From positions 1 to 57,698 of IMG/VR virus record IMGVR_UViG_3300032053_000088: 57,698 nt of DNA; one strand, 5' to 3'. Each line of letters starts with the position of its first letter. Position 1 is the first letter of the stretch. This document shows positions 1 to 57,698 of this stretch, piece by piece. Source of the stretch: a virus. A program made the translations under genes and the position numbers. The notes under the pieces are model-generated. The model was not told the DNA's origin, made no database searches, and was given only the letters and a program-made list of their open reading frames with translations.

Positions 1-122
1 TTAGCGGCCTGGCGATCAAGATCACACTCATCTTGAAGATACTGAGCGGCACCATACATATTGGTCCGACCACTGGATTGCAGGTCAAAGAGATAACGGA
101 AGTTGTCTGCGTTTTCGAGAAT
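1..122 (-). CDS. Partial ORF of a hypothetical phage protein (runs off left edge)
   Basis: An open minus-strand frame enters the window with about 40 codons, reading ...NADNFRYLFDLQSSGRTNM... It has balanced composition and looks like real protein, but no ATG lies between an in-frame stop upstream and the conserved-looking part; the first possible start is ATT at 122-120. The gene may use a rare start or may have lost its 5' end. I do not recognise a function. Confidence 0.35.
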   Translation of the reverse strand, partial: MLENADNFRYLFDLQSSGRTNMYGAAQYLQDECDLDRQAA

Positions 123-139
123 TTGTTCTTTTGTTTATT

Positions 140-171
140 CCCACGGCCTTACGACGGCCGGGGGTTTTTTG
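140..171 (+). terminator. Rho-independent terminator
   Basis: Stem CGGCC/GGCCG, extended by CCC/GGG across a mismatch, followed by TTTTTT. It is oriented to stop plus-strand transcription and sits next to the minus-strand terminator at 183-212. Confidence 0.55.
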
Positions 172-182
172 TTTATAGAAAT

Positions 183-212
183 AAAAAAGGGCTGACTCAC
201 AAGAGCCAGCCC
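183..212 (-). terminator. Terminator of the exported-protein gene
   Basis: On the minus strand GGGCTGGCTC and GAGTCAGCCC form a 10-bp stem with a short loop, followed by TTTTTT. It lies 18 nt after the stop codon of the gene at 230-844. Confidence 0.85.
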
Positions 213-229
213 AGGGAACCAAGGAACTT

Positions 230-844
230 CTACTTATTTATCAGGTACTTCTGGAAACTCTGTCTTAACCTTGGGTTTAAGATCAATTGAATTGTTTCAC
301 TATTAATAGGCAATCCACAGTCATAAACATTTTCAGCGACGTTAAGAACTAATGAAACTTCTAACGTTCGTAAAGATCCTTCACTATCAGGTAGATGTTT
401 TACAATCAGAGTTCTCTTCACTAAACGTTGATAATTATCCTCTAGTTGGACCTTAGTCCTATTGATACCAATCTTCTCTACATTACATACTACACCATCT
501 TTGACTAACTCATACTCAATAATACGTTTAGTATTGGCATCCACATCCTCAACGACTTTATAAAAATACGGATTATATACCATACCATTCATCAACACAT
601 GAGCACGGGGTGTCATATAATGCCATTTATTCGATTTCTTTATATTATACACAACCCCATCAACAATACGAAAATCATCAAGAGCAGCATATTCTATTGG
701 TTTTGGTGTTTCGGGTTTAACCGGCGCAGTGTATGGCAGATAATTGGCTGTCGCTACTGGTCTATATCCGGCTAACGGTGGTCCAGCAACAAGATTTAAG
801 GTGGTCACCAGTGTTAGAATTAATACGATATATTGTTTTCTCAT
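230..844 (-). CDS. Exported hypothetical protein
   Basis: 204 residues. The N-terminus (MRKQY, then a hydrophobic run ending near LVAGPP) is a likely Sec signal peptide, so the product is probably secreted or periplasmic. The rest is mixed alpha/beta with no motif I recognise. It is the only gene on its strand here and ends at its own terminator. Function unknown. Confidence 0.7.
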   Translation of the reverse strand: MRKQYIVLILTLVTTLNLVAGPPLAGYRPVATANYLPYTAPVKPETPKPIEYAALDDFRIVDGVVYNIKKSNKWHYMTPRAHVLMNGMVYNPYFYKVVEDVDANTKRIIEYELVKDGVVCNVEKIGINRTKVQLEDNYQRLVKRTLIVKHLPDSEGSLRTLEVSLVLNVAENVYDCGLPINSETIQLILNPRLRQSFQKYLINK

Positions 845-1024
845 GTCGATACTATACCACAGGTTTATAAAATGTCAATCATTATTTTCAACATTATTTA
901 AACTTACGATACCGTTAAAGTATATGTGCAGATGCCGGTCCCCCATTCTCTGGCCTATTTCAGCCGCATCCAACTATACTCAATTTACCATATCTTTTTA
1001 TATTGTCAAGAGGAAAAATATAAT

Positions 1025-1052
1025 TTGACAAATAGCCGGATTATGGTAAAGT
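1025..1052 (+). promoter_or_regulatory. Leaderless-type promoter 1
   Basis: TTGACA at 1025-1030, 16-nt spacer, TAAAGT at 1047-1052. Transcription should start near 1059, where the second ATG of the following frame lies. The geometry matches five downstream promoters and supports 1059, not 1053, as the start. Confidence 0.7.
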
Positions 1053-1058
1053 ATGGAC

Positions 1059-1352
1059 ATGAACAATGAACTTGAAAATGTTTTGGTCAATATTATCAAT
1101 AAGCAGAAAGCCATTCTGGCTGCACTTGAAGCCCAACTGAACGATCTCCGAAATCCTCGTGCTTATAGCCATGAGGGTCGTCGTTCAGCAGCCGAGTGGT
1201 GCAAAATCACCGGCATTGAAGTTCTTGACCCAGACGGTTGGGACCGGGCCGACGTTAATTTCATGGATAACTGGAACCATAAGCCCATTAGTCATTCTGA
1301 GTTTAAGGCACGGGCCGACATGTCAACATGTAGTCACCGCCGGTTTTCATAA
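1059..1352 (+). CDS. Small hypothetical phage protein
   Basis: 97 residues from the start at 1059, chosen because the -10 box ends 6 nt before it, as in the neighbouring leaderless genes. The N-terminal half is a likely coiled coil; the middle is rich in Trp and Asp (SAAEWCKITGIEVLDPDGWDR). I do not recognise the family. An ATG two codons earlier (1053) would overlap the promoter. Confidence 0.65.
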   Translation: MNNELENVLVNIINKQKAILAALEAQLNDLRNPRAYSHEGRRSAAEWCKITGIEVLDPDGWDRADVNFMDNWNHKPISHSEFKARADMSTCSHRRFS

Positions 1353-1363
1353 AAGAAAACCAC

Positions 1364-1391
1364 TTGACATTTTATAAAAGTATAGTATACT
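1364..1391 (+). promoter_or_regulatory. Leaderless-type promoter 2
   Basis: TTGACA 1364-1369, 16-nt spacer, TATACT 1386-1391, then exactly 6 nt to ATG at 1398. Confidence 0.8.
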
Positions 1392-1397
1392 TCTACT

Positions 1398-1898
1398 ATG
1401 AGACTGAAAGTAGAATCCGAATCCTGGTTCGTCAAACCCGAAATGATGGGTCACAAGTGGGCGGCTGAACAAGTCGCTCTCGTCAAAGAGTTGGTCAACA
1501 AATACACAAGAAAGGCTCAGAAAGAAGTTTTGGATTGGGCCTTTGACTTGGAGTGTACCGACTGGCACTATTGGAACAACGTCGTTTCCAAGAAGTATGT
1601 CGCTCAGGTCCGATACGTTCTCCGTAGGGTTGGTAAGGCAGAGTGGCTCAGTCTACTCTGGCATCACTACGCTACGAGCGGCTGTCTCAAAGACAGTTTG
1701 ACCCGGTATCTTGAACTTCAATCCTACCGAATGCAGCCTGCCGATTACTTTGATAGTTACAAAGTTGTCTATATGGGGCTTGGGATGACTGAAGATGATT
1801 GCCGACAACGGTTTACTGAATACCACGAAAAGTTGGCGAACAAGATGGAATTTGACTTGACAAGTGGAAAGAATGCTTGTAAGTTAATCACGTTATGA
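1398..1898 (+). CDS. Hypothetical protein, leaderless gene
   Basis: 166 residues, rich in Trp, Tyr and charged residues, apparently all alpha-helical, with no signal peptide or membrane segment and no motif I recognise. The start is fixed by the promoter, whose -10 box ends 6 nt upstream. A strong terminator at 1909-1938 follows, so it is a single-gene unit. Confidence 0.65.
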   Translation: MRLKVESESWFVKPEMMGHKWAAEQVALVKELVNKYTRKAQKEVLDWAFDLECTDWHYWNNVVSKKYVAQVRYVLRRVGKAEWLSLLWHHYATSGCLKDSLTRYLELQSYRMQPADYFDSYKVVYMGLGMTEDDCRQRFTEYHEKLANKMEFDLTSGKNACKLITL

Positions 1899-1908
1899 GC
1901 CTGACAGC

Positions 1909-1938
1909 GGGCGGCCAGGGATGAGCCGCCCAATTTTT
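1909..1938 (+). terminator. Rho-independent terminator
   Basis: GGGCGGC (1909-1915) pairs with GCCGCCC (1925-1931), followed by AATTTTT. It lies 10 nt after the stop of the gene at 1398-1898. Confidence 0.85.
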
Positions 1939-1939
1939 C

Positions 1940-2001
1940 GGAGTAGGTCCAGGACGGATATTTGTGCACAAAGAATCGGGTTCGAGTCCCGAACTACTCC
2001 A
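1940..2001 (+). other. Shortened tRNA-like sequence
   Basis: GGAGTAG (1940-1946) pairs with CTACTCC (1994-2000). A perfect T arm (TCGGG/CCCGA, loop TTCGAGT) lies at 1976-1992. Only about 30 nt remain for D and anticodon arms, one unpaired base separates the T stem from the acceptor, and total length is 62 nt. No anticodon can be assigned. Probably a decayed tRNA or tRNA mimic. Confidence 0.55.
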
Positions 2002-2009
2002 GTTTTTTC

Positions 2010-2037
2010 TTGACAAATATAAAAAGTAGAGTATATT
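2010..2037 (+). promoter_or_regulatory. Leaderless-type promoter 3
   Basis: TTGACA 2010-2015, 16-nt spacer, TATATT 2032-2037, 6 nt to ATG at 2044. Confidence 0.8.
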
Positions 2038-2043
2038 CCTACC

Positions 2044-2592
2044 ATGAAAACATTCGGAGTTTCGCCTGAGATTATTAAACAAATTGAGGATAAAATCATC
2101 TGGTGTCTCGAAACAGTTCATATGGCCACCGGTAAACTTCTGGAAGTTCCCACCTGGGAGTTTCGGCAGTCAGGTCAAATTGCTGGTTACGCTGACTGTG
2201 GACAAAACTTTGTTTCGATCAATCCCGATTTCATTAACAACGGACAGGCGGAATATATTGTGGATCAGACCGTTCCCCATGAAGTTGCTCATCTTATTTC
2301 AGTTGCTCTTTACGGACTAGACATGGGGGGGGCCCACAAATACGGTTGGAAGGCTGTAATGAGGATGTTGGGTTGCCCGGCAGATCGTTGCCACAGTTTG
2401 AGTATGGAGGGAGTTAAGACAAAAACAAGAAAACGTTGGGAGTATAAGTGTGTCTGTTGTGGTAAAATTCTTTATCTTACTACCAACAAACATAACAAAA
2501 TTCAAAAGCCTAACTGTTCATCCGCTTTCGTGCACTCCCAGTGTGGACGTAACGGAACTCTCCAGTTCACCGGCAGTCTCAAAGTTCTATAA
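2044..2592 (+). CDS. SprT-like zinc metalloprotease domain protein
   Basis: 182 residues. HEVAH at residues 79-83 followed by His98 is the zinc-binding signature of SprT-like proteins. The C-terminal part has Cys pairs (around 136-139, with Cys158 and Cys167) that can form the zinc ribbon usual in this family. SprT/Spartan relatives act on DNA-protein crosslinks in cells; the phage role is unknown. Start fixed by the promoter 6 nt upstream. Confidence 0.8.
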   Translation: MKTFGVSPEIIKQIEDKIIWCLETVHMATGKLLEVPTWEFRQSGQIAGYADCGQNFVSINPDFINNGQAEYIVDQTVPHEVAHLISVALYGLDMGGAHKYGWKAVMRMLGCPADRCHSLSMEGVKTKTRKRWEYKCVCCGKILYLTTNKHNKIQKPNCSSAFVHSQCGRNGTLQFTGSLKVL

Positions 2593-2599
2593 AAACAAT

Positions 2600-2627
2600 T
2601 TGACTTTTTATAAAAATAGAGTATATT
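2600..2627 (+). promoter_or_regulatory. Leaderless-type promoter 4
   Basis: TTGACT 2600-2605, 16-nt spacer, TATATT 2622-2627, 6 nt to ATG at 2634. Confidence 0.8.
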
Positions 2628-2633
2628 CTTACC

Positions 2634-3104
2634 ATGAACGAAAAAACGGTATACTCTAAAGAATATAAAGTAGTCGCTCTCAGAGAATGTCCTCTTCCTG
2701 AAAGTCTCCAGTTATGTGATACTCCTGATAAAGCGGCCGAATATTGGAATCTTCACGTTGCACAACATCCCTACTTCAACCCCGAAGTAGAATGTTGCGT
2801 GGCGCTAATGTTGAACACCCGCCGCAAGGTCAAGGGTCATTATCTCATTTCCACCGGTACACTAGATACACTTCTCATTCACCCTAGGGAAGTCTTTCGT
2901 CCGGCCATTGTTGCCTCAGCGGCTTCCGTCATTCTCATGCATAACCACCCAAGCGGCGATGCATCGCCGTCGGAGGCGGATATCAAAGTTACCCGTGATA
3001 TGGTTCGCGCTGGTCAATTGTTGAAAATCGAACTATTGGATCATGTTATTGTTGGTATCAATACCCATGCTTCTCTCAGAGGACTTGGTTATATTCAATG
3101 CTAA
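2634..3104 (+). CDS. RadC-like JAB/MPN domain protein
   Basis: 156 residues. HNHPSGDASPSEAD at residues 103-116 is the JAMM metal-binding signature (HxH...S...D) typical of RadC proteins. Only the MPN domain is present, without the helix-hairpin-helix region of bacterial RadC. RadC-like proteins are common on phages and plasmids but their biochemical role is not settled. Leaderless start. Confidence 0.85.
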   Translation: MNEKTVYSKEYKVVALRECPLPESLQLCDTPDKAAEYWNLHVAQHPYFNPEVECCVALMLNTRRKVKGHYLISTGTLDTLLIHPREVFRPAIVASAASVILMHNHPSGDASPSEADIKVTRDMVRAGQLLKIELLDHVIVGINTHASLRGLGYIQC

Positions 3105-3111
3105 AAAGAAT

Positions 3112-3139
3112 TTGACTTTCTCTAAAAATAGAGTATAAT
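3112..3139 (+). promoter_or_regulatory. Leaderless-type promoter 5
   Basis: TTGACT 3112-3117, 16-nt spacer, TATAAT 3134-3139, 6 nt to ATG at 3146. Confidence 0.8.
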
Positions 3140-3145
3140 ATCAGC

Positions 3146-3379
3146 ATGAATATTTTGTTGGATCAAGCTGAAAAATGGTTGAAGGAATTAGGAATTTCCA
3201 CCATTAGAATTGACGGCGGCGACCTTGCCGTTAGCCGTAAGGACATGGTTAATCTCCTTGGTTCAGACGAAGATAAAACTTATGGGGAAATATTGAAAGA
3301 ATTGAAATCAGGTTGTTATTCTAACAAGTTCTGTTGGATGGGCAAGGATGATGATTATCTTTATCTTGGTTGTTTCTAA
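3146..3379 (+). CDS. Small hypothetical protein
   Basis: 77 residues, acidic, alpha/beta, no recognised motif. First gene of a two-gene leaderless transcript: its stop TAA overlaps the ATG of the next gene by one base (TAATG), a usual sign of translational coupling. Confidence 0.65.
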   Translation: MNILLDQAEKWLKELGISTIRIDGGDLAVSRKDMVNLLGSDEDKTYGEILKELKSGCYSNKFCWMGKDDDYLYLGCF

Positions 3380-3633
3380 TGATATACGAACCAAAATTCC
3401 GTCTGGGTCAAACCGTGAAAGTTGTTCTTCATGGGTTTATGGATGGGTTCCCGCTTGATACTACTTGTGACGGTTGGATAATATCAATCGAAATCAAGAA
3501 AATCTCGCCTCATAGTGTATATCATTATCAATATGGTATTAGTTCCTCTAATCCGGCAGAAGTAGGAAGTGTTGAAATTTGTATTAAAAGAACTGAGGAT
3601 GAACTATTTGAATTAAATCCGATTTGCCCTTGA
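3379..3633 (+). CDS. Small hypothetical protein, translationally coupled
   Basis: 84 residues from the ATG at 3379, preferred over an in-frame TTG at 3370 because TAATG coupling is common in phage. Predicted beta-rich; no known motif. The TGA stop (3631-3633) lies inside the -35 box of the next promoter. Confidence 0.6.
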   Translation: MIYEPKFRLGQTVKVVLHGFMDGFPLDTTCDGWIISIEIKKISPHSVYHYQYGISSSNPAEVGSVEICIKRTEDELFELNPICP

Positions 3634-3657
3634 CTTTCTATAAAAGTGTAGTACAAT
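3630..3657 (+). promoter_or_regulatory. Leaderless-type promoter 6
   Basis: TTGACT 3630-3635, 16-nt spacer, TACAAT 3652-3657, 6 nt to ATG at 3664. The -35 box shares bases with the upstream stop codon. Confidence 0.75.
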
Positions 3658-3663
3658 AACATC

Positions 3664-3813
3664 ATGGAAATTACAATTACTTTCTCCGAAGACTGCCTCA
3701 AGGACATTATCAAGATTCTTAACAGCGTCTCCAGTAATGAAGTGGTCACCAGTGGGAGGATGGGGAGCGTAAGGAAAGATTATAAATCACCCCCATATGG
3801 GGCCACCAGCTAG
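3664..3813 (+). CDS. 49-residue hypothetical protein
   Basis: Begins MEITITFSEDCLKDIIKIL and ends SPPYGATS. Supported mainly by the leaderless promoter placed 6 nt before the ATG, as for the five genes upstream. No function recognised; the C-terminal third may not be conserved. Confidence 0.5.
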   Translation: MEITITFSEDCLKDIIKILNSVSSNEVVTSGRMGSVRKDYKSPPYGATS

Positions 3814-4033
3814 GGGCTTAAAAACCCTAAAAAACCCCCTAAAACCCCCACGTACGGGACAGCGGGGGTGGCCTTCTTGATAGGGGTCGCGAGGGGGCTG
3901 CGACACCCCCTCTTACCAGTTCGCTATACGGGGCCAACTTTTCCCGAAAAAAGAAATAAGTATTCATGGGTAGAACGCAACTCGGTTATCCAACAATTTT
4001 AAAATTTTTCCCCGTGCCAATAATTTTCAACCA
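3814..4033 (+). other. Gene-free GC-rich tract with hairpins
   Basis: About 220 nt with unusually C- and G-rich runs. ACCCCC/GGGGGT and GAGGGGG/CCCCCTC (8-nt loop ctgcgaca) can form strong hairpins. No coding frame or poly-T terminator is evident. It may be a regulatory RNA, a pause site or a replication-related element. Confidence 0.35.
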
Positions 4034-4062
4034 TTGACATACGTATCTACTTATGATATATT
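4034..4062 (+). promoter_or_regulatory. Candidate promoter
   Basis: TTGACA, 17-nt spacer, TATATT, followed 8 nt later by an ATG that opens an 8-codon frame (MEKKYNIC). It probably drives the gene at 4155. Confidence 0.5.
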
Positions 4063-4154
4063 GATGTCAAATGGAAAAGAAATATAACATATGTTAAAAA
4101 AGCGATCCCCCCCCATGCTGCGATCCCACATTGTTTTTATTTCATACCGTTTTC

Positions 4155-5069
4155 ATGTCGTCACATGCCAGTCGGCGCCGATTTTACGTCAACAACCCTT
4201 CTTCACCTATGAACAACAAAATATCCCCTCCTTCTCCGCCACCGAAATCGCTACCTTTCAATATGTGGTTCAAGGATGTTGATGATGATGATGATAACAT
4301 TTTATGTGGTACCACAACAACCGCTGCTCCTCCTCAAACAAATACAGATATATATACAGATACATTCGATTTCCCCGTCACATTTGGTGCGATGCCAACT
4401 TGTCCTGTTCGTCTATTATATGAAAAAACGTGCGTGCTTCATGAAATGACAAGTAGAGGCAATCCGCATCCCAACCCCAATGATAAAATATTTTGTGAAG
4501 CGGTGGAGGATTTTAATAGAAAACAAACATCGATATTTCAATCTAATGGAATCATTTCCGGTAAAACGTTTAATCTTTCAATGGTTCCAGTGCCTATGGC
4601 TTATAAAGATATTTTACGAATCAACGATTCGTCTATATATGTTCCTTCTTATGACGCATCGAACGGCTATACGACTTTTTTAAATGTAAACTTGATAGGC
4701 ATGGGAATTAGTATGTGTATGTCTCCGCGGGGTGTTGCAGCGCCTCGTGTAGTTAGTTATGTTAAAGATTATGGATATGGTAATTTAAATACTCCGGAAT
4801 GGTTGGATAATTGTGAGGTGGATGAGTGTTATTTTTATTTAAAGGTTCAGTATAGATATCCGGCGTCAAAGGTTAATATGGAAACAGAAAAGAAACAAAT
4901 AGAATATAGTTTTAATGAATATTTAAACCGCGGGTTTTTGTATTTTACTGGAGATGTGGAGGTCGATGACTATGGTGAAGTTATAAAAAGTTTGACCATT
5001 AAGAGTCTCCGTTATAAACATACATTTGCCGGGCGGTTTCTTCCTTCGGATTTTGGGGTGTTGGTGTGA
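4155..5069 (+). CDS. Hypothetical protein
   Basis: About 304 residues from the first ATG (4155); the frame is open from a TTG at 4131, and ATG at 4209 is another candidate. N-terminal Pro-rich and poly-Asp stretches precede a globular region without recognised motifs. A run of eight C just upstream sits in a short overlapping frame at 4091, so a frameshifted longer N-terminus cannot be excluded. Confidence 0.6.
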   Translation: MSSHASRRRFYVNNPSSPMNNKISPPSPPPKSLPFNMWFKDVDDDDDNILCGTTTTAAPPQTNTDIYTDTFDFPVTFGAMPTCPVRLLYEKTCVLHEMTSRGNPHPNPNDKIFCEAVEDFNRKQTSIFQSNGIISGKTFNLSMVPVPMAYKDILRINDSSIYVPSYDASNGYTTFLNVNLIGMGISMCMSPRGVAAPRVVSYVKDYGYGNLNTPEWLDNCEVDECYFYLKVQYRYPASKVNMETEKKQIEYSFNEYLNRGFLYFTGDVEVDDYGEVIKSLTIKSLRYKHTFAGRFLPSDFGVLV

Positions 5070-5122
5070 TGACAAATGTTGTTGTTATCTGGGCAAATTG
5101 TAGTAAATAAGTGTACAATTGT

Positions 5123-5743
5123 ATGTTTATACCGAACGATAAACTATTGAATGATTATGTGTATAAAGTTGCCATCTACTTTCCTACACAAATTTTGGGT
5201 ATATCGGTATCTATGGATTCTCAGGGAAGACCATTGCACAATAGTTCTAGTGCAACGTATTATGCCGCAGTTGAAAGATTAAAAGAAAATATAAACAAAA
5301 ATGACGGTGTTCTTTTTGGTTCTTTTCATAATTCTTGTGAATGGGTTAATCATGATATGAATACTTCTGATTTTTGTATCTGTGAAGTTAGTGGTGTTCA
5401 CAGAGAAACCAAAACACAGGGTCGGCAGAGATTGTTCGTGGAAGCGAGCATGAAGTTGTTAAATACCACATGTGGCATTACTTTAAGTATGGCAACAGGT
5501 AATGAAAATAAAGTGTTGTATTTTTTTCGCGGAGATGCCTATACCTCAGATGGTGGACAAATATATGATTTAGATATAAAATATGTGAGCGCGGTAATTC
5601 CTTTAATAGAGAGCGGTAAAACGTATCTTAAAAAAATGTTTAACGAATCGTTGTTGAAACGAGGGTGTACTATCCTTAGTAATATTCCTGAAAAAGACGT
5701 AGCTGATGAGATTGTTAAAATGTTGTCTCACGAAGTAATTTAA
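5123..5743 (+). CDS. Hypothetical protein
   Basis: 206 residues from ATG 5123 (GTG 5111 is the alternative). Soluble and mixed alpha/beta; no motif recognised. Together with its neighbours (4155 and 5775) it forms a run of unknown genes transcribed rightward. Confidence 0.6.
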   Translation: MFIPNDKLLNDYVYKVAIYFPTQILGISVSMDSQGRPLHNSSSATYYAAVERLKENINKNDGVLFGSFHNSCEWVNHDMNTSDFCICEVSGVHRETKTQGRQRLFVEASMKLLNTTCGITLSMATGNENKVLYFFRGDAYTSDGGQIYDLDIKYVSAVIPLIESGKTYLKKMFNESLLKRGCTILSNIPEKDVADEIVKMLSHEVI

Positions 5744-5757
5744 CGAAAACTGTATAA

Positions 5758-5765
5758 TATTTATA
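5758..5765 (+). promoter_or_regulatory. TATTTATA element (late-promoter candidate)
   Basis: TATTTATA, 9 nt before ATG 5775. The same octamer occurs at 7558, 20700, 21599, 22854, 40588 and 42763 before plus-strand genes. Confidence 0.35.
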
Positions 5766-5774
5766 CTTTGACAT

Positions 5775-6269
5775 ATGTATGGATTAATCAAAATATTATA
5801 CGATTATGAAAAACGACTAACGTTTGAGAATTTGTATGTTAATTCAGATTTAGCAGACCAATTTCTTCTAAGAGCTACTTTAGCTGCTTCATTAAAGGAT
5901 TGTCCAAAGTTATTACCATCCAACGGAACAGATTGGATATTATGCACTCTTTGTCAGTTTAATAAAACGGAGGAGGATACAGCCCGAGTTTTTCAATCCT
6001 TGATGACAATGCTATTTGAAGTGCGTGATATCGGTGTTTTAAATAGCAAGATAGAGATTAGGCCAGCATCGGAAATAGCGGATAGTTGTTTGGTTAACAT
6101 CGGTTTATTTAAATCCAAAGTTGAAATGATGTGTAAACGAAGAGGGGCACCATCTGTAGAATATTATTCACATTTAGGGTCGTTAGCGTTTCACCAAATA
6201 GGATATGATGGTATTGCTGATGATTTTAATGGGTGGACAGATTTTTTGGAGAAAGAATTTACATTATGA
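5775..6269 (+). CDS. Hypothetical protein
   Basis: 164 residues, helical, no recognised motif. Overlaps the next gene in an ATGA arrangement (6266-6269), so the two are likely translationally coupled. Confidence 0.6.
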   Translation: MYGLIKILYDYEKRLTFENLYVNSDLADQFLLRATLAASLKDCPKLLPSNGTDWILCTLCQFNKTEEDTARVFQSLMTMLFEVRDIGVLNSKIEIRPASEIADSCLVNIGLFKSKVEMMCKRRGAPSVEYYSHLGSLAFHQIGYDGIADDFNGWTDFLEKEFTL

Positions 6270-6712
6270 TGATTTATCATTCATACGAAAGTAATAAAGG
6301 ATTTGATATAAACAAGATGGATTACGAACGGGGAATTTTCGCTATGGAACCGTGGTGGGTAGGTAAGCCTAAATATGAAAAATATTCACAGTGGTATCCA
6401 AATGAGTTTGGAGACGCTGTGGTTGAACTTGATATTGATGAAAATGTTAAAACGTATAAAATCGGAGAACAGATAGATGCTTTGACGGAGTTGTTTCCAA
6501 ATCGTCCAGAAGTTCAACAAATAATTGATAAATATGAATCTGGAAATTGGAGCCGAGAGGATTGGCAAAAGTTAGATAAAGCGATAGGTAAAAGGTTAAG
6601 AAAAATGGGATACAAGTTAATTCATTATACTGACGATCCCATGTATGGGGATGTTTGGGTAATAGTGAATAAGGACGTAATCGAAGGAGTCAAATACCCA
6701 CCGAAAGGATGA
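6266..6712 (+). CDS. Hypothetical protein
   Basis: 148 residues from ATG 6266; an in-frame GTG at 6233 is less likely given the ATGA overlap. Contains the patch EPWWVGKPKYEKYSQWYPNE and a C-terminal alpha/beta part. Function not recognised. Confidence 0.6.
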   Translation: MMIYHSYESNKGFDINKMDYERGIFAMEPWWVGKPKYEKYSQWYPNEFGDAVVELDIDENVKTYKIGEQIDALTELFPNRPEVQQIIDKYESGNWSREDWQKLDKAIGKRLRKMGYKLIHYTDDPMYGDVWVIVNKDVIEGVKYPPKG

Positions 6713-6715
6713 TAC

Positions 6716-7033
6716 ATGAAAAAATTATTTGTTTTGTTATTTTCTATAATGATGGTGTTAATAACGAGCGGTTGTGAAACTACTGGCGTAGTTTATTATG
6801 GCCCGGTTCCACCTCCGGTAGTATGGGTTGAACCAGCTCCTTTCCCGTTTATTTTTTACGCCACACCACCATATCATTATCGTCATTACAATGATTATTA
6901 TCATCGTAATCCGGTTGTAATCCAACGACCTCCTGTTATTATAAATAGGGCGCCGCCGCCAAGGGTGTCACCACCACAAAGACCACCAACAATTATTAGA
7001 CCTCAACCTCCACAGAGATCACCACGTAGATAA
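6716..7033 (+). CDS. Proline-rich lipoprotein
   Basis: 105 residues. Signal peptide with lipobox ITSGC, so the mature protein should start at Cys20 and be membrane-anchored. The mature part is Tyr/Pro-rich, then a low-complexity PPRVSPPQRPP tail. Small Pro-rich lipoproteins include outer-membrane spanins (Rz1), but no partner gene is adjacent, so that role is only a possibility. Starts 3 nt after the previous stop. Confidence 0.65.
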   Translation: MKKLFVLLFSIMMVLITSGCETTGVVYYGPVPPPVVWVEPAPFPFIFYATPPYHYRHYNDYYHRNPVVIQRPPVIINRAPPPRVSPPQRPPTIIRPQPPQRSPRR

Positions 7034-7039
7034 TAAATG

Positions 7040-7067
7040 TTGACATTTGGTTGGTTTGTAGTATACT
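7040..7067 (+). promoter_or_regulatory. tmRNA promoter
   Basis: TTGACA 7040-7045, 16-nt spacer, TATACT 7062-7067; the tmRNA 5' end lies 9 nt downstream. Confidence 0.75.
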
Positions 7068-7076
7068 TATTTATAT

Positions 7077-7472
7077 GGGGCTGTAATGGTTTCGATCAAG
7101 ATCTTTGAATATTGAGAGCATGTAGTAGTTGGTCAGTTGGCTACTTAAAAAGCAGACTAAAAATCAAATGCCAAACTTAATCGTTTAGCTAACGTCGATT
7201 TCGCATTCGACATGAATGCTGAAGTTGCCGAAGCAGTAGCTTAAGGTTACTCCGTCATATCAGGCGATATCTGATAACTTGGTATGGCGTTAATTATCAG
7301 AGGTAGGGTGATTATTTAGATTTTTATAATTACTTGAAATTAAAAATTGAAATCTCGGTGCGTAATGACTTTTGTTAAGTTAGTCCATCTCACCTAAATT
7401 AAAACTTAAATAAACATGTAGTGCTTGATATAATAAGAATTTGACACGCGGGTTCGACTCCCGCCAGCTCCA
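7077..7472 (+). ncRNA. ssrA: tmRNA (transfer-messenger RNA)
   Basis: Begins GGGGCTGTAATGGTTTCGA and ends with a T arm (GCGGG TTCGACT CCCGC) and acceptor CAGCTCC plus A; CCA is not encoded. The internal frame ends ...AEAVA before TAA (7242-7244). The tag most likely starts at GCT 7188 (ANVDFAFDMNAEVAEAVA) or at GCC 7170. It rescues stalled ribosomes and marks nascent peptides for proteolysis. Length 396 nt, typical. Confidence 0.93.
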
Positions 7473-7583
7473 GTTCGTAATGATTGACGCCTCCACGCGG
7501 CTACGAATGGATAACGCTAAGATCAATCTTTTATGGTATTATTTTCCATCTTCATTATATTTATAATTGTAGAATAATATCAT

Positions 7584-7928
7584 ATGGAAAAAACTAAACT
7601 AAAAAACTTGTTAGAATCTCTTGTTAAGGAGATATTAAATGAAGAATTAGTTAATTTAGAACGACTTCAAGCGGGCGTATCAAGATCTACAACAATATTA
7701 GGTAAACACTGGACAAATATGATTCAATCTCTGGAAGGTGTTTATGATGATGTAAAAGATTTCCACGATCTATATGTGACTGCTAAACAACCTCCTTCCG
7801 TTGAAGTCATCAAAAATGTTCAGACCAAGTTGGACCAAGTTATTAAACTTTTGGAAGAAATTCGGCCCGTCATAGTTCAGTTAGATAAAATTCAACGAGA
7901 AGATTTATACAACGAAGGAAAAGAATAA
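7584..7928 (+). CDS. Small helical protein with shared LK-LI-E N-terminus
   Basis: 114 residues, predicted almost entirely helical. The N-terminus (MEKTKLKNLLESLVKEILNE) resembles those of the proteins at 7933, 12385 and 48726. Such starts occur in phage structural or virion-associated proteins, but the role here is unknown. Preceded by a TATTTATA element at 7558. Confidence 0.6.
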   Translation: MEKTKLKNLLESLVKEILNEELVNLERLQAGVSRSTTILGKHWTNMIQSLEGVYDDVKDFHDLYVTAKQPPSVEVIKNVQTKLDQVIKLLEEIRPVIVQLDKIQREDLYNEGKE

Positions 7929-7932
7929 TATA

Positions 7933-8277
7933 ATGAAAATTTCTGATTTAAAAAGAGCTATTAAAGAGTGTATCGTTGATATGGTTAATGAAATCGCAGA
8001 GGATGATCTTAACGCTAAACTCGATAGATTAATGGCAGTATCTCCTAACCTAAAACATAATCTTAAAAAGTTGAGAGCGGAACCTGTTGGATCTGGGTCT
8101 ACGTGGGCCGTTGTTCTTTATGATAAGAGAGACAACAAAATCATTTTAGTTGGTGGTCTTGATCAAAACGCTGCCAAAGGTATGCTTCCACAAATTAAAG
8201 ATATTGTGTTGGCTAAGTTTGGTGTAAAGAAAGATGATTCTTCATCCACCGATACGTCGTTTTTTGTGAAGGAATAA
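7933..8277 (+). CDS. Small protein with shared LK-LI-E N-terminus
   Basis: 114 residues. Starts MKISDLKRAIKECIVDMVNE, related to the N-terminus of the gene just upstream; then an alpha/beta domain and a Ser/Asp-rich tail. Four nt separate it from the upstream stop, and a terminator follows at 8303. Function unknown. Confidence 0.6.
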   Translation: MKISDLKRAIKECIVDMVNEIAEDDLNAKLDRLMAVSPNLKHNLKKLRAEPVGSGSTWAVVLYDKRDNKIILVGGLDQNAAKGMLPQIKDIVLAKFGVKKDDSSSTDTSFFVKE

Positions 8278-8302
8278 TTTCGCTCCGCTCGCTCGCCCAC
8301 AG

Positions 8303-8336
8303 CCGCCGGTAGAGAAATTTACCGGCGGATTTTTAT
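8303..8336 (+). terminator. Rho-independent terminator
   Basis: CCGCCGGTA (8303-8311) pairs with TACCGGCGG (8320-8328), then ATTTTTATT. Confidence 0.85.
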
Positions 8337-8357
8337 TATAAACTCTATTTATTTTAT

Positions 8358-8951
8358 ATGACATACCACATCAATAGTCCGGAAGTTCAGGAAATAGCGA
8401 AACTCGCTTTTCCAGATTATACAGGCAAAAAATTTAAAGTATCCGCTTTTAGCGGCCCGATGGATTTAACATCATATTGGGATGGTGGGTCCAGATCTTA
8501 TTATGCTATAGTTAATTTATCCACCAATAAGGTCAAATCTGTTCCTGAAAATGGTAGCATGCAGACAAGAAAATCGTTTAGGATCACCAAGTTGCCTCCA
8601 AATTTTGCGGTGGTGGAAAATTCGATTTTTATGGGAAAAGATTCTGGTATAACCATTCATATCAATACTGAAAATATTTCCAAGATGTTACCGCCGGCCG
8701 ATGAAGTATCGTGGGCTGAAAAAGTAGTATTGTCGGCAACCAGATCGTTCAAGTCGAGTTATGCCGGTATAAAAGATTATCGTTTTCATGAAGCGTTAAA
8801 AGATACTGGTATCAACAAACAAGAATGGGATGACGCTAAGAAATCTCTGATTGATAAGGGTATGTTAAACAAGGCTGGTGCTATTACTGATAAAGGAAGA
8901 AATACTATAGGTAGAACAGACCTTCGTGATCTAAAAGATAAACCACAATAA
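8358..8951 (+). CDS. Hypothetical protein
   Basis: 197 residues. N-terminal beta-rich part with aromatic patches; the C-terminal third (from about residue 140) looks like a helical winged-helix-type unit. No specific family recognised. Flanked by terminators on both sides, so likely its own transcription unit. Confidence 0.6.
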   Translation: MTYHINSPEVQEIAKLAFPDYTGKKFKVSAFSGPMDLTSYWDGGSRSYYAIVNLSTNKVKSVPENGSMQTRKSFRITKLPPNFAVVENSIFMGKDSGITIHINTENISKMLPPADEVSWAEKVVLSATRSFKSSYAGIKDYRFHEALKDTGINKQEWDDAKKSLIDKGMLNKAGAITDKGRNTIGRTDLRDLKDKPQ

Positions 8952-8971
8952 TATAATATCTAAATTTAAAG

Positions 8972-9002
8972 ACCGCTAGCAGAAATGTTGGCGGTTTTTT
9001 TG
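8972..9002 (+). terminator. Rho-independent terminator
   Basis: ACCGCTAGCA (8972-8981) pairs with TGTTGGCGGT (8986-8995) over a GAAA loop, followed by seven T. Confidence 0.85.
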
Positions 9003-9077
9003 TTTATTAGATATGTATTGTCATACACACAGAGTTGAAAAATACTCTATAACACAGATACACAGAAAGGCAGTTTT

Positions 9078-9587
9078 ATGAGTGCAATCCGAGAATCGGA
9101 AATGGGCTTCGGCGGCAGCGATCAGGAAGAAAAGACCAACCCCAATGTTCAATATATTCTGGAATCTTTAGACGAAGTAAAGGAAATACGAAGAAAACAG
9201 ATTATAGACGAAGCGGAATCAAAGTTAAAAGAAAAACTGGACGCGTTGGATGGAACGCCAAAAGATACTAAAAAGTTTGTCCCAGAGTTAAATATAGACG
9301 CCACAAATTTACCACAAGAAGGTGTAGCGGAGTGTAAAAAACTCATCCTCAACTTCAAAAAATTTCTCTACGAAAAGAAAAAAGATAGCGAAACACAAAA
9401 AGCAGAATCTCAAGTAATTCAGTCGGTGAATAAAAATGCGTATGAGTTGAGGCATATGATACTTGAAAATGCTATACATGTTGTTAGTGAAAATTTAAAA
9501 AATAAAAATGTTTCATTGGATCAATTTGTAGATAGTATAATGAAAGTTTCAGACAGATTTTATTCGTTTGTAGAAAATAGAAAATAA
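9078..9587 (+). CDS. Hypothetical coiled-coil protein
   Basis: 169 residues, Lys/Glu-rich, mostly helical with heptad-like stretches near residues 30-55 and 95-120. A purine-rich AGAAAGG lies before the start. No family recognised. Confidence 0.6.
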   Translation: MSAIRESEMGFGGSDQEEKTNPNVQYILESLDEVKEIRRKQIIDEAESKLKEKLDALDGTPKDTKKFVPELNIDATNLPQEGVAECKKLILNFKKFLYEKKKDSETQKAESQVIQSVNKNAYELRHMILENAIHVVSENLKNKNVSLDQFVDSIMKVSDRFYSFVENRK

Positions 9588-9601
9588 AAACACAGAATAA
9601 T

Positions 9602-10219
9602 ATGAATGAAAATGAAATGTCTTTAATGACAATATTGAGAACTACCAATTCAGATTTGGCAGAACGACTGAAACGGTTGACCGTAGAAGTTAAACAGGAT
9701 AAGGAAAATTTATCGGAGGCGTCTCAAGAATACTCTAACAAATATAAAGATGAAATTGAAGAGGGAACCAAGAAAAGACAAAATTTTCTCACCGAAGGAA
9801 AGAACAGAGGGATGTCGGATGAAGAGGCTGAAAAATATGCTTATAGAGGTGGGTTTATGCCTACCGTTTATACTCCTATTTTGAATATGTTGTATTTCTT
9901 GTTAAGAGAGACGGATGACATTGATCGCGAGTTGAATCAGAAGAGAAAAGAGTATGACCAGAGGTATGGTCATTTGGTTGATAATACTATTCTATCGGAG
10001 AATATTACTCCTCCACCGGATATGGCTACATATCTTTATGGTAATATAACTCTTGATACGTTTGATAAATTGAAGAAATTGAAAGCATTAACTCAGAGTC
10101 CTAATGAACAGGAATCGTTTTTAGCTTATAGGAAATGTCTGGAGTTATGTAAGAAATTTGGATTAGAATTCGAAAAAATACCGTGTTATTGTACTAAACA
10201 ACAAAAAATTATAAAATGA
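9602..10219 (+). CDS. Hypothetical helical protein
   Basis: 205 residues, charged and helical. Its last codons overlap the start of the GIY-YIG nuclease gene (ATGA at 10216-10219). The C-terminal end (CTKQQKIIK) may have been altered by insertion of the nuclease gene. Confidence 0.6.
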   Translation: MNENEMSLMTILRTTNSDLAERLKRLTVEVKQDKENLSEASQEYSNKYKDEIEEGTKKRQNFLTEGKNRGMSDEEAEKYAYRGGFMPTVYTPILNMLYFLLRETDDIDRELNQKRKEYDQRYGHLVDNTILSENITPPPDMATYLYGNITLDTFDKLKKLKALTQSPNEQESFLAYRKCLELCKKFGLEFEKIPCYCTKQQKIIK

Positions 10220-11031
10220 AAATTGGTATAGTTTATTTAATAACAAATAACGTAAATAATAAAAAATACGTTGGAGTCACTACGTTGAAATTAAATCGTA
10301 GGTGGGATTCTCATAAAAGTGATAGTAAAAGATTAAAATATCCTTTATATAGATCGATTCGTAAATATGGAATTAATAATTTTAGTATAAAGCCTATAAA
10401 AGTTATACGTCATAAAAATAAAAATGTTATTATAGAAAAGTTAAATAAATTAGAAATAAAATATATTAAAAAATATAAAAGTTTTATAGAATGGAATAAA
10501 GGAGGATATAATCTTACAAGAGGAGGAAATATATCAAATATAAGTGAAAATAGTAGAAAAAAACAATCAAAAACTATGAAAGAACGTTATATTGATAATC
10601 CCACGCTAAGTAAAGAATATGGAAATAGAATAAAAATGGCATACAAAAACAAACCTGAATTAAGAAAAAAACTGAGTGAAGCACAAAAATGTAGGTTTAG
10701 AAATAAAGAGGAACGCCATAAATTGAGTCAATCTATTAAACAAGCTTATATAAACGATCCAAAATTGAGAGAAAAAATAAGTAAAATACATAAACAATTA
10801 AATGTTAATCGACCTGAATTAGGAATACAACATAGTAAAAGAATGAGGGGGATTAATCATCCACAATTTGATCATACAATTTATACATTTAAAAATTTAA
10901 TGACCGGTAATGTTTTTGTTGGAACTCGTTACGATTTTTACACAAAATATAATTTAGATAAAAATAAAATTTCTTTGTTAGTTAGTAAACAACGAAATCA
11001 TCATAAAAAATGGTATATAGAAAAGGATTAA
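10216..11031 (+). CDS. GIY-YIG homing endonuclease
   Basis: 271 residues. N-terminal GIY-YIG module (GIVYLITN... and KKYVGVTT within residues 4-24), followed by Lys-rich NUMOD3-like DNA-binding repeats (for example ELRKKLSEAQ, KLREKISKIHK). Composition is more AT- and Lys-rich than its neighbours, as usual for free-standing homing nucleases. It cuts DNA at specific sites and spreads its own gene. Confidence 0.85.
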   Translation: MKIGIVYLITNNVNNKKYVGVTTLKLNRRWDSHKSDSKRLKYPLYRSIRKYGINNFSIKPIKVIRHKNKNVIIEKLNKLEIKYIKKYKSFIEWNKGGYNLTRGGNISNISENSRKKQSKTMKERYIDNPTLSKEYGNRIKMAYKNKPELRKKLSEAQKCRFRNKEERHKLSQSIKQAYINDPKLREKISKIHKQLNVNRPELGIQHSKRMRGINHPQFDHTIYTFKNLMTGNVFVGTRYDFYTKYNLDKNKISLLVSKQRNHHKKWYIEKD

Positions 11032-11033
11032 AT

Positions 11034-11252
11034 ATGAAAGGTAGTTATCATTATCATTGTAAAGACACACCAGAATATCAAGAAGGTTATAGTGTCGGAT
11101 GTGTATCTGATAATCCCCATAAAAGTGACACGATAGAGTGGTTGAATTGGTATATAGGAGCGTCTGATTATGAAAAAGATTATTGTTGTTGGCTTTCTAG
11201 GATGATGAGTTGGGATCATTCTCCTAAAACGTATAACGATTTCCTGAGATAA
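11034..11252 (+). CDS. Small hypothetical protein
   Basis: 72 residues from ATG 11034 (TAAATATG junction with the upstream stop); an in-frame ATG at 11010 would overlap the nuclease. Rich in Tyr, Trp, Cys and His (KGSYHYHCKDTPEYQEGY). No function recognised. Confidence 0.55.
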   Translation: MKGSYHYHCKDTPEYQEGYSVGCVSDNPHKSDTIEWLNWYIGASDYEKDYCCWLSRMMSWDHSPKTYNDFLR

Positions 11253-11265
11253 AACAATACAGAGT

Positions 11266-11445
11266 ATGAATAGACGAAATTTTATATATAAATCAAGTTT
11301 AGCTACCACACTCATAAGTTTCGGTGGAATTCTTAACCTTGTTCCCGAAGTTAAATCTTTAACAGAAAAGTGGAAACCAACCGGTTTTTTAGATGGGTTG
11401 TCTGAAAGTCAATGTGAGGAAATGGCCTCAATACAAAAATGTTAA
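11266..11445 (+). CDS. 59-residue ORF, possibly the head of a decayed gene
   Basis: MNRRNFIYKSSLATTL at the start resembles a twin-arginine or other export signal; the rest includes WKPTGFLDGLSE and ends at TAA 11443. Sensible-looking sequence continues in other frames to about 11609 (for example VKVSDQTKLISAWKL, then NPNIWYECLNWNAVDF, then DVWMYSDVGDLTRPNK), as if frameshifts had broken a longer gene. It could also be an independent small gene. Confidence 0.4.
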   Translation: MNRRNFIYKSSLATTLISFGGILNLVPEVKSLTEKWKPTGFLDGLSESQCEEMASIQKC

Positions 11446-11609
11446 GGTTTCGGATCAAACTAAACTGATAAGTGCTTGGAAATTATGAAAATAACCCCAA
11501 TATTTGGTATGAATGTTTGAATTGGAATGCTGTAGATTTCACTGCGAATGGGATGTATGGATGTATTCTGATGTTGGTGATTTGACCCGTCCAAACAAAT
11601 TTTTATATT
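11446..11609 (+). pseudogene. Frameshifted continuation of the 11266 ORF
   Basis: Three protein-like segments lie in successive frames with no start codons of their own. Best explained as remnants of one gene. No intact ORF covers the stretch, and the product cannot be named. Confidence 0.35.
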
Positions 11610-11705
11610 GACAAATACTAATTTTGTGTTATAGTTATTATAGTAGAGAATTTATGACGTAATAACACTTGAAATTAGTGTTAAAATGTCATAGTAATTT
11701 TAAAT

Positions 11706-11790
11706 GGCGGTGTGGACGAAAGGGAAACAGCAGAACCGCTCGGCTTAGAACCGAATGTCCTTGGAGGTGCAATTCCTCTCACCGCTACCA
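11706..11790 (+). tRNA. tRNA-Leu(UAG)
   Basis: Acceptor GGCGGTG/CACCGCT, anticodon loop CTTAGAA, long variable arm, CCA encoded. The T-loop is TGCAATT (G55), not TTC, and the D-loop contains AAG. Confidence 0.85.
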
Positions 11791-11796
11791 TTTAAT

Positions 11797-11871
11797 GGGG
11801 ATATCTGTATAACGGTAATACGGTAGTTTTGCAGACTACAAATCGGCGTTCGATTCGCCGTATCTCCACCA
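11797..11871 (+). tRNA. tRNA-Ala(UGC)
   Basis: Acceptor GGGGATA/TATCTCC has the G3:U70 pair that identifies alanine tRNAs. Anticodon loop TTTGCAG; canonical T-loop TTCGATT with GG in the D-loop; CCA encoded. Confidence 0.8.
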
Positions 11872-12050
11872 AACTTAACCAGAAGAGAAATCGTTTGGTT
11901 TTTGTTTATATCTTGGGATCGTAAAACCCCAGTGAGTTTTCACTCGTAGATATACCTAGAAAAAGATTTTTATATTTTTGTCCATATACTTATTTGTGGT
12001 GGCGATTGAGTATGCTGCCATTTTTATAAAACATAAAGAAAGGACAAAAA

Positions 12051-12203
12051 ATGTCAACATTGTTAGTAGGATTAGTATGTCTAGTAGTAGGTGCAGTCGG
12101 CGGCTGGGTCGCTTCATATTTGGTATTGAGAAACAATCCAAAAGTTAAGGGCAAAGTCGATGGCGTAGTTGGTGGTGTTGAAACCATCATCAAAAATAGA
12201 TAA
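12051..12203 (+). CDS. 50-residue membrane protein
   Basis: One hydrophobic segment (LLVGLVCLVVGAVGGWVASYL) near the N-terminus, then a basic, Gly/Val-rich tail. An AAAGGAC ribosome-binding sequence precedes ATG 12051. Probably a small inner-membrane protein; function unknown. Confidence 0.6.
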   Translation: MSTLLVGLVCLVVGAVGGWVASYLVLRNNPKVKGKVDGVVGGVETIIKNR

Positions 12204-12217
12204 TAACAAACAACACA

Positions 12218-12233
12218 GGCTCCGACAGGAGCC
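12218..12233 (+). other. Hairpin before tRNA-Leu
   Basis: GGCTCC-gaca-GGAGCC without a T run; lies 5 nt before a tRNA and may guide processing. Confidence 0.4.
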
Positions 12234-12237
12234 AACT

Positions 12238-12315
12238 GGTCATGTAGCCCAATTGGTAGGAGGCACTACTTTCAGGAAGTAGATAGCGTGAGTTCGAATC
12301 TCACCATGACCACCA
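12238..12315 (+). tRNA. tRNA-Leu(CAG) with short variable loop
   Basis: Acceptor GGTCATG/CATGACC, A73, CCA encoded; anticodon loop TTCAGGA. The variable loop is only about 5 nt, unlike normal bacterial tRNA-Leu. T-loop TTCGAAT, D-loop with GG. Confidence 0.8.
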
Positions 12316-12384
12316 TTTTATATCTTGACTTTTCTTTTTTCGCCTTTATATTTATTAGATGGAGAATTATTTTATTATACTCAT

Positions 12385-12834
12385 ATGAAAAAAAGTCAAT
12401 TGAAAGCATTAATTAAAGAAGTAGTTTCAGAAACAAGAAGACAAAGAGACGTAGTTAGACATGACTGGTTTAAAACATTTGCCTATTTCGAATCATTAGA
12501 AATTCCAGGGTTATCTACTGCTGATAATGAAGTTGAGATCACCGCTAATTTTGAATATGATTTTGATCCAGGCCAAAAATGGACTCGGGATTCTCCTGAA
12601 TTTCCACCATCCGTCGATATGTTGGATTCAGAGCCTATTAAAGTCGATGTATTTGGTGACGGTGGACGGTTGGTCGTTTCCAAAAAGTTTGATGAGTTAA
12701 ATGGCGAACAACAAAAAATAATTGGTGAGGCACTTGTATATTTCATGAAAGACAAAATCGGAAAACAACATCTTGAGGATACTTTTTGGGATATGAGAAA
12801 TAGTGCTTCCCAACGTTACGATCCCGAAGGTTAA
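12385..12834 (+). CDS. Protein with shared LK-LI-E N-terminus
   Basis: 149 residues from ATG 12385. N-terminal MKKSQLKALIKEVVSET matches the motif of the genes at 7584, 7933 and 48726; then a beta-rich acidic domain. A longer frame upstream has no good start. Function unknown. Confidence 0.6.
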   Translation: MKKSQLKALIKEVVSETRRQRDVVRHDWFKTFAYFESLEIPGLSTADNEVEITANFEYDFDPGQKWTRDSPEFPPSVDMLDSEPIKVDVFGDGGRLVVSKKFDELNGEQQKIIGEALVYFMKDKIGKQHLEDTFWDMRNSASQRYDPEG

Positions 12835-12842
12835 TTTTAACA

Positions 12843-12870
12843 TTGACTTTCTCCAAATCTGTGGTATTAT
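12843..12870 (+). promoter_or_regulatory. Promoter with hairpin leader
   Basis: TTGACT 12843-12848, 16-nt spacer, TATTAT 12865-12870. The 37-nt leader holds AAGGTT-aac-AACCTT. Confidence 0.65.
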
Positions 12871-12907
12871 ATCTCAAAAGGTTAACAACCTTGTTATAAT
12901 ATAAGTT

Positions 12908-13600
12908 ATGCCATCAGAACAACCAATGCCGTTTACAATGGCCGAAATAACGGCCATGAAAAATGATTTTTACAAATATTACCCCAAAGATTTTTCTCAT
13001 CCAGAAGATGAAGGTGTTTATCATTATAAGTGGATATCAGAGTGGGAACCCCTTATACAATATCTTGTTGGTGTAGATGATGTAGTTGGTGTAGAAATTG
13101 GAACTAATTATGGAGCATTCGCATCTTGGGCCTCTCGGAACGTTTTGACTGGTAAGAACACAATGCTCTATACCATCGATGTAAATTATAACAAATATAT
13201 ACTTCACAATTTAAAAAATCTACCCAATGTTACTTTTATACAAGGTGAAAGTGGTGATGTATTAAAAACTTTAACCCATAAAGGACAGAAAAAAGAATTT
13301 GCATATTTTGTTTATGTTGATGGTAATCACTTCGCTGCTAATGTGTTGGAAGATGCAGTATTAGGATTTTCTCTGTTAAAAGAGGATGGTTTAATTATAT
13401 TTGACGATTATGGTTGGGGGATTCATACGGAAGATGAATCAGTTAAGCCAAAGACAGGAGTGGATGCATTCTGCCACGGTTACAAAGGACATTATGATGT
13501 TGTAGCGACGGGGTGGCAAATATTTCTGCAAAAAAAGAAACACACATTTGATCCAAAGGAAATAGAAAATAACTATTATGGGATGAAACACTCGTTGTGA
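12908..13600 (+). CDS. SAM-dependent methyltransferase, class I
   Basis: 230 residues. VVGVEIGTNYGAFASWAS (motif I), YTIDVN (motif II acid) and VYVDGNHFAANVLED, then IIFDDYGWG, match small-molecule or sugar methyltransferases of the Methyltransf_24 type. Substrate unknown. Overlaps the next gene by 4 nt (GTGA). Confidence 0.75.
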   Translation: MPSEQPMPFTMAEITAMKNDFYKYYPKDFSHPEDEGVYHYKWISEWEPLIQYLVGVDDVVGVEIGTNYGAFASWASRNVLTGKNTMLYTIDVNYNKYILHNLKNLPNVTFIQGESGDVLKTLTHKGQKKEFAYFVYVDGNHFAANVLEDAVLGFSLLKEDGLIIFDDYGWGIHTEDESVKPKTGVDAFCHGYKGHYDVVATGWQIFLQKKKHTFDPKEIENNYYGMKHSL

Positions 13601-13992
13601 AACCAAAATGTGAAAGATGTAAAGTAGATTTGGAACTTGTAGATGCTCACGAGCCGTGGTCGGATGAACACTATCAATGCCCTCAATGTGATGGAACGTA
13701 TAATATAGAAGAATTCTGTGAATTTTGTGGTTTGAGAACGATTACAAGGAATCATCACTTGACACCCAGAAGTAAAGGTGGTAAAGATACTGCTCTATGT
13801 TGTGAAAATTGTGAAAATTTCATTCATTCTACTTGGTCGCATAATGAACTAAGAGATATGTATAATAATGTTGAAACCATTGTTCAAAATGAAAAATTTC
13901 AGAAGTTTCTTAAGTGGAGATTGAAACAACCGACGACTGTTGTGTTCAAGTCGGATCGTGGTAACAATCGGTGTAAGAGAAAGTATAGTTAA
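13597..13992 (+). CDS. HNH endonuclease-like zinc protein
   Basis: 131 residues from GTG 13597. Two Cys clusters (CERC...CPQC and CEFCG), then NHHLTPRSKGGKDTALCCENC and a following IHS, fitting an HNH nuclease fold with structural zinc. Likely a DNA nuclease, possibly homing. Confidence 0.65.
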   Translation: MKPKCERCKVDLELVDAHEPWSDEHYQCPQCDGTYNIEEFCEFCGLRTITRNHHLTPRSKGGKDTALCCENCENFIHSTWSHNELRDMYNNVETIVQNEKFQKFLKWRLKQPTTVVFKSDRGNNRCKRKYS

Positions 13993-13993
13993 T

Positions 13994-14170
13994 ATGAATG
14001 ATGAATATAATGAAGACAGAGAGTGGTTGATTCGTGAAATCTATAGTTTGATAGATGAATTGGATAATAAAGAAAGAGAGATTGCTAATCTTTATACAAA
14101 AAAAGTTAAATATGAAAAAATACTTAAATTGTTAAATAAACAACAAAAGGTATCACGAAAAGGAAAATGA
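13994..14170 (+). CDS. Small coiled-coil protein
   Basis: 58 residues, Glu/Lys-rich and helical. The start follows the sequence GAAAGTATAGTTAATATG, closely repeated before the next two genes. No function recognised. Confidence 0.55.
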   Translation: MNDEYNEDREWLIREIYSLIDELDNKEREIANLYTKKVKYEKILKLLNKQQKVSRKGK

Positions 14171-14212
14171 TATAAAATACAAATACCGTGAGTAAACGAA
14201 AGTATAGTTGAT

Positions 14213-14458
14213 ATGACAAAAAAAATAAAAAATGTGTGGGTTATTGAAAAATTTTATAGAGAAGATCTCCTCGTTGGAGATTCATATAACGGAAATGGGT
14301 TATCATCAGTTTTAAACGATACTGTTGTCAAGTATCCAAATATATTTACGAATCGAAGAGATGCTAGAATTATTTTAACATCCTTAAGAAGAGCACAAAA
14401 AACTGGAGAAGTCCAAAAATATTATAAGTTTAAACTTAATAGATTTAAGAAAGTATAG
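14213..14458 (+). CDS. Small basic protein
   Basis: 81 residues, basic, alpha/beta; preceded by the repeated leader GAAAGTATAGTTGATATG. No recognised motif. Confidence 0.55.
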   Translation: MTKKIKNVWVIEKFYREDLLVGDSYNGNGLSSVLNDTVVKYPNIFTNRRDARIILTSLRRAQKTGEVQKYYKFKLNRFKKV

Positions 14459-14463
14459 TTGAT

Positions 14464-14598
14464 ATGAAAAAACTGACTAAAAAAGAAAAACAGATAGTTA
14501 AAGAGTTTCAAGAAGTATTGGAGAAACATAAAAAGTTGGGGTCGTTGAAACTGGCCACGTTGATTAGTCCGTGTTTTCCGATAAGAAAGGATGAATAA
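14464..14598 (+). CDS. 44-residue hypothetical protein
   Basis: Basic helical N-terminus (MKKLTKKEKQIVKEFQEVLE) and a short hydrophobic C-terminus. Its ATG lies in the third copy of the GAAAGTATAGTTGAT leader. Confidence 0.5.
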   Translation: MKKLTKKEKQIVKEFQEVLEKHKKLGSLKLATLISPCFPIRKDE

Positions 14599-14599
14599 T

Positions 14600-14635
14600 A
14601 TGACCAAAGATGTAACTGGAATGCCTAATCGATAA
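14600..14635 (+). CDS. 11-codon ORF
   Basis: MTKDVTGMPNR between two genes, with the ATAATATG start context common here. May be a leader peptide or chance. Confidence 0.2.
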   Translation: MTKDVTGMPNR

Positions 14636-14636
14636 T

Positions 14637-14882
14637 ATGAATGAAGACGAAAAAATCACAATACGGGAAGTAAAAGAAGATGATTTTAGAAAAGGAATTC
14701 TTTCGGGAGAAGTTATACCACATGATGTCGAAATAATCATCAAGTTCAAAAATGGAAAAGTTATGAACAGTTTTGTATCTTGGGAAACAATATATACACT
14801 TTACAAATTTCACAACAAGTGTGCTGTAGGAGAAATTTACGAACTGATGATAGAAAATTCATTATTATCAAATGTGATGTGA
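14637..14882 (+). CDS. Hypothetical protein
   Basis: 81 residues, acidic, alpha/beta, start context ATAATATG. No motif recognised. Followed after 8 nt by the next gene. Confidence 0.55.
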   Translation: MNEDEKITIREVKEDDFRKGILSGEVIPHDVEIIIKFKNGKVMNSFVSWETIYTLYKFHNKCAVGEIYELMIENSLLSNVM

Positions 14883-14890
14883 GGGGTAAT

Positions 14891-15106
14891 ATGAGAATAT
14901 TAAGACTTATAAAGATTTCATTCGATAGTTTAGAAAATCATCATCCGTGGGTTGAGGAAACAATAGCCTCGTTTTGTGATGATGAAAATGATACTGCTTA
15001 CGCTAAGGCAAAAAACCATATAAATAATATATCTGAAAAGGTATATGTCGGTTACGATTTAGAAGTGTATCCAAAATATAAGTTAATAGAAGAAACTGCG
15101 ATTTAA
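14891..15106 (+). CDS. Hypothetical protein
   Basis: 71 residues from ATG 14891, preceded by GAGGGG. Helical, contains HHPWVEETIASF. No function recognised. Confidence 0.55.
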   Translation: MRILRLIKISFDSLENHHPWVEETIASFCDDENDTAYAKAKNHINNISEKVYVGYDLEVYPKYKLIEETAI

Positions 15107-15108
15107 AT

Positions 15109-15351
15109 ATGTTCTTTGTTTACATGGTTCTATGTTCCGATAAAACGTTATACACCGGATATACGAAAGATCTTGACAAACGTATCAAAGAACATAATGA
15201 AGGAAAACGAGGATCAAAATATACAAAATCTAGAAGACCAGTAAAGTTAATTTATAAAGAAAAATATTTAGATAAATCGTCTGCAATGAAAAGAGAGTAT
15301 CAGATTAAACAATTGAGTAAAAAAGAAAAGTTAAAGTTATTACACGATTAG
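15109..15351 (+). CDS. GIY-YIG nuclease (YhbQ/URI-like)
   Basis: 80 residues, the size of a stand-alone GIY-YIG domain. FFVYMVLCSDKTLYTGYTKD carries the two Tyr motifs, RIKEHN the catalytic Arg region, and AMKREYQIKQLSKKEK the conserved Glu helix. Likely a small DNA endonuclease; in vivo role unclear. Confidence 0.85.
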   Translation: MFFVYMVLCSDKTLYTGYTKDLDKRIKEHNEGKRGSKYTKSRRPVKLIYKEKYLDKSSAMKREYQIKQLSKKEKLKLLHD

Positions 15352-15375
15352 AAAAAAGAAAGGTAAAAGAATATA

Positions 15376-15663
15376 ATGAATCCAAACATTCCAAGTTTTA
15401 ATCCGAGTGTTCCTCCACAGAGACAACAGCAAGTAAGAATTCAACTTAATAACACTCAGCCAGTTGTTTGTAGTAAATGTGGTGGTCAAGTATTTGCCGA
15501 AGGTGTGGTTTTTCGTAAAGTTAGTCGCTTGTTGACTGGTCAACCTGATGATGGGGTAATGCCTATTCCAGCCTTTTATTGTGTTAAATGCCAAGAGCCA
15601 TTGGAAGAAATGCTTCCTGACGAATTGAAGGAAGAATTGAACAAGGGTAAGATCATTAGTTAA
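15376..15663 (+). CDS. Zinc-ribbon protein
   Basis: 95 residues. CSKCGG (about 33-38) and CVKCQ (about 73-77) form a four-Cys zinc ribbon; the N-terminus is Gln/Pro-rich. Possibly a virion or DNA-binding protein; no specific family recognised. Confidence 0.6.
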   Translation: MNPNIPSFNPSVPPQRQQQVRIQLNNTQPVVCSKCGGQVFAEGVVFRKVSRLLTGQPDDGVMPIPAFYCVKCQEPLEEMLPDELKEELNKGKIIS

Positions 15664-15667
15664 AATC

Positions 15668-16246
15668 ATGAATATGGTGGAGTTTACTATTTCCAATTAT
15701 AAAGTATCCCAACAAAAACAATGGGATATTTTATTATTTTTATATAAAAAATATTTACATAAAGATAAAATTTGGCATTTCTTTTATGAACTTTATACAA
15801 ACATAATTCGATGTTCTAGAAGATTCGAAGGTAAAGTTCAACGATATTTAAAAAAACAAAAAGTGGATTTTGAAGTAAAGAATGAATGGGTAGATAATCA
15901 AGAAATTACCAGAAAATATCAAGATCAATTTCAGAATGTATTTCATGCTAATTCTGAAATTATTATGAGAATGGCTCTTGATCCAACATATAAATCTATG
16001 GATATTTTTTTTGTTGGTGATAGATTTATTCATTGTTTTTTGTTAAATTGTAATTATATTGCTAAATCATGGAAATCGGATTCAAATGGAAAAGATCATT
16101 GGGAATCTTATTTAACACACGTAATTGCAGATCAAAGAAGAAAATATATTGAATTTCTTCAAGATGAACTTTCAAAATCAACATGTAAACCAGAAGATTA
16201 CGATTTAGATTATTTTGAAAAAAAGGATAAAAACGATGAAACATAA
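15668..16246 (+). CDS. Hypothetical protein
   Basis: 192 residues, Lys- and aromatic-rich, helical. Starts five nt after the zinc-ribbon gene; ATG 15674 is an alternative. Overlaps the next gene by 11 nt. No motif recognised. Confidence 0.55.
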   Translation: MNMVEFTISNYKVSQQKQWDILLFLYKKYLHKDKIWHFFYELYTNIIRCSRRFEGKVQRYLKKQKVDFEVKNEWVDNQEITRKYQDQFQNVFHANSEIIMRMALDPTYKSMDIFFVGDRFIHCFLLNCNYIAKSWKSDSNGKDHWESYLTHVIADQRRKYIEFLQDELSKSTCKPEDYDLDYFEKKDKNDET

Positions 16247-16415
16247 AACTACAAGAAAACAAAGAAAAGAAACTGCTAATAAATCATATAAATCCTTTTA
16301 CGAAAGTCAGTTAGGATTATCTAGACGGAAGAGCGCGATTCGCCAGTGGGTTCCACCTGTTAAAGAAAAAACCGAAGAAAAAGTTGAAAATACCCAAGAA
16401 GTTAAGGAATTGTAA
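16236..16415 (+). CDS. Small basic protein
   Basis: 59 residues from ATG 16236 (AAGGAT upstream). Lys/Arg-rich N-terminus (MKHKTTRKQRKETANKSYKS), acidic tail. Could bind nucleic acid; not recognised. Confidence 0.5.
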   Translation: MKHKTTRKQRKETANKSYKSFYESQLGLSRRKSAIRQWVPPVKEKTEEKVENTQEVKEL

Positions 16416-16423
16416 AAAATTAC

Positions 16424-16451
16424 TTGACGGGTTTTAAAATTGGTGTATATT
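16424..16451 (+). promoter_or_regulatory. tRNA cluster promoter
   Basis: TTGACG, 16-nt spacer, TATATT continuing as TATATTTATA; the first tRNA begins 12 nt downstream. Confidence 0.75.
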
Positions 16452-16462
16452 TATAATTGAAT

Positions 16463-16536
16463 GGCAGTATCGTTCAACAGAAGGACCGGCGAATCATAAT
16501 CGCAAAACATCCGTGCGACTCGGATTACTGCTACCA
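16463..16536 (+). tRNA. tRNA-Met(CAU) or Ile2
   Basis: Acceptor GGCAGTA/TACTGCT, anticodon loop ATCATAA, CCA encoded. T-loop TGCGACT (G55) with D-loop AACAGAA (A18 G19). CAU could also be tRNA-Ile read after lysidine modification. Confidence 0.8.
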
Positions 16537-16539
16537 AAT

Positions 16540-16614
16540 GGACTGATGGTGAAATGGATATCACGCAACCCTGCGGAGGTTGAGTTCCGGGTTCGACTCC
16601 CGGTTGGTCCGCCA
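16540..16614 (+). tRNA. tRNA-Arg(GCG)
   Basis: Acceptor GGACTGA/TTGGTCC, G73, CCA encoded; loop CTGCGGA; canonical T-loop TTCGACT and GG D-loop. Confidence 0.85.
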
Positions 16615-16622
16615 GATTTTGT

Positions 16623-16952
16623 ATGGAAAAAGAAAAAGTGGTTATATATACGATTACTTCTCTTGTTGAAGATAATAATGGTGATATAGTGGAAGATAGG
16701 GTGGTGGGATGGTATTCGGACCTTAAAATTGCCAAACAATGTGTGGAAGAAGATTGGGCAGATTTTGATGAGGCTGGATATTACAATTATGTTGTAATTG
16801 AACGGAACGTTGAAGGTTTGTATAACATAAATGGATTTGAACTTGACATACAGACCGAATGGTGGTATAAGTTTGATGACGACAACAATAAATGGGTTGT
16901 GTGTGAAAAACCCGATTGGTCAGTAGGTATAGTTGGGTGGGGATTGGGTTAG
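16623..16952 (+). CDS. Hypothetical protein inside tRNA cluster
   Basis: 109 residues, beta-rich, strongly acidic and Trp-rich, starting 8 nt after a tRNA. The first half (VVIYTITSLVEDNNGDIVED) looks like a small alpha/beta domain seen in phage proteins of unknown role. Confidence 0.6.
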   Translation: MEKEKVVIYTITSLVEDNNGDIVEDRVVGWYSDLKIAKQCVEEDWADFDEAGYYNYVVIERNVEGLYNINGFELDIQTEWWYKFDDDNNKWVVCEKPDWSVGIVGWGLG

Positions 16953-16960
16953 AATTTTAA

Positions 16961-17044
16961 GCCGAAGTGGCACCAGTGGCGACTGCGCCGCTTTTGTAAA
17001 GCGGAATACAAACATCGGGGGTTCGAGTCCCTCCTTCGGCTCCA
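16961..17044 (+). tRNA. tRNA-Thr(UGU)
   Basis: Acceptor GCCGAAG/CTTCGGC, T73, CCA; loop TTTGTAA; T-loop TTCGAGT; GG D-loop. Variable region about 12 nt, longer than usual. Confidence 0.8.
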
Positions 17045-17060
17045 TTTTTCTATAGAAACT

Positions 17061-17135
17061 AAGGTTAGTTGAAGGAACCTTAAACTAAAAATTCAACGCT
17101 TCTTTGGTATTTTGTTGTTGAAATGAAAATACCAA
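17061..17135 (+). ncRNA. Pseudoknot plus hairpin spacer RNA
   Basis: AAGGTT (17061) pairs with AACCTT (17076). GTTGAA in its loop (17068-17073) pairs with TTCAAC (17092-17097) across an A-rich linker, forming an H-type pseudoknot. A second hairpin, TTGGTATTTT/AAAATACCAA (17104-17135), abuts the next tRNA. Confidence 0.5.
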
Positions 17136-17136
17136 T

Positions 17137-17210
17137 GCCAGGTTGATGTAAAAGTAGCCTGTTAGTTTCGTAAACTAAATGAGTCGGAGCGTTACCGACA
17201 CTTGGCTCCA
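17137..17210 (+). tRNA. tRNA-Thr(CGU)
   Basis: Acceptor GCCAGGT/ACTTGGC, T73, CCA; loop TTCGTAA. T-loop AGCGTTA and D-loop AAAAGTA (A18 G19): non-canonical elbow. Confidence 0.8.
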
Positions 17211-17218
17211 GTTTTTTC

Positions 17219-17246
17219 TTGACATTTTTCTGTTATGATGTATATT
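17219..17246 (+). promoter_or_regulatory. Promoter of lipoprotein gene
   Basis: TTGACA 17219-17224, 16-nt spacer, TATATT 17241-17246; AAAGGA precedes the ATG at 17277. Confidence 0.7.
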
Positions 17247-17276
17247 AAATAGTAGTAAAGAAATAAAGGAAAATAA

Positions 17277-17456
17277 ATGAAAAATATAGTAAGTATGTTA
17301 GTCGGTTTACTTCTTCTCGTGTCTATTGTAGGATGTGCAACTACCCCGCCAGCGCCAATGATTGAGAGTTCAGAGTATAGTAAGTCTCTTAAGTTTCAGT
17401 CGGATTTGATGAATGGAAATCCGAACGTTGTTCCTGTTCCTGCTTGGGTTCAGTAA
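17277..17456 (+). CDS. Small lipoprotein
   Basis: 59 residues. Hydrophobic signal followed by lipobox SIVGC, then a short soluble part (TTPPAPMIESSEYSKSLKFQ). Membrane-anchored after processing; function unknown. Own promoter and AAGGAAAA ribosome site. Confidence 0.7.
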   Translation: MKNIVSMLVGLLLLVSIVGCATTPPAPMIESSEYSKSLKFQSDLMNGNPNVVPVPAWVQ

Positions 17457-17501
17457 TATGTGATTGATGTTTAGGAAGTTATAAAAAGCCAAAAATAGTT
17501 C

Positions 17502-17529
17502 TTGACAAACAATGGAGATGTGGTAAAGT
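17502..17529 (+). promoter_or_regulatory. Promoter before a tiny basic ORF
   Basis: TTGACA, 16-nt spacer, TAAAGT. ATG codons follow at 17530 and 17534; the latter opens a 20-codon Lys-rich frame (to 17596) whose reality is uncertain. Confidence 0.5.
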
Positions 17530-17610
17530 ATGTATGGTAAAAGAAAAAAGACCAAAAAAAGTCAAAAAAAGATTTGACAAAAACAGATTTGAATGATATA
17601 TATAGTTAGT

Positions 17611-17697
17611 ATGACAATGTGGCATAGACAATTTAAATATAGTGAATCACCTTCTATTGAAGATAATAGAGGTATCGGCGGAGGAGGAACCGCGTAA
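17611..17697 (+). CDS. 28-residue ORF
   Basis: MTMWHRQFKYSESPSIEDN then a Gly-rich end. A TTGACA/TATATA promoter (17574-17602) ends 8 nt before the ATG and a terminator follows at 17721, so a dedicated unit is plausible. No function. Confidence 0.4.
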   Translation: MTMWHRQFKYSESPSIEDNRGIGGGGTA

Positions 17698-17720
17698 GAA
17701 AGTAGAAGATTTTGCCCTCC

Positions 17721-17758
17721 AACGCCGATCTGAAAAGGTCGGCGTTTTTTGTTTTTTG
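17721..17758 (+). terminator. Rho-independent terminator
   Basis: AACGCCGATC (17721-17730) pairs with GGTCGGCGTT (17737-17746), followed by T runs. Confidence 0.9.
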
Positions 17759-17760
17759 GA

Positions 17761-17866
17761 GTGGTTTTGGTATGATACTATTTGAACCGAGAATCAAGTA
17801 TCCGTAGAGGCGAGCCGTAGGGAATGTCGGAGACGCCAGTTCAAGTGGGGACACTTGGGCCACCAA
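17761..17866 (+). ncRNA. Expanded tRNA-like RNA
   Basis: GTGGTTT pairs with GGGCCAC (17857-17863). Inside: stem TTTGA/TCAAG with loop ACCGAGAA (GAG as in a Leu anticodon but C before it), a nested arm GGCG..CCG/CGG..CGCC like an oversized variable arm, and CAAGT/ACTTG in the T-arm position with a non-tRNA loop. May be a divergent class II tRNA or a mimic. Confidence 0.4.
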
Positions 17867-17914
17867 CGTAGGTCAAAAAACCCTAATATTGATAGTTGTA
17901 TAATTTTCGGGTAT

Positions 17915-17990
17915 TCTATGGAACAACCTGTCACCGCACTCTCAGGCCATAGATTTCGAACGTTTCGTGTGTAACGTCCCGAAGACACAC
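17915..17990 (+). ncRNA. Hairpin and pseudoknot before tRNA-Trp
   Basis: TCTATGG (17915) pairs with CCATAGA (17947), with CCTG/CAGG nested. Then ACGTT (17960)/AACGT (17973) with GTGTGT (17967) pairing to ACACAC (17985), an H-type pseudoknot ending 4 nt before the tRNA. Confidence 0.4.
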
Positions 17991-17994
17991 AAAT

Positions 17995-18068
17995 AGGCGG
18001 TTCGTATAATGGTATTACTCTGGTCTCCAGAACCAAGAATGTGGGTTCGATTCCTACACCGCTTGCCA
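17995..18068 (+). tRNA. tRNA-Trp(CCA)
   Basis: Acceptor AGGCGGT/ACCGCTT, G73, CCA encoded; loop CTCCAGA; canonical T-loop and GG D-loop. Confidence 0.85.
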
Positions 18069-18073
18069 ACTTC

Positions 18074-18133
18074 TGCGCTCTACATAGTGAAACTCTATGG
18101 TAAAGCCGAGGCGCATTTCTCAAAAATATCGGC
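18074..18133 (+). ncRNA. Conserved pseudoknot RNA, copy A
   Basis: P1 TGCGC (18074)/GCGCA (18111); P2 CATAG (18083)/CTATG (18095) with loop TGAAACT; then GTAAA; P3 GCCGA (18105), inside P1, pairs with TCGGC (18129) outside. The same architecture recurs at 24011 with compensatory changes in P1 and P2. Lies 5 nt after a tRNA CCA end. Confidence 0.65.
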
Positions 18134-18139
18134 AAATAT

Positions 18140-18166
18140 AGTCCTGTAATTTAACGGTAGAATATC
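18140..18166 (+). pseudogene. 5' half of a tRNA (Gly-like)
   Basis: AGTCCTG followed by TA and a D arm of the kind ATTTAACGGTAGAAT. No anticodon or 3' half follows; the endonuclease gene begins 50 nt later. Confidence 0.4.
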
Positions 18167-18215
18167 TTTTTATTGGTTGTTTGGAAGAAAGCATACTACT
18201 TATTAATGTAATGGT

Positions 18216-19019
18216 ATGAATAAAGAAGAATTAATAAAAGATATTGAAAATAACTTAAGTAGTTATGATATAGCTAAAAAATATAATAAAAGTCAAGGTT
18301 CTATATCATATTGGATTAAAAAATATAAAATAAAAACCAAGTTCAATAAAATAGGACAAAAGAAGTTAAATTGTTTAGATCCTCAAAAAAATAAAATAAA
18401 TTTAGAATATGATTGGAATTGGAAGGAAATTCAAAAAGATCATAATGTCGGTATGTCTTGGGATGAATTAACAAAAAAGTATAAAATTTGTAGGGTTACT
18501 TTACAAAAAGCAAAAAATCAAAAACTTGTTCAGTTTCGTAATCATAAAGAATCTATGAATTTTATTCATGAAATTGGTAAAGTTGATTATTCTCCATACA
18601 GAACCGAATCGTTTAGAAGAAAAATGTCAAAATTTGGAGGATTTAAAGATAAAGCAAGTGGAAGAGTTAAAGGGTCATATTATATTAAAAAAGATGATTC
18701 GAAAGTATGGTTACAGGGATCGTGGGAAATAAAATTTGCTACATTTTTAGATAAAAAAAATATACAATGGGATCGAAACAAAATAGGATATAGATATATT
18801 TTTGAAGGGAAGGATCGAAAATATTTCCCAGATTTTTTCTTAAAAGAATTCAATCTTTATGTGGAAGTAAAAGGAAGAGAAAAAGAAATGGATTATGAAA
18901 AATGGAAACAGTTTCCACTTAAACTTTTGATAGTAAAAAGAAATGATATATCAAATTTAGAAAAGTGGTATAATAACTATTTACGGCCAAATGGTGTAAC
19001 TGGTAACACTCGCTCTTGA
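18216..19019 (+). CDS. Homing endonuclease, PD-(D/E)XK (Vsr-like)
   Basis: 267 residues. N-terminal helix-turn-helix (SSYDIAKKYNKSQGSISYWIKK) and NUMOD-like middle. The C-terminal nuclease domain has WLQGSWEIKFATFLD, KYFPDFFLKE and YVEVKGREKE, the pattern of EDxHD/Vsr-type homing nucleases. The last 35 nt overlap tRNA-Ile; the stop TGA lies in that tRNA's anticodon loop. Confidence 0.8.
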   Translation: MNKEELIKDIENNLSSYDIAKKYNKSQGSISYWIKKYKIKTKFNKIGQKKLNCLDPQKNKINLEYDWNWKEIQKDHNVGMSWDELTKKYKICRVTLQKAKNQKLVQFRNHKESMNFIHEIGKVDYSPYRTESFRRKMSKFGGFKDKASGRVKGSYYIKKDDSKVWLQGSWEIKFATFLDKKNIQWDRNKIGYRYIFEGKDRKYFPDFFLKEFNLYVEVKGREKEMDYEKWKQFPLKLLIVKRNDISNLEKWYNNYLRPNGVTGNTRS

Positions 19020-19059
19020 TGTGGGCGGTATATAGGTTCGATTCCTGTTTTGGCTACCA
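18985..19059 (+). tRNA. tRNA-Ile(GAU)
   Basis: Acceptor GGCCAAA/TTTGGCT, CCA; anticodon arm CGCTC/GGGCG with loop TTGATGT (G37 rather than A37). Canonical T-loop and GG D-loop. Its first 35 nt are also the 3' end of the endonuclease gene. Confidence 0.75.
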
Positions 19060-19061
19060 AT

Positions 19062-19166
19062 TTAGGCGAGAGGGGTTGGAAGTATGACCTGTAGCTACAT
19101 AACTGGGTAACTTCAAGTCGAGATAGACTTCAATGGAACGTACGTGAAATCCTGTTAACGCATTTT
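19062..19166 (+). ncRNA. Structured spacer RNA (X family, copy 1)
   Basis: GGGTT (19073)/AATCC, GAAGT/ACTTC and hairpin AAGTC-gagata-GACTT. Shares the 3' element ACGTGAAATCC with the RNA at 20585. Lies between tRNA-Ile and tRNA-Asn. Confidence 0.35.
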
Positions 19167-19169
19167 AAT

Positions 19170-19243
19170 TCCCGCCTGATGTAATAGTAGCCTGAGTGAC
19201 TGTTAATCACTATGTCTTCGTGCGATTCGAAGGGTGGGAGCCA
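19170..19243 (+). tRNA. tRNA-Asn(GUU)
   Basis: Acceptor TCCCGCC/GGTGGGA, G73, CCA; loop CTGTTAA. T-loop TGCGATT (G55) with D-loop AATAGTA (A18 G19). Confidence 0.85.
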
Positions 19244-19248
19244 ATTTT

Positions 19249-19334
19249 GAGTGTGTGACCGATAAAGCGTAGAGGTAGCGCGGCCTTTGATGAAGGCTCG
19301 GAATACGTAGGTTCAATTCCTATCATACTCACCA
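19249..19334 (+). tRNA. tRNA-like, probable Ile(GAU)
   Basis: Acceptor GAGTGTG/CATACTC, CCA; T arm GTAGG TTCAATT CCTAT. Anticodon arm GGCCT/AGGCT with loop TTGATGA. About 9 extra nt lie between acceptor and D arm, so the fold is unusual and identity uncertain. Confidence 0.55.
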
Positions 19335-19335
19335 A

Positions 19336-19446
19336 TTTTCAACAGAATCCCGTATAATGGAAATGTTCAGATAATTAGTATATTCTGGAACATACGGATC
19401 GGAAGATTACTAAATACACCGTTAATTCTGTTGAAAACTTTTTCGC
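19336..19446 (+). ncRNA. Stem-closed structured RNA
   Basis: TTTTCAACAGAAT (19336) pairs perfectly over 13 bp with ATTCTGTTGAAAA (19425-19437), followed by CTTTTT. Inside, CCGTAT/ATACGG encloses TGTTC/GAACA. Either a terminator with a large insert or a discrete RNA. Confidence 0.55.
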
Positions 19447-19596
19447 TCGCCCTTCGGAAGTATCTGTTGACTCCCAGATCGTGCCAGAGGACCGCCCTCC
19501 GAATCTGTTGGTGGACGGCTGCTAATCACAGTGAAGTTATCATGTGGAGAAATGCCGATTTTGCACAGATAGGCAGATCGACACTGCCGGCGAGCA
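19445..19596 (+). ncRNA. Expanded tRNA-like RNA (152 nt)
   Basis: Acceptor GCTCGCC (19445)/GGCGAGC (19589) lies directly beside a 5+7 T arm GGCAG ATCGACA CTGCC, then A and TCA. Instead of D and anticodon arms there are two big arms: TTCGGA/TCCGAA holding ATCTG/CAGAT, and ATCTG/CAGAT holding CGGC/GCCG and CACA/TGTG. A tRNA minihelix with structured inserts. Confidence 0.5.
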
Positions 19597-19604
19597 TCAT
19601 TTTA

Positions 19605-19694
19605 GTAGAATAAGGACATCTAAGCATTGCAATGCCAAGCGGAAAGGAACCGCTTAATGATGGGATGAGGTGCAATTCCCCACCGTATTCTACA
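19605..19694 (+). tRNA. tRNA-like, anticodon unclear
   Basis: Acceptor GTAGAAT/ATTCTAC, no CCA encoded. Anticodon arm AGCGG/CCGCT has loop AAAGGAA without U33. T-loop TGCAATT (G55). The D region is expanded and contains GCATTGCAATGC. Confidence 0.45.
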
Positions 19695-19700
19695 ATATAA

Positions 19701-19772
19701 GATATTATGGTGTTCATGGTGTATGGGCAGCATTTAAGCCTGTGGAGCTTAAGGAGCGATTTCAATAATATC
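19701..19772 (+). ncRNA. Stem-closed tRNA-like hairpin RNA
   Basis: GATATTAT (19701)/ATAATATC (19765) encloses TTAAGC/GCTTAA with loop CTGTGGA, which resembles a His(GUG) anticodon loop. No recognisable T arm. A bulged hairpin GCGGAAC/GTTCCCGC follows. Confidence 0.35.
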
Positions 19773-19842
19773 GGCGGAACGGGTTTTGTTCCCGCTAGTC
19801 GTATGAGTCATGGAGTCATGTTTCGGTATTATATTTTTGTAT

Positions 19843-19920
19843 GGAGTAGGTAGCATAATTGGTTAATGCCCTTGATTGTGAGTCAAGCAGATGCGGATTC
19901 GAATTCCGTTCTACTCCCCA
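19843..19920 (+). tRNA. tRNA-His(GUG)
   Basis: Encodes the histidine-specific extra G-1 opposite C73; anticodon loop TTGTGAG; T-loop TTCGAAT, GG D-loop; CCA encoded. Confidence 0.85.
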
Positions 19921-19986
19921 ACTTTCAAATCCGAAGGAACAGATTGCGAATTCTGTTGAGTTATTCTCTCTCATAGTGTAAAGTAG

Positions 19987-20283
19987 CACCTTGAACATCG
20001 GAGATTCTGGAACAAAAGAGAAAATATTTTTTCATACACCAGTCAACGAGATTCCGTAACCGGAAAAGTTGAAGGTGAAAGAAGAGGTTGTAGATTTTAC
20101 TCTAAAGTAAATGGAATGATATACGACTCGGACATCAATGCTGCTATCAACATTGGAAAAATGTCCAAACATCCCGTATCACAGACCACAAATCTGACTT
20201 ATGGGCAGGCGTCAGTCAATACGCCACACGAATATAAGTCCCCGCTCCTCGGGGCCGTTCAAGCACCTATCCCTTTAGGGTAG
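19987..20283 (+). pseudogene. TnpB C-terminal remnant (IS200/IS605 type)
   Basis: About 98 codons open after an in-frame TAG, no start codon. It reads SYTSQRDS... GERRGCRFYSKVNG ... YDSDINAAINIGK, the C-terminal RuvC/zinc-ribbon end of OrfB/TnpB, although the usual zinc cysteines are mostly missing. The stop falls in a hairpin CACCTA..CCC-ttt-AGGG..TAGGTG (20263-20286) typical of IS605 right ends, where the omega-RNA would end. Confidence 0.75.
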
Positions 20284-20500
20284 GTGTTGTTGACATTCGA
20301 TGTATAGGGTATGACGGGCGGAGAAAATCCCGTAAGTTGTGGTCCGTATAGGGATACCCACATTTCTCTAGTTGTCAGGAAATCTTCGAACTTTTCTGAC
20401 ACACGATTTAGCTAAACTAATATAGTGAGTGGCCGGACACTTAAAATGAGGCACTTCACAGTGTATATAACCTGTAGAAAATAGCAGCTATATTCGATTT
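20284..20500 (+). other. Gene-free structured region
   Basis: Contains ACGGG/CCCGT, TGTCAG/CTGACA and an interleaved pair set (GTGAGTG with CACTTCAC; ACACT with AGTGT) that would form a pseudoknot. No coding frame seen. It follows the TnpB remnant, so its first bases are where an omega-RNA guide would lie. Confidence 0.35.
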
Positions 20501-20505
20501 TTCAT

Positions 20506-20581
20506 GGCCTGCTCATCTATCGGCTAGGATATCAGGTTTTCAACCTGGAGAGCGTGGGTTCGATTCCCCGGCAGGCTACCA
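20506..20581 (+). tRNA. tRNA-Glu(UUC)
   Basis: Acceptor GGCCTGC/GCAGGCT, CCA; loop TTTTCAA; T-loop TTCGATT; GG D-loop. Confidence 0.85.
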
Positions 20582-20584
20582 ATT

Positions 20585-20686
20585 TAGACGAAAAGGATAG
20601 GCGACTCCTACCGGCCGTTCGAATCGGTAAGGTAAACGGGAAGAGTTGCAACGTCGCACGTGAAATCCCTGAGTAGTCTATTTTTG
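20585..20686 (+). ncRNA. Structured spacer RNA (X family, copy 2)
   Basis: TAGAC (20585)/GTCTA (20676) closes GGAT/ATCC, GCGACTC (20601)/GAGTTGC (20643) and TACCG/CGGTA; TTTTTG follows. Shares ACGTGAAATCC with the RNA at 19062. Confidence 0.45.
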
Positions 20687-20699
20687 TATAATATTTTAA

Positions 20700-20707
20700 T
20701 ATTTATA
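20700..20707 (+). promoter_or_regulatory. TATTTATA element
   Basis: Octamer 4 nt before the lipoprotein ATG at 20712; a candidate late-promoter box. Confidence 0.35.
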
Positions 20708-20711
20708 GTAT

Positions 20712-21080
20712 ATGAGAATACTATTTTTATCATTATTTGTCGGTTTGTTTTTAATAACGACTGCGTGCAACAGTGGAAACAATGTTGAGTTGAATTACTC
20801 TAAAATGGAAAAACAATACGTTGAATTAACTGAATATTATGGAATAGCAGTTGATGAAGGATTCAAAAATGAAAAAGAAGCCAGCGAATTCGTAAGACAT
20901 TATTTACGAACACGAGATTCAATAAATTATTATAACCATCCTTTAAGAGATAGAAGATATGACGTTTCTGTATTGTGGAATATGAAATGGGAATTAAACG
21001 AAGCATGTAAACATACTAATTCGTTAATGAATAATTTAGATCCGGAATACGTCAAAAAACATCCTAAGTATTCTAAATAA
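20712..21080 (+). CDS. Lipoprotein
   Basis: 122 residues. Signal peptide with lipobox LITTAC; mature part is helical and charged with Tyr/Asn-rich stretches. Membrane-anchored, function unknown; could act in superinfection exclusion, as several phage lipoproteins do. Sits between tRNA genes. Confidence 0.65.
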   Translation: MRILFLSLFVGLFLITTACNSGNNVELNYSKMEKQYVELTEYYGIAVDEGFKNEKEASEFVRHYLRTRDSINYYNHPLRDRRYDVSVLWNMKWELNEACKHTNSLMNNLDPEYVKKHPKYSK

Positions 21081-21087
21081 GTTTTCG

Positions 21088-21165
21088 GGTCTGTGGTGTT
21101 TAATGGTATAACATGTCAGCCTTTTAAGCTGAACGATGTCGGTTCGACTCCGACCGGGCCCACCA
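21088..21165 (+). tRNA. tRNA-Lys(UUU)
   Basis: Acceptor GGGTCTG/CGGGCCC, CCA; loop CTTTTAA; T-loop TTCGACT; GG D-loop. Confidence 0.88.
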
Positions 21166-21168
21166 AAA

Positions 21169-21302
21169 ATTTGTAATACTAATAGTTAGTGCGATATCTT
21201 GACTTCCACCAAGCCGATCTACTGGCCATAGACGGAAGCAAAGTTGGGCAGCATGAATTAATTATTCAATAAGTCTGTAAAACCTTGGATAGTATTACAA
21301 AT
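21169..21302 (+). ncRNA. Stem-closed structured RNA
   Basis: ATTTGTAATACT (21169-21180) pairs perfectly with AGTATTACAAAT (21291-21302). Inside: CTTCC/GGAAG, TCTA/TAGA, TGAAT/ATTCA, and CCAA with TTGG, which would cross CTTCC/GGAAG as a pseudoknot. Confidence 0.55.
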
Positions 21303-21314
21303 AATTAGAAAAAT

Positions 21315-21390
21315 GCTCTCTTAGCTTAATTGGAAGAGCGGTTGTCTTCGAAACAATCAGGTACAGGTTCGAATCCTGTAGGGAGTACCA
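21315..21390 (+). tRNA. tRNA-Arg(UCG)
   Basis: Acceptor GCTCTCT/AGGGAGT, CCA; loop CTTCGAA; canonical T-loop and GG D-loop. Confidence 0.88.
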
Positions 21391-21394
21391 TTTT

Positions 21395-21468
21395 GGCTCT
21401 GAAGCTCAGTGGCGAGCAGTCGGCCGTTAACCGACTGGAATTGGGTTCGATTCCCATCGGAGCCTCCA
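21395..21468 (+). tRNA. tRNA-Asn(GUU) with C33
   Basis: Acceptor GGCTCTG/CGGAGCC, T73, CCA. Anticodon arm GTCGG/CCGAC with loop CCGTTAA: C instead of the near-universal U33. T-loop TTCGATT, GG D-loop. Second Asn isoacceptor in the window. Confidence 0.75.
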
Positions 21469-21479
21469 ATTTAAAAAAT

Positions 21480-21558
21480 GCACTCGTAGTCTAACTGGAT
21501 AGGCACCTGACTTCTAATCAGGATTTATGGTTGGGTTCGAATCCCCCCGAGTGTACCA
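21480..21558 (+). tRNA. tRNA-Arg(UCU)
   Basis: Acceptor GCACTCG/CGAGTGT, CCA; loop CTTCTAA; T-loop TTCGAAT; GG D-loop. Confidence 0.88.
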
Positions 21559-21664
21559 TTTTAAAGGTGTAAATTATTTGTTTCCATAAGTTTGTTGATA
21601 TTTATATATGCTTACAAAAAATGTAAGTAGTTTTGAAAACTCAACAAAAGAGGGATGAAATAAT

Positions 21665-22204
21665 ATGACTTATACTGTAAATCTGACATGGACTCCAAGT
21701 CCGGTCGAACAAAAAGTTACATCGTATAATGTTTTCATGGCGGCAGGTGGTGGAATGGAAACATTTATAGGATCTACAGCGGAACCACATTATTCTATAG
21801 TAGTTGATCAAGGATCGGTTTATCATTTTAAAGTTCAAGCAGTCAACTTAGCCGGTGGTGGTGTGATATCTAACGAAGTAGATACGCCATCTTTGCCAAC
21901 TAAAGCTGCAACTCCAGTAATGGTTATTACTGGAAATGACGTAACGTTGAATTGGGATGTTAATCCTACAGAACAACTGGTAACTTCATATAAAGTTCAT
22001 ATGAATGTTAATGGTGGAATGACCATGGAAGCTGTAGAAGTATTGGGAACAAGTCATACTTTAGTAGATTTGGTTCCTGGTGTATATAACTTCTTTGTTC
22101 AGGCCGTTAATTTGGCCGGCGCCGGTGCATTATCTGATGCCGCAGTTACCCCATCATTACCAAGTGCTCCACTGGATTTAGTATTAACAATCGCCGTTAG
22201 CTAA
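21665..22204 (+). CDS. Tandem fibronectin type III protein
   Basis: 179 residues comprising two FN3 repeats (about 3-82 and 87-170), each with the Trp (LTWTPSP / LNWDVNP), Tyr (SYNVFM / SYKVHM) and QAVNLAG landmarks. No signal peptide. FN3 domains decorate phage virions and bind surfaces; likely a structural or accessory virion protein. A TATTTATA box lies at 21599. Confidence 0.8.
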   Translation: MTYTVNLTWTPSPVEQKVTSYNVFMAAGGGMETFIGSTAEPHYSIVVDQGSVYHFKVQAVNLAGGGVISNEVDTPSLPTKAATPVMVITGNDVTLNWDVNPTEQLVTSYKVHMNVNGGMTMEAVEVLGTSHTLVDLVPGVYNFFVQAVNLAGAGALSDAAVTPSLPSAPLDLVLTIAVS

Positions 22205-22214
22205 AAATAATTAA

Positions 22215-22277
22215 ATGAAGTTAAAACGACCAACTGCTCCTACAAATGTTAGATTAACTATTACTATTAGTAAATAA
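22215..22277 (+). CDS. 20-residue ORF
   Basis: MKLKRPTAPTNVRLTITISK echoes the C-terminal end of the upstream FN3 protein (PSAPLDLVLTIAVS), as if copied from it. Terminator follows at 22310. May be real or a duplication remnant. Confidence 0.35.
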   Translation: MKLKRPTAPTNVRLTITISK

Positions 22278-22309
22278 TACGAATTAGTTGGTAAAATAAC
22301 AACAATTAG

Positions 22310-22340
22310 AGGCGCATGAGGGTGCGCCTTTTCTTTTTTC
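22310..22340 (+). terminator. Rho-independent terminator
   Basis: AGGCGCA (22310-22316)/TGCGCCT (22323-22329) followed by TTTTCTTTTTT. Confidence 0.85.
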
Positions 22341-22343
22341 TAT

Positions 22344-22419
22344 CGTCTCGTAGCTCATTCAGTTAGAGCAACGTCTTGATATATCAAGGTGGTTGGGGCA
22401 GAGTCAACCGGGACGACCA
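22344..22419 (+). tRNA. tRNA-like, anticodon unclear
   Basis: Acceptor CGTCTCG/CGGGACG, CCA. D arm GCTC/GAGC with loop ATTCAGTTA (A18 G19); T arm GTTGG/TCAAC with loop GGCAGAG. The anticodon stem TCTTG/CAAGG leaves a 6-nt loop ATATAT, so the decoded codon cannot be assigned. Confidence 0.6.
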
Positions 22420-22424
22420 ATTTC

Positions 22425-22500
22425 GGTCATGAGGACAAACAGCAGAGTCGTCTCCCTGTCACGGAGAAAATAGCGAGGGCAGCACTCGTCTTGACCGCCA
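22425..22500 (+). tRNA. tRNA-Asp(GUC)
   Basis: Acceptor GGTCATG/CTTGACC (one T-T mismatch), G73, CCA; loop CTGTCAC. T-loop GGCAGCA with A18 G19 in the D-loop. Confidence 0.75.
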
Positions 22501-22506
22501 TTTTAC

Positions 22507-22593
22507 TGGGGCGTGGTGTAACTGGTAACACAGCTCGCTTTGAACGAGAAGACGGAATCGCTTGTGTGGGTTCGAATCCTACTGCCCCAGCCA
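22507..22593 (+). tRNA. tRNA-Gln(UUG)
   Basis: Acceptor TGGGGCG/TGCCCCA, G73, CCA; loop CTTTGAA; T-loop TTCGAAT, GG D-loop. The variable region is about 16 nt, longer than in usual tRNA-Gln. Confidence 0.75.
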
Positions 22594-22595
22594 AT

Positions 22596-22671
22596 TTGGG
22601 ACTGGTGTATGTCTTAAGCACGCTACCCGGTTTAGGTAGAAGACGGTGTATTAAATCCCGGTCCTGAGCCA
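22596..22671 (+). tRNA. tRNA-like, anticodon unclear
   Basis: Acceptor TTGGGAC/GTCCTGA, G73, CCA; D arm GTG/CAC. Anticodon arm CTACC/GGTAG with loop CGGTTTA (G at position 33). T arm weak with loop TATTAAA. Possibly decayed. Confidence 0.5.
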
Positions 22672-22673
22672 AT

Positions 22674-22765
22674 TTGAATCATACACACCGTTCTCAGAAA
22701 GATATACGGGGCTTACGAAAGTAAGAAATGCGAAACTCCACGTAACGGGAATCTATATGATTCAA
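22674..22765 (+). ncRNA. Stem-closed structured RNA with GAAA tetraloop
   Basis: TTGAATCATA (22674)/TATGATTCAA (22756), 10 bp; inside CCGTT/AACGG, then GGGG/CTCC, ending in CTTAC-GAAA-GTAAG. A long irregular hairpin. Confidence 0.55.
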
Positions 22766-22772
22766 TCTATTT

Positions 22773-22839
22773 AAGATGCCTTCCAGCAACCAAAAAAACT
22801 TGCCTTATACGCAAACCAAAAACCGGCATCTTGTTTTTA
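22773..22839 (+). terminator. Terminator-like stem with large loop
   Basis: AAGATGCC (22773)/GGCATCTT (22825) followed by GTTTTT. The 44-nt loop contains TTGC/GCAA. Confidence 0.45.
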
Positions 22840-22853
22840 TACAAAATTTATGA

Positions 22854-22861
22854 TATTTATA
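22854..22861 (+). promoter_or_regulatory. TATTTATA element
   Basis: Octamer 5 nt before ATG 22867. Confidence 0.3.
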
Positions 22862-22866
22862 GTCAT

Positions 22867-23142
22867 ATGAATTTTACTATAACAATTGAAGATAGTTCCG
22901 ATAGAAAAAACAAATCGTTTCATCCAAGAGGACATTCTGATTGGGTCAATGTAAAGGATGAACTTAAAAAATTTATTAAAAAAGAGTTAAAGTTGACTAA
23001 TAAAGAACTTAATGATTTGAAAATTTTGTGTAGAGAATGTAATAATATTACTGGCACCGTCTTGATTAAAGGAATTATATTAAGTAATTCGAGTGATGCT
23101 CGTGATAAACTTCTTAAAAAAATTCACAATAAAAAGATTTAA
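22867..23142 (+). CDS. Hypothetical protein
   Basis: 91 residues from ATG 22867, Lys-rich, alpha/beta (SDWVNVKDELKKFIKKELK). Could be a small nucleic-acid-binding protein; not recognised. The stop lies 2 nt before a tRNA. Confidence 0.55.
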   Translation: MNFTITIEDSSDRKNKSFHPRGHSDWVNVKDELKKFIKKELKLTNKELNDLKILCRECNNITGTVLIKGIILSNSSDARDKLLKKIHNKKI

Positions 23143-23143
23143 T

Positions 23144-23223
23144 GGCTCTATGGTGTTTAACGGTAATAGCATAACTGCCTCTTAAGCAGCTAGGTTCGGG
23201 TTCGAATCCCGGTGGGGCCACCA
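23144..23223 (+). tRNA. tRNA-Lys(CUU)
   Basis: Acceptor GGCTCTA/TGGGGCC, CCA; loop CTCTTAA; T-loop TTCGAAT; GG D-loop. Confidence 0.85.
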
Positions 23224-23238
23224 ATTTAAAATTATTTA

Positions 23239-23331
23239 TTATTACATACGGACAAGGCTTAAGGATCGTTGAAGACCAATGCAAATTTGGTATGTATAAA
23301 CGTAGGTGGGTAGCGAATGGTGATGTAATAA
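23239..23331 (+). ncRNA. Stem-closed structured RNA
   Basis: TTATTACAT (23239)/ATGTAATAA (23323). Inside ACCAA/TTGGT; CATAC/GTATG and CGTT/AACG interleave as a possible pseudoknot. Confidence 0.5.
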
Positions 23332-23342
23332 GAGTTTAAAAT

Positions 23343-23430
23343 GGTGCGTTATCCCGTAGGGGTAGCGGTATGCGCTGTAAACGCATTGTCTTAAATGGCT
23401 CGGGTGGTTCAACTCCATCACGCACCACCA
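23343..23430 (+). tRNA. tRNA-Tyr(GUA)
   Basis: Acceptor GGTGCGT/ACGCACC, CCA; loop CTGTAAA; long variable arm as expected for Tyr; T-loop TTCAACT. Confidence 0.88.
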
Positions 23431-23433
23431 ATT

Positions 23434-23547
23434 TTGATGGTTGTAGGAATCGTATGTAGAAGACGAGAATCCGGGAAAAACGGTGTTGTGCTAGATTGGC
23501 CAAGAGACACAACAAATAATAGGTGCAAATCCTATCACAATCATCAA
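23434..23547 (+). ncRNA. Expanded tRNA-like RNA
   Basis: TTGATGGTTGT (23434) pairs over 11 bp with ACAATCATCAA (23537-23547), with a T arm ATAGG TGCAAAT CCTAT beside it (G55). Inside are CCG-ggaaaaa-CGG and TGTTGTG/CACAACA with a 17-nt loop. No CCA. Confidence 0.45.
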
Positions 23548-23555
23548 ATTTTTAT

Positions 23556-23630
23556 GGGGTAGTGGTCGAAAAATAAGGCAGCTCTCTGCAAAAGAGCATT
23601 ATGAATGTGTAAATCATTCCTATCCCTCCA
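23556..23630 (+). tRNA. tRNA-Cys(GCA)
   Basis: Acceptor GGGGTAG/CTATCCC, T73, CCA; loop CTGCAAA. T-loop TGTAAAT (G55, U56) with D-loop GAAAAATAA (A18, A19). Confidence 0.85.
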
Positions 23631-23649
23631 AATTTCAAAATAAAAATTT

Positions 23650-23742
23650 TGAATCGGTTAGGTTGGTGTTTTGTTCCGCCAACGTTGAGTTATCAGATTG
23701 AGTCATACGAACATTATGTGCTGATGCACCGATTCATTTTTT
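23650..23742 (+). ncRNA. Stem-closed RNA ending in T run
   Basis: TGAATCGG (23650)/CCGATTCA (23729) then TTTTTT. Inside: hairpin GTTGGTG/CGCCAAC and ATCAG/CTGAT, a three-way layout. Works as a terminator or as a discrete RNA. Confidence 0.5.
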
Positions 23743-23806
23743 CGTCTAATAGTTTAAAATCTAAAATACCAGCTTTGGTGAAGGTGAAGTCTCACTTGAG
23801 CGACCA
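23743..23806 (+). other. Shortened tRNA-like sequence (64 nt)
   Basis: CGTCTAA/TTGAGCG (one mismatch), A73 and CCA; T-arm AGGTG/CACTT with 6-nt loop AAGTCT; short anticodon hairpin TACC/GGTG. Too short for a normal tRNA. Confidence 0.4.
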
Positions 23807-23811
23807 ATTTT

Positions 23812-23929
23812 CCTTAAACTCGTAGAGATAAACTCTGCTAAAACACAATCGGTTGAAGGCGCCAAATGCTGATAATTGAAGGCTTTTCGTCGGACGCATT
23901 CGCGACCTAACGGGAACGAGGTTTAAGGA
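23812..23929 (+). ncRNA. Stem-closed structured RNA
   Basis: TCCTTAAAC (23812)/GTTTAAGGA (23921), extended by CGT/ACG. Inside TAGAG/CTCTG and GGTTG/CGACC with AATGC/GCATT nested. Abuts the following tRNA-Asp. Confidence 0.55.
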
Positions 23930-23930
23930 T

Positions 23931-24005
23931 AGGGATAAAAGAGACTAGGCCATCGCTTACCCTGTCACGGTAAGAAGGCGGGTGCGATCCCCGTTATCCC
24001 TGCCA
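23931..24005 (+). tRNA. tRNA-Asp(GUC), second copy
   Basis: Acceptor AGGGATA/TATCCCT, G73, CCA; loop CTGTCAC. T-loop TGCGATC (G55), D-loop with TAG. Confidence 0.8.
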
Positions 24006-24010
24006 TTTTC

Positions 24011-24068
24011 CGCGCTCTACACGGTGTAACTCTGTGGTAAAGCCGAAGCGCGACTTAAAAATATCGGC
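24011..24068 (+). ncRNA. Conserved pseudoknot RNA, copy B
   Basis: P1 CGCGC (24011)/GCGCG (24048); P2 CACGG (24020)/CTGTG (24032) with loop TGTAACT; GTAAA; P3 GCCGA (24042)/TCGGC (24064). Compared with copy A at 18074, P1 changes T-A to C-G and P2 T-A to C-G with A-T to G-T. Also 5 nt after a tRNA CCA. Confidence 0.65.
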
Positions 24069-24075
24069 ACAATTT

Positions 24076-24221
24076 GGGACTAAAAGGCAAATCTTCTGTG
24101 AGTGAAAACTAGAACTGTTCGTTAACAAAAACGTAATTGACTTTTGTTGAACTGATGGTCGGAAAACGATCTTTAAGTAGGCCAACACGGATGGACGGTT
24201 CAAATCCGTCTAGTTCCACCA
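24076..24221 (+). tRNA. Expanded tRNA-like gene (146 nt)
   Basis: Acceptor GGGACTA/TAGTTCC, A73, CCA encoded, and a perfect T arm GACGG TTCAAAT CCGTC. About 100 nt lie between, with hairpins AACAAAA/TTTTGTT and GGTCG-gaaaa-CGATC and no convincing anticodon. Either an intron-bearing tRNA or a tRNA-capped RNA. Confidence 0.5.
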
Positions 24222-24234
24222 ATTTTATAAGAAG

Positions 24235-24262
24235 TTGACTTCCATATATTATGAAGTAAAAT
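24235..24262 (+). promoter_or_regulatory. Leaderless-type promoter
   Basis: TTGACT 24235-24240, 16-nt spacer, TAAAAT 24257-24262, 6 nt to ATG 24269. Confidence 0.8.
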
Positions 24263-24268
24263 GTTCAC

Positions 24269-24880
24269 ATGAATTACGTTTGTCATAGTGGCGGCTGTCC
24301 CGGCTCAGATATGGAATGGGAAACTCAGTGTGAAAAATATGGGATAAAAACCATCGCTTACTCATTTCCTAACCATGTTCAAAAAGGAAAAAATCAAAGA
24401 ATTTTGACCAATTCTGAACTGGACGAAGGATACGATAACGTATTGATTGCTAGTAAAACACTAAAACGTAACATTTATAATCCTAATATTACCACCTATA
24501 CCATGAGCTTATTAAGTCGGAATTGGTTTCAAGTGAAAAATGCCGAAGCTATATTCGCCATAGCCAAGTCTATGACCGACAAGATAGTTGAAGGTGGAAC
24601 TGGTTGGGCAGTTAACTGCCCAACTTGGGCAGTTCAAATGGCTATTGACAATCGGAAGCCGGTTTTTGTTTTCGACCAAGAGAAGAATTGGTGGTTTCGG
24701 TATCAATACAACATCTGTCAGGAAGGATTTGTTGTTAATATGCAACAGAAAAACTATGATACACCAAACACCAACATTCCACATCCATTAACAGAAAATT
24801 TCGCTGGTATCGGAACCAGAGATATAAACGAAAATGGTAAACTTGCCATTCAGAAGATTTTAGAATACAATTTGAGATAG
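24269..24880 (+). CDS. SLOG/YspA-like nucleotide-binding protein
   Basis: 203 residues. HSGGCPGSDMEWE at the N-terminus and EGGTGWAVNCPTWAVQMAI in the middle fit the Rossmann-like SLOG fold; FAGIGTRDINENGKLAIQK near the end is another Gly-rich element. SLOG proteins bind nucleotide-derived ligands; the role in phage is unknown. Leaderless start. Confidence 0.65.
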   Translation: MNYVCHSGGCPGSDMEWETQCEKYGIKTIAYSFPNHVQKGKNQRILTNSELDEGYDNVLIASKTLKRNIYNPNITTYTMSLLSRNWFQVKNAEAIFAIAKSMTDKIVEGGTGWAVNCPTWAVQMAIDNRKPVFVFDQEKNWWFRYQYNICQEGFVVNMQQKNYDTPNTNIPHPLTENFAGIGTRDINENGKLAIQKILEYNLR

Positions 24881-24885
24881 ACGTT

Positions 24886-24959
24886 GTGACAGGTGGTGTA
24901 AACGGAGAAGCACACCGCCCGAAAGAGCGAAGGTGGAGGTTCAATTCCTCACGGTCACA
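24886..24959 (+). tRNA. tRNA-like, anticodon unclear (Phe-like)
   Basis: Acceptor GTGACAG/CGGTCAC (one mismatch), no CCA. T-loop TTCAATT, D-loop GTAAACGGAGAA. Anticodon arm CGC/GCG with 8-nt loop CCGAAAGA: GAA with C33 would be Phe, but this is uncertain. Confidence 0.5.
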
Positions 24960-24962
24960 TTA

Positions 24963-25016
24963 AACGGAACTTTAAGTTTTCTCAATCGCGCGCACGAGAA
25001 TTCTTTGTGAAATCCT
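24963..25016 (+). other. Spacer with hairpin and GTGAAATCC element
   Basis: Hairpin TTCTC/GAGAA around GCGCGC, then GTGAAATCC, the sequence also seen in the X-family RNAs at 19062 and 20585. Confidence 0.3.
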
Positions 25017-25020
25017 CAAT

Positions 25021-25761
25021 TTATTCCGGAAATAGCTGAGACAGATTAGCATCTGCCTGAAGAGCAGAAGAGGTTGGGGCAGTACCAACTTTCCGGGCCA
25101 ATTTTTCGTTGATGATATCAACAACAATATCCAAAAATTTCTTATCTCTCTCTTTTTTGAGATATTTTGTGTTGTGGACGTCGATAACACATAAGCTAAT
25201 ACTCAATTCTGAACATACTTGAAATTTCCTTTGATCGTTGGTTTGTGTCTTTTTGAGTTTTTCCTCACTAAAAATAGGCTCATAATGAAAAACTCCATTT
25301 AGTTCAAAAGCCAATTTTAACGAAGGAATGTAAATATCTAATTCAGCGTTTATAGCGTTTGTTTTATTATAATGAATTTCTAAATGCGGATATTTTTCTG
25401 TAAGTATTTTTTCTATCCACATTTCAAGTTTTGACCGACGACAACCAAAATGTTTGTGAGAGTTATGATAAATTGCCGCACACGAACGGGAACAAAAGTG
25501 ATGATTGAATCTATTAAGTTGATGAGGATTAACTAAAATTGGTTTTTGGCATTGTTCACACATCGAATCGATTCGTTTAGACATCGTTTTGTTTCTACAT
25601 TTCTCTGAACAGTATTTGAATCTATACCCGTTGTGATTCAACACCCACTGAATTTTGTGTTTAGGCCCATAGAACGTTTTGCGACAACACTCACATTCAA
25701 GTGGAATTTTTTCTCGGCTTTTGTATTTTCCTATATCTTTTTGGTCTATCAACAACTTCAT
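25021..25761 (-). CDS. Homing endonuclease, PD-(D/E)XK with zinc fingers
   Basis: 246 residues. Three Cys pairs (CECCRKTF, FKYCSEKC, CEQCQKP...FCSRSC) form zinc fingers, then SKLEMWIEKILTEKYPHLEI, ELDIYIPSLKLAFELNG and a VIDV strand, as in Vsr-related homing nucleases. Its last ~25 codons (ARKVGTAPTSSALQADANLS) are read antisense through tRNA-Phe, so the stop lies just outside that tRNA. Confidence 0.8.
   Translation of the reverse strand: MKLLIDQKDIGKYKSREKIPLECECCRKTFYGPKHKIQWVLNHNGYRFKYCSEKCRNKTMSKRIDSMCEQCQKPILVNPHQLNRFNHHFCSRSCAAIYHNSHKHFGCRRSKLEMWIEKILTEKYPHLEIHYNKTNAINAELDIYIPSLKLAFELNGVFHYEPIFSEEKLKKTQTNDQRKFQVCSELSISLCVIDVHNTKYLKKERDKKFLDIVVDIINEKLARKVGTAPTSSALQADANLSQLFPE
25026..25100 (+). 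tRNA. tRNA-Phe(GAA)
   Basis: Acceptor CCGGAAA/TTTCCGG, G73, CCA; loop CTGAAGA. T arm GTTGG GGCAGTA CCAAC and D-loop AGACAGATTA (A18 G19): non-canonical elbow. Confidence 0.8.
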
Positions 25762-25778
25762 GTTAATAAATAGTATTG

Positions 25779-25812
25779 AATTTTTGATTTCGATTCAAAA
25801 AGGCGGGACCAA
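25779..25812 (+). pseudogene. Possible 3' end of a tRNA
   Basis: TTCGATTC followed by GGCGGGA and CCA looks like T-loop plus acceptor 3' strand; no 5' partner nearby. Lies just upstream of the minus-strand endonuclease start. Confidence 0.3.
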
Positions 25813-25886
25813 TTTACATATTACCGTTCGGTAACATTAGTAGATAAAAACTATAAAAACTATAAAATATTACCGATAGGGAATAA

Positions 25887-25961
25887 CAGAGTGTAGCCTA
25901 ATGGTCAGGCACTTGTTTCGGGAACAAGATCAAGTGAGTTCGATTCTCACCACTTTGACCA
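25887..25961 (+). tRNA. tRNA-Pro(CGG)
   Basis: Acceptor CAGAGTG/CACTTTG, CCA; loop TTCGGGA; T-loop TTCGATT; GG D-loop. Confidence 0.85.
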
Positions 25962-25965
25962 CCTT

Positions 25966-26041
25966 AGATGGGTAGTCCAACTTTTAGAGACGCCGGTATA
26001 CAATCCGGGTCAACGTGTAGGTGTAAATCCTACTCCATCTA
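25966..26041 (+). tRNA. Probable tRNA-Val(UAC), unusual anticodon loop
   Basis: Acceptor AGATGGG/TCCATCT, no CCA. Stem CCGG/CCGG leaves loop TATACAAT; UAC would have A at 33. T-loop TGTAAAT (G55, U56). Confidence 0.55.
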
Positions 26042-26051
26042 CTTATGAAAC

Positions 26052-26127
26052 GGCCTCGTAGTGTAATGGAAACACACAACACTCTCATTGTTGAAAAGTT
26101 AGGGTTCAATTCCCACCGGGGCTACCA
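26052..26127 (+). tRNA. tRNA-Glu(CUC)
   Basis: Acceptor GGCCTCG/CGGGGCT, CCA; loop CTCTCAT; T-loop TTCAATT; D-loop with GG. Confidence 0.8.
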
Positions 26128-26134
26128 ATTTCAT

Positions 26135-26209
26135 GGATTCGTGGTGAAAAGGATATCACAGAAATTTCCTAAATTTCAGTTTTGGGTTCGATTCCCAACG
26201 GATCTACCA
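26135..26209 (+). tRNA. tRNA-Arg(CCU)
   Basis: Acceptor GGATTCG/CGGATCT, CCA; loop TTCCTAA; T arm TTGGG TTCGATT CCCAA; GG D-loop. Confidence 0.85.
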
Positions 26210-26217
26210 TTTCGTTC

Positions 26218-26245
26218 TTGACAATGAGATGTTATGTGGTAAGTT
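26218..26245 (+). promoter_or_regulatory. Near-leaderless promoter
   Basis: TTGACA, 16-nt spacer, TAAGTT, 7 nt to ATG 26253. Confidence 0.65.
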
Positions 26246-26252
26246 ATACTAT

Positions 26253-26696
26253 ATGAATAAAGAATATATTACAAGATTTTCAGCGTTCGCATTTTATGTT
26301 GGTGCTGCTTTATCGTATATTAATGGAATAGAATGGGCCATGTGGGTGTATAATTTATCTTTTCTGTTCGTTATACTTCCTATTGTTTTAGTTAATTTGT
26401 TGGGAATTTGTGTGATGTATGTGGGATTCGATGCTGTTGCCGAACAAGGATTACAGAAAATGTTGGAAACGAACGTTAAAGACTTTAAAAAACAATCAGA
26501 AAAAATTTACGAAAGATGGAATGATATGTTTATATTGTGCCAACTTTGTTTGTCAATGATATGTGCATATTCTGGACATTACTTTATGAGCACAGTATTG
26601 TTTTTATTAGTTGTTTTTAATGCTTTGTCTACCAGTTTGGCAAGAAGTATTTATTGTAAATTTTTAAGAGTTTGGAATAAGATTGCTGAAAAATAG
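26253..26696 (+). CDS. Multi-pass membrane protein
   Basis: 147 residues from ATG 26253, chosen by promoter spacing. Four hydrophobic segments (about 9-28, 34-58, 87-103, 106-124). No family recognised; an inner-membrane role such as exclusion is possible. Confidence 0.6.
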   Translation: MNKEYITRFSAFAFYVGAALSYINGIEWAMWVYNLSFLFVILPIVLVNLLGICVMYVGFDAVAEQGLQKMLETNVKDFKKQSEKIYERWNDMFILCQLCLSMICAYSGHYFMSTVLFLLVVFNALSTSLARSIYCKFLRVWNKIAEK

Positions 26697-26708
26697 AATA
26701 CGGAAACG

Positions 26709-26837
26709 GATTCTGAATCGCTCTGATAACAACTTCCCGTGCTAGCCGGATGGAAACATGAGGATATGCTAGGGAGTTTTATACTCCGCGAAATATTTCG
26801 TTCCAAGTTGGAGGATGTGTTAGTATCTTGTAGAATC
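26709..26837 (+). ncRNA. Stem-closed structured RNA
   Basis: GATTCT (26709)/AGAATC (26832); inside CAACTT/AAGTTG enclosing CTAGC/GCTAG, GGAGT-tttat-ACTCC and CGAA/TTCG. Precedes tRNA-Ser. Confidence 0.5.
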
Positions 26838-26859
26838 AGGAGCTATTGACACACACACA

Positions 26860-26947
26860 GGAAGGTTGCAGGAGTGGTAACTGGTCAGCCTGCTAAGCTG
26901 AAGCCTGGGTAATACCAGCAAGAGTTCGATTCTCTTACCTTCCGCCA
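26860..26947 (+). tRNA. tRNA-Ser(GCU)
   Basis: Acceptor GGAAGGT/ACCTTCC, G73, CCA; loop CTGCTAA; long variable arm; T-loop TTCGATT. Confidence 0.88.
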
Positions 26948-26950
26948 TTT

Positions 26951-27085
26951 TTGACCGTTTGGTGTACAGATACGATCCATAAACTGCACGCCTCATAAGT
27001 TAAGGCCATAATGTCAACATAAACGGCGTTGAATGATAAAGAGGAAGACAGGGGTGGAGAATCGGGATTCCCCTGGAACGGTCAA
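26951..27085 (+). ncRNA. Stem-closed structured RNA
   Basis: TTGACCGTT (26951-26959)/AACGGTCAA (27077-27085), 9 bp perfect; inside ACGCC/GGCGT and AGGG..GAAT-CGGG-ATTC..CCCT. Lies just before the TrmH-like gene. Confidence 0.55.
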
Positions 27086-27108
27086 CATGGTAAGGATAAT
27101 AATAGAAC

Positions 27109-27678
27109 ATGAAAACAAGTCTAAGAATTAGAGCCGACAGGTGCAAGAAACTTAGGTGTAAAAACCTTATAGCCGTTCTTGAAAATCCAAAAACTTTGGA
27201 AAATATAGGGTCTACCGTCAGAAATATAGATGCTTTAGGAGTTCACAAACTATATGTTATTGATGGATATAAACTACTTCCTGACGATTGGCAGACAATG
27301 CGGGAGAGAAAAACTCTCAATAACATTTCGGTATCTGCTATCAAGTGGGCATTTGTTAAACGATACTCCGATACAGAATCGTGTATTAAATATCTTAAAA
27401 GTAAGAATTTTACATCTGTAGTCACTTCTCCTCATTTAAAAGGTAAAAAGAATATGTTGTTGGAGGAAGCCAAATTTACTCAAAAACGAGTAGCGGTTTG
27501 GTTTGGTAATGAAAGTCAAGGAGTTAGTGATAAAGCCGTAGAAAACGCCGAGTTTTGTGTAAATATTCCAATGTGTGGTATCATAGAAAGTTTAAACCTT
27601 GGAACGAGCACCGGTATAGTTCTTTATGAAGCTACAAGACAACGAAGACAATTTTTAAAAAATAAAGGAAAGTTATGA
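27109..27678 (+). CDS. SpoU/TrmH-family RNA 2'-O-methyltransferase
   Basis: 189 residues with all three SPOUT motifs: NIGSTVRN (32-39), VWFGNESQG, and IPMCGIIESLNLGTSTGI, which form the trefoil-knot SAM site. Family members methylate ribose in tRNA (TrmH at G18) or rRNA. Its place inside a tRNA array suggests tRNA as substrate; which nucleotide is unknown, notable because many tRNAs here have A18. Overlaps the next gene by 4 nt. Confidence 0.85.
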   Translation: MKTSLRIRADRCKKLRCKNLIAVLENPKTLENIGSTVRNIDALGVHKLYVIDGYKLLPDDWQTMRERKTLNNISVSAIKWAFVKRYSDTESCIKYLKSKNFTSVVTSPHLKGKKNMLLEEAKFTQKRVAVWFGNESQGVSDKAVENAEFCVNIPMCGIIESLNLGTSTGIVLYEATRQRRQFLKNKGKL

Positions 27679-27971
27679 AACGTGTAGGTTATTGGAGATC
27701 AAAACAAGATGATGTTGGGGATTTACCTTGGCCAGAAGAAGGTCATCTTCCAACGGAAACAAAAAACTTTGTTGGTGATTATTTACGATCTGGAAAATTA
27801 CATGAGGCTTGGATGGGGTGGTCAAATTGTAGAATTTGTGGAAAAGAAAATGGTAGTGTTTGTTTGACCGATGGGGAATTCGTTTGGCCAGAGGGATATA
27901 TACATTATATTTTAGATCATAATATTATGGCCGATTCGGAATTATTAGTTAAAATATTACTTAAAAAATAA
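27675..27971 (+). CDS. Zinc-binding hypothetical protein
   Basis: 98 residues, ATGA overlap with the methyltransferase. Contains CRICGKENGSVCLTDGEFVW and GYIHYILDHN, with Cys and His spaced as a metal site. Found in phages as an uncharacterised family as far as I recall; function unknown. Confidence 0.6.
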   Translation: MKRVGYWRSKQDDVGDLPWPEEGHLPTETKNFVGDYLRSGKLHEAWMGWSNCRICGKENGSVCLTDGEFVWPEGYIHYILDHNIMADSELLVKILLKK

Positions 27972-27980
27972 AGGAAAGTT

Positions 27981-28151
27981 ATGAAGTTATGTAAAGATTG
28001 TAAACATTGTGGGTATAATCGCCCAACAGATGGATACTATATTGTATCTACATTACCGTGTCTTTGGACTCGTTCTAAATTCATATCCACTTGTGGAGCC
28101 GTATCCTTGGAAAGTATTACATCCTATTTAGATGGTCAAAAAGGAAAATAA
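27981..28151 (+). CDS. Small Cys-rich protein
   Basis: 56 residues, CKDCKHCGY near the start and two further Cys, likely binding zinc. Same AAAGGAAAGTT ribosome-binding sequence as the gene before it, so part of the same operon. Confidence 0.6.
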   Translation: MKLCKDCKHCGYNRPTDGYYIVSTLPCLWTRSKFISTCGAVSLESITSYLDGQKGK

Positions 28152-28152
28152 C

Positions 28153-28181
28153 TTGATTTCCAAGTGTTAATGTGATATACT
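28153..28181 (+). promoter_or_regulatory. Promoter with 8-nt leader
   Basis: TTGATT, 17-nt spacer, TATACT (28176-28181), 8 nt to ATG 28190. Confidence 0.6.
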
Positions 28182-28189
28182 CTTCCATT

Positions 28190-28567
28190 ATGAGTGATTT
28201 CAAAGTTATAGAAAAAGTGTATCCGAGCAGAGAACCCGAAAGCGGTATTCCACCAGAAACAAGATGGATTATTGTTGATGCCAACGACAAACTATTGGAT
28301 GATGCTGGTGGATATGGATATAAGACCAAACAGAATGCTCTCAAAGCAGGTTGGTATAAGTTTCAAGGCGGTAGGAACAAGATTGATGACATCAAGGCGT
28401 GGTGGAAACAAAACAAAGCATTCTCAAATAAGTTAAACAAATTTCAGTTGAATTGGTTCAAGGAGATTGCCCGTGATGAAGTTAATTTTGAGGAAGAAGC
28501 AGTCAAGATTGCCAAAGAAATGAATGTAGAAGGATTTGAAATAAAATTCCTCCGTTACATGATATGA
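28190..28567 (+). CDS. Hypothetical protein
   Basis: 125 residues from ATG 28190. N-terminal beta part (WIIVDANDKLLDDAGGYGYK) and a helical, Lys/Trp-rich C-terminus. Overlaps the nuclease gene by 4 nt. Not recognised. Confidence 0.55.
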   Translation: MSDFKVIEKVYPSREPESGIPPETRWIIVDANDKLLDDAGGYGYKTKQNALKAGWYKFQGGRNKIDDIKAWWKQNKAFSNKLNKFQLNWFKEIARDEVNFEEEAVKIAKEMNVEGFEIKFLRYMI

Positions 28568-29154
28568 AAATAAAACACGGATATGCTATAAGAAATAATT
28601 TACATCCTCTATACAGATGTTGGATTGGTATAAAAGTTAGATGCTACAATATAAATTGTAAAGGATTTGAATATTATGGTGCTCGTGGAATAAAAATGTG
28701 CGATGAATGGTTAAATGACCCACAACTATTTGTGACTTGGGGATTATTACACGGGTGGAAAAGAGGACTGCAAATTGACCGAATAGATAATAATGGAAAT
28801 TATACTCCAAATAATTGTAGATTCATTACCAAATCTATAAACAATTCCAATCGTAGAAGGACTACAAAATGTCAAAAACAATCAATACTACCAATGGGAG
28901 TGTGGAAAAATAAAAATGGTGGAAAATTTTGTGTCGCTATCCGCAGTAAAGGAAAAAAGATTTATCTTGGGACATTTGATACTATTGAGGATGCCTCACG
29001 AACATACCAAGACGCAGCATTCAACATAGGTAAGTCGTCTATAATGTGTGGAAATTTTCTACAAGAAAGAGATTGTAGAAAGAGCACCACTGATAGTGCT
29101 CAAGCGGAAATGACAACGAATGTTGTGTCAACCGCAGAACCCATTGCCCTTTAG
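28564..29154 (+). CDS. AP2/HNH homing endonuclease with TnpB-like tail
   Basis: 196 residues. HNH-type part LQIDRIDNNGNYTPNNCRFI, then an AP2 DNA-binding domain (GVWKNKNGGKFCVAIRSK...YLGTFDTIEDASRTY). After about residue 155 the tail (CRKSTTDSAQAEMTTNVVS...EPIAL) resembles the ends of TnpB proteins, and the stop lies in a GCCCTTTAGGGC hairpin like IS605 right ends. Probably a fusion of a homing nuclease with a TnpB remnant. Confidence 0.7.
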   Translation: MKIKHGYAIRNNLHPLYRCWIGIKVRCYNINCKGFEYYGARGIKMCDEWLNDPQLFVTWGLLHGWKRGLQIDRIDNNGNYTPNNCRFITKSINNSNRRRTTKCQKQSILPMGVWKNKNGGKFCVAIRSKGKKIYLGTFDTIEDASRTYQDAAFNIGKSSIMCGNFLQERDCRKSTTDSAQAEMTTNVVSTAEPIAL

Positions 29155-29167
29155 GGCATGGAGTAAG

Positions 29168-29515
29168 TCAGGGTCCTGCTAAGATATACAAACTAGAAGT
29201 AGCATTTCCTGATCCAGTTTGAGAAGCTCTAATATATCCCCGTCTAACCGATAAACTTGCCGTGGATACAGATCCCGTTCCAGTAGTATTCAAAATAAAA
29301 TCATTCCACCAATGAGCGTTGTCAAGAGAAGATTCTATAGCAAAACTTCCGGTTGACCCTACGCTAGAAGCAGATCCAGTCATTACGGCTTGAAATGTAA
29401 TATTATTATAATCTCCAACAGCCCAAGCGGATGCTGTGGTAGATGTTCCAGGAGCTGGTGCCCAAACTCCGTCTAATCTTTGAATAAATCCATATCCTTG
29501 TGTTTCGTTAGCCAT
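29168..29515 (-). CDS. Probable virion-associated protein
   Basis: 115 residues, Ser/Thr/Gly/Ala-rich and beta-predicted, no signal peptide (MANETQGYGFIQRLDGVWAP). Composition like small phage decoration or tail proteins. Its 3' end lies 13 nt from the nuclease stop, so the mobile element inserted right behind it. Confidence 0.5.
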   Translation of the reverse strand: MANETQGYGFIQRLDGVWAPAPGTSTTASAWAVGDYNNITFQAVMTGSASSVGSTGSFAIESSLDNAHWWNDFILNTTGTGSVSTASLSVRRGYIRASQTGSGNATSSLYILAGP

Positions 29516-29602
29516 AAGTTTATATTATCAGGGTTAAAAGTTATCATTTATAAATATAATCAAACAAATCAAATACGTTATATTTATCGACACGATTTTT
29601 AC

Positions 29603-29630
29603 TTGACATTTGAAAAAGGTGTAGTATATT
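29603..29630 (+). promoter_or_regulatory. tRNA promoter
   Basis: TTGACA, 16-nt spacer, TATATT within TATATTTATA; tRNA-Val starts 11 nt later. Confidence 0.75.
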
Positions 29631-29641
29631 TATAATCAAAC

Positions 29642-29716
29642 GGGCGATTAGCTCAGTGGTAGAGCAGGTTCCCTACACGGACAAGGTCAGCGGTTCAAAT
29701 CCGTTATCGCCCACCA
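29642..29716 (+). tRNA. tRNA-Val(UAC) with C33
   Basis: Acceptor GGGCGAT/ATCGCCC, CCA; body typical of Val. Anticodon loop CCTACAC puts C at 33. T-loop TTCAAAT, GG D-loop. Confidence 0.75.
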
Positions 29717-29728
29717 TTTTAGACGGCT

Positions 29729-29800
29729 GATGGTATCGCCGGATAAAGGTCATTTTAGACCAATGAGTTAGAGCGTATAAAATTAACTTTAACAACCATC
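29729..29800 (+). ncRNA. Stem-closed spacer RNA
   Basis: GATGGT (29729)/ACCATC (29795); inside GGTC-atttta-GACC and AGTT/AACT. Confidence 0.35.
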
Positions 29801-29806
29801 TATTTA

Positions 29807-29884
29807 CGGAGTGTAGCGCAGCCTGGCTAGCGCATCTGTTTTGGGTACAGAGGGTCGCAGGTTCGAATCCTGTCACTCCGACCA
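29807..29884 (+). tRNA. tRNA-Pro(UGG)
   Basis: Acceptor CGGAGTG/CACTCCG, CCA; loop TTTGGGT; canonical T- and D-loops. Confidence 0.88.
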
Positions 29885-29897
29885 TTTTTTGTTAGTT

Positions 29898-29983
29898 GGC
29901 AGATTGCCGGAACGGTAACGGGCCCGCCTTGAACGCGGAGGCAAGTAATACTTGAGTGGGTTCGACTCCTACATCTGCCGCCA
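29898..29983 (+). tRNA. tRNA-Ser(UGA)
   Basis: Acceptor GGCAGAT/ATCTGCC, G73, CCA; loop CTTGAAC; long variable arm. Confidence 0.88.
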
Positions 29984-29984
29984 C

Positions 29985-30062
29985 GCTGCTCTAGCCCAAT
30001 TGGCAGGAGGCGTTACTTTGAGAGAGTAAATAGTATGAGTTCGAATCTCATGGGCAGCACCA
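29985..30062 (+). tRNA. tRNA-Leu(GAG) with short variable loop
   Basis: Acceptor GCTGCTC/GGGCAGC, CCA; loop TTGAGAG; variable loop only about 6 nt, like the Leu(CAG) gene at 12238. T-loop TTCGAAT, GG D-loop. Confidence 0.8.
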
Positions 30063-30072
30063 AATTTATATT

Positions 30073-30477
30073 ATGTTAATTCTAATGCATAGAGAAGCGA
30101 AAGACGCGGTTGAGGCTTATCCTCATAAATTCAACGTCATTGGTGTAGAACCAACGTTGAAGGTGGATACTAGTTTGTGTAAAAATCATTTACAGCTTAT
30201 CGTGGATGATTTGGATACGGATGTAGAATTATATCCTCAATATCATTACGCACATAAAGAGGACATTATGAAGGCTGTGGATTTCGGTAAGAAACATAAG
30301 GTCCATATTATTCATTGTGCGGCAGGATTATCCAGAAGTCCGGCAATAGCTTATGCTATTTTTAGAAGTCAGGGAATGTCCAAGAAAGAGGCCATGGATA
30401 AAGTTTTAGAAATTCAACCAGAAGCTATTCCAAACAAAAGAATAGTCAAATTAACGGATGAAATTTTCGGTAAATAA
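30073..30477 (+). CDS. Dual-specificity/tyrosine phosphatase-like protein
   Basis: 134 residues. HCAAGLSRSP at 81-90 is the CX5R(S/T) P-loop, with catalytic Cys82 and Arg88; an upstream Asp-rich loop (DDLDTD) may give the general acid. Could act on phosphoproteins, RNA 5' ends or nucleotides. Confidence 0.75.
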   Translation: MLILMHREAKDAVEAYPHKFNVIGVEPTLKVDTSLCKNHLQLIVDDLDTDVELYPQYHYAHKEDIMKAVDFGKKHKVHIIHCAAGLSRSPAIAYAIFRSQGMSKKEAMDKVLEIQPEAIPNKRIVKLTDEIFGK

Positions 30478-30482
30478 AATAT

Positions 30483-30752
30483 ATGCAAAAAGAATTTTCA
30501 TTTATTAAATTGTTTGAACAGGTATTAGATGATAATCCAATTCTTAATACAAAGTTTAGACAAGACGTTCCAACTAATGATTGTTTGTATTATACACTTA
30601 AATGTGGAGAATCGTGGCCATTAGATCCTTGGAACAGACCTTGGAAAGAAGAATCGGTATGTGAATTTCATTCATTTTCAGGTCAAACCTCTTGGATTCA
30701 ACACACTTATATTGATGGTTATAAAATAAGATGTTGTATATCAAATTTTTAA
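30483..30752 (+). CDS. Small hypothetical protein
   Basis: 89 residues, aromatic- and Cys-containing (YYTLKCGESWPLDPWNRPWK). Five nt after the phosphatase gene. Function not recognised. Confidence 0.5.
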   Translation: MQKEFSFIKLFEQVLDDNPILNTKFRQDVPTNDCLYYTLKCGESWPLDPWNRPWKEESVCEFHSFSGQTSWIQHTYIDGYKIRCCISNF

Positions 30753-30765
30753 TTGTATAAACAAT

Positions 30766-30924
30766 ATGAAAAATCTTTGTTGTGGTAAAAACAAATACGA
30801 TTCAAAGAAAGAAGCTATGGATTTAATAGCTTTAATCAAACACGAATCGTTCGGTGGTGTTGTAGATTTAAAACCGTATAAGTGTAAAAAATGTCATAAA
30901 TGGCATCTAACCAAATCGTTTTGA
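30766..30924 (+). CDS. Small zinc-finger-like protein
   Basis: 52 residues. CCGKNKY at the start and CKKCHKWHLT near the end can form a Cys/His zinc site; such mini-proteins of phage origin usually bind nucleic acid. Start context AATATG. Confidence 0.55.
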   Translation: MKNLCCGKNKYDSKKEAMDLIALIKHESFGGVVDLKPYKCKKCHKWHLTKSF

Positions 30925-30937
30925 TATACATATTAAT

Positions 30938-31192
30938 ATGAGATTACAAGAATTTTTAATGGATGGTAAAGGAAAGTATTCAGCTATAAGATTATCTTTT
31001 CTTTGTTGGATGCTTGGAGTATTGGTCATGTGGGGGTGGGTGTCTTTTCAACAAAAAAGTTTACAACCAATTCCCGAATCGGTCATTACTCTGATTGGTA
31101 TAGCAGTAGGTGGAAAAGTTGTTCAACGTATTGGTGAAAAGGAAAATACAACTACACCGACAGAAACCAACAAACAGATTTTGAATGGTTAA
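30938..31192 (+). CDS. Small two-helix membrane protein
   Basis: 84 residues. Hydrophobic segments at about 18-38 and 48-64, then a polar Thr-rich tail. Size and topology fit a holin-like protein, but no lysin gene is adjacent, so the role is open. Confidence 0.5.
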   Translation: MRLQEFLMDGKGKYSAIRLSFLCWMLGVLVMWGWVSFQQKSLQPIPESVITLIGIAVGGKVVQRIGEKENTTTPTETNKQILNG

Positions 31193-31200
31193 GATTTTAG

Positions 31201-31274
31201 GCCCCTGTAGTTTAAAAGAAAAACGACTGCATGGTAAGCAGGAAACGATAGAGCGTTACTATCGCGGAGCTCCA
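31201..31274 (+). tRNA. tRNA-Thr(GGU)
   Basis: Anticodon arm ACTGC/GCAGG with loop ATGGTAA; T arm GATAG AGCGTTA CTATC and D-loop AAAAGAA (A18 G19), matching Thr(CGU). Acceptor pairing is weak (C3-A70); T73, CCA. Confidence 0.7.
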
Positions 31275-31359
31275 TTAATTTGTTATGAAAACTTTTATAG
31301 CTTGTGATCACATAATAACGATTGAGTATATTTGAATAGAATATTAAATTAAAAATAAC

Positions 31360-32238
31360 ATGATATTAAATAATTATCCTACAAATTGTCCGTTTACTGT
31401 GTCAGATGTTCAACAACAAAATCCGAATATTAACCGCATGACTTTGTATCAGAGGATGCGCAAATCCATTAGACAAGGACAAATTATATCTATCGGTGTG
31501 GTTTCTCAAGGCCGCGGCCGGCCTCTGTGTGTTTATGCGACGGTTCCAATTTCTTCAAAAGTTGCTGAAATATCTAAACAGATGGGAATACGAAATGTTG
31601 AAACAAGCACCGTTAAATCTGTAAATGTGAACACTACACAATCTACTAAGAAAGTTTATCCTCAAGGACAATTGAACGAAATACAACAACAGTTTCTTGA
31701 AAGAGCATTTTCACCGGAAATGATCAAGAAGATTATGCAACGGTCTAAACAAGAGATTGACAACATAATATCTGCCTCAGAATATACTAAAGGATTCAGA
31801 ACCGCTCTTAAATCTGATATGTTTAGCTCGTTATTTGGGTCAGTAGTTGCCGATATTATACGTAAAGAGATAGGATGTAAAGTTGAGACATCTGAGAACG
31901 ATGACAACAAACCTGATTTGTATTTTCCGGAAATTGATCTTAGTGTAGAAATTAAGGCTATGACGGGCACTTCATGGCAAGGAGGACAATACAGCAATCG
32001 TCCATATCCTACGCTGTTGGTCAGCCGGACACACGATAATAATTTGTTTTGGGTCGGGTTGGTCCCAGAAGTGGAGTGGGGATCAAACATGGATAAAGGT
32101 AAACGAAGATATGCAACAACATGTTCTTGGGCATGGGTTAGAGACAATCCATATCTTAAAATACTTATGGGTAGTATTTCTACAGTTAATGAAAATGGTA
32201 GAAAAGTTAAAGGTAATATGCAAATGGAAAAGATATAA
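31360..32238 (+). CDS. PD-(D/E)XK restriction endonuclease-like protein
   Basis: 292 residues. N-terminal winged-helix-like part, then a nuclease core: KPDLYFPEID followed by LSVEIKAM gives the PD...(D/E)XK triad. Located 1 nt upstream of a DNA methyltransferase gene, the arrangement of a type II restriction-modification pair. Target unknown. Confidence 0.65.
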   Translation: MILNNYPTNCPFTVSDVQQQNPNINRMTLYQRMRKSIRQGQIISIGVVSQGRGRPLCVYATVPISSKVAEISKQMGIRNVETSTVKSVNVNTTQSTKKVYPQGQLNEIQQQFLERAFSPEMIKKIMQRSKQEIDNIISASEYTKGFRTALKSDMFSSLFGSVVADIIRKEIGCKVETSENDDNKPDLYFPEIDLSVEIKAMTGTSWQGGQYSNRPYPTLLVSRTHDNNLFWVGLVPEVEWGSNMDKGKRRYATTCSWAWVRDNPYLKILMGSISTVNENGRKVKGNMQMEKI

Positions 32239-32239
32239 A

Positions 32240-33013
32240 ATGACTAATACACATCAAATTATTAACGGAGACTGTGTAAAAGAATTAAGAAAAATAAACA
32301 CAGAAAGTATTGGGTTGATTATTACAGATCCCCCTTTCAACATTGGAAAGAAATACAATTCTTATGCCGACAATAAAAATAAAGATGAGTATATTTGGTG
32401 GTGTCAAGTTTGGTTAATGGAATGTGTTCGTGTTTTGTCTGTAGGTAGTGCATTGTATCTTATTAACTATCCTGAGAATAATGCGTATCTTATGCCATTT
32501 CTTGATAAATATTTAACATTCAAGCGATGGATGACATGGCACTATCCTACCAATACCGGAATGTCACCAACAAACTATACTAGAAGCCAACATTCTATTC
32601 TTTTTTATGTTAAAGGAAATGAACCGAGAGTTTTTAATAAGGATGATATTGCCGAACCATATAGAAACCCGAAAGACAAGAGAATACTGCAACGAATCAA
32701 AAATGGTAGTAAAGGAAAAACTCCGTATGATGTGTTTGAATTTAATATTGTTAAAAATGTTAGTAAAGATAAGACAGACCATCCCTGTCAAATTCCTGTA
32801 TCTTTATTAGAAATATTTGTTAAAGCATCAAGTAACAAGGGTGACATAATTTTAGATCCATTTGGAGGAAGTTTTTCTACTGCTGTAGCATGTCAGAAAA
32901 ATGGAAGAAATTCTGTATCAATTGAATTGGATAAAATATATTGTGAAATTGGAAAAAATAGGTTAAATACACACGAACCTCATACGGAGTTAAATTTTCA
33001 CAATTTTTTTTAA
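32240..33013 (+). CDS. DNA N4/N6 methyltransferase (beta class)
   Basis: 257 residues. DPPF (30-33) is catalytic motif IV and LDPFGGSF the SAM-binding motif I near the C-terminus; the order IV...I marks the beta class. Likely protects DNA from the adjacent nuclease. Start ATG 32240 follows the nuclease stop. Confidence 0.85.
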   Translation: MTNTHQIINGDCVKELRKINTESIGLIITDPPFNIGKKYNSYADNKNKDEYIWWCQVWLMECVRVLSVGSALYLINYPENNAYLMPFLDKYLTFKRWMTWHYPTNTGMSPTNYTRSQHSILFYVKGNEPRVFNKDDIAEPYRNPKDKRILQRIKNGSKGKTPYDVFEFNIVKNVSKDKTDHPCQIPVSLLEIFVKASSNKGDIILDPFGGSFSTAVACQKNGRNSVSIELDKIYCEIGKNRLNTHEPHTELNFHNFF

Positions 33014-33050
33014 TGGTAAATTTATACTTATAAACTCCAAATATTTTTAT

Positions 33051-33078
33051 TTGACAAAACAACAAAAAGTTATATAGT
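33051..33078 (+). promoter_or_regulatory. rnpB promoter
   Basis: TTGACA, 16-nt spacer, TATAGT; predicted start at about 33085. Confidence 0.7.
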
Positions 33079-33084
33079 TATTTA

Positions 33085-33330
33085 TGATTTTTGACATAAT
33101 CGACCTTGCGCGGATAGAAATATCTGAGGAAGTTCGGAACACTAAAGCAGCCGATTGGGAGAGTCAATTAATTCCGCTTAATTCAAAAAGGTGTAGTTAG
33201 TTGATTCGTTAAAACCACAAGGTAAGTGCAACTCAAACAGGACTAGAGTAGTGCTTCTCTATGATGTCCGGGTTGAGGCATAGACAAATGCAAGGATAAT
33301 AACAGAATTCCGGCTATGGATGTGTCAAAT
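33085..33330 (+). ncRNA. rnpB: RNase P RNA
   Basis: About 246 nt. Contains GAGGAAGTTCGG (33132-33143) followed by an AACAC...AGCAG segment, matching conserved region I (GAGGAAAGUCCGG), and ACAGAATTCCGGCTA near the 3' end, matching region V (ACAGAAnCCCGGCUUA). These form the catalytic P4 helix. P1 is TTTGACA/TGTCAAA. It is shorter than typical bacterial RNAs (350-400 nt), so peripheral helices are missing. Likely matures the phage tRNAs with a host protein subunit. Confidence 0.85.
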
Positions 33331-33334
33331 ATTG

Positions 33335-33439
33335 TTGATAGAAATCAACTGGTGGAGGTGACGTAGTTAAAAAACCTAGTCTTGAGTATTGGGCTGGTAA
33401 AAACTTTAGATTCCAGCAGCTACGCCCCCCAGTGGGGCC
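33335..33439 (+). other. Structured region after rnpB
   Basis: Hairpin GTTGAT-agaa-ATCAAC, then CTGGTGGAGGTGACGTAG pairing with CTACGCCCCCCAG with 5'-side bulges, enclosing GCTGG/CCAGC. No protein frame. Possibly a decayed tRNA or a small RNA. Confidence 0.35.
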
Positions 33440-33492
33440 ATCGTTTATATTGGATCGGTTGGAGGTCCGTTTGTTTTGAACTGAAAAAGTTC

Positions 33493-33520
33493 TTGACATT
33501 TTGTAGAGTTGATGTATATT
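33493..33520 (+). promoter_or_regulatory. Promoter of mini-tRNA
   Basis: TTGACA, 16-nt spacer, TATATT within TATATTTATA; RNA 5' end expected about 11 nt later, at the mini-tRNA. Confidence 0.7.
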
Positions 33521-33531
33521 TATACATCGTT

Positions 33532-33574
33532 GGGGCCATCGTTCAACGGTAGGGCATTCCCCGTGGCTCCACCA
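33532..33574 (+). other. 43-nt mini-tRNA lacking anticodon and T arms
   Basis: Acceptor GGGGCCA/TGGCTCC with A73 and CCA flanks a Gly-type D arm (CGTTCAACGGTAGG) and GGG-catt-CCC. No T or anticodon arm. The 5' end repeats TGGGGCCATCGTT found at 33433. Probably a tRNA-Gly deletion product; it still has its own promoter. Confidence 0.55.
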
Positions 33575-33590
33575 AATTTGATCTTTGAAT

Positions 33591-33677
33591 TGCGGGGACA
33601 GGCCGGAAGATGCCGGGGACGCTCATAACGTCCGTTCGAAAGAACTATGGTTGGTGTAACTCCAACCTCCGCTACCA
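33591..33677 (+). tRNA. tRNA with CAU anticodon and long variable arm
   Basis: Loop CTCATAA in stem GGACG/CGTCC; variable arm GTTC-GAAA-GAAC, unexpected for Met or Ile2. T1-T72 is unpaired as in initiators. T-loop TGTAACT (G55, U56) with D-loop CGGAAGAT. CCA encoded. Confidence 0.65.
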
Positions 33678-33925
33678 ATTTAAGGTGTGGTAACTGCAAT
33701 CATATTATATTGCATAAAATAAAAAATAAAAATCCGCCTCAGTCAGCACTTAGGAAATGAACTGAGAATCGGTCAAAGGTGATGCTTTGTAAAAAACATT
33801 CAACAAGGTAAGTTGTTAAAATTCTCCCAACAGGGAAAAGTTGTAAAAAGACACTCTCAGATAAGAGTAAATTCCACATCTTGTGATAGTTAAAACGGGC
33901 CTCCTTTCTGGAGGCCCAATTTTTT
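33678..33925 (+). ncRNA. Candidate small RNA with terminator
   Basis: No coding frame. Successive hairpins: TGCAAT/ATTGCA, CTCAGT/ACTGAG, AACAA/TTGTT, ACTCT/AGAGT, CACA/TGTG, ending at the strong terminator 33897-33925. Confidence 0.45.
33897..33925 (+). terminator. Rho-independent terminator
   Basis: GGGCCTCC/GGAGGCCC with loop tttct, then AATTTTTT; the T run touches the next tRNA. Confidence 0.9.
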
Positions 33926-33998
33926 GGGGATTGATGTAATGGTAGCATAGAACTCTCTGAAAGTTAAAGCGAAGGCTCGAATCCTTCATTCCCAACCA
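33925..33998 (+). tRNA. tRNA-Gln(CUG)
   Basis: Acceptor TGGGGAT/ATTCCCA, CCA; loop CTCTGAA; D-loop AATGGTA (GG); T-loop CTCGAAT. Confidence 0.82.
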
Positions 33999-34006
33999 AA
34001 TTCTAT

Positions 34007-34034
34007 TTGACATTTTTTCTTTCTGTGTTATATT
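34007..34034 (+). promoter_or_regulatory. Promoter of 165-nt ncRNA
   Basis: TTGACA, 16-nt spacer, TATATT within TATATTTATT. Confidence 0.75.
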
Positions 34035-34040
34035 TATTTG

Positions 34041-34205
34041 TACAAGGCGGATACCTTATTTATTCCCCGTCGTATATTATACATGGGGTAATCGTGGAGA
34101 AGAAGTAGATAATTAAATTTATCGAAGACCGCGAAAGGATGCTCTAACCTAAATATGAGCTTTGAATCAGACAAGACACTGATAGACTATCCGCCTTATT
34201 TTTTG
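34041..34205 (+). ncRNA. Independent structured small RNA
   Basis: Own promoter, closing stem AAGGCGGATA (34044)/TATCCGCCTT (34188) followed by ATTTTTT as terminator. Inside are four hairpins: CCCCGT..ATGGGG with GTAT/ATAC, GATAA/TTATC, GCTC/GAGC and ATCAG/CTGAT. Multi-branched rather than a single rod, so unlike 6S RNA. Family unknown. Confidence 0.65.
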
Positions 34206-34293
34206 GACGGGTGGCTGAGTGGACTAAGGCGCGCGCTTGGAGAGCGTGAGTGGTTAATACCCACCGCAGGTTCAAATCCTGCTCCGTCCGCCA
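34205..34293 (+). tRNA. tRNA-Ser(GGA)
   Basis: Acceptor GGACGGG/TCCGTCC, G73, CCA; loop TTGGAGA; long variable arm. Confidence 0.88.
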
Positions 34294-34306
34294 ATTCATA
34301 TATGTT

Positions 34307-34729
34307 ATGATGAAAGCTGGTTGTATTCCGTTTGTGGTTGAAGATGGTATAATTTATATGATGTTTTTTATACCATCCGATCCTCATTATGGTGGCGATA
34401 GATGGCAAATAGCTAAAGGAAAAGTTGAATCGTCGGATTTTGAGCGAGAATCATTAAGAGAAGCCAAGGAAGAATTGGGGTTAAAAAAATCCAACATCAA
34501 ATCGATTTATAGTGCCGGTATACACGAATTTCGTGGTGATCATAAAAAATACAAAATGAAGGTTTTTTATGCTAAAATTAAAGATAAAAAAGATTTTGAC
34601 GATCCTGAATATGAAACTAAAGACGTTGATTGGCTTACGATTGATGATTTTAGAGAATTAGGAAGACCGTCTCAACTACATATTGTTGAGTATGTTTATA
34701 ACTTGATAAAAAAGACGTTGTTATTTTAA
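34307..34729 (+). CDS. Nudix hydrolase
   Basis: 140 residues from ATG 34307 (ATGATG). Nudix box: GKVESSDFERESLREAKEEL followed by Gly, with the REAKEEL catalytic helix. Hydrolyses nucleoside diphosphate-linked compounds; may clean nucleotides or decap RNA. Upstream in-frame codons overlap tRNA-Ser and are not used. Confidence 0.85.
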   Translation: MMKAGCIPFVVEDGIIYMMFFIPSDPHYGGDRWQIAKGKVESSDFERESLREAKEELGLKKSNIKSIYSAGIHEFRGDHKKYKMKVFYAKIKDKKDFDDPEYETKDVDWLTIDDFRELGRPSQLHIVEYVYNLIKKTLLF

Positions 34730-34732
34730 AGC

Positions 34733-34821
34733 GGAGGATTGCCAGAGTGGTAATTGGGCCAGTTTCGAAAACTGAGGCTGCGTTTAGACGCACATAAGTT
34801 CAACCCTTATATCCTCCGCCA
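34733..34821 (+). tRNA. tRNA-Ser(CGA)
   Basis: Acceptor GGAGGAT/ATCCTCC, G73, CCA; loop TTCGAAA; long variable arm; T-loop TTCAACC. Confidence 0.85.
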
Positions 34822-34841
34822 TTTTTATGTACAGAAACGAC

Positions 34842-34870
34842 TTGACATAACCGTAGTTTTACGGTATGGT
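34842..34870 (+). promoter_or_regulatory. Promoter with dyad in spacer
   Basis: TTGACA, 17-nt spacer, TATGGT. The spacer holds CCGTA-gttt-TACGG within a longer dyad ATAACC..GGTTAT, a possible operator. Confidence 0.55.
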
Positions 34871-34923
34871 TATCAGTTGAAACATTAAACATTATTAACA
34901 AAAACCGATTAACAAATTATATT

Positions 34924-35577
34924 ATGAAAAAACTAATGGCAGCGATCACGCTGATACTACTATCATTCATTACTCCTGTAAACGCAGGCACTGTTACACT
35001 CGCCTGGGACCCGAATCCTGAGCCGGATATCGCTGGTTATAGGATATATTACAGAGAAATGGGTCAGTCATATGATACAAATAGAATTGGATCGGTTGTC
35101 ACAAACAGAACTACTGCTACTATCACAAACCTTTCCGATGGTAAAACATATTTCTTTGTAGCTACTGCATATAACACATCCGCGTTGGAAAGCGATTATT
35201 CCAATGAAGTGTGGACAGAAATGCCTCCTGCTTACAACATAACTACGTTGGGTGCAACTAATATAATCGCTAATAGAGCTACGCTACGATGTGAAATGAC
35301 CGGAGTTACAAATACTTGTGAAGTGTGGTTTGTATATGGAGTATCGTCTAACTCTCTTATCTTCACAAGTGTGAGAACGACCGAATTTCCAACTAACTCA
35401 ACTATTAAATCGTCTATTACGATTAGTAATCTTATCGCTTCCGTATATTGGTATCGTGCTAAGGTGTGGATGCCTTACAGAAATACAGAAGCATCCGGAA
35501 ATATTTTGTCATTCAGGAGAACTCCGCCGTCGCCGACAAATTTGAAGATCACAAATGTAGAAAAAATTGAAAGGTAA
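34924..35577 (+). CDS. Secreted fibronectin type III protein
   Basis: 217 residues. Sec signal peptide (cleavage near VNAG), then an FN3 domain (LAWDPNPEPDIAGYRIYYRE ... YFFVATAYN) and a second beta domain of FN3-like type. Likely exported to envelope or medium, unusual for a phage protein. Own promoter with possible operator. Confidence 0.75.
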   Translation: MKKLMAAITLILLSFITPVNAGTVTLAWDPNPEPDIAGYRIYYREMGQSYDTNRIGSVVTNRTTATITNLSDGKTYFFVATAYNTSALESDYSNEVWTEMPPAYNITTLGATNIIANRATLRCEMTGVTNTCEVWFVYGVSSNSLIFTSVRTTEFPTNSTIKSSITISNLIASVYWYRAKVWMPYRNTEASGNILSFRRTPPSPTNLKITNVEKIER

Positions 35578-35597
35578 AATATAGTTATATTATATAT

Positions 35598-35978
35598 ATG
35601 AAAAAATTCATCGCATCATTATTATTGGTATCTGGATTATCATTGACCTCTTTTGGGGCAACCTATCTGGATGTGTATTTAACATGGACCGGCAACTTTT
35701 CAGAAACAAATCTCGTAAGTAATTACGTTGTATATTGTGCTAGAGATGGAGGCACCAACTTTGTTCCGACAGTCACGGTTCCAGCGTCTACAAACGCGAC
35801 AAAGGCTAGAGTTCAGATTACTCCTGGAGTGACAAAGAAATTGACATTCAAGGTTACGGCCAAAAATGTAATAGGCGAATCCATCCCATCAAATCCAGTA
35901 GACGTTCCACAGGCCAACCCAACGGGTCCCATTCAATTGAATGTATTAAAGACAGAGGTTTATATTCCTCAAGAATAA
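35598..35978 (+). CDS. Secreted FN3-like protein
   Basis: 126 residues. Signal peptide ending near SFGA, then one beta-sandwich domain with LTWTGN and FKVTAKNVIGES landmarks of FN3. Shares layout with the previous gene, so likely functions with it. Confidence 0.7.
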   Translation: MKKFIASLLLVSGLSLTSFGATYLDVYLTWTGNFSETNLVSNYVVYCARDGGTNFVPTVTVPASTNATKARVQITPGVTKKLTFKVTAKNVIGESIPSNPVDVPQANPTGPIQLNVLKTEVYIPQE

Positions 35979-35987
35979 TATAATATA

Positions 35988-36016
35988 TTGACAATTTCAT
36001 ATCGGCGTTGTATATT
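35988..36016 (+). promoter_or_regulatory. Leaderless-type promoter
   Basis: TTGACA, 17-nt spacer, TATATT 36011-36016, 6 nt to ATG 36023, which fixes the start. Confidence 0.75.
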
Positions 36017-36022
36017 TTGTAT

Positions 36023-36346
36023 ATGACGCCGATAATTTTTTTGTGGTTCGGTATAGCAATGATATTTTACAGTTTCGCTGAATACTTTGTGAAGCTGTAT
36101 GCTCAATCGCCACGGTTAAGTATGGTATATGTATCGTTATTGTTTTATACGTTAAATACATTGTGTTGTTATCCAATCTTAGCTAAGTATAATTCAATAA
36201 CCATCACTGGAATGTTATGGGCAATGTGTAATATAATAATGTGTTTATTTGTTGGGATTATAATATTTGATGAGCCCTTGACATATAAACAAATTTTTGG
36301 TATAGTATTAGGTATAGTAGCAGTAATATTATTAAGTTGTAAATGA
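36023..36346 (+). CDS. SMR/EamA-like four-helix membrane protein
   Basis: 107 residues, four hydrophobic segments; the first (IIFLWFGIAMIFYSFAEYFVK) has Glu where small multidrug resistance proteins carry their proton/substrate Glu, and FDEPLTYKQIFGIVLGIVA resembles the last helices of the DMT superfamily. May be a transporter or inhibitor; substrate unknown. Overlaps the next gene by ATGA. Confidence 0.6.
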   Translation: MTPIIFLWFGIAMIFYSFAEYFVKLYAQSPRLSMVYVSLLFYTLNTLCCYPILAKYNSITITGMLWAMCNIIMCLFVGIIIFDEPLTYKQIFGIVLGIVAVILLSCK

Positions 36347-36492
36347 AAAAACCAAAGTTATCAGATTATTTTATTGAATTACATAAGTTGTATGTTAGGA
36401 TACTTCGTCAAAAGGATGGATCACTAATAGAATATCTTAACGTCACAAAAGCACACTCAAAAGTATTTAAGACATACAGTAAAGGAGATTAA
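36343..36492 (+). CDS. 49-residue hypothetical protein
   Basis: Basic helical protein (MKKPKLSDYFIELHKLYVRI), coupled to the membrane protein by an ATGA overlap. Function unknown. Confidence 0.5.
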   Translation: MKKPKLSDYFIELHKLYVRILRQKDGSLIEYLNVTKAHSKVFKTYSKGD

Positions 36493-36499
36493 AAAAGTT

Positions 36500-37180
36500 A
36501 TGATTGAAAAATTAGAATTAAACGAACAAGAATTACAGGCCAATTACGAAGAATTCATTAAATTTATAAGTGGATTCTTCAAAGATGAAAGAAAAGAAAA
36601 ACTTCTACACATGTATTCTGAAAATGAAATGGGCTTGAGAGCGTGTATGGCCCCGGCCTCTATGGCAGAACATTTTCATTTGGCTGTTCCGGGAGGTTAT
36701 CTTCTTCACATTATGCACGTCGTTAAAGCAGCATATGGAATTAAAAAGATCTATAAAACGATGGGAGCCGCTATTAACTTTACCGACGAAGAAATGGTAT
36801 TCGCTGCTCTTCATCACGATCTTGGAAAGTTGGGTGACGATACTGGAGAATACTATATTGATCAAGACGAGGATTGGCAGAGAAGAAAAGGTTTCGTTTA
36901 CAAAATGAATTCAACCATTCAGTATCTTGAAGTGACTGATAGAGCAGTATACAATCTTCAACGATACGGAGTTGTTTATACTTGGAGGGAATATCTTGGT
37001 ATCAAACTAGCCGATGGTATGTATAATGATGACGCCGCGAAGTATCTTAAGACCACCAATGTTAATACATATCTCAAAACGAATCTACCACGAATTATTC
37101 ATGCTGCTGATTATGTTAGTACGGTATCAGAAAGAGACACACAATTTTTCGGCGGGCTAGTTAATCCTCTTACAGATTAA
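36500..37180 (+). CDS. HD-domain phosphohydrolase
   Basis: 226 residues. HFHLAVPGGYLLHIMHV, ALHHDLGKLG and HAADYVSTV supply the H...HD...D metal ligands. Likely hydrolyses nucleotides or cyclic nucleotides. AAAGGAG lies upstream; a terminator follows. Confidence 0.8.
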   Translation: MIEKLELNEQELQANYEEFIKFISGFFKDERKEKLLHMYSENEMGLRACMAPASMAEHFHLAVPGGYLLHIMHVVKAAYGIKKIYKTMGAAINFTDEEMVFAALHHDLGKLGDDTGEYYIDQDEDWQRRKGFVYKMNSTIQYLEVTDRAVYNLQRYGVVYTWREYLGIKLADGMYNDDAAKYLKTTNVNTYLKTNLPRIIHAADYVSTVSERDTQFFGGLVNPLTD

Positions 37181-37214
37181 AAAACGCTCGAAAAATCCCT
37201 TTAGTATAAAACAA

Positions 37215-37248
37215 TCCTCTCTTCGTGTAAACGCTGAGAGGAATTTTT
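37215..37248 (+). terminator. Rho-independent terminator
   Basis: TCCTCTC/GAGAGGA with ATTTTT, after the HD gene. Confidence 0.75.
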
Positions 37249-37332
37249 CTGTGAAATAGAACATCTCTGTTGAGACGGTATAGACATCTTGCGTGCAGTT
37301 TCATGTGCAACCACCTAGCACTAAAGGACCAT

Positions 37333-38715
37333 TTACATTTTTTCAATTTTTCCATTTTTGATCATCGTAGTAGGTTGTCCGCTGTATTTGTCAACTTCTT
37401 GCGCTTTAACGATGCCTGTAATCGGATAGGTTTCTCCGACGGTGAGTTTAAGATCTTTGGATGTCCACCACTTGATGTGGTTTCCGTCTAAATCTTCAAA
37501 CGCATACATAATAACAATACCCCCACGCCCCCAAGCAGATGGCTTGGGTCCATATACGGAAAGTAGTCTTCCATGAAACGACATTTTATCTCCTATTTTA
37601 CCAATGTAATCTTTACCTTTGGCCGCTGCTGCTTTTTTAATTTCGTTTTCTTTACGAATGTAAGAGTTAAAAACCCCCGCTAAATACCCAGCATTTTTTA
37701 TATTTAATGTAGAGGAATGGGCCACTACATGCAAATTGTGATAGTAGTTTGCCCATTCTGGAGCCTTGTCTCCCAAAATGTGAAAATCTTCTTTACGCAT
37801 CCATTCGATAGCGTTTTTGGCCAATCGTTCCGCTTCGTCTTTCAATGCCATATTTCCTTCTATTTTACCAAACACAAACGATTCTTCCGGGCGAGAAGAA
37901 AACATGACACTCGTAGCTTCATCGGATGTAGAAGGAAGATCGTATCCAGCCGATTTTTTTGAAATAAACTTTCCTCTGGCGACATACGTGAGAGCGATAT
38001 ATTTCATCAATGTATCTGTGCTGACGTGGTTTCGATAAGCATTGGGGGAATTTCGCTCGGCAGCATCCCACGATTCAGAATCAGGATCACCTTCACTTGA
38101 GATGGATTTTCTGAGTTCTTCAATCAGTTTAGCGTAGTTCAACAAAGCGTCAACACTGACACCAGGTAAAAATCTTTTTAAACAAGCACTACCGACTTGA
38201 ACCAAATCTCCACGTTTCTTATCGGTAAAATGTTCCGATGTATCCGTGTCAACTTGAAGTATAAAAGTGTTGAAACGTTCTCGTTTTTCCTTACAAACAT
38301 CACATTCGCCTTTAATCGTTTGATAGATTTCCGGAAGGTTTTTAACAGGAGAATTTGGAGCGATATTTAAAATGTTTTCTCCTTCGGGAGTATGTTGGAT
38401 TTTTCCAACTAACGTAAATCCTTCAATTCTAGGGGAATCTCCCTCAACTCTAATTTTATAATAAACTTCTATTCCAGCGACTTCTTCCTCCCCCCACGGA
38501 TTTTTTCTTTTAATTGGTTCTTCCCGTTTACTAATGGTTTGAATGGAAATGGGAGGAACTTTCCATTTTAACGCTTTTTTGTTTAATTCATCAATTTTGT
38601 ATTGTAAAAAATCCATCCCTTTCTGACCTACTTCAATTTCTCCCGAAAGATCGTTAACCTTAACTTCGTTCTCTTGTATGATAGTTTTTACAATATCCGT
38701 CAATGTGTTGTTCAT
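37333..38715 (-). CDS. Large hypothetical protein with Cys motif and C-terminal OB-like domain
   Basis: 460 residues. A zinc-type pair CDVCKEKRERFNTF near 137 and another Cys (GSACLKRFL) suggest a metal site; the C-terminal 90 residues (from about GDKMSFHGRLLSV) look like an OB fold. Probably a nucleic-acid-associated phage protein. Its start lies after an AT-rich ATAAATATATTTATT sequence. Confidence 0.65.
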   Translation of the reverse strand: MNNTLTDIVKTIIQENEVKVNDLSGEIEVGQKGMDFLQYKIDELNKKALKWKVPPISIQTISKREEPIKRKNPWGEEEVAGIEVYYKIRVEGDSPRIEGFTLVGKIQHTPEGENILNIAPNSPVKNLPEIYQTIKGECDVCKEKRERFNTFILQVDTDTSEHFTDKKRGDLVQVGSACLKRFLPGVSVDALLNYAKLIEELRKSISSEGDPDSESWDAAERNSPNAYRNHVSTDTLMKYIALTYVARGKFISKKSAGYDLPSTSDEATSVMFSSRPEESFVFGKIEGNMALKDEAERLAKNAIEWMRKEDFHILGDKAPEWANYYHNLHVVAHSSTLNIKNAGYLAGVFNSYIRKENEIKKAAAAKGKDYIGKIGDKMSFHGRLLSVYGPKPSAWGRGGIVIMYAFEDLDGNHIKWWTSKDLKLTVGETYPITGIVKAQEVDKYSGQPTTMIKNGKIEKM

Positions 38716-38759
38716 AATAGTAATAAATATATTTATTCTCTTTACAATTTACAAAAAAG

Positions 38760-38788
38760 TTGACAACCGAATGTCACCGTGATACAAT
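38760..38788 (+). promoter_or_regulatory. Promoter
   Basis: TTGACA, 17-nt spacer, TACAAT; drives the plus-strand genes from 38831. An ATG at 38800 opens only a 20-codon basic frame. Confidence 0.65.
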
Positions 38789-38830
38789 TATAACACAATA
38801 TGAGAAAAAAACAAGTAAGAAAGATAAAAA

Positions 38831-39292
38831 ATGATGATGGAAACAGAAATGGCCGTAATTGAAAAATCGTTTAATCATAAAGAGTATTGTGATCGAGCGT
38901 CTAAAGTGTTTAGCCCGATATCTATGATGAAACATGTCATCTTTTTGGGTATTAAGGAATATCAAAAAGTAATAGAATCTACTCCAATTGGATCTCGGCT
39001 AGCCGTGGCGAAGTATCCAAATTTTTATAAACTTTATCTTTATTCATACCATTCTCCTGGAGAACCGTCATATCCTAGAGGAGGCGTTAAAGTGTGGAAC
39101 GAAACAGATCGTCAAATGCAGTCGTTTTATTTAGAGTCAGTTGCCATTCACCCACACCCAAATGGAGGAATGAAAAAATTCCGTGATCCAGTAGAAATAG
39201 ATGTTGACAATTTGGATGTTGTGAGCGAAGATATAGAAGAATCAAACAAAGAGGCTCCAAAGAAACGAAAAAGATTGGTTAATAGAAAGTAA
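38831..39292 (+). CDS. Hypothetical protein
   Basis: 153 residues, ending in a Lys/Arg tail (APKKRKRLVNRK). Middle part YSYHSPGEPSYPRGGVKVWN is Pro/aromatic-rich. No family recognised. First of five closely packed genes. Confidence 0.55.
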   Translation: MMMETEMAVIEKSFNHKEYCDRASKVFSPISMMKHVIFLGIKEYQKVIESTPIGSRLAVAKYPNFYKLYLYSYHSPGEPSYPRGGVKVWNETDRQMQSFYLESVAIHPHPNGGMKKFRDPVEIDVDNLDVVSEDIEESNKEAPKKRKRLVNRK

Positions 39293-39293
39293 T

Positions 39294-39557
39294 ATGAAAT
39301 TATCTAACAGGATTATTTTACCGTGCGATTGTTCTACTCACTCGCTGCAGATTGATAGAATAAATGAATGGAAGTGTTTTGAAATATCCGTTTGGCATCT
39401 TGGTCATTGTAGTCGTCCCCTCACTTGGAAAGAAAGAATCCGTTGGATATGGAGAATATTAACTACAGGAAATCCTTGGGCCGATTCTGTCATTTTAAAG
39501 GATTCGGATATGTTAAAAATATCCAAGTTTACTAATAAACAATTTACCAAAAAATAA
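39294..39557 (+). CDS. Hypothetical protein
   Basis: 87 residues, Cys- and Trp-rich (CDCSTHSLQIDRINEWKC; WKERIRWIWRIL). One nt after the previous stop. Related small phage proteins exist but the function is unknown. Confidence 0.55.
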   Translation: MKLSNRIILPCDCSTHSLQIDRINEWKCFEISVWHLGHCSRPLTWKERIRWIWRILTTGNPWADSVILKDSDMLKISKFTNKQFTKK

Positions 39558-39558
39558 T

Positions 39559-39864
39559 ATGTCTCATTTATCCAATAAAAAAATTTTAGATGTTAAACCA
39601 TGTATATGCCATGTATGTCAGTTATCTAGTAGAATACGAAATTTTTTGGATAAACTTCCATCAGAAATAAAAGTTGAGGGAGAACTTTTGATAGAAAACT
39701 TACGGAACGAAATGGAAGATGATAATACAAATTTAGAAGCTTTGCGTTTGAAAATTGCCGGCGTGTGGCCTAATGACCATACCGGAGGGAAGTATTACGA
39801 ACGCATTAATGGTGAACTATATGAAGTTCACGGAATAAAGGTAGATGAAAATGCCGAAAAATAA
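39559..39864 (+). CDS. Hypothetical protein with CxxC
   Basis: 101 residues. CICHVCQ near the start suggests metal binding; the rest is helical and acidic. Overlaps the next gene by 20 nt. Confidence 0.55.
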   Translation: MSHLSNKKILDVKPCICHVCQLSSRIRNFLDKLPSEIKVEGELLIENLRNEMEDDNTNLEALRLKIAGVWPNDHTGGKYYERINGELYEVHGIKVDENAEK

Positions 39865-40123
39865 CACAGAAAAGAAGGTTGAACAGGATGTCGTTCCTAC
39901 TCCAGTTCAAACTACAGTTGTATCCGCGGAACAAAATATTGAACCTACAAAATATGTTGTTGTGAGAAGTGGTCTGAGAGTATCTGATACAGAATATCTA
40001 ACCTCAAACAATCCGTCGGCTTTGGCGGAAAGAGATTTTTGGCAAAGAATTATCAACAAATACCCCGATGGGACCAAAATGGCTATCGTGGAATACAACA
40101 AAAAACTTCATAGGAATTGGTAA
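39845..40123 (+). CDS. Hypothetical protein
   Basis: 92 residues (ATG 39851 is an alternative start). Disordered N-terminus, then a small domain (YVVVRSGLRVSDTEYL). Not recognised. Confidence 0.5.
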   Translation: MKMPKNNTEKKVEQDVVPTPVQTTVVSAEQNIEPTKYVVVRSGLRVSDTEYLTSNNPSALAERDFWQRIINKYPDGTKMAIVEYNKKLHRNW

Positions 40124-40130
40124 TAAAATT

Positions 40131-40493
40131 ATGAATGACAAAGTTATATTTTCAGAAGGTAACACACCAACTGAACCCATTAATCCCAATCCAAATAGTA
40201 AAATAGTTACTGATATAAATAAAGCTATGGAATTGATGGAAAAATGGAAGAGAAATCAATCTAATAAACCCACATCAGCTAACTATGGAGATACACCGGT
40301 CCTTTATATCCCCAAGAAACGTTGGCTCAAACCGGAAACAAAACCTGGTATTGTCGATCAGATTCTTGCCGCTACTACAAAATCGGAAGTAGAATCTTTA
40401 CTTAAAAAGGCAGCTGAATATAAAGGAATCAGTCCAAAAACATTGAGAAAAGCGGCAAAAGCCGTTGACAAGAAACTATTGTTTCTAAAGTAA
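40131..40493 (+). CDS. Hypothetical protein
   Basis: 120 residues from ATG 40131. Polar N-terminus, Lys/Ala-rich helical C-terminus (ISPKTLRKAAKAVDKKLLFL). A terminator follows. Confidence 0.5.
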   Translation: MNDKVIFSEGNTPTEPINPNPNSKIVTDINKAMELMEKWKRNQSNKPTSANYGDTPVLYIPKKRWLKPETKPGIVDQILAATTKSEVESLLKKAAEYKGISPKTLRKAAKAVDKKLLFLK

Positions 40494-40518
40494 TAGTTCA
40501 AAATTAAATAAATTACAC

Positions 40519-40563
40519 TGCGCCGATTCTGCGCTGATAATGCGCTGATTGGCGCATTTTTTG
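40519..40563 (+). terminator. Rho-independent terminator
   Basis: TGCGCC (40519)/GGCGCA (40551) then TTTTTTG; the loop itself has repeated TGCGCTGAT units. Confidence 0.7.
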
Positions 40564-40587
40564 TGCTCTTTACATTCGATTGATTGA

Positions 40588-40595
40588 TATTTATA
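40588..40595 (+). promoter_or_regulatory. TATTTATA element
   Basis: Octamer 23 nt before ATG 40619, after a terminator; candidate late promoter. Confidence 0.4.
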
Positions 40596-40618
40596 TGTGT
40601 AAATACTAATATAACAAA

Positions 40619-41029
40619 ATGCCATGGCAGATGAAAAAAATCACACCTAAATATTTATTTACCGAATACATTTTACCATCTAATGATGTAGAATTACAGA
40701 AGTTTTCAAAAAATTATAAACTTGATATGATGGAACAAGTTGTGTCTTCTATTGATTACGCTTTTAAACACAATTTACCATTTATTGAAGTTTTTCAATT
40801 TAAAAACTCAGATTACGTAATAACTTTATCTGAGAAGGATTACCCAGCCAACCTAGATCATATATACAATTTTTATTTAGAAATAGAATTATATGAATTG
40901 TGTAATAGGGCGGCTAAGTTACAACAAGCGATTAGGGATAAATCCAAAAATAATGAAAAAAAACAAAAGAACTCAAGAAAAGGCGTTGGACAAAAGTCCA
41001 ATAATTCCACAGAGAGACAAAATCCGTGA
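40619..41029 (+). CDS. Hypothetical protein
   Basis: 136 residues; helical and acidic with a basic, Asn/Lys-rich tail. Its 3' end overlaps the phoH-like gene by 77 nt. Not recognised. Confidence 0.55.
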   Translation: MPWQMKKITPKYLFTEYILPSNDVELQKFSKNYKLDMMEQVVSSIDYAFKHNLPFIEVFQFKNSDYVITLSEKDYPANLDHIYNFYLEIELYELCNRAAKLQQAIRDKSKNNEKKQKNSRKGVGQKSNNSTERQNP

Positions 41030-42761
41030 GTTGTTAAAAATTCGTGAAAGGGAATTGACTCCAACTCAACAAAAATTCTTAGAAATAGCTACAGACAAAA
41101 ACACAAAATTGATGTTCGTATCAGGGCCTGCCGGAACATCAAAAACATATATGTCAATATATGTGGCACTTCACTTACTTAATGAAAGACGGATTAGTGA
41201 TATTATTTATATTAGAAGTGCAGTCGAATGTTCAGACGCAAAAATCGGATTTTTACCTGGAGAAATTGATGAAAAAATGTCTCCGTATATTCAACCACTT
41301 TTAGATAAAATGGCTGAACTTCTGTCAAAAGGAGATGTGGACACCCTTATGAAAGAAGAACGAGTAACAGGAGTTCCTGTGGGATTTTTGAGAGGATTAA
41401 ACTGGAACGCTAAAGTTATTATCGCAGACGAGTGTGTATCCGGAAATCAATTTATACAAACATCCGATGGAAAAATAAAATTGAAATCTCTTTATAATAA
41501 ATTTGTTCATAAAACCCCATTACCACTAATAAAAACTTATAATGAACATACGACTCATTTTGAAGATAAAAGAATTATACGTGTTATGAATAGGGGAATA
41601 CAAAAAACCGTTTCCGTGGTTTTAGGAAATAGAAATGTTGTTTGTACTTCTGATCATAAATTTTTAACAGAAAATGGATGGATAGAAGCTAAAAATCTTA
41701 CTTCATTTACTCCAGTTATAGCAAATAATGAACTAAAATTACAAACATTAGATGTCATGAATGACGATCAATTACAAATTTTTTTGGGATCGTTTTTGGG
41801 CGACGGACATGTTTCAAAAGTAGGAAATAACAGATATAGATTACGAATCATTCATGGAGAAAAACAGAAAGAATATTGTAGTTGGAAATCCAACATTTTT
41901 CATTCTAAACTTGAATTTATAAAGGAGAATGGATATTCTAAAAAACCAGCATTTCGATTTTCTACAAAATGTTTTGCTATGCCGTTTTCTATTCCAACAG
42001 ACCAAAAGAAAACATGTCCGAAATGGATAATTGATAAACTCGACGTGCGTGGTATATCCATTTGGTATATGGATGATGGAAGCATCAATAAATCCAAGAA
42101 TAATATAAAAATATCAACTTGTAGTTTTGATATTGATACTCAAAAATTATTTGTGGAAAAGTTCAAAACGTTTGGAATCGATTGCTCAATAAATGAAGAT
42201 AAAGGAAACGATTATTTGTATTATTATCTAAATTTTGATGCAGAAAATTCCAGAAAATTGATGGAGTTGGTTCGCCCATATATTCATGAAAATTTAGAAT
42301 ATAAATTGGATGTAGTTAGCAAAAATAAATACGTATTTAACAATAAATTTTTAAATTATCGTCATATTGTTCCTGACAAGATTATAAATAACGAGAATGA
42401 AGAGGTAGTATATGATATAGAAGTAGAAGATAATCACAATTTCATAATAACTTCAGGAACTCGTGGTAAATTGTTAAGAAGTTATTCGGGAGTTGTGGTT
42501 CATAATTGTCAAAATATGACCTATAAGGAGCTTTTTACATTAATAACACGCATTGGTCAGTTTAGTAAAGTATTTATTTTAGGTGATCCTGACCAATCGG
42601 ATATCAACGGAAAGAGCGGTTTTATAAAAATGTTGTCCAATTTCGAGGATGAAGAAAGTAAAGAAAATGGTATTCACGTTTTTAAATTTACCGACGAAGA
42701 TATCGTAAGAAGTGGGTTAGTTCAATTTATTATTAAAAAGGTCAAAAAAACAAATCAATAA
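40953..42761 (+). CDS. PhoH-like ATPase interrupted by an intein
   Basis: 602 residues from ATG 40953. Walker A GPAGTSKT at 58-65; the Walker B strand reads IIADE, then resumes after the intein as CQNMTYKE, giving DECQN in the mature enzyme; ILGDPDQSD follows. Removing 358 intein residues leaves about 244, close to other phage PhoH proteins. PhoH-family ATPases are common in phages; role uncertain. Confidence 0.9.
   Translation: MKKNKRTQEKALDKSPIIPQRDKIRELLKIRERELTPTQQKFLEIATDKNTKLMFVSGPAGTSKTYMSIYVALHLLNERRISDIIYIRSAVECSDAKIGFLPGEIDEKMSPYIQPLLDKMAELLSKGDVDTLMKEERVTGVPVGFLRGLNWNAKVIIADECVSGNQFIQTSDGKIKLKSLYNKFVHKTPLPLIKTYNEHTTHFEDKRIIRVMNRGIQKTVSVVLGNRNVVCTSDHKFLTENGWIEAKNLTSFTPVIANNELKLQTLDVMNDDQLQIFLGSFLGDGHVSKVGNNRYRLRIIHGEKQKEYCSWKSNIFHSKLEFIKENGYSKKPAFRFSTKCFAMPFSIPTDQKKTCPKWIIDKLDVRGISIWYMDDGSINKSKNNIKISTCSFDIDTQKLFVEKFKTFGIDCSINEDKGNDYLYYYLNFDAENSRKLMELVRPYIHENLEYKLDVVSKNKYVFNNKFLNYRHIVPDKIINNENEEVVYDIEVEDNHNFIITSGTRGKLLRSYSGVVVHNCQNMTYKELFTLITRIGQFSKVFILGDPDQSDINGKSGFIKMLSNFEDEESKENGIHVFKFTDEDIVRSGLVQFIIKKVKKTNQ
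41433..42506 (+). mobile_element. LAGLIDADG intein in PhoH
   Basis: 358 codons. Starts with Cys (CVSGNQFIQTSDGKIK), ends with His-Asn before the +1 Cys of the host protein. IFLGSFLGDGHV and ISIWYMDDGSI are the two LAGLIDADG motifs. Block B-like TSDHKF is present. Self-splices and homes into intein-less phoH genes at the Walker B codons. Confidence 0.92.
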
Positions 42762-42762
42762 C

Positions 42763-42770
42763 TATTTATA
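42763..42770 (+). promoter_or_regulatory. TATTTATA element
   Basis: Octamer 12 nt before the fibre gene start at 42783. Confidence 0.4.
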
Positions 42771-42782
42771 GGTTATAGTAAT

Positions 42783-43946
42783 ATGAGTGAAAAACGAATA
42801 TCTGAATTAGTAAAACTACCAGCAGGCAGTATTCAAGGCACCGATTTGATGGTAATAAACGATGTTAGTGCTCTTGAAACTAAGAAAATTGCGATAGATG
42901 ACATCATTAGTTATATGGGTGCTAGCGGAAGTTTTATAGCTACTACAGCAGCCACAGCTCTTACTGCGTCATACATCAATCCCGTAAACGTTGGTCTCAT
43001 TCCATCATCTAGTTTTTCTATATCATCTTCTCATGTAATAATATCGGATACATCGTTTAATTCTACGTCAGCATCATTTTTAATATATAGTAATGCAAAT
43101 GGATCGGCTTCTTATGCAGTATCGTGTTCTTATGCTTTGGTGGTCACTTCTCTTTCTTCGGCTAGTTATGCAACATCTGCATCACACGCTTTGGTTGCCA
43201 AGTCGTCGTCATTTTTAGTTTATACAGGTGTTTATAACGGAACATCATCTTATGGTGTGAATAGTTTATCATCATCATATTCAACGTTATCTGATACCGC
43301 ATCGTATTTTAATTCTTCTATCGGAAATGTAAGCACAGCATCACACGCTGGATTTGCGAAAAGTTCAAGTTATTTGAATTATGATGGAGTGAAACCAACA
43401 GGAACAGCATCGTATGCGGTCATCGCTGCCACGAGTTTATTAGCGAACACGGCATCGTTAGCTACGGAGTTGGATGGATATATGCCTTTTGGTCCAAGAG
43501 GTAAAAATCCATTTTCAGGATCACAACTTAATTCATCTGCTAGTCAACATATAGAAATAGTTCCAGGGGGAACCACTGCCAAAGATACGTTTATTCAAGC
43601 TTGGGGAGATATGTGGTATCCGATTGTTAATGCTATGCCTGATAAACCCGCGTCGTTAAGTTTACATCTTTATGATTATGCTGCTTCTACAACTACATCT
43701 TTGGATAGAATAGTTCCTGTAATGGTTGGTATTGTTACCCCAACGGCAAGTGTTTATGCTCCATTTAATTTGATGGGTACAGCTTCTTTAGCATTATCAG
43801 GAAGTTATACGGTAGTAGTATCTGGTTCGGATTTGAGATCAATAAGCACTCCCGAACATTGGGTGACATTATCTCCATATAGACCTATAAACTTTGTAAT
43901 CACAACAAAGAGTAGAAGAGTGAACTTCACCATACCAATAGTATAA
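42783..43946 (+). CDS. Tail fibre-like protein with SASYA repeats
   Basis: 387 residues. N-terminal anchor-like domain (KRISELVKLPAGSIQGTDLM), then many Ser/Ala/Tyr repeats of the type TASYA, SASHALVA, and a beta-rich C-terminal domain. Such repeats form the shaft of phage fibres. Related at the N-terminus to the next gene. Confidence 0.75.
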   Translation: MSEKRISELVKLPAGSIQGTDLMVINDVSALETKKIAIDDIISYMGASGSFIATTAATALTASYINPVNVGLIPSSSFSISSSHVIISDTSFNSTSASFLIYSNANGSASYAVSCSYALVVTSLSSASYATSASHALVAKSSSFLVYTGVYNGTSSYGVNSLSSSYSTLSDTASYFNSSIGNVSTASHAGFAKSSSYLNYDGVKPTGTASYAVIAATSLLANTASLATELDGYMPFGPRGKNPFSGSQLNSSASQHIEIVPGGTTAKDTFIQAWGDMWYPIVNAMPDKPASLSLHLYDYAASTTTSLDRIVPVMVGIVTPTASVYAPFNLMGTASLALSGSYTVVVSGSDLRSISTPEHWVTLSPYRPINFVITTKSRRVNFTIPIV

Positions 43947-43955
43947 AATAAATTT

Positions 43956-45167
43956 ATGTCATCCATTAAAATTAGTCAATTAATTAGATTTTCGAGTATA
44001 TCTTCCGAAGATTTTATTCCCTTGGTTGATAGCAGTTCCTTGACTACTTATCATTCTACAATCGAAACATTTAATAGTTGGTCAGCAGCCAGTGGAAGTT
44101 CATTTAGTAGTATATCCGCATCATATGCTGTATCTGCTTCAAGGTCTGAAATGGGCCTGACGGCATCTTATGCTATTTCTTCCTCAAAGGCCCAATCAGG
44201 ATCATATTCTGAAACGTCTTCATACGCTTGGTTGAGCCCCACTTCATCGTTTGCAATTACTACAAGTTATGCATATGGTGGATCGGTTGATAGTTCTTCT
44301 TATGCTTTAACGTCATCTATGGCTTGGACATCTTCTCATGCTTTGGTGGCTAGCAGTTCCATTACAGCATCATTTGCGTTAGCTATTCAAACTCAGGGAG
44401 CATCAATTATTCCAGGTGTAGTTCCGATTGGAACTTTAATAGATTTTGCCGGCATAACAAATCCAGATCCAACAATTTGGGCTATATGTTCAGGTAGCGC
44501 TGTAAGTAGAACAGGAATTTATGTAGCTTTGTTTGCGGTTATTGGAGAAACGTGGGGAGCTGGAGATACTACGACCACGTTTAACTTGCCTGACTTAAGA
44601 AAGAGAATGAGTTTGGGGGCCTTTGATATGCCAGCTGCTGCCGATGTTACTCCTCCTGGATCTGCATCTTGGATTACAGGATCTGTAGGAACAAGAGCCG
44701 GCGGAGAGTGGTATAATCAACATTATCATTGCTCTGCACATCAATATGTTCCTATTAATACCTCCGATATGGCGCGAGGAGACAATCCTCTATTTTATTG
44801 GCATGGAAGACAAATAAAAACTCCTCTTCGCTTGGCTGCTCCTAGTATAGGAGAACAACAAAATAGAGAATCGTGGCTACCATGCAAGCCGTGGCTTTCT
44901 GAAGCTAATTTATTTACACTGTGGGTATACGGAAATCTCGGCCACGCTAATTTCCCCCAACCGTTTGGAACTGACGGGTCGGATGGATATTCGCCGGCAA
45001 TTCCAGGACTAAATGATTATGCCTTGCTTATGACTACATTTGGAATAGCTCAAACACAATCGGCCAATTATGATGGGTCCAAATCCACCCTACAAAATCA
45101 AGATTCTTCCAGAGTAGATTTGTCAATGCCTTTCGCAGTATGTAATAAGTTGATTCGCTTCGCATAA
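43956..45167 (+). CDS. Tail fibre with phage collar domain
   Basis: 403 residues. SSIKISQLIRFSSISSEDFI N-terminal domain, SASYA-type repeats (about 45-140), then PIGTLIDFAGI..WAICSGSAV..ALFAVIGETWGAG..TFNLPDLRKR, the tail collar domain, and a C-terminal tip region. Probably part of the adsorption apparatus. Confidence 0.85.
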   Translation: MSSIKISQLIRFSSISSEDFIPLVDSSSLTTYHSTIETFNSWSAASGSSFSSISASYAVSASRSEMGLTASYAISSSKAQSGSYSETSSYAWLSPTSSFAITTSYAYGGSVDSSSYALTSSMAWTSSHALVASSSITASFALAIQTQGASIIPGVVPIGTLIDFAGITNPDPTIWAICSGSAVSRTGIYVALFAVIGETWGAGDTTTTFNLPDLRKRMSLGAFDMPAAADVTPPGSASWITGSVGTRAGGEWYNQHYHCSAHQYVPINTSDMARGDNPLFYWHGRQIKTPLRLAAPSIGEQQNRESWLPCKPWLSEANLFTLWVYGNLGHANFPQPFGTDGSDGYSPAIPGLNDYALLMTTFGIAQTQSANYDGSKSTLQNQDSSRVDLSMPFAVCNKLIRFA

Positions 45168-45291
45168 AAATAAAAAATATAATTAGTTGACAAATTCTTC
45201 TAATAGGACTAAATTTATTCATAATAAGTTGGCGTTTATTTAATGATTAGACTATATATGCTTCTGACGGAGTCCGTATAAGTCAAAACTT

Positions 45292-45429
45292 ATGATGAAT
45301 CAAGAAGATATAAATGAAATTGTCAAGTTGTTAATAAGTGCTATTAAAACTCAAGATTGGGAAGTTGTAGACGAAGCGTTAGAATATCTAAAAGAGTTTC
45401 AAGACGACCCCTACGACGAAGAAGAATAA
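45292..45429 (+). CDS. 45-residue acidic protein
   Basis: MMNQEDINEIVKLLISAIKT then DWEVVDEALEYLKEFQDD and an acidic tail: a small helical protein. Seven nt before the next gene. Function unknown. Confidence 0.55.
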   Translation: MMNQEDINEIVKLLISAIKTQDWEVVDEALEYLKEFQDDPYDEEE

Positions 45430-45435
45430 TAAGTT

Positions 45436-45732
45436 ATGTTAACGTTGATACTTTGTTTGGTGTTTCTTTTAATTTTGTTATGTGGTTCGGGATTTTTAAA
45501 TATTATTTTATTTAAGAAAGCAGAACTGCAACTTAGTCGATCAGAAATACACGAAACGTGGATAATAGAATTCAGAAAAGACGTAGAACACATCTATAAT
45601 TCTATGAAAGATATAGATAATAGACAGATGTTTGAAAAAGATGATGATGTAGGCGTTATTTTTCAAGAAATGGTAGAACTTATTAATAAGTTAAATTCCC
45701 GATCTCAAGATCAAGAAGAAATTGAAAGATAA
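45436..45732 (+). CDS. Single-span membrane protein with coiled coil
   Basis: 98 residues. One N-terminal membrane segment (LTLILCLVFLLILLCGSGFL), then a charged helix. Topology resembles i-spanins, but no o-spanin gene overlaps it, so this is only a possibility. Confidence 0.55.
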   Translation: MLTLILCLVFLLILLCGSGFLNIILFKKAELQLSRSEIHETWIIEFRKDVEHIYNSMKDIDNRQMFEKDDDVGVIFQEMVELINKLNSRSQDQEEIER

Positions 45733-45739
45733 TGGAAAT

Positions 45740-46651
45740 ATGAAACAACAAAAAAACATACTCAGCAAGATTCGTTTACCAAAATATAAACCGCGAAAAA
45801 CAAATAGACCCACTAAAAAAGTTAACAACACACCACCGTTGTCAACAGTCAAGAAAATAAAACAAAAGAAAAATCTTCCTTGTGTAGAAATACAACCAAT
45901 AACCATTGAACCGGAAAAGAAGGTTAGAAAATCGAGACGTAGTAAATCTCCATCGATGAGCAAAATGTATTTCACCGACGATACGGAACTGGCTATAATG
46001 GAATATAATAGAGAAACCAATATAGAAAATAGAGAAGTTATATTTAATACACGAATACAACACCCGTTTGAAAAATTGGTGGAAAATATTTTTAATACCT
46101 TTAAATTTTCTTATTTTGAAACCGGCCCACTGGATGTTCAGAAGGAAACGGTTTCTCATTTGGTGGCTAACATTCATAAATTCGATTCTCAAAAGGGGAA
46201 AGCGTTTTCATATTTTTCTATTGTAGCTAAAAATTATCTAATATTTCTAAATAACTCTACATATAAGAGATTTAATCAGCACGTTGATATAACGGAAGAA
46301 AGAGAAGATAACAAAATTCAATTACAATGTGAAGACGGCCATTTTAAACAGGTTGAATTGAAGGAGTTCATGTTACTGATGGTTCGATTTTGGGATAACA
46401 ATATCAATAAAATCTTTATAAAACAGAGAGATTTGGGGATAGCAAACGCTATAATAGAATTGTTACGACATTCTGACCGTGTAGACGCCTTTAATAAGAA
46501 GGCGTTGTATCTTTACATCAGAGAGATTTCCAATTGCAAAACTCAACAAATTACTAAGGTTATAAATAAAATGAAGCAATATCACTTAAATATTGCTAAA
46601 ACCTACCTCAATGTAGGATTCATAAATACTAACACTTATATAAATTCCTAA
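45740..46651 (+). CDS. gp55-like late sigma factor
   Basis: 303 residues from ATG 45740. After a basic N-terminal tail, FEKLVENIFNTFKFSYFET, VSHLVANIHKFDSQKGK and AFSYFSIVAKNYLI match T4 gp55-type sigma factors (region 2-like, promoter melting). Likely directs RNA polymerase to late virion genes. Fits its place at the edge of the structural module. Confidence 0.8.
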   Translation: MKQQKNILSKIRLPKYKPRKTNRPTKKVNNTPPLSTVKKIKQKKNLPCVEIQPITIEPEKKVRKSRRSKSPSMSKMYFTDDTELAIMEYNRETNIENREVIFNTRIQHPFEKLVENIFNTFKFSYFETGPLDVQKETVSHLVANIHKFDSQKGKAFSYFSIVAKNYLIFLNNSTYKRFNQHVDITEEREDNKIQLQCEDGHFKQVELKEFMLLMVRFWDNNINKIFIKQRDLGIANAIIELLRHSDRVDAFNKKALYLYIREISNCKTQQITKVINKMKQYHLNIAKTYLNVGFINTNTYINS

Positions 46652-46660
46652 AAATACCCA

Positions 46661-46675
46661 TATAAATATATTTAT
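46661..46675 (+). promoter_or_regulatory. TATAAATATATTTAT element
   Basis: Contains TATAAATA, the T4 late-promoter consensus, overlapping TATTTAT, just before ATG 46680. Confidence 0.5.
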
Positions 46676-46679
46676 TGAT

Positions 46680-47063
46680 ATGAGTATGGATTTTGAAATT
46701 TATAGCGGTAAGTCATTCCAAGATTTGTGTAGAGACATAGTTTCTAATCAGGAACATCGAAAAGAACAAGTTGAAAGCATGATGGGAGATTTGCGACCAT
46801 TGATCAAAACTGTTGAAGATGCTATGCGGGTGGTTCCACTGATAAGATTATACATGGATGTTGGAGTGCATAATGATGAACATCTTGTAAGATTAGCATC
46901 AATCGTTCAAAAAATCATATCATCTAAAGTAGAATCTGGAGATAATAGTGGATCTTTGACTGCAGATGAAAGGGAACAACTACTCAAACAGGTAGAGGAT
47001 GAAGTTAAACAGATAGAAAAAGAACAGGCTATCATGGTCAGATCTGTAAAGAAAGATCAATAA
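46680..47063 (+). CDS. Hypothetical protein, virion module
   Basis: 127 residues, helical, C-terminal coiled coil (EREQLLKQVEDEVKQIEKEQ). One nt before the next structural gene. Possibly an assembly protein. Confidence 0.55.
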   Translation: MSMDFEIYSGKSFQDLCRDIVSNQEHRKEQVESMMGDLRPLIKTVEDAMRVVPLIRLYMDVGVHNDEHLVRLASIVQKIISSKVESGDNSGSLTADEREQLLKQVEDEVKQIEKEQAIMVRSVKKDQ

Positions 47064-47064
47064 C

Positions 47065-48717
47065 ATGGCATATTGGGATTCAAAAACAAATAAGTCTTCT
47101 GCTCGATTAGACAATTTTGGGTTGGGGTCAAACGGTGGTACCGACGCACCTGTGCCATTTTATGAATTTGAACCTGCTGTAGTTTTAGATTCGGTTTTGG
47201 ATAATACACATATTATATTCAAAACTAACGTTGCGCCGATAGATACTAATCACTGGCCTCCCAATGTTAACGGAAAATCTCCTTTGCCAGTCGAATTTGA
47301 TTATTCGTGGGTAGGAAGGGTGTTGGTAAGAATGTTATATACGCAGAAAAACGTTGAAAAAGAGGAGTTAATATGGGCGTATCCTCTAGAATCAGGGTTT
47401 TCAGAATATCCGGTTGTAAATGAGATTGTGTCGGTAGTAAAATATTTAGACAAATTTTTCTACACAAGAAAAGTTAATTATTTCAATTTTCCTAACAATA
47501 ACGTCGATTTTAATCAAGAAGTATCTAGTGGAGGTTATCTAACTTCTGATAAAAGAGTGATCGGCAACAGAGAATTGATGACCGGCTCTAAGGAAGCGTA
47601 TAGACCGTATGTTGGGCCGAAAAGTCAAACTCGACTCGGCGGCGGGTATGGATATGAAGGTGCTATGGGGCGGTATTTTCATACAAATTATCGTATTAGA
47701 TATTTGAAAAGAAGAGAGGGAGATTTGATAGTTGAAAGCCGATTCGGACAATCCATCCGGATGGGTTCGTATGATGACAACAGAGAAAATGACAAAGGAT
47801 ATAATGAAGATTTTCCTGGTTATAAAGATTACAAAGGGCCTGGCAGCGGAAGTGGATACAAAAACATAGATGGTAAAATTTATGAATCAGGCGGTGGAAA
47901 TCCAATGATATTGATAAGAAACCGTCAACGACCTGTTGGTCCAAAAGGTAGTAATAAAATATACGAAAATTTACCACCGATAGAGAATAAAGACGAAGAA
48001 AAAGATGCTGCCGGATATGTTGTTGAAGATGTAAATAATGATGGAACGTCTATTCACATTACATCAGGAACCACCAAAAGTAGTTTCGTAACCAACTGTT
48101 TTAAAAAAATGTGGGGGACCGGCGAAGAAATACCCGCTTTTCAACCTATTGGATCGACTTCTTTTATTTTTCCAAAGCTGGTCGGTGATCAAATTGTAAT
48201 TCATAGCGATAGAGTCATTTTGGCAGCAAGAACTGGAGAAACCTTTCATTATTCTAAAAAAAGGTATGCTGTGGTCACTGATAGTGAATACACCGTGGAT
48301 GCTCAAAATCAAATTGTTTTGACCACTAATAATAAAACCATTATAAATTCTCCAGCTATTTATTTAGGAGAGTATGATAAGACAGATGAGCCTGTGTTAT
48401 TGGGACAAACTACTGTAAATTGGTTGTCTGATTTATGTGAGTGGTTGTTAGTTCATACACATTGGTATTATCATACTAATCGTAAGGCCGGCGGTGCTTC
48501 ACCGTCAAGTACGCAATTGACGGTTGAAACGGAGAAGTTAGTGTTGTTGCAGAATAAGTTAAACACATTAATGAGCCGAAGAGTGTTTGTAACTGGAGGC
48601 GGATCGTCGCCTGGTCAAAATGGTGGTAAAATAACAAACGGAACTGCTCCGGTGAGAGTAGATCCAGCATCTGGTGCTGGTGTTCCGGGGGGATTTAAAG
48701 GAAAAAATAAAAGTTAA
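47065..48717 (+). CDS. Baseplate/tail spike-region protein
   Basis: 550 residues. An OB-like N-terminal part (VGRVLVRMLYTQ) and, near the C-terminus, DRVILAARTGETFHYSKKRY, then VLLGQTTVNWLSDLCEWLL and VHTHWYYHT, the repeat and tail pattern seen in gp5/gpV-type hub-spike proteins. No lysozyme domain. Located among baseplate genes. Confidence 0.6.
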   Translation: MAYWDSKTNKSSARLDNFGLGSNGGTDAPVPFYEFEPAVVLDSVLDNTHIIFKTNVAPIDTNHWPPNVNGKSPLPVEFDYSWVGRVLVRMLYTQKNVEKEELIWAYPLESGFSEYPVVNEIVSVVKYLDKFFYTRKVNYFNFPNNNVDFNQEVSSGGYLTSDKRVIGNRELMTGSKEAYRPYVGPKSQTRLGGGYGYEGAMGRYFHTNYRIRYLKRREGDLIVESRFGQSIRMGSYDDNRENDKGYNEDFPGYKDYKGPGSGSGYKNIDGKIYESGGGNPMILIRNRQRPVGPKGSNKIYENLPPIENKDEEKDAAGYVVEDVNNDGTSIHITSGTTKSSFVTNCFKKMWGTGEEIPAFQPIGSTSFIFPKLVGDQIVIHSDRVILAARTGETFHYSKKRYAVVTDSEYTVDAQNQIVLTTNNKTIINSPAIYLGEYDKTDEPVLLGQTTVNWLSDLCEWLLVHTHWYYHTNRKAGGASPSSTQLTVETEKLVLLQNKLNTLMSRRVFVTGGGSSPGQNGGKITNGTAPVRVDPASGAGVPGGFKGKNKS

Positions 48718-48725
48718 AAAGATAT

Positions 48726-49367
48726 ATGAAAGCTAATGAATTAAAAAAATTGATCGGAGAAGTTGTTAAAAAAGAAATAAAACAACAGGTCATCCAAGAA
48801 GTAAATAAAGCATTATCTCATATAATCGCTGAACTTATTAAAAGTAAGTCGGCGCCTGCATCTACCAAAAGTAAACCAGCACCGGCTCTGCCACACCGGG
48901 AAATATCGGAAGATGCTAGAAAGATATTGGATGATGCTGATCATCTACTTAACGAATCGGTATCGAACCCCCCAACCCCAAAAATAAAGATTAGCACAGG
49001 AAATCCAATGTTGGATGCTGCGTTGGCGGAAACAGCAAAAACGTATACTCCAAATTCACAACCAACAGGAGAATTTAATAATAACTTGTCAAATTTAATA
49101 AGCAGCGGATTTGATAAAATCGGAAATGAAGAAGAGGCAATTACAACCAAATCGAATCGAAACGTGCCAAAAACTAACATTGGGCGATTGAGAGAAATTG
49201 TGTCGGAGGCTTCGTGTAATCCCTCCGTCACCGAAACTGCCGTAGTTCCTGATGCGTTGAAAAAAATATTCAATAGAGATTTTCGCAGTTTGATGAAAGC
49301 TATCGATCAGAAAAAGAATGCCGGACCTACTGGAATTATCGATCCTTCTAAAGTAATAAGTGGATAA
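48726..49367 (+). CDS. Virion-module protein with LK-LI-E N-terminus
   Basis: 213 residues. MKANELKKLIGEVVKKEIKQ matches the N-terminal motif of the genes at 7584, 7933 and 12385. Pro/Ala-rich and disordered middle; basic C-terminus. Placement between spike and gp25 genes suggests a virion or assembly role. Confidence 0.55.
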   Translation: MKANELKKLIGEVVKKEIKQQVIQEVNKALSHIIAELIKSKSAPASTKSKPAPALPHREISEDARKILDDADHLLNESVSNPPTPKIKISTGNPMLDAALAETAKTYTPNSQPTGEFNNNLSNLISSGFDKIGNEEEAITTKSNRNVPKTNIGRLREIVSEASCNPSVTETAVVPDALKKIFNRDFRSLMKAIDQKKNAGPTGIIDPSKVISG

Positions 49368-49370
49368 TAT

Positions 49371-49772
49371 ATGGAAAACAACAAACCCATCGGAATAATA
49401 TTACCAATTAGAAATGGTAACGGTGGTTATTTTGATCAGTCATTTGACACTCTCACTCAAGTAAAGTCTAATATTTATAATTTATTAAGTACCAGACCAG
49501 GAGAAAGAAGAATGCAGCCCACGTTTGGGTCTAGGTTGTGGAGCCTCGTTTTTGAACAAAGTATAGAAGAAATTTCAGAAATAGCTGTAAATATTATAAA
49601 AGAAGACATAGCATCTTGGATTCCTGGAGTAACAGTGGTAAATGTTACTACAGCGTTATTAAAAAACGAAGATAAAGATATTTATAAATTGAATATATCT
49701 GTTTTATTTGCATTAAACATCGGACAACAGACATCCACGGTAGATATAACAATCGATAATATGACGATATAA
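49371..49772 (+). CDS. gp25-like baseplate wedge protein
   Basis: 133 residues. LTQVKSNIYNLLSTRPGERRMQPTFGSRL holds the conserved gp25/GPW motif (RPGER..P..G). Forms the baseplate wedge with gp6-like protein, whose gene follows after 6 nt. Confidence 0.85.
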   Translation: MENNKPIGIILPIRNGNGGYFDQSFDTLTQVKSNIYNLLSTRPGERRMQPTFGSRLWSLVFEQSIEEISEIAVNIIKEDIASWIPGVTVVNVTTALLKNEDKDIYKLNISVLFALNIGQQTSTVDITIDNMTI

Positions 49773-49778
49773 AATTGT

Positions 49779-51761
49779 ATGGCAACAAAAACGAACAAAT
49801 TATTTACTCCAAAAAGCAGAGAAGTCAAATATCTCAATAAAGATTTTTCTCAGTTTAAAGACGCTCTCATAGACTTTGCAAAATATTATTTTCCAAACAC
49901 ATATAGAGATTTTTCTGATTCTTCTCCAGGAATGATGTTTATTGAAATGGCATCGTATGTTGGCGATGTGTTATCATATTATACAGATTATGTATTTAAA
50001 GAAAGTATTCTATCTGAAACCAAAGAAAGAAGAAACATCATTTCTTTGGCCAGATATTTGGGTTACAAAGTAAAACCGGCTAGAGCGTCTGCGGGAAAAG
50101 TAGATGTGTATCAACTTATACCACCAAAAGAAGAAAATGGAGAATATTCTCCAAATTATGATTATGCTCTTAATATTAGAGAGAACATGCAAGTGTCAAA
50201 CAATGCTGGATCGACGTTTTTGACCTCAGAACCTGTTAACTTTTCTGTTGACACAGATTCTTCTCCATTAGAAATATCCGTTTATTCAAGAGGAACATCA
50301 AACATCCCAACTTTCTTTTTGTTGAAAAAAACTGTTAACATAAGATCGGGTAAAATAATAAAAAAGAATTTTTCGGTGGGTGGTAAACAATCATTTTTAA
50401 GATTGACATTAGACGAAGATAATGTATTGGAAATCATCAGCGTGACAGATTCTGACAACAATAAATGGTATGAGGTAGACTATTTAGCACAAGATGTGGT
50501 GTTGTCTGGGGTTCCAAATGATGATAATATAGAAGGACATTTGGCTCAATATAAAGACACCGTTCCATATATCCTCAAATATTTGAGAACGTCTAAACGA
50601 TTTACTACCAACGTTAATGAAAATAATAAAACATACTTGGAATTTGGCGCTGGTTCTACGGAAGTATCAGATCAGTTAGTCAATATCAGTTCTCAAAAAG
50701 TGGGCGTAGGATTATCTAACTTTAATAGTTTAAATATTCCTCTTGATCCATCCAATTTTTTGAATAATGATTCTTATGGATTGTCTCCAGCCAATACTAT
50801 TATAACCGTCACGTATTCCATAGGTGGCGGATATGAAGCCAATTCTCCGTCAAACGGAATTACCAACACCGATTCCTATGAAATGGAAAATTCCACCGAA
50901 GGAATGACGCCGGATGAAATAAACTTGTTAAATACAGTTCGTTCTTCGTTACGAGTTAACAACGAAGAAGCTACCACCGGTGGCAAAGGAGAAGAAACAA
51001 ACGAAGAAATAAAACAAAATGCGGTAGCGCTGTTTGCCGCTCAAAATAGATCTGTAACTAGAGACGATTATTTAATGAGATTATATTCACTTCCAGCAAA
51101 ATATGGAACGATTGCTAAAGCGCATATAACCACTAATAACTCGTTGGAAGTTGGTGAAAAACAGATTTTGGTTGGTACTGTGTCGGGAAGTTTAGCTACC
51201 GTAGATAAAACTAATGTAGAAGAATATCTTAGAAAAATTGTTTATGATAGAAGTAACCCATTTGCTATCAACGCTTATATTTTAACATACGATTCCAATA
51301 AGAATCTGATTGTATCAAATACTGCTCTAATCAATAATTTATTAAATTATATGAAACAGTATAGAATATTGACCGATAGCATTAACTTTATCGATGGATA
51401 TGTGATTAATATTGGTGTAGAGTTTTCTATTAAAGTTTATAAAGGATATAATAAAAAAGAAATTTTGACAAATGTTCTCGATACCGTCAAAGGATTTTTT
51501 AATATCGATCAGTGGGAAATGAATCAACCAATCAATTTAAGCCAACTTAGGTTGGAAATAGCAAATGTAGAAGGAGTTCAATCCATTGTATCGCTAACTG
51601 TAAAAAACAAAACGCCTCTTACTACTGGTGGTCAAAATTATTCGTCAGTAGAATATGATATTGAGGCGGCTTCTAAAGATGATATAATTTATCCATCTTT
51701 GGACCCGTGTATATTCGAAGTAAAATATCCTGATAGCGATATAAAAGGAACTGTGTTGTAA
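49779..51761 (+). CDS. gp6-like baseplate wedge protein
   Basis: 660 residues, the length of T4 gp6. N-terminal YLNKDFSQFKDALIDFAKYY and FSDSSPGMMFIEMASYVGDV are typical; central AAQNRSVTRDDYLMRL and C-terminal parts match the baseplate J/gp6 family. Core of the baseplate wedge. Confidence 0.88.
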   Translation: MATKTNKLFTPKSREVKYLNKDFSQFKDALIDFAKYYFPNTYRDFSDSSPGMMFIEMASYVGDVLSYYTDYVFKESILSETKERRNIISLARYLGYKVKPARASAGKVDVYQLIPPKEENGEYSPNYDYALNIRENMQVSNNAGSTFLTSEPVNFSVDTDSSPLEISVYSRGTSNIPTFFLLKKTVNIRSGKIIKKNFSVGGKQSFLRLTLDEDNVLEIISVTDSDNNKWYEVDYLAQDVVLSGVPNDDNIEGHLAQYKDTVPYILKYLRTSKRFTTNVNENNKTYLEFGAGSTEVSDQLVNISSQKVGVGLSNFNSLNIPLDPSNFLNNDSYGLSPANTIITVTYSIGGGYEANSPSNGITNTDSYEMENSTEGMTPDEINLLNTVRSSLRVNNEEATTGGKGEETNEEIKQNAVALFAAQNRSVTRDDYLMRLYSLPAKYGTIAKAHITTNNSLEVGEKQILVGTVSGSLATVDKTNVEEYLRKIVYDRSNPFAINAYILTYDSNKNLIVSNTALINNLLNYMKQYRILTDSINFIDGYVINIGVEFSIKVYKGYNKKEILTNVLDTVKGFFNIDQWEMNQPINLSQLRLEIANVEGVQSIVSLTVKNKTPLTTGGQNYSSVEYDIEAASKDDIIYPSLDPCIFEVKYPDSDIKGTVL

Positions 51762-51770
51762 GAAAGACTT

Positions 51771-53984
51771 ATGCATCATTTTATTTATTCAGATAAAGAT
51801 ACCTACCTCACCAATCAAACATATTTACCAAACAAAAATTTTGGGTTGGATGAGATATTGAGAGTGGGCACTTCGACGGTTACTACGAAAGTGACCTCAC
51901 CAACTAAGACACAAACTTACAACGGAGGATTAGTTCAAAACACATATTTATATAGGTTCACCGGGTCTGTCTCATCTGCTTCTTTTTGTGGAACCGTAGA
52001 TTATGCGTCGGGAAGTATAATCGGAAGTGCAATCACTACGTCATTTCAAGCTGAATATTTTTCTGGAAGTTTATCGGGAACATTTGTTGGATGGATGATG
52101 CCAGGAGCTATATCCGTAAATTCGTCTTCTGAAACGTATTCAGGAAGTTTGATCAATTTCAGTGGAAGCGTTTCATCTAGCAATTATATTAACGGGTTTG
52201 TTTCAGGAAATTTGATTACATATTATTCGGCAAGCAGCGATACAAACACCGTATTTTCCATGTTTTCAACCTATAACGGAATATTAAGTGGATCAACGGG
52301 AACAATGTTATATGGATATTTGACCGGAGATGATGTAACTAACGTTCAAAACATACAACTACAAACTAAGAAGTTTATGGAAAGATCGTTGTTATACTTC
52401 GATTTAGCAGAAATATCAAAATCCATAGTAGATGGCAGCATAACCGCCCCACAATTCACGCTTCGTCTTAGAGTTTCAAGAGAAGAAAATCTTCCGGTAA
52501 CGTTTAGTTTATACGCCTTCCCTGTTAGTCAAAGTTGGGAAATGGGTGACGGATATCTATCAGACGGAAATGGATCGTTAAAAGGTGCCAGTTGGAACTT
52601 TAAAAATTACTATTCTGGAAGTTCGTGGTATCCGTATACTGATACATTAGCTTTATCACCTATTAACTTCGTATCTAATCCGGACTCAGCTACTGAATCG
52701 TTCGCTCGCGGTGGCGGAACGTGGCATACATCTTCAGCATATATTTGTAGCCAATCGTTTGATTACGAATCCTCGGATATATCGATGAGCGTTAACAGAA
52801 TTGTGTTGCCGTGGTTAAGTGGAACAATTCCAAATGAAGGATTTATACTCGTCACATCAGATGAGTTTACTTACACGGGATCGCAAATGAGTCTGTTGTA
52901 TTTTAGCCACGATTCCAATACAATTTATCAACCATATTTAGATACTGCTTGGAATGACAGTAGTTGGGTGACAGGTAGTATTACAACTTCTAGCGTTGTG
53001 ATTTCGATTCGTCCTGCTGGAGTTAGTGGAAGTTTGATTAGTGGTTCGTCAATCACCGGCAGTAGCGTCAGCGGAAGTTTTACAGGCCAAGGTGAAATAC
53101 ATTATGATACTAATACATCGGCAAGTGGGTTTGTTTATCTTCAAGGATCAGGCGGGACGATTAACGGAGTTACTATATTAGGAGATATAACGGGGTCAAA
53201 AATAAGTTCTACGTTGATGGCTACTTTAATTAACGGAGATTTTAGTGCCAGTGTAATAACAGCTAGTATAGATGCGTTAAACTATTTACTTACCGCGGGA
53301 ACTATTACTGGTTCTTGGAGTGGAGCACATCTGATGAGTAGTTCGATCAGTCAAAGCATCGGAACAGGATTTAACTCCCGTGTATTCGTAGACATTTCAG
53401 GAAGTTATATCACCGGCAAAGCATTGGGAGTCTATACATCTAACGTAAATCTTCCAACCGGAAGCGGAACTTTTAACGGCGTATTTGTTAATGGGGTTTA
53501 CGCTGGAGCGTCGGTGTTTGCCACATTTAGTGGAAGCGCTTTAACATCGTCATATTCTTATACATCAAGCGTCGAATATGAGAACAATTCTTTGGACCCT
53601 CTACAAACTAACAAACCGTTTGCGGTGGTTGTTCAAAACATTCCATCAAAAATTAGTGGTGATAATATAGTTCGTATTAACGTGTTTGGCAGAGAAGAAT
53701 TCCCACTTAAGAATTTTACAAGAGCGACCCAACTTACACAATATTTGACGCCTAAGTATTTACCATTAACATCATTTTATGCTATTAAGGATAATGAAAC
53801 GGAATATATGATATTACCGTTTGATGCTTACACAAACTTAAGCTGCGATGTAAACGGGAATTATTTTTTGTTAGATGCTACAGGGATTCCACAAGAAAGG
53901 TATTACCGATTGTTAATTAAGGTAGAACAAAGTGGGTCTACATATACATTCGATAATAATAATGTATTCAAAATTATAAGATAA
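51771..53984 (+). CDS. Large Ser/Gly-rich tail protein
   Basis: 737 residues. N-terminal DKDTYLTNQTYLPNKNFGLD resembles DNRLRE-type domains; then SGSxSG-type repeats, another beta domain (SLLYFDLAEISKSIVDGSI), and a non-repetitive C-terminus. Extended beta architecture suggests a fibre or baseplate-attached protein. Confidence 0.65.
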   Translation: MHHFIYSDKDTYLTNQTYLPNKNFGLDEILRVGTSTVTTKVTSPTKTQTYNGGLVQNTYLYRFTGSVSSASFCGTVDYASGSIIGSAITTSFQAEYFSGSLSGTFVGWMMPGAISVNSSSETYSGSLINFSGSVSSSNYINGFVSGNLITYYSASSDTNTVFSMFSTYNGILSGSTGTMLYGYLTGDDVTNVQNIQLQTKKFMERSLLYFDLAEISKSIVDGSITAPQFTLRLRVSREENLPVTFSLYAFPVSQSWEMGDGYLSDGNGSLKGASWNFKNYYSGSSWYPYTDTLALSPINFVSNPDSATESFARGGGTWHTSSAYICSQSFDYESSDISMSVNRIVLPWLSGTIPNEGFILVTSDEFTYTGSQMSLLYFSHDSNTIYQPYLDTAWNDSSWVTGSITTSSVVISIRPAGVSGSLISGSSITGSSVSGSFTGQGEIHYDTNTSASGFVYLQGSGGTINGVTILGDITGSKISSTLMATLINGDFSASVITASIDALNYLLTAGTITGSWSGAHLMSSSISQSIGTGFNSRVFVDISGSYITGKALGVYTSNVNLPTGSGTFNGVFVNGVYAGASVFATFSGSALTSSYSYTSSVEYENNSLDPLQTNKPFAVVVQNIPSKISGDNIVRINVFGREEFPLKNFTRATQLTQYLTPKYLPLTSFYAIKDNETEYMILPFDAYTNLSCDVNGNYFLLDATGIPQERYYRLLIKVEQSGSTYTFDNNNVFKIIR

Positions 53985-53986
53985 TT

Positions 53987-54454
53987 ATGGATTTTACAAA
54001 AAATGTTGACGAGTTTAATTCAAGGGGGACATACAATTACCAATTTGATGAAGTTGGAAATTTGTTGTTGAATCCTTCGTCGTCAGTATTTGAACAGCAG
54101 TATTTTTCTATTCCCTTAATGCGATCCAAATATAATGATGCTAAAATTAATTCGTTTTATGACACAAATTTTACAGAATTTATAAAATCGCCTACAACAG
54201 GATCAGATAGTGAAGAAACAATAGCATTAAAAGACGAATTGAATAGAATAGAAAAGGAAAACGCCGAATTTAAGAAACAGTTGGATGTTATTATAGCTAA
54301 AGATGAACAAGGATCGGTTGAGGCTCAGAGGGATGCTATTAGGAATATTATTTTAGAGTTACGAATTAAACTGAAACAGGGAGAAACGTTGGATGATTTT
54401 GAAGTTGACTTTCCATATTTTCCAAACGCGAGTCAGGAAAATAATTTGATATAA
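53987..54454 (+). CDS. Hypothetical virion-module protein
   Basis: 155 residues with a central coiled coil (ALKDELNRIEKENAEFKKQL). Two nt after the previous stop and one before the next start. Could be a trimerisation or connector protein. Confidence 0.55.
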   Translation: MDFTKNVDEFNSRGTYNYQFDEVGNLLLNPSSSVFEQQYFSIPLMRSKYNDAKINSFYDTNFTEFIKSPTTGSDSEETIALKDELNRIEKENAEFKKQLDVIIAKDEQGSVEAQRDAIRNIILELRIKLKQGETLDDFEVDFPYFPNASQENNLI

Positions 54455-54455
54455 T

Positions 54456-57400
54456 ATGTCATTACCATTTTCACATTTAGTTCCTTATACGGGAAGTTTG
54501 AGTGCCGTCTCAGTATTGAGCGAAACAGACGCCAACTTATTTTCTACGGGGTCGTTGAGAGACATATGGTATGGTATCTCTGATGATGATTATATAGAAC
54601 TTTCTGTGTTCAGTTCAGATACCGAAGATCAGATAGCATTCAAGTGTTTTAATCAAGAAAAAAACTTTAAGACAGTCACGTTAACGTTTTTGGATAATAA
54701 AGACAGCCCCATTACATACACGTATGACGAATTACAAACTGATTTTGACATATACAAATCCGAAAAAATACTAACACATACCGTAGAACAATTGTATGAA
54801 GCTGGTATATACTCTGGTGAATATAAAGTTTCTTATAATTTTGTAAGGTTGATGGCTGGTAATCAAAATAGCCCGCTTACTATTAAAGATATTTCACCGT
54901 CTAGAAAAGAGATCAAACTTGTTCCATCTGAACGAACCGACAATAATTTTACAGCGTTTTGTTTGAAGAAATTTCATTTAAGAGATGTTATACCGGTTGT
55001 TATATCCGTCACAAAACAGTGCCCATATGATCAGATTTATGCGAGAGTTAAAGATAACTATGTAAATGAAATAAATCTTCTTCGAACCATATTCTTTTTA
55101 AATTATGATGGAAACGTTTTAACATTTTTAAAAGAATTGTATGAAGATTTTATTAAATATACCCTTCTTACTACTGAACAGATTTCTGACAAACTGAATC
55201 CTGATAAAATCTATAGAATACAAGGTATTAGGACATATTTTAATAATTACATGTTGTCTAATTACGATACAATATCAGATTTTGAAACGTTGGATATAAA
55301 ATTTGTAGAATATGTAGAAAAAAGAGTCGATCAAAAATTTAAACCGTTCATTTCTCAATTAAAAAATTCAAAAGAATTTCTAAACACAAGAAAATTTGTT
55401 ATAGAATTTTTTGTTGATCACTTTTATAGATATGCAATCAACCCGTTAATCAAAGAGTATAAAGAAAAATACTACTCATATCTCAAAAATGCATTAAATT
55501 TCGGAGATAATAGATTTTATACAATTCTTGCTCACGATTATTTGGATGAAAGAAATTCCACATCAGATCCTCTTACATTAATTGTTAAATTAAGTTCAGA
55601 ACTTCCTACAGACATATCAATAAAGAATTATTGTTGGGTGACTAACTACGGAATGGTTCCTTACGTGTTTAATGCCGTTGTTCAAGATCCTATAAAATAT
55701 CCAACTACAAGAATTGGTGCTCCAAATTTTAATATTGATGTAGCTACGGTAAGTAAAAAAAATGTAAATAAATTATATTCAATAGACGATCTTAAAATGA
55801 CAAACACCGATTTGGGGGATCGAGTGTCTTTAAATAAAAAGATTTCTGAATTGAATATCGATTATACCGATTTTAAAAACTTCGTCGTTTTTTCGTCGGT
55901 TGCGACTCGATTAACTGTATTTAAAAATAAAATTGTAGATTGGTCCGATTTAAGTTCTTCTTTGGTATCGTTAGAATATAAATATTCATCATCATTAAGT
56001 TCGTCGGTTGTGTATCCATATTATACAGTAGAACAATCGGATTATCAAACACGAATGACGGATATAATAAATTCGTTTGATGGATATGAATCTTTTCTTT
56101 TTAAAGGTGGAGATTATACATATAACATAAATTCCGGCTCATTTTTTAATGCAAGTTACGTAATCATTAAAGATGAAGACGCGGTGGAGTTTGATAGAAA
56201 TAACAGAGATAGTTTGGTCAATAACGTTCCTGAATATCTTGTGAACGACGAAGACAGCGTGGAATATTTGACCTTCCTATCAATGGTCGGGCATCATTTT
56301 GATAACATTTATACTTACATTTCGAGTTTACCCATTCAAAAATTTGTTCAAAACAGTTTGACTAGTAGTTTATCTACAGGCGTTTTGAAGGATGCTCTAT
56401 ATTCTCTTGGGTGGAATGTATCAGATCTTATTGGTGATGAAGACATCGATGATGTGTATTTGAATAGTATTGATAATTCTTCATATAATATCCTCTCATC
56501 CGAAGAGAGATTAAGATATATTTGGAATCGGTTATTAGTTACTTTGCCTCAAATTTACAAGACAAAAGGAACCGAAGCGTGTATCCATCTTTTAACTTCT
56601 TGTTATGGAATACCATCTACTCTATTAAGTTTGAGAGAATATGGCGGCGGCGACTACGCATCTGATGCTGCAATCACATATACAGACTACAAAAAAGTGT
56701 ATATGTGCAAGTTTAACGGAGAATATATTTCAGCATCGGTTCCAGCTAAAGACTTCATTTGTGGCCCGTGGGCAACCAATTTTAGAACCGTAGAATTTGC
56801 GTTTTCATCTGATGATGAAAAACATTTTGAATTATATGAAAAAGTTCCTATATTCACGTCGATTCCGTGGCCAGGAAACGGGTGGCCGAATGTATCATGG
56901 GCTATAGGAGTATACAAATTGCCTGAAAAATATTTTGGGAAAGTATTTTTTCAAATGTATTCGGGTTCCACGGCAAACACGATTCTTACAAGTAGTGCGT
57001 TGCCAATATTCAATGGAGATGTATTTAGTGTAATGCTGAGAAGAAACATTCCCATTAACGCATTCAATAGTAGCAGTATTCCAACATCAAGTGTATCATA
57101 TTTGAACAACATCGACTATATTCCTGCAAAATATGATTTGATCGTTCAAAGAAACGAATATGGAGATATATTATTTCAATCGACTAGCAGTGTCATATTA
57201 AATACTCTACAAGACAATAGAGCATTTAGTTCGTTTGGAAAGTTTTATGTAGGAAACACGTTAACGTCAGCTAGTTTTAGAGGAACAATTGATAAAATAA
57301 AGATTTGGGATATTCCTGCTACAAATGATGCCTTTAACGATTATGTTAATGATTATGAATCATATAGTTATTCTGGATCAGATGCTTACACACATTTATG

Positions 57401-57698
57401 GGTGGATCTTCATTGGAATTATCCAGAATCATTATATACAGCATCAATTACACCTAGTTCAGTAATAATAACAAACAACGCCGAATATTATTCTGTTATA
57501 AATTATTACAATGGAGTATACACATCGTCAACAGACATAACACAACAATCAAAATCGTTTGAAGCACAAAATCGGTGGAGAACATATCTTCCGTCAGGGT
57601 CTTTAGATATAGTAGCGCATCAATTTCCGATTTATATTGTTCCAAATATAAGTGTTTCTTATGATTCTACTATTTGTGAAAATTATACGGCCTCGGCG
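54456..57698 (+). CDS. Very large structural protein, 3' end outside window
   Basis: 1081 codons open to the window edge. A helical middle section (CPYDQIYARVKDNYVNEINL) is followed by LPQIYKTKGTEACIHLLTSC and a LamG/concanavalin-like section (FRGTIDKIKIWD). Follows gp6-like and fibre genes, so probably a baseplate wedge or tail fibre hinge protein, position of T4 gp7/gp9-12 genes. Confidence 0.7.
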   Translation, partial: MSLPFSHLVPYTGSLSAVSVLSETDANLFSTGSLRDIWYGISDDDYIELSVFSSDTEDQIAFKCFNQEKNFKTVTLTFLDNKDSPITYTYDELQTDFDIYKSEKILTHTVEQLYEAGIYSGEYKVSYNFVRLMAGNQNSPLTIKDISPSRKEIKLVPSERTDNNFTAFCLKKFHLRDVIPVVISVTKQCPYDQIYARVKDNYVNEINLLRTIFFLNYDGNVLTFLKELYEDFIKYTLLTTEQISDKLNPDKIYRIQGIRTYFNNYMLSNYDTISDFETLDIKFVEYVEKRVDQKFKPFISQLKNSKEFLNTRKFVIEFFVDHFYRYAINPLIKEYKEKYYSYLKNALNFGDNRFYTILAHDYLDERNSTSDPLTLIVKLSSELPTDISIKNYCWVTNYGMVPYVFNAVVQDPIKYPTTRIGAPNFNIDVATVSKKNVNKLYSIDDLKMTNTDLGDRVSLNKKISELNIDYTDFKNFVVFSSVATRLTVFKNKIVDWSDLSSSLVSLEYKYSSSLSSSVVYPYYTVEQSDYQTRMTDIINSFDGYESFLFKGGDYTYNINSGSFFNASYVIIKDEDAVEFDRNNRDSLVNNVPEYLVNDEDSVEYLTFLSMVGHHFDNIYTYISSLPIQKFVQNSLTSSLSTGVLKDALYSLGWNVSDLIGDEDIDDVYLNSIDNSSYNILSSEERLRYIWNRLLVTLPQIYKTKGTEACIHLLTSCYGIPSTLLSLREYGGGDYASDAAITYTDYKKVYMCKFNGEYISASVPAKDFICGPWATNFRTVEFAFSSDDEKHFELYEKVPIFTSIPWPGNGWPNVSWAIGVYKLPEKYFGKVFFQMYSGSTANTILTSSALPIFNGDVFSVMLRRNIPINAFNSSSIPTSSVSYLNNIDYIPAKYDLIVQRNEYGDILFQSTSSVILNTLQDNRAFSSFGKFYVGNTLTSASFRGTIDKIKIWDIPATNDAFNDYVNDYESYSYSGSDAYTHLWVDLHWNYPESLYTASITPSSVIITNNAEYYSVINYYNGVYTSSTDITQQSKSFEAQNRWRTYLPSGSLDIVAHQFPIYIVPNISVSYDSTICENYTASA

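Follow-up and report, generated by a model that had tools for sequence, protein, structure and literature searches.

Results

The window analysed here is the whole of IMG/VR virus record IMGVR_UViG_3300032053_000088, a stretch of 57,698 bases. From ~4 to 57.7 kb it is a tailed-phage fragment that carries a tmRNA and two dozen tRNAs and encodes a tail collar protein, a baseplate wedge protein and a PhoH-like protein interrupted by a LAGLIDADG insertion. The closest named relatives of the wedge protein (37-42% identity) are found in Microcystis phage Mel-JY01, an uncultured 484-kb phage and Flavobacterium immuto phages. The first 3.9 kb holds eight small genes, densely packed with ~30-145 nt between most of them (1-3.8 kb). 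A 204-aa protein is encoded on the reverse strand (230..844); the forward strand then encodes proteins of 97 aa (1059..1352) and 166 aa (1398..1898), which like the 204-aa protein match no Pfam family, an SprT-like protein of 182 aa (2044..2592; PF10263, E 2e-9), a RadC/JAB-domain protein of 156 aa (2634..3104; PF04002, E 2e-36), proteins of 77 aa (3146..3379) and 84 aa (3379..3633), and a 49-aa ORF (3664..3813). A search for RNA families in 850-4200 returned nothing credible.

We find that seven of the eight genes in 230-3813 are preceded by the same arrangement, in which a TTGACW -35 box, a 16-nt spacer and a TANNNT -10 box are followed, after exactly 6 nt, by the ATG. An earlier note on this DNA had described six such promoters, and all six are exact at their coordinates on the forward strand: TTGACA-N16-TAAAGT-N6-ATG at 1025..1061, TTGACA-N16-TATACT-N6-ATG at 1364..1400, TTGACA-N16-TATATT-N6-ATG at 2010..2046, TTGACT-N16-TATATT-N6-ATG at 2600..2636, TTGACT-N16-TATAAT-N6-ATG at 3112..3148 and TTGACT-N16-TACAAT-N6-ATG at 3630..3666. 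The seventh, missed at that time, lies on the reverse strand (842..878; TTGACA-N16-TATAGT-N6-ATG) and serves the ORF that runs from 844 to 230. The exception is gene 3379-3633, which has no promoter of its own; its ATG overlaps the previous stop codon by one base (TAATG), and the gene is probably coupled translationally to the one before it. The -35 boxes match the sigma-70 consensus at 5-6 of 6 positions and the -10 boxes at 4-6 of 6. In six of the seven genes the frame offers no possible start codon before this ATG, which excludes a translation start ahead of the inferred transcription start; the ATG at 1059 has another in frame 6 nt upstream, at 1053. Judged by eye, the N-terminus of the 204-aa protein, MRKQYIVLILTLVTTLNLVAG, resembles a signal peptide and starts exactly at the putatively leaderless ATG.

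The window was scanned on both strands for the exact pattern TTGAC-N17-TANNNT-N6-ATG, a full-length search that the earlier note had proposed, with the reversed pattern as the control. There are nine forward matches and one reverse match in the whole window and none to the control, and seven of the ten fall within 842-3666; all seven lie in positions 1-4000, where 300 dinucleotide shuffles average 0.003 matches. There is no significant excess in the rest of the window, where consensus promoters 5-9 nt from an ATG number three in 4000-57698, against 1.9 expected, and we therefore reject the geometry as a property of the window as a whole. Of two sites outside the module said to share it, the one at 24235..24271 (forward strand; 16-nt spacer, 6 nt to the ATG) is exact and stands before a 203-aa ORF (24269-24880) in the tRNA/tail part, while the one at 35988..36025 (forward strand; ATG at 36023) has a 17-nt spacer. 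Two further sites had been called near versions: that at 26218 is indeed close, at 7 nt from the ATG at 26253, while that at 28153 lies 8 nt away and has TTGATT in place of TTGAC. Exact matches at 12325, which opens only a short out-of-frame frame of nine codons, and at 53745, inside gene 51771-53984, are attributed to chance.

Related viral contigs were collected in three ways. A scan of viral contigs for an extended motif that includes the ATG found L005, a 5-kb contig; scans for the promoter alone, with the ATG not required, found L122 and L114; and L137-L142 and L144/L145 were retrieved only by protein similarity (to the RNA ligase, or to the nicotinate phosphoribosyltransferase of L122), not by their promoters. 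L005 has five exact matches in 5 kb, and the 91-kb record that contains L122 has 11, with none in the reversed control, and about 36 such promoters overall. In L137-L142 and L144, which were chosen blind to promoters, ~42 promoters stand 5-9 nt before an ATG, against ~3 expected from the background at 15-59 nt. The pooled set holds 97 consensus promoters 5-9 nt from an ATG, against ~8 expected, and the most frequent distance is exactly 6 nt (43 promoters). Some ten uncultured viral contigs, which have orthologous RNA ligases or nicotinate phosphoribosyltransferases or the same promoter motif, show the geometry again.

Position is maintained before orthologous genes. The RNA ligase common to L005 and the 91-kb record (56-57% identity) has its promoter 7 nt from the ATG in L005, and the distance is 6 nt in L114 and L138, 10 nt in L139, 9 nt in L140 and L141 and 5 nt in L142; no such promoter precedes the ATG of the RNA ligase genes of L122 and L137. 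In L122 as in L144, the promoter of the nicotinate phosphoribosyltransferase gene stands 6 nt before the ATG, although the two proteins are just 59% identical. L005 and the 91-kb record have no protein in common with the 1-3.9 kb module, so conservation at orthologous genes is demonstrated for the related contigs and not for the window's own genes. A search of viral contigs for relatives of the SprT-like protein found none. These promoters are also absent from the loci around the baseplate relatives of the window (927 kb), the geometry is absent from the L014 record and the other large baseplate-relative records searched, and there is no exact match in the records of Mel-JY01, immuto, the 484-kb phage and Tunturi_5 (four records of 160-484 kb).

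The bases around the ATG point to where transcription would begin. In the six-nt class, position +7 after the -10 box is a pyrimidine-purine step, mostly C|A, in 38 of 41 cases; the A in this class is fixed by the ATG, so that independent evidence for an initiator comes only from the base at -1 and from the nine-nt class. At -1, C is found in 25 of the 43 six-nt cases, compared to 42 of 266 control ATGs (P 1e-8). In the nine-nt class, where +7 falls outside the ATG and leaves a 3-nt leader, the step is pyrimidine-purine in 13 of 14 promoters and CA in 10 of 14, and among promoters far from any ATG the frequency of CA is also maximal at +7 (10/63). With the initiator at +7, six-nt mRNAs should begin with AUG and nine-nt mRNAs with a 3-nt leader. 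These bases agree with a transcription start at or adjacent to the ATG, and the first T of the TANNNT box lies ~12 nt upstream of the start codon.

Translation signals are consistent with this placement. ATG outnumbers GTG as the start codon by 43 to 2, and the base after the ATG (+4) is A in 64 of 73 cases versus 247 of 480 controls (P 1e-9). Shine-Dalgarno-like 4-mers precede the start at just 7 of the 97 pooled promoters. The non-leaderless genes of the same contigs have such signals in 11-13% of cases, against 1-4% at control positions, and their use of Shine-Dalgarno sites is thus weak at best. According to a review, leaderless translation mostly starts by direct binding of the 70S ribosome, and in E. 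coli codons other than AUG support it much less well (PMC9031893); the near-exclusive use of AUG seen here fits that preference.

Searches for a host gave no clear lead. The extended motif with its ATG gives just 13 scattered matches, with no clade among them, in 84,980 bacterial and archaeal species (one genome per species), and seven of the matched species genomes have about as many exact-pattern sites as reversed controls (17 in total versus 16). Searches with RadC, baseplate, phrog_2319-type, RNA ligase and large proteins returned distant matches only.

Discussion

We conclude that the sigma-70-type promoters of the window and of the related contigs are predicted to give mRNAs that are leaderless or have leaders of 1-3 nt. 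The best explanation, which we consider very probable, is that each gene has one sigma-70-type promoter whose message would start on the AUG or at most 3 nt before it. At this level the earlier claim of a transcription start on the A of the ATG has good support from geometry conserved between orthologues, the pyrimidine-purine step at +7, the near-exclusive use of AUG and the paucity of Shine-Dalgarno signals, and the evidence suffices to predict transcription starts with single-base precision. Each gene would have its own strong promoter, comprising TTGACW, a 16-nt spacer with a recurrent TATAAAA...RGTA element and a TANANT box, from which RNA polymerase, presumably that of the host or a modified form of it, would initiate 7 nt past the -10 box. 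The ATG would sit exactly at the start point, or up to 3 nt later in the related contigs, so that the mRNA would open with 5'-AUGA, carrying neither a leader nor a Shine-Dalgarno site, and the ribosome would have to recognise a 5'-terminal AUG, probably by 70S-type initiation. The earlier note's suggestion that this favours initiation on stressed or modified host ribosomes is a speculation. The simplest reason for such a design may lie in adaptation to a host in which leaderless messages are translated and Shine-Dalgarno sites are sparingly used.

Longer transcripts that read through from upstream genes could be made in addition. Were such transcripts, or internal starts farther downstream with ribosome-binding sites, the main source of protein, the promoters would be real and their spacing would reflect compact packing, as the density of genes in the module might suggest. 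Compact packing would, however, scatter the distances, and what is observed is a sharp peak at 6 nt with matched initiator bases; the ATG is already the first start of its frame in nearly all of the module genes that have the geometry, and Shine-Dalgarno-like motifs are scarce. We consider this reading very unlikely. A different possibility is that the promoters form a phage-specific class read by a phage sigma factor or polymerase-binding protein, which would combine a timing switch with a translational switch to leaderless messages. Conservation of the spacer well past the -35 and -10 boxes (TTTTATAAAARTRGRGTATA) in the window, L005 and the L122 record leaves room for such a class, and the rarity of the extended motif in cellular genomes favours it; against this, the -35 box, the spacing and the -10 box are all ordinary sigma-70 elements, and L138, L139 and L142 show the geometry too, although their spacers are quite different. 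On balance we find it unlikely, and give similarly little weight to its fuller form, in which uncultured large phages would have a dedicated leaderless regulon, with a phage-specific promoter class TTGACWTTTTATAAAARTRGRGTATANT, a start at +7, 5'-AUGA messages by design and a translational switch directed by the phage, in a host without a preference of its own for leaderless mRNAs. Should the host prove to lack that preference, selective 70S initiation could be studied in these phages as a natural system.

How far leaderless expression extends in the window depends on the origin of its first 3.9 kb. This module may be foreign to the tRNA/tail phage, either through chimeric assembly or through recent insertion from a virus with leaderless promoters, similar to L005 or the 91-kb record, a prospect that we take seriously and place somewhat short of an even chance. 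GC3 is 0.27-0.54 in the module genes (mean ~0.40) and 0.17-0.37 in the rest (mean ~0.28), the geometry is not significantly enriched beyond 4 kb and is missing from the baseplate-relative records, and T stands at -1 of 73% of the other ATGs in the main part, nearer to the baseplate relatives (71%) than to the leaderless contigs (36-52%). On the other hand, the tetranucleotide correlation between 1-3.9 kb and the rest (0.50) is inside the range of other segments (0.42-0.72), and the main part also has a few plausible leaderless sites, those at 24235 and 35988. The difference in GC3 and the restriction of the promoter habit to the module make a chimeric or mosaic join near 3.9-4.2 kb possible; searches found no relative that spans the junction and none of the first gene beyond it (4209-5069). 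A foreign origin is compatible with leaderless expression of the module genes and limits its scope, in that the leaderless reading would then not cover the phage in 4-57 kb.

The leaderless geometry is not new for phages. In Thermus phage phiYS40, middle and late mRNAs are described as leaderless (reviewed in PMC3594737), and the likeness lies in the many leaderless mRNAs of a single phage; there, leaderlessness was shown by experiment and accompanies changes in IF2/IF3, whereas here it is predicted from sequence. In cluster O mycobacteriophages, predicted SigA promoters place +1 on the first base of the start codon (PMC4351075); they share with the present case a sigma-70-type promoter with that predicted placement, and a divergent pair of such promoters lies close to the left end. 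These phages have a few of them per genome, in contrast to nearly every gene of the module and ~36 in the 91 kb of the L122 record. The classical leaderless phage message, the cI mRNA of phage lambda (named in PMC9031893), is leaderless like those proposed here and belongs to a single regulated gene. Among bacteria, a TANNNT box ~12 bp upstream of the start codon is the hallmark of leaderless (TA-led) genes in Actinobacteria and Deinococcus-Thermus (Zheng et al. 2011, PMC3160421), and the boxes described here stand at that distance; unlike those genes, they belong to viral fragments and are paired with full TTGAC -35 boxes across a fixed 16/17-nt spacer of partly conserved sequence. The earlier note regarded leaderless mRNA as rare as a systematic phage strategy; systematic use appears to hold for the related contigs, the 91-kb L122 record above all, and within the window only for 1-3.9 kb. 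So far described for a few cultured phages, systematic leaderless expression would thereby reach into a group of uncultured viral contigs, in whose genomes gene callers that rely on Shine-Dalgarno sites may mis-call starts.

Predicted leaderless module and its boundary

The RadC-like protein of the leaderless module (gene 2634-3104) shares 64% identity with a relative on the viral contig L001, which is 59% GC, and 62% identity with another on the viral contig L002, which is 64% GC; this similarity across such contigs suggests that the gene has moved between very different genomes. In the related viral contig L142, retrieved by protein similarity to an RNA ligase, many promoters end 5 nt upstream of an ATG, with the recurring string GTATATTGTCCC-ATG, a geometry that differs slightly from that of the leaderless module but is equally regular.

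Within the module, positions 1940-2002 hold a possible degenerate tRNA, with an acceptor-like stem of 7 bp, a TTCGA-type T arm, a CCA-like end and shortened D and anticodon arms; neither ARAGORN nor Rfam calls a tRNA there, and the fold of this element is no better than that of shuffled sequence (z = -1.2). The junction between the module and the phage body lies at 3806-4130, where tracts rich in G and in C accompany a run of eight C, and GC falls downstream.

RNA genes and a PhoH-like ATPase in the phage body

A phage-encoded tmRNA (7077-7475; tag AKLNRLANVDFAFDMNAEVAEAVA) lies immediately downstream of a TTGACA/TATACT promoter at 7040. About two dozen tRNA genes, identified with ARAGORN and Rfam, are spread across 11706-34821, singly or in small clusters interspersed with short genes, and several (at 11706, 16463, 20506, 23556, 25026 and 33925) were called by Rfam and missed by ARAGORN. 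Further downstream, a single open frame at 40893-42761 encodes a PhoH-like ATPase interrupted by a LAGLIDADG-type insertion, which is probably an intein.
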